From assembly GCA_016839845.1 (NCBI GenBank), contig JAEOTL010000504.1, positions 1 to 8,690 on the forward strand: a stretch of DNA of 8,690 nt, written 5' to 3'. A model generated the notes under the pieces. That model was not told where the DNA came from and searched no databases. It saw only the letters and a list, made by a program, of their open reading frames with translations. Positions 1 to 8,690 of the stretch are shown in pieces. The DNA comes from Promethearchaeota archaeon. GTDB lineage: Archaea; Asgardarchaeota; Lokiarchaeia; Sigynarchaeales; SOKP01. The position numbers were made by a program, and so were the translations under genes. Position 1 is the first letter of the stretch. Every line of letters starts with the position of its first letter.

Positions 1-126
1 CGAGATGTGCTATTAAGTAAAGGATATACAGTTAAATATGTAGAATTTATTGGAGGTCATGATTATATCTGCTGGAGAGGAACACTGGCAGATGGCCTCA
101 TTTACCTTATTGGTAATAATTCGTAA
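1..126 (+). CDS. Putative esterase (PF00756, esterase D/enterochelin esterase type), C-terminal fragment
   Basis: Only the last 41 codons are inside the window, read in frame from base 1 to a TAA at 124-126; the start lies upstream. The fragment carries a motif typical of the end of PF00756 serine esterases: a short beta strand (KYVEF), then GGHDYICWR, then a helix (LADGLIYLIG). In this family the His of GGHD is the catalytic-triad histidine (residue 20 of the fragment); the nucleophile serine and the acid residue would lie outside the window. Substrate cannot be told from this piece. It converges on the metallo-beta-lactamase gene with only 23 bases between the two stop codons. The short GAAATT/AATTTC symmetry in that gap has almost no loop, so I do not call it a terminator. 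The family call is fairly sure; the exact function is unknown. Confidence 0.75.
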   Translation, partial: RDVLLSKGYTVKYVEFIGGHDYICWRGTLADGLIYLIGNNS

Positions 127-149
127 TCTAACTGAAATTCAATTTCGAC

Positions 150-1373
150 TTATCTTTCTTTTGATTCAATGAATTCCTTATCTTTTTTTATGAAATACGC
201 CCAGGCATTTCGAGACATTAGACTATAATCAGCTTTACCAATGTTTTGAAGGAGTTTAATTCTCAATTTTCTTGCTGCGATATTTTCTGGTTCTGCTTGA
301 ATTAGCACATCTAAGATTTCTAGTCCCAATTGAGCTTGATTATTATCTAAGAGTTCTTGGGCTCGCGTTAGGATTATATCAGAATTCCCAATTAAATTGA
401 ATATCTCACTCATAACCTCTTTTTGTGGTCTGGGTAGGAGATGCGCAGGATTTTCATCAAAATAACCATGATACCAGCGATACACATTATACACAAAGAA
501 TTCAGGTCGAGAATAACTCGCTCGAAGATATGGACTTTTCATTAAATGATCAGGCAACCTTACCTCGTGAATCATTTCAGTAATATGGGTACCTTTATTG
601 ATGTGATCAACTACTTGATCATGAAGCGAACGGATAGCTTCTATATTATCATTAAGTCGATTCAAAGCTTCCTTACCTTGAATAAAGGTTCCACCACCAC
701 CATAAAAAATGTATTCTGGTTTGAGATCCCGAATTCTCTCCAGTTCTTTTGCCCAATCTAATGCAAATCGAGTTGGTTTCCAGGGATTACCTACGTTAGG
801 AAGACTTCCGATCAACAGATCTCCAATAAATGCTGCGTTTAGTTCTGGTACATACACCCATACCGCATCATCAGTTTCTGCTCTTGCTGTATGAAGTTCG
901 AATGTCTTATCTCCCAACTTAAATGTCATATCCCCAAGGAACGTCATTGTTGGATAAATAATATCAAATTCTGGGATAGCTTCTTCACCTCCAAATTGTT
1001 GCGCATCTTTACGAGCTTTATAGGGTGCTAACATTTGATATCGATCGAATCGATTTGGTAAGTATTTGCTCGCAATAATTTCGGGGTTTTCGTCCATGAA
1101 TACATTCGTTCCACGCACATGATCCATATGACCATGTGTATAAATTATATATTTAATTTTATCCTTGATTCGCTCTTTTACTTGTTTAGCTACTCTTCTA
1201 GAAATTAGGGTATCGATTAAAACTACACCTTCTGTTGTATGAACCCATCCACATGAAGAAAGAGGGGCTACTGCTGTACCCACATCTTTAATTGGCGTAT
1301 TAAATGATGGTTTAAGAGTATATACATTTATCGGTTCAACTTTTTCTGATTGGTCTTCATTCTCTCTTGACAT
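150..1373 (-). CDS. Metallo-beta-lactamase fold hydrolase of the alkylsulfatase type, with alkylsulfatase-like dimerisation region
   Basis: A 407-residue cytoplasmic protein (no signal peptide visible). Residues about 35-235 form a metallo-beta-lactamase domain with the metal motif THGHMDH at 79-85 (H80, H82, D84, H85). Further possible ligands are E166 in AETDD and D185 in IGDLL. Residues about 240-315 match the alkylsulfatase pattern, ending in the hallmark YRWYHGYFDENPAHLLP (298-314). Residues about 318-400 look helical, like the alkylsulfatase dimerisation domain. Classical SDS-type alkylsulfatases are about 650 residues, are exported, and end in an SCP2-like domain; that domain and the signal peptide are missing here. 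Where the family usually has a metal-binding His after the last core strand, this protein reads YGGGGTFIQG (224-233), with no His. Family members split sulfate esters, but the substrate here is unknown and the altered site makes sulfatase activity uncertain. ATG start at 1373; no clear Shine-Dalgarno, and an A/T-rich TATA candidate at 1400-1410 fits a short leader. Confidence 0.8.
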   Translation of the reverse strand: MSRENEDQSEKVEPINVYTLKPSFNTPIKDVGTAVAPLSSCGWVHTTEGVVLIDTLISRRVAKQVKERIKDKIKYIIYTHGHMDHVRGTNVFMDENPEIIASKYLPNRFDRYQMLAPYKARKDAQQFGGEEAIPEFDIIYPTMTFLGDMTFKLGDKTFELHTARAETDDAVWVYVPELNAAFIGDLLIGSLPNVGNPWKPTRFALDWAKELERIRDLKPEYIFYGGGGTFIQGKEALNRLNDNIEAIRSLHDQVVDHINKGTHITEMIHEVRLPDHLMKSPYLRASYSRPEFFVYNVYRWYHGYFDENPAHLLPRPQKEVMSEIFNLIGNSDIILTRAQELLDNNQAQLGLEILDVLIQAEPENIAARKLRIKLLQNIGKADYSLMSRNAWAYFIKKDKEFIESKER

Positions 1374-1399
1374 AATTAAAAATTAGAATGTAGGATGAG

Positions 1400-1410
1400 A
1401 TAAAAAAATA
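1400..1410 (-). promoter_or_regulatory. Candidate TATA box for the metallo-beta-lactamase gene
   Basis: An unbroken A/T stretch (ATAAAAAAATA on the plus strand) is centred about 32 bases upstream of the ATG at 1373. That spacing suits an archaeal TATA box with a leader of a few bases. The whole intergenic region is AT-rich, so this is weak evidence. Confidence 0.3.
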
Positions 1411-1433
1411 AGGAAATAATATGTAATATTTCA

Positions 1434-1577
1434 CTAAAATTCATAAGCTGGGGATTGATGAAGACATTTACCGCAAAAATCTCTGCAAATAATGCCATAT
1501 ACATTATTTATCATTGCATCGTCGTATTTCTTTAGCGATAGAACGTGATAATGACATTTAAGGGAAGTTTTTACCAT
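1434..1577 (-). CDS. Possible 47-residue Cys/His-rich (zinc-ribbon-like) small protein
   Basis: Between the divergent hydrolase genes, an ATG at 1577 opens a 47-codon frame ending in TAG at 1434-1436. The product begins MVKTSLKCHYH and ends in CRDFCGKCLHQSPAYEF. Its potential metal ligands are C8, H9 and H11 near the N-terminus and C31, C35, C38 and H40 near the C-terminus: a CxxH pair and a CxxxCxxC group about 20 residues apart. That spacing is reasonable for a one-zinc mini-domain, and four cysteines in 47 codons is high for random AT-rich sequence. An A/T-rich TTTATAAAAC lies just upstream (1587-1596), but too close to the ATG to be a leaderless TATA box. It reads toward the metallo-beta-lactamase gene, whose start is 60 bases downstream, so the two could be co-transcribed. 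No family recognised; it may be a chance ORF. Confidence 0.4.
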   Translation of the reverse strand: MVKTSLKCHYHVLSLKKYDDAMINNVYGIICRDFCGKCLHQSPAYEF

Positions 1578-1660
1578 GTTAATCACGTTTTATAAAAAAT
1601 TTCTTTAATTAACATAAGTGTTAAATAATCTGTGATTTTAAATTACATTAATCTAAAGTA

Positions 1661-1666
1661 GAGGTT
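1661..1666 (+). promoter_or_regulatory. Shine-Dalgarno-like GAGGTT of the PAF-acetylhydrolase-like gene
   Basis: GAGGTT ends eight bases before the ATG at 1675. It resembles the archaeal GAGGTG consensus and supports this start. The A/T-rich runs at 1618-1629 and 1635-1645 are possible TATA boxes; the first would leave a leader long enough to hold the motif. Confidence 0.5.
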
Positions 1667-1674
1667 GAAATAAT

Positions 1675-2778
1675 ATGAATGAACAAGAAGAAATTTATGA
1701 GCCTTTCAATCGTGGACCATTTCCGGTGGGTGTTCTCAGCCAAGATTTAGAAGACCCAGGAAGAAAGAGAACCCTTCCTACTGAAATTTGGTATCCCGCT
1801 ACGGATGAATATCTTAGACAAGATTTAGCCGAAGAAACTAAAGACACTTTTGAAGTTATGGGTATATCCGGAACCCAAAAGGCTGTACGTGATGCAAAAC
1901 TCCGTAACGGGTCTTTTCCCCTTATAATTTACTCACATGGTCATGGAGGACATAGAAGATTATCAGCACATCTTTGCACTCATCTAGCCAGCCATGGGTA
2001 TGTCGTGGCATCATCTGATCATATTGGGAATACAGTCAATGATATGTTAAGTTTTGCGGATATGACTGAACAGGAAGTGTTCAATATCGGTGCTCAAGTT
2101 TTTGTTAATAGACCAAAAGATGTTACCTTCTTAATTGATTGTATGCTGGAAAATAAATCAGCCATCCCCTCTATGGCAATTGAGGAAGAAAGAATCGGAG
2201 TCACAGGGTATAGTTACGGTGGTTGGACTATTCTTATGGCAACTTCAAATGACCAACGCATCTCTGTCGCATTACCTATCGCATCTGGAGGAGGAACGCT
2301 TCCGGACCCTAATGAACCAAACCCTGCACGGGATGTACTTAACTTGGATTGGAAGCGTGAAATACCTACACTTTACATTGCTTGTGAAAAAGATACTCTT
2401 GTACCCCTCTCCTCTATATATGATCTTTATAGTCGAACTCAAGAACCCAAGAAATTAGTCATCCTCAAGAACGCAGATCATTTTCATTTTAGCATAGAAA
2501 TGGAAGCTGTCTATGAACTAATGCACCAACAAGCTGAGGTATGGTTTGGGGATACCCCTGCAACAAAATATATAAAAGAAAATTTAATCCAGTACTCACA
2601 ATCTTGCCCAGCAGAAAAAGCAGATGCATTTTTATGTGCACTAGGGCTTGTTCATATGGATACACATCTTAAGAATAACGTCAATGCGGAAAAGTGGTTA
2701 AAGGGTGATATTGAAGCCTATATGTCTGAAAAAGGTATAGGTGTAAGCATTCCTAACCCATCTGAAATTGTAGTATAA
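1675..2778 (+). CDS. Alpha/beta hydrolase, platelet-activating factor acetylhydrolase (PAF-AH II)/dienelactone hydrolase type
   Basis: A 367-residue soluble protein with an alpha/beta-hydrolase core at about residues 15-290. The N-terminal TEIWYPA (36-42) and the oxyanion region LIIYSHGHGGHRR (83-95) match the PAF-acetylhydrolase group. The nucleophile elbow is GYSYGG (178-183, Ser180), the likely acid is Asp240 in CEKDTLVP, and the likely catalytic His is His269 in NADHFHF. Order and spacing make a complete Ser-Asp-His triad. Residues about 290-367 form an additional tail that looks helical and is not part of the catalytic core. The family hydrolyses short or oxidised acyl chains from phospholipids or other small esters; no signal peptide is visible, so it probably acts inside the cell. 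The substrate is not deducible. The ATG is supported by GAGGTT eight bases upstream. It is divergent from the metallo-beta-lactamase gene and convergent with the P-loop kinase gene. Confidence 0.82.
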   Translation: MNEQEEIYEPFNRGPFPVGVLSQDLEDPGRKRTLPTEIWYPATDEYLRQDLAEETKDTFEVMGISGTQKAVRDAKLRNGSFPLIIYSHGHGGHRRLSAHLCTHLASHGYVVASSDHIGNTVNDMLSFADMTEQEVFNIGAQVFVNRPKDVTFLIDCMLENKSAIPSMAIEEERIGVTGYSYGGWTILMATSNDQRISVALPIASGGGTLPDPNEPNPARDVLNLDWKREIPTLYIACEKDTLVPLSSIYDLYSRTQEPKKLVILKNADHFHFSIEMEAVYELMHQQAEVWFGDTPATKYIKENLIQYSQSCPAEKADAFLCALGLVHMDTHLKNNVNAEKWLKGDIEAYMSEKGIGVSIPNPSEIVV

Positions 2779-2789
2779 TCAAAACTAAA

Positions 2790-2810
2790 ATTCCTTCTCC
2801 TTTTTTTATA
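2790..2810 (+). terminator. T-rich terminator after the PAF-acetylhydrolase-like gene
   Basis: Starting 12 bases after the TAA stop is a pyrimidine-rich stretch that ends in seven T (2801-2807), with no hairpin needed. Archaeal RNA polymerase terminates at such T-tracts. It sits in the 67-base gap before the convergent kinase gene. Confidence 0.5.
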
Positions 2811-2845
2811 TCAGTGTTTATAACCTTTGTAAAGTGTAAGATTAC

Positions 2846-3406
2846 TTACTTTATAGCATTATCAAAGATGATTCTTTTATTTTTTTTAACTTTAGTCAAA
2901 AATGTTTCAACTTTCCTCGGTGATTTAAGCCTAATGAATTGTATATTTGGATAATAATCCGACCCGGCATATGTTTCATATTGTACTCTGACTATTCTAT
3001 GTTTTTTTATTGTATAAAGTACTATAGATTCTTTAGTAAATAAGGCTCCCAAAGTCTCTATATTTCCTGTACCTGGCCATAGTTCTTCTCTAGCAATAAT
3101 TCTTCTAATTGCCCTCTTGATTGCTTGTAAAAGTGAACGAATGAAACTGAAATCAAGCCAGATAACGATATCTACACATTCCCATTTTATAGGCGTTGTT
3201 CTTGTGTAGTTTCCATCCAATATCCAGCTCTCACCTTTTATAGCTGAACGTAATTTTACACAGAATTCTTCATAACTAGTTTGTTCCCAATAAGGCCCCC
3301 AAAAAAGAGCATCCATTTCAATGTGTGGAATGGATAAAATTTCAGATAAGTCCTTGGAAAAAGTTGTTTTCCCACTGCTACTTGTTCCTACGACATTAAT
3401 TTTCAC
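2846..3406 (-). CDS. P-loop NTPase/adenylate kinase-like protein, FlaR (topology modulation) type
   Basis: A 186-residue protein beginning MKINVVGTSSSGKTT with a classic Walker A motif at residues 7-14 (G-x4-GKT). The pattern that follows is typical of the FlaR or 'topology modulation' kinases: HIEMDALFWGPYWEQTSYEEF from about residue 28, WILDGNYTRT at 61-70 and DIVIWLDFSF at 79-88. A basic helix-rich lid region (RAIRRIIAREELWPG, 98-112) and a final strand (QFIRLKSPRKVETFL) complete it. The family binds ATP and is related to nucleotide and shikimate kinases; its real substrate is unknown, and the 'topology modulation' name is historical. The start is GTG at 3404-3406. It is supported by a GAGGAAG motif at 3412-3418, five bases before it. 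It lies downstream of the acyl-CoA dehydrogenase-type gene but has its own upstream region, so it is probably a separate transcript. Confidence 0.82.
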   Translation of the reverse strand: MKINVVGTSSSGKTTFSKDLSEILSIPHIEMDALFWGPYWEQTSYEEFCVKLRSAIKGESWILDGNYTRTTPIKWECVDIVIWLDFSFIRSLLQAIKRAIRRIIAREELWPGTGNIETLGALFTKESIVLYTIKKHRIVRVQYETYAGSDYYPNIQFIRLKSPRKVETFLTKVKKNKRIIFDNAIK

Positions 3407-3411
3407 AAATA

Positions 3412-3418
3412 CTTCCTC
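3412..3418 (-). promoter_or_regulatory. Shine-Dalgarno motif GAGGAAG deciding a GTG start
   Basis: On the minus strand GAGGAAG lies five bases upstream of the GTG at 3406. This is the best ribosome-binding motif in the window and the reason for accepting GTG as the kinase start. Confidence 0.6.
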
Positions 3419-3489
3419 TTTATAGCTTTATCGCCAAATTAATCAACTGCTTATGTTAATTACAAATTACTTAGGGAATTTTAGAATTA

Positions 3490-3538
3490 TATAAAACAAT
3501 AAGAAATAATAAAATAAAAAAAATAGGAAAAATTAAAA
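3490..3538 (-). terminator. Oligo-T terminator after the 3-hydroxyacyl-CoA dehydrogenase gene
   Basis: Directly after the TAG stop (3539-3541), the minus strand holds several T-runs, the longest of eight T (3516-3523 as A on the plus strand). No stem-loop was found. This fits archaeal intrinsic termination and separates this gene from the kinase gene. Confidence 0.5.
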
Positions 3539-4702
3539 CTATTTCATATCTACAAATTTACCGCTCCGAAGCAACTCACACGGTTTAATATATTCCCTTC
3601 CGAGTTTTTCAGAGTATTCGTCTAATAATTTGACTAAGCCTTCCCAATTTGGAATACCTCTCTCAAAAGGCCCAGGAGCATTCATACCTGCCATATTTGC
3701 ATCGTCAATTACTTTCCATCCGGAAGCAATGCCTTCTTCTAAGATCCTGCATCCTTCATTTAACTGAATTGCCAGAAATACTCCTCCATTTACTAATCCT
3801 GCTTTTTCGATTTTCGAGAAGTCTGGTTGTGGTCTTCCCTTAGTCCAATCATAATATCCTTGACCAGATTTTCTACCTAATTTTCCTTCATTAAACATTT
3901 TTGTAACTACTTTACCTGGTCTGAAGTCTTCATGCAATGTATCAGCATAATAATTTCGAACATGATATCCCGTATCGATCCCTGTATAATCGGCTAATAC
4001 TAAAGGACTCATTGGACCTCGCGATCCGAAGTCAGCATCTAAAGACTCAAAAGGAATTCCTTTCTCTAAGCATGTATCAAGAAGATAATTCATGTAGATG
4101 CCACCTGGGGCATTTAGCCTATTCACAATGAAGCCAGGTCTATCTTTCAAGACTTTTGCAACATATCGGTCTCCTCTAAGGCATGGCAAACTCGCACTGA
4201 CCTTCATACCAATCTCCATTGCTTCTTCAGAAGATGCCTCACCTGCAATAACCTCTATCAACCGCATTAAAGGGGCGGGATTGAAAAAATGCATCCCAAT
4301 ACATTTATCTTGTCTATTCGTGGCAGTTGCCATTTCAGTAATAGACATTGTAGAAGTATTTGAAGCAATTACCGCATGAGCAGGAGCGTTATCATCGCAA
4401 GTTTTGAATATATTTTTCTTTACATCCATATCCTCAACGACAGCTTCAATAATCAAATCAGCATCTTTCACAGCAGCAGCTAGATCTAAATTTGTCTTCA
4501 TTCGTGCTAGGAGTTCTGCGGCCTTTAAAACTCCCTTCGATTCTAATTTATTAAGGCCACCTGTAATGTTTTCCACAGCTCTATCGATGAATTCCTGTTT
4601 TATATCAACCAGAGTGATGTTATATCCGGCCATCAATCCACATTGGGCGATTCCGTTACCCATTAGTCCGACGCCTATTACAACAATATTTTTAACATCC
4701 AT
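3539..4702 (-). CDS. 3-hydroxyacyl-CoA dehydrogenase (two C-terminal 3HCDH domains)
   Basis: A 387-residue NAD-dependent enzyme that oxidises (S)-3-hydroxyacyl-CoA to 3-ketoacyl-CoA, or the reverse, in beta-oxidation or butanoyl-CoA-type pathways. Residues 1-185 are a Rossmann domain: GVGLMGNGIAQ (10-20) binds NAD, D33 ends strand 2, and SNTSTMSIT (114-122) is the conserved serine loop. GMHFFNP (136-142) holds catalytic His138, and E150 in RLIEVI completes the His-Glu pair. DRPGFIVNRL (187-196) opens the first C-terminal domain with N194, and GRKSGQGYYDW (276-286) is its usual end. Residues about 305-385 form a second, shorter copy of the C-terminal domain, including NAPGPFERGIPNWEG (341-355). 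This makes it about 100 residues longer than the simple 285-residue bacterial enzyme. The upstream FMN enzyme on the same strand suggests shared acyl metabolism, but a separate gene and a terminator repeat lie between them. ATG start at 4702. Confidence 0.9.
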   Translation of the reverse strand: MDVKNIVVIGVGLMGNGIAQCGLMAGYNITLVDIKQEFIDRAVENITGGLNKLESKGVLKAAELLARMKTNLDLAAAVKDADLIIEAVVEDMDVKKNIFKTCDDNAPAHAVIASNTSTMSITEMATATNRQDKCIGMHFFNPAPLMRLIEVIAGEASSEEAMEIGMKVSASLPCLRGDRYVAKVLKDRPGFIVNRLNAPGGIYMNYLLDTCLEKGIPFESLDADFGSRGPMSPLVLADYTGIDTGYHVRNYYADTLHEDFRPGKVVTKMFNEGKLGRKSGQGYYDWTKGRPQPDFSKIEKAGLVNGGVFLAIQLNEGCRILEEGIASGWKVIDDANMAGMNAPGPFERGIPNWEGLVKLLDEYSEKLGREYIKPCELLRSGKFVDMK

Positions 4703-4715
4703 CTTTTACACTCTC

Positions 4716-4726
4716 ATTTTTTAAAA
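4716..4726 (-). promoter_or_regulatory. Candidate TATA box of the dehydrogenase gene
   Basis: CTTTTAAAAAA on the minus strand is centred about 20 bases upstream of the ATG at 4702, somewhat close for a leaderless start. A weak purine motif (GAGAGTG) lies between it and the ATG. The direct repeat copy begins four bases further upstream, so this promoter directly borders the duplicated segment. Confidence 0.3.
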
Positions 4727-4729
4727 GAT

Positions 4730-4794
4730 TACTAATACAAGAAAAAATTAAAAAAAAGATAAATTTTGCTTATTTCAAAAATCCATAAGCATTT
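4730..4794 (-). repeat. Direct repeat copy A: orphan 3' end of the FMN enzyme gene plus T-rich terminator
   Basis: These 65 bases match 5526-5589 with one single-base insertion and one C/T change. On the minus strand the copy reads the last codons of the FMN enzyme gene (N-A-Y-G-F-L-K-stop), then two T-runs of eight and six. The match stops within the codon before this fragment, so no more of that gene is present. The copy lies downstream of the membrane protein gene's stop (4848) and just upstream of the dehydrogenase promoter. It can serve as a terminator for the membrane protein gene. It is best read as a non-coding remnant. Confidence 0.85.
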
Positions 4795-4847
4795 ATAACA
4801 CAAATAGTTTTATGAAATACTTTGGTGGAATGAATTAGGGGGTACCT

Positions 4848-5318
4848 TCATTGTGTTAATGTAAATAAAAATTGCAAATACCATAATGCAAGAATAATTA
4901 CCACTAAAATAACTGCTAACATACCAAATTTTTTTAGTTGCTCTGGTGAAGTAATAAATGCTCCGATGAGGCCAATGATGCCTCCGATTAGTGTAAAAAG
5001 AGGTCCAAGGAAAAAGAGGTCCAAGTAGAAATTTGTAAAAACACCGGATAATAAAGTGAAATACCCGATTAAAAAACAAAAAAGCATCCCACTGAAACGA
5101 TATTTAAAGGTGCTAAGCGTCCCAATTATGGTGAATATTCCCAAGGCGATCTCTAATAATGAGCCCATACCCCATCCAATATTCAATGGAAGTGTTGCAA
5201 TCCCTTCATAGATAAAAGTAATGGCCCCAATCACACACACAACCATCCCAATAATTGAAAATGTTTTTGAAAATAGTAATTTTGAGTCTTTATTTTCTTG
5301 TTCTGAGATTGGTTTCAC
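4848..5318 (-). CDS. Small multi-pass membrane protein of unknown function
   Basis: A 156-residue, strongly hydrophobic protein. A charged N-terminus (MKPISEQENKDSK) is followed by about four to five membrane helices, at roughly residues 20-40, 46-67, 75-98, 101-121 and 132-152. The short connecting loops hold few charges (KYR near 72-74, SPEQLKK near 124-130). Glycine-rich helices such as GPLFTLIGGIIGLIGAF recall small four-helix membrane proteins found in many archaea, but I recognise no family. The start is GTG at 5316-5318, chosen because the next ATG (residue 24) would cut into the first helix; the bases AAGGTG overlapping the start resemble a Shine-Dalgarno but do not help. The gene lies between two copies of the same 64-65 bp repeat, so it may have been inserted between the FMN enzyme and dehydrogenase genes. 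Its role is unknown. Confidence 0.7.
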   Translation of the reverse strand: MKPISEQENKDSKLLFSKTFSIIGMVVCVIGAITFIYEGIATLPLNIGWGMGSLLEIALGIFTIIGTLSTFKYRFSGMLFCFLIGYFTLLSGVFTNFYLDLFFLGPLFTLIGGIIGLIGAFITSPEQLKKFGMLAVILVVIILALWYLQFLFTLTQ

Positions 5319-5525
5319 CTTGGTTGTTAAAATTTCGACATAACTGTGTAATTGATATAATTGAATACTATCTATATAAAGATAATGTGAAAAATTAGAG
5401 GTAAATTATTGTTTTTGGTGGTAATATACTTGTTGAATTAAGAAGAAGAAAAAGAAAAGGTTAATCGGTAATCAATTCAAAGAATAGACTCAAGTTTGGT
5501 CAGACCACTCGTAATATTTTCAAAA
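5319..5525. other. Intergenic region upstream of the membrane protein gene
   Basis: About 200 AT-rich bases with no credible ORF. It holds A/T-rich candidates for a minus-strand TATA box (around 5345-5358), a purine-rich tract at 5440-5460 and a tiny inverted repeat TGGT-CAG-ACCA at 5497-5507. None is strong. Next to repeat copy B, the bases at about 5505-5525 weakly resemble the flank of repeat copy A next to the dehydrogenase promoter, and may be a decayed extension of the duplication. Confidence 0.4.
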
Positions 5526-5589
5526 TACTAATACAAGAAAAAATTAAAAAAAAATAAATTTTGCTTATTTTAAAAATCCATAAGCATTT
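5526..5589 (-). repeat. Direct repeat copy B: native 3' end and terminator of the FMN enzyme gene
   Basis: These 64 bases are the partner of 4730-4794. They contain the last codons and TAA of the FMN enzyme gene, then T-runs of nine and six on the minus strand, a good archaeal terminator. Because this copy is attached to the intact gene, it is the likely original. Confidence 0.85.
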
Positions 5590-6617
5590 CGCAAACGTTT
5601 CTCAGCGTCAGTTACTATGTCATCAACTATCTTCCCAACTTTTTCTACACTGGGAATGACTCCAATACTTTGACCTAATAATACAGCGCCAGAATTAACG
5701 TCTCCGGTGTATGCTGCCTCATAAGCTTTACCTTCGTTTATAATATCTTCAGGACTCATCTGTTTTTCTTCAGCCATTTTCGCTTCCTTATCTGCTACCA
5801 ATCCATGATGTAATGAATATTCATTTTTCCATAGGCGTATTGGTCCTAATGCACCTGTTACTAGTATTGTATCTTGAGCTTTTGCTGAAGGGACAACGTT
5901 TTTATATTCTTTACTAAACTCACTATCTTCCGAAGCAATAAATCGTGAACCCATAGCAATGGCTCCTGCTCCCATAGCTAAAGCTGCCGCAAGTCCTTCA
6001 CCAGTAGCAAATCCACCGCATGCAACTACAGGATAATCAGGAAATTTCTGCATTACCTGTTGTAATAGAACTAATGTACTCACTTTTTCATACGATTGAT
6101 GACCTCCACCTTCCCCACCAGTAACAACTAACCCATCTACCTTTGCTGCAACACACTTTTCAGCGAGCCATAAGGCGGGAGCAACGTGAAAGTGTTTTAT
6201 TTGAGATCCACTTTCCTTTAATTTTTGATAATCTTGTGACATAGGTAGAGTTTTTGAAGATCCTGCGCTTGTAATAGCATAAACACACTGTTCTTTCACT
6301 CTTTGATTTTCCATAATGAATTTTGGAATTTCTGTAACTAACCGTGCAGCATCAAGTTCCCTTCGAGAAGTCCTTACATTAAAGCCAAATGGCTTATCTG
6401 TATGCTCTACTACTGTTAACATATTTTCTTTCATAATATCAATGGCGCTTTTACCTTTTTGATAGTCACTTATTAATGCGCTGTGACTTAGTACACCAAG
6501 ACCACCAGCTTCTGAAACTGCAATTGTCAGCTCAGTAGTATAGAAAGGGCCCATTGGAGCGGCAATAATAGGGTGTTTAATCCCTAACATTTTAGTAATA
6601 TTTGTTTCTAATACCAT
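5565..6617 (-). CDS. Nitronate monooxygenase/2-nitropropane dioxygenase family FMN protein (FabK-like)
   Basis: A 350-residue TIM-barrel flavoprotein. The start IIAAPMGPFYTTELTIAVSEAGGLGVL (17-43) is the family N-terminus, with the FMN-contacting APM. Residues 163-173 (LVVTGGEGGGH) match the EAGGH motif, whose His (H173) is the proposed catalytic base in nitronate monooxygenases. YPVVACGGFATGEGLAAALAMGAGAIAMGSRFI (195-227) is the phosphate-binding part for FMN. Length fits the family. Members oxidise alkyl nitronates or, as FabK, reduce enoyl-ACP; many archaeal members have unproven function and sit near acyl-CoA genes, as here with a 3-hydroxyacyl-CoA dehydrogenase on the same strand. I cannot separate these roles by sequence alone. 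The ATG at 6617 is preceded by a weak AAGGG motif and by an A/T-rich TATA candidate some 30-45 bases upstream. The gene's last codons and terminator recur at 4730-4794. Confidence 0.87.
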   Translation of the reverse strand: MVLETNITKMLGIKHPIIAAPMGPFYTTELTIAVSEAGGLGVLSHSALISDYQKGKSAIDIMKENMLTVVEHTDKPFGFNVRTSRRELDAARLVTEIPKFIMENQRVKEQCVYAITSAGSSKTLPMSQDYQKLKESGSQIKHFHVAPALWLAEKCVAAKVDGLVVTGGEGGGHQSYEKVSTLVLLQQVMQKFPDYPVVACGGFATGEGLAAALAMGAGAIAMGSRFIASEDSEFSKEYKNVVPSAKAQDTILVTGALGPIRLWKNEYSLHHGLVADKEAKMAEEKQMSPEDIINEGKAYEAAYTGDVNSGAVLLGQSIGVIPSVEKVGKIVDDIVTDAEKRLRNAYGFLK

Positions 6618-6700
6618 TTTTTTATACCCTTAAATTAATTCTTGATTTATATTTTTAATAAATTAAATAGAGAAATTTAATATAATGTAAATATTTTTAC

Positions 6701-6714
6701 TTTTTAGTTTTGAA
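6701..6714 (+). repeat. 14-base motif TTTTTAGTTTTGAA, copy 1
   Basis: The same 14 bases occur at 8502-8515. This copy lies 144 bases before the first LRR gene, the other 91 bases before the second, so both are in the upstream regions of the paralogues. It could be part of a duplicated unit or a T-rich terminator-like piece. In AT-rich DNA a chance match is possible. Confidence 0.35.
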
Positions 6715-6812
6715 CTTTCAACATTTGTTTATTAAAATAGGAAACAATTTGAAAGAAAAAAGAATTATTTATATGTCTAATTGTTGATTTACTTCCACTG
6801 AGTTGGAGTAAA

Positions 6813-6822
6813 TATTTAAATA
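6813..6822 (+). promoter_or_regulatory. TATA box of the first HTH-RHH-LRR gene (leaderless spacing)
   Basis: TATTTAAATA is centred about 27 bases before the ATG at 6845, with AGTAAA just upstream as a possible TFB-recognition element. There is no Shine-Dalgarno motif. Together these predict a leaderless mRNA starting at or next to the ATG. The same box at the same distance precedes the paralogue at 8593. Confidence 0.8.
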
Positions 6823-6844
6823 CGCACACTTCTTCTATATTTGT

Positions 6845-8488
6845 ATGAGTGAGAGAAAACATGGGCGAAGATATTCCTTTAAGGAGAAGAAAGATATTTT
6901 AGACTTTCTGGAGAATCATACATACAAGGACACAAGTGAGAAGTTTAATATATCAGAAACTACCTTATCACGGTGGAGAAATGAAATCAAAAGTGGGAGT
7001 AAATATAATAAGACTAAAATAATTATCTCTCTCCCAAAATTTTGGCTTGAATATTTAAATGAACAAATTGAAGCAGATGTCTGGGAAGATTATTCTGATG
7101 CGGTATTAACAATCATCCGGGACTATGTAAAATTAGCTAAAGATGCTGATTCAAATTACTTAAAACGTGCAAAAGAGATTCTTCCAACTCTAGTAAATCT
7201 TAATTCTAATATTGAATCTATGTTAGTTTCAAGTTCTAACGAAGTAATATACAAAACAGAGAAATGGGAATCAGCTGAAGAGATTCTTGATTTGATAAAG
7301 ATTTGGAAAGAAAGTGCTCGTTGGCATCAAAATCGGAGAAATAAGTGGAAAAACACATTTACCTTTCCAAAATTGGATCCTGAAAATAGAAATATTAGAT
7401 CTTTTGAATTTCAAAAAGAAACTTATTCTGTAAGAGATATTTCTGTAAAACATTTAATAGCAGTTAAAAGAGGTATCCCTCCTTCTTCACAATTACCTTG
7501 TTATTTATTAATGTTGAGAAGAAAATTAACTGAAATGGATGTATATATTTTCGCAATAGCAAAACAAATGGAGCAAAGTTCATTATTATCAGCAATGGAT
7601 ACCCTCAAAAGAGCCGCAATGGGATCCCTTCCACCTTCTACCGAATCTACTGTTGAAAAGTCATCACCAACTCCCAAGGATATGCCATCAAGTGAATTAA
7701 AAACGATATTGAAAAGATTTAAAAAAAATAAGAATTATCGAAAAGAATCGAGAGCAAATTGGGAAAAGGAAAAGGAAAAAAAGTTTAAAATGGGGGGGGT
7801 TTTGATGCGGGTAGCTACTCGAGTGAATATACCCCTAGAGCCTGAGGAGAAAAAAGTGCTTGAAGCATTAGAAATACAAATTGGGAAAAAAATTGAGAGG
7901 ATTACGGCGGATCCTGAGCAAAAAATATCTAGAAATGATCTAATGCCCTATCAAAAGGGAAAACTATTTCAAGGATCGTACCAAAAACTGCCATGGATGC
8001 ACGCTAATGTAAATTTCCCAGCATATTTATTTCCTTGTCATTATATAGCCTCAAATGGAAAGATAATCCTCTTGACGTTATTGAATTTTGGTCTATCAGA
8101 GATTCCATCCGAAATTCTAGATCTCAAAAGTTTAACTTATCTCAATTTTAATTCAAACAACATATCTGAACTACCAAAAACATTTTCCAACGCAAAATCT
8201 CTAGAAAATCTCTTTCTGAATAATAATCAATTCATTAAGGTTCCAGATATTCTTATTGAATTACCTAAATTACAAAACCTTTATATGAGAAATAATCAAA
8301 TTTCCAAAATCCCTATTATTTTAACTGAAGCCTGGCAAGCCCGTATTGGGGATCCTAATTTTCCTCCCGGTAATTTAATTTTCTCAGGAAATCCGATTGA
8401 TCGTAGCTCATTATCACAGGAGCAATTAGAATTGGAACAAAAATCTTTGTTAAATATGCATCGTAACCTTTATTTCGTCATCGATTAG
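6845..8488 (+). CDS. HTH + ribbon-helix-helix + leucine-rich-repeat protein (new architecture)
   Basis: A 547-residue, probably cytoplasmic protein. Residues 7-48 form a helix-turn-helix like those of transposase OrfA/Psq proteins: RRYSFKEKKDILDFL, a middle helix, then a recognition helix ISETTLSRWRNEI (36-48). Residues 57-97 look like a CopG/Arc-type ribbon-helix-helix: strand TKIIISLP, helix FWLEYLNEQIEA, helix YSDAVLTIIRDYVKL. Residues 100-260 are helical and unrecognised. A low-complexity Ser/Pro and Lys-rich linker (262-315) follows, then residues 316-400, including LEPEEKKVLEALEIQIGKKI. Residues 405-518 are four LRRs plus an end piece, with the repeating pattern LxxLxLxxNxIxxLP (for example LTYLNFNSNNISELP, 430-444). 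I infer a DNA-bound regulator whose LRR part binds a protein or other partner; no partner is known. The ATG is set by the TATA box 27 bases upstream. An eight-G tract lies at codons 316-319. A tandem relative starts at 8593. Confidence 0.8.
   Translation: MSERKHGRRYSFKEKKDILDFLENHTYKDTSEKFNISETTLSRWRNEIKSGSKYNKTKIIISLPKFWLEYLNEQIEADVWEDYSDAVLTIIRDYVKLAKDADSNYLKRAKEILPTLVNLNSNIESMLVSSSNEVIYKTEKWESAEEILDLIKIWKESARWHQNRRNKWKNTFTFPKLDPENRNIRSFEFQKETYSVRDISVKHLIAVKRGIPPSSQLPCYLLMLRRKLTEMDVYIFAIAKQMEQSSLLSAMDTLKRAAMGSLPPSTESTVEKSSPTPKDMPSSELKTILKRFKKNKNYRKESRANWEKEKEKKFKMGGVLMRVATRVNIPLEPEEKKVLEALEIQIGKKIERITADPEQKISRNDLMPYQKGKLFQGSYQKLPWMHANVNFPAYLFPCHYIASNGKIILLTLLNFGLSEIPSEILDLKSLTYLNFNSNNISELPKTFSNAKSLENLFLNNNQFIKVPDILIELPKLQNLYMRNNQISKIPIILTEAWQARIGDPNFPPGNLIFSGNPIDRSSLSQEQLELEQKSLLNMHRNLYFVID
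7792..7799 (+). repeat. Eight-G homopolymer tract inside the LRR gene
   Basis: Eight consecutive G lie in codons M316-G317-G318-V319, between the Lys-rich linker and the LRR half. In this frame the gene stays open. One G fewer gives TGA at once, overlapping an in-frame ATG (TGATG at 7803-7807); one G more gives TGA after about 19 codons. It may be a slippage site or a place where the assembly is error-prone. Confidence 0.75.
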
Positions 8489-8515
8489 CTTCTTCAACTA
8501 TTTTTTAGTTTTGAA
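8489..8515 (+). terminator. T-rich terminator after the first LRR gene
   Basis: The 27 bases after the TAG stop include six T at 8501-8506 followed by AGTTTT. No hairpin is present. It overlaps the second copy of the TTTTTAGTTTTGAA motif (8502-8515), which also lies upstream of the first LRR gene. Confidence 0.45.
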
Positions 8516-8555
8516 AGGTCATTAATCTTTAATTACTACTTACACTACAGTTTAA

Positions 8556-8575
8556 GTAAGTATTTAAATACTTAC
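8556..8575 (+). promoter_or_regulatory. TATA box inside a perfect 20-bp palindrome, promoter of the second LRR-family gene
   Basis: The core TATTTAAATA (8561-8570) is centred about 27 bases before the ATG at 8593, again the leaderless spacing. The flanks GTAAG and CTTAC extend it to a perfect 20-base palindrome. The first gene's promoter shares the core and similar bases upstream (ACTTnCACT, AGTAA) but not the right arm. The palindrome could be an operator for a dimeric regulator, perhaps the family's own product. Confidence 0.75.
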
Positions 8576-8592
8576 GCTTTTTATATTTTTTT

Positions 8593-8690
8593 ATGAGCGA
8601 AAAAATTCATGGTCGAAGATATTCATTCACAGAAAAGAAAGAAATCTTAAGTTATTTAAAAAATCACACATATAAAGAAACATGTGAGAA
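8593..8690 (+). CDS. Second HTH-family paralogue, 5' fragment
   Basis: The first 32 codons of a gene that continues past the window. Its N-terminus (MSEKIHGRRYSFTEKKEIL) matches the 547-residue neighbour's (MSERKHGRRYSFKEKKDIL); 23 of the 32 visible residues are identical and there are no gaps. The part seen covers the start of the helix-turn-helix only, so whether a ribbon-helix-helix and LRRs follow is unknown. The start is ATG at 8593, placed by the TATA box 27 bases upstream and by the match to the first copy. It begins 105 bases after the first gene's stop, in the same direction, with its own promoter, so this is a tandem duplication rather than an operon partner. Confidence 0.85.
   Translation, partial: MSEKIHGRRYSFTEKKEILSYLKNHTYKETCE

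What the first reader, a model, noticed from the sequence alone, without database searches (positions are those of the whole stretch)
6845..8488. DNA-binding LRR protein: HTH plus ribbon-helix-helix fused to leucine-rich repeats
Seen: an N-terminal HTH (7-48), an RHH-like strand-helix-helix (57-97), a long unrecognised centre and C-terminal LRRs (405-518) in one frame. Known: LRR proteins are common in Asgard archaea and mediate protein contacts, while HTH and RHH domains bind DNA. Two different DNA-binding modules plus LRRs in one chain is an arrangement I do not know. Inference: a regulator or chromatin-associated protein whose LRR part senses or recruits a partner, possibly a lineage-specific family.
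Basis: partly seen in the sequence, partly recalled or inferred. Interest (0 to 1): 0.72.

Follow-up and report, generated by a model that had tools for sequence, protein, structure and literature searches.

The report
Asgard DNA-binding profilin with leucine-rich repeats
A gene of an Asgard archaeon joins two DNA-binding modules to a profilin (in other organisms a regulator of the actin skeleton) and to leucine-rich repeats, which suggests that some Asgard archaea put actin-type proteins to work on DNA.

The parts
6845..8488 (+). Gene: HTH - RHH - profilin - linker - LRR cap - LRR, 547 aa
   Evidence: ORF; 31 relatives; alignment A1
6863..6994 (+). Helix-turn-helix (residues ~7-50; helices 12-24, 27-34, 38-49)
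7013..7150 (+). Ribbon-helix-helix (residues ~57-102)
7151..7630 (+). Profilin domain (residues ~103-262), helix-2 strands-helix-5 strands-helix
7631..7801 (+). Linker (residues 263-319); P0002-P0008 carry ~50 more residues here; 8-G run at 7792-7799
   Evidence: alignment A1; pLDDT under 50 at 263-299
7802..8035 (+). LRR N-terminal cap (residues 320-397)
   Evidence: AF2 block means 86-98 over 331-360, 55-65 over 361-380; homologous cap in P0033-P0036
8036..8485 (+). Leucine-rich repeats and C-terminal end (residues 398-547)
8593..8690 (+). Start of a tandem paralogue, cut by the window end (MSEKIHGRRYSFTEKKEILSYLKNHTYKETCE)
   Evidence: translation
8549..8690 (+). Direct repeat of 6801-6942 (142 nt, 75% identical in register): the copy takes in promoter and gene start
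8556..8575 (.). Perfect 20-nt palindrome GTAAGTATTTAAATACTTAC over the TATA-like box of the paralogue; possible operator
   Evidence: only perfect unspaced palindrome of 18 nt or more in the window; 0.02 of 20 nt or more expected per shuffle, 300 shuffles
6808..6827 (.). Related element upstream of the focus gene, 17 of 20 bases the same, itself a palindrome over only 10 nt

Best explanation
A dimeric, sequence-specific DNA-binding regulator with a profilin as its partner-sensing part. The RHH makes the dimer and reads DNA through its paired strands, the HTH adds a second DNA contact, and the profilin domain with the LRR solenoid binds a protein partner (actin, an actin-like or another Asgard protein) and so sets where or when the protein acts, probably including its own promoter. 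Shown here (by computation): the domain order, profilin homology, the predicted HTH and RHH folds, conservation of the order in relatives. Inferred: DNA binding, dimerisation, autoregulation, partner binding. Unknown: the partner.
For: Domains. Same order RHH-like, profilin, cap, LRR in distant Asgard proteins: P0033-P0036 and L173 (complete), L174 (cut by the contig end). The same RHH with another HTH-like N-terminus stands alone (139-141 aa; L099, L108-L110) or before LRRs without profilin (414 aa; L098, L102, L105), so it behaves as a module handed different partner domains (that N-terminus has only HTH_7 at E 0.074). The focus type of HTH is also fused to Roadblock/LC7 (L107 1.1e-11, L114 3.2e-9). 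Another branch of profilins is fused to TrmB winged-helix regulators. Promoters: palindrome over the paralogue's TATA-like box, promoter copied with the gene; CTACTA and TAGTAG boxes on either side of the TATA-like box in 8 of 9 related HTH+RHH genes examined (seen by eye).
Confidence: 0.6

Rival explanations
1. DNA-actin tether: the RHH/HTH half holds a DNA site while the profilin holds actin, so that filaments or monomer turnover move or anchor DNA, as the RHH protein ParR does with actin-like ParM on plasmids (ParR/ParM recalled, not from a call).
For: Predicted RHH plus an actin-regulator domain in one chain; tandem paralogue with a palindrome before it.
Against: No array of sites: two close copies of the element in the window (third best match has 6 of 20 mismatches) and one weaker 19-nt copy at 7042-7060. 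The genes beside it that could be named are metabolic, not replication or partition genes. Profilin binds monomers and barbed ends rather than holding filament sides (recalled). Actin positions only partly kept.
Confidence: 0.13
2. Accessory gene of a mobile or fast-turning-over island: the transposase-type HTH and multiplying paralogues reflect a selfish or defence-related element, with LRR and profilin as recognition parts.
For: HTH resembles transposase HTHs; tandem copy; the gene is absent beside the nitronate-monooxygenase gene in the three loci with the most similar copy of that gene (L001, L002, L008), and in all 67 loci the focus protein has only two short hits (75 and 106 residues); truncated members.
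Against: No transposase, integrase or defence family above cut-off in the seven window proteins scanned with Pfam/NCBIfam; PADLOC finds nothing in the focus protein; no confirmed match in 2.9 million viral contigs with the two peptide patterns used. Terminal repeats of an element were looked for only within 6600-8690 (no clear pair beyond the promoter copy).
Confidence: 0.13
3. The RHH and HTH are only dimerisation parts and the protein works on the cytoskeleton or at membranes, not on DNA.
For: RHH folds dimerise; profilin and LRR are protein-binding parts (general knowledge).
Against: Two DNA-binding folds in a row, the same RHH standing alone with an HTH-like part as 139-141-aa proteins, and a separate profilin branch carrying TrmB DNA-binding domains make a DNA role likelier.
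Confidence: 0.1
4. Assembly or frame artefact at the 8-G run that joins two genes.
For: Homopolymer at 7792-7799; local residues differ from relatives there.
Against: Same fusion in relatives from several sources and contigs and, minus the HTH, in P0033-P0036.
Confidence: 0.01

Closest known systems
Asgard profilins (LokiProfilin1/2 5yed, 5yee, 5zzb; OdinProfilin 5zza; heimProfilin 6yrr)
   Different: Those are single-domain proteins; PMC8410842 (passages) reports 12 of 256 Asgard homologues with an N-terminal extension over 5 residues, the longest 25. Here DNA-binding modules stand before the profilin and LRRs behind it, and the position of heimProfilin G104 is C219
RHH-profilin-LRR proteins of other Asgard archaea (P0033-P0036, L173, L174)
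   Same: Same order RHH-like, profilin, linker, cap, LRR
   Different: No HTH; P0033 is 26-28% identical to three focus-family members in the joint alignment; their RHH part and the focus RHH do not match by profile comparison (P0033-P0036 tested)
Profilin-TrmB proteins (L176, L177, L179, P0037 and others; where named, called helix-turn-helix, transcriptional-regulator or hypothetical proteins)
   Same: Profilin joined to a DNA-binding domain in one chain
   Different: Profilin is N-terminal, the DNA-binding part is a TrmB winged helix (Pfam 7.4e-11 in L176), no LRR family hit in the two scanned; separate branch of the profilin tree
ParD/CopG/NikR-type RHH regulators
   Same: Strand-helix-helix fold, rmsd 1.1-1.4 A to ParD and NikR chains
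   Different: No toxin-antitoxin or nickel-binding family hit; no sequence-level family match
HTH-Roadblock/LC7 proteins of Asgard archaea (L107, L114 and others)
   Same: Same type of N-terminal HTH, joined to a small protein-binding domain of the wider profilin-like fold
   Different: Roadblock, not profilin (Pfam Robl_LC7; no profile match to the focus centre); no RHH or LRR family hit in the three scanned

Membership tests
Profilin | Sequence homology to solved or recognised profilins | tested here: met
   hhalign A3-A5 prob 95.7, E 9.8e-9. L134, first row of A5, matches OdinProfilin at 1.6e-17; of 19 centre-hit frames examined, the 18 others match L134 by phmmer at E<=9.5e-9. Weaker: direct PDB search with the centre profile has Loki profilins on top at only E 0.11-0.12, next to RNase HI at 0.14 and up. 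No Pfam Profilin hit for the window protein
Profilin | Fold helix-2 strands-helix-5 strands-helix | tested here: met
Profilin | Positions used for actin in heimProfilin (G63, F95, G104) | tested here: inconclusive
   By the chain 6yrr - L134 - A3: F95 -> L204 (L in 32 of 32), G104 -> C219, G in 13 of 32; G63 -> E145 (E in 26 of 32; next column G in 30 of 32, E in the window)
Profilin | Actin and polyproline binding | not testable with these tools
   needs protein
Ribbon-helix-helix | Strand-helix-helix fold | tested here: met
Ribbon-helix-helix | Sequence match to an RHH family | tested here: inconclusive
   no hit in Pfam or PDB sequences; of the RHH-profilin-LRR proteins, P0035 has NikA-like 0.0044 and L142 0.018, below cut-off
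Ribbon-helix-helix | Intertwined dimer binding DNA by a paired strand | not testable with these tools
   no multimer prediction, no protein
Helix-turn-helix (HTH_28 / transposase type) | Tri-helical HTH with family-level sequence match | tested here: met
   27 of 32 members match HTH_28 at E<=1, best 4.6e-8; window protein 1.4e-4, below Pfam cut-off; fold
Leucine-rich repeat | Repeats above curated cut-off and solenoid model | tested here: met
Roadblock/LC7 | Profile similarity to Roadblock domains | tested here: not met
   A3 against alignment A6 of eight HTH-Roadblock-type proteins: prob 1.7

The most novel reading that the evidence does not exclude
Asgard archaea use profilin as a link between actin and DNA: at least two separately evolved families join profilin to DNA-binding modules so that actin (monomer level or filament ends) controls, or physically holds, particular DNA sites - an archaeal counterpart, from before eukaryotes, of actin-responsive transcription or of actin-driven DNA movement.
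Probability: 0.25. Interest if true: 0.93.

Novelty: new variant of a known kind. Interest (0 to 1): 0.77.

Why it matters
Profilin is one of the eukaryotic signature proteins by which Asgard archaea are tied to the origin of eukaryotes, and in the passages read here it is treated as a single-domain actin regulator. Finding it built into DNA-binding proteins in at least two ways would suggest that part of the actin toolkit was wired to DNA in archaea, and gives testable constructs (HTH-RHH-profilin-LRR, RHH-profilin-LRR, profilin-TrmB) for asking whether it senses actin. It also helps annotation: where named, the profilin-TrmB proteins are called helix-turn-helix, regulator or hypothetical proteins, and Pfam sees the profilin below cut-off or not at all in the proteins scanned.

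Tried and rejected
Frame artefact at the G tract: rejected from relatives. Roadblock as identity of the centre: my first guess from the predicted secondary structure; rejected by the fold list (absence from that list alone would not exclude it) and the control comparison. RNase HI rows (E 0.14-1): taken as chance. RHH by sequence: Pfam, PDB and comparison with the RHH of P0033-P0036 all failed; only the fold supports it. The first full-length model drew helices over the RHH at pLDDT under 50; a second model with a better alignment replaced it. Foldseek on the full model showed no profilin in its first 50 rows, which are LRR proteins as far as their titles tell, and on the N-terminal model had no match at E<=0.001. 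Family in one genome per species (GTDB 220 contigs) and in viral contigs: 28 and 35 pattern matches, none confirmed. Operator hypothesis: perfect palindrome only at the downstream gene, the focus gene's copy is weak; among 17 upstream regions of related genes, palindromes of 16-18 nt with one or two mismatches occur in 4 (L142, L174, L116, L103), so a palindrome as such is not a shared mark. Defence system: no PADLOC hit. Tree of 42 profilin domains: the join of the window family with the RHH-profilin-LRR rows has support 90/87 and the program warns that long branches meet there; it was not rebuilt without them, so one origin for these two groups is tentative. Literature: nine full-text searches listed no paper whose title or abstract start describes a DNA-binding profilin; where word-start matching was used 'profilin' also matches 'profiling', so those counts are inflated. 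Only passages of PMC8813620, PMC8410842 and PMC10933270 were seen; Akil and Robinson 2018 and Ponlachantra 2023 were looked up and are not held.

Full report
What is there. The frame 6845-8488 (+) encodes 547 residues without interruption. The neighbouring genes scanned are metabolic or unassigned: a metallo-beta-lactamase fold/alkyl-sulfatase-dimerisation protein, an esterase/PAF-acetylhydrolase-like protein, a small P-loop kinase-like protein, a 3-hydroxyacyl-CoA dehydrogenase, a small protein with no Pfam or NCBIfam match, and a nitronate-monooxygenase/FabK-like protein. The last, used as a query, finds 67 loci in one-genome-per-species contigs, up to 90% identical; 64 of 67 are titled Lokiarchaeota or Lokiarchaeia, the others Hodarchaeum, Sigynarchaeum and Bathyarchaeota. 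So the window most likely comes from Lokiarchaeia. No whole genome is held for it.

The family. A search of 5.8 billion proteins with residues 1-390 gives 32 proteins at E<=0.001, one of which is the window's own, so 31 relatives; those with an organism name are Promethearchaeota. In alignment A1 the HTH, RHH, centre, linker, cap and LRR are collinear. 25 of 32 match an LRR family and 27 of 32 HTH_28 at E<=1; the others are shorter at one end or the other. The fusion is therefore a conserved gene, not a product of the 8-G run at 7792-7799; at that run the window protein differs locally, and it lacks about 50 linker residues found in P0002-P0008.

Relatives with other make-ups. P0033-P0036 (460-487 aa; P0033 is L142) and L173 (428 aa) have an RHH-like N-terminus, profilin, linker, the same kind of LRR cap and LRR, without the HTH; L174 is the same but cut by its contig end. 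The focus type of RHH also occurs behind a different HTH-like N-terminus, alone (L099, L108-L110, 139-141 aa) or followed by LRR without profilin (L098, L102, L105, 414 aa); that N-terminus has only HTH_7 at 0.074 in Pfam. The focus type of HTH occurs with Roadblock/LC7 (L107, L114). In one search no listed match covers RHH and the whole profilin part together, so the exact four-part gene was not found in these 227 genomes, nor in GTDB 220 contigs (two patterns) or viral contigs.

A second kind of DNA-binding profilin. L176 and L179 (413 and 401 aa) are profilin + TrmB winged helix: Pfam TrmB 7.4e-11 and 1.2e-11, above cut-off, and the N-terminal 145 residues of L176 match OdinProfilin at 2.5e-10; L177 is a close copy of L176 (95% identical). 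Full-length matches of L176 occur in 19 of 227 genomes (20 genes), while 75 of 227 have some match at E<=1e-10, mostly to the profilin or the regulator part alone. In the protein database 163 proteins match L176 at E<=1e-20 (only the 7,992 candidates sharing most words were scored); the 120 listed all carry PF01978. They were not checked one by one for the profilin part, but nearly all listed rows cover 96-100% of the query. L180 and L175 are profilin + leucine carboxyl methyltransferase (LCM 9.1e-32 and 3.3e-33; profilin part by the A5 profile). A tree of 42 profilin domains puts the window family with the RHH-profilin-LRR proteins (90/87, with a warning that long branches meet) and the TrmB fusions with other profilins in an 18-row group (98/96). 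So profilin appears to have met DNA-binding domains at least twice.

Does it bind actin? Untested. heimProfilin positions G63, F95 and G104 mattered by alanine mutation (PMC8410842, passages). Carried over by alignment, F95 becomes L204, invariant in 32 of 32; G104 becomes C219 in the window, with glycine in 13 of 32; G63 becomes E145, with glycine one column on in 30 of 32 but not in the window. PMC10933270 (passages) describes a three-strand motif as the actin-facing feature that sets profilin apart from Roadblock; the model has five strands after the central helix, in keeping with profilin. The family's own invariant residues (W141, S143, I151, W154, F189, R197, D198, S200, K202, H203, L204, I235, A237, K255, G260) suggest a conserved surface whose partner is not known.

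Promoters. A second family member starts at 8593 and is cut by the window end. The stretch 8549-8690 repeats 6801-6942 at 75% in register, so promoter and gene start were copied together. A perfect 20-nt palindrome lies over its TATA-like box (8556-8575; 0.02 expected per shuffle); the related element (17 of 20) at 6808-6827 before the focus gene is a palindrome over only 10 nt. In 8 of 9 related HTH+RHH genes examined (not L116), CTACTA and TAGTAG boxes stand on either side of the TATA-like box (seen by eye, rows closely related). This fits autoregulation but does not show it.

Context. In the three loci whose nitronate-monooxygenase is most like the window's (L001 90%, L002 89%, L008 83%) the genes for it, the hydroxyacyl-CoA dehydrogenase and the metallo-hydrolase keep their order, but the focus gene is absent; in L001 and L002 another gene, which I read by eye as ketopantoate-reductase-like, stands in its place. 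Over all 67 loci (flanks of at most 3 kb) the focus protein has two short hits, 75 and 106 residues long. The gene therefore lies in a spot that differs between genomes.

Judgement. Architecture: near certain for HTH, profilin and LRR; likely for RHH. Mechanism: a dimeric DNA-binding regulator with a profilin-LRR partner half is most likely (0.6). Actin as the partner is a real possibility, not a result. Nine searches of an open-licence full-text library listed no DNA-binding profilin, but two key papers were not held, so novelty in print is not proven.

Noticed in passing
L176:1107-2348, L177, L179 and P0037 onward: Large Asgard family of profilin fused to a TrmB winged-helix regulator; 163 proteins at E<=1e-20, full length in 19 of 227 genomes.
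   Followed up: partly
L180:247-1512 and L175:271-1560: Profilin fused to a leucine carboxyl methyltransferase domain.
   Followed up: no
L107, L114, L115, L117-L122: Short proteins with the same type of HTH as the focus gene followed by a Roadblock-like domain: Robl_LC7 in L107 and L114, MAPKK1_Int below cut-off in L121; the others were not scanned. Possible GTPase-linked regulators.
   Followed up: partly
L123:1474-2667: A similar HTH in front of a myo-inositol-1-phosphate-synthase-like enzyme (Pfam 1.4e-14).
   Followed up: no
L125-L130, L136, L137, L140, L141: Asgard profilins of about 200-220 aa with a conserved C-terminal tail (about 'DPxLKxEIxxFLxWIKDxxGLSxYIxYYLQQN') of unknown role.
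   Followed up: no
L131:2-661, L132:1276-1983, L133:1097-1588: A second profilin-like frame beside each of these three standalone profilins (phmmer 2e-13 to 2e-12 to L134).
   Followed up: no
upstream of L098, L099, L102, L103, L105, L108-L110: CTACTA and TAGTAG boxes flanking the TATA-like box of HTH+RHH genes, a possible operator.
   Followed up: partly
window 7792-7799: Run of 8 G in an A+T-rich gene, where relatives read other residues; could be a slippage site.
   Followed up: partly
P0023, P0024, P0025: Family members that end early in the cap or first repeats with a changed C-terminus, as a frameshift would give; P0025 is on a 74.7-kb contig.
   Followed up: no
window 150-6617: Cluster nitronate monooxygenase - hydroxyacyl-CoA dehydrogenase - metallo-hydrolase shared with L001, L002 and L008, with extra genes in the window (4848-5318; 1675-3406).
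   Followed up: partly
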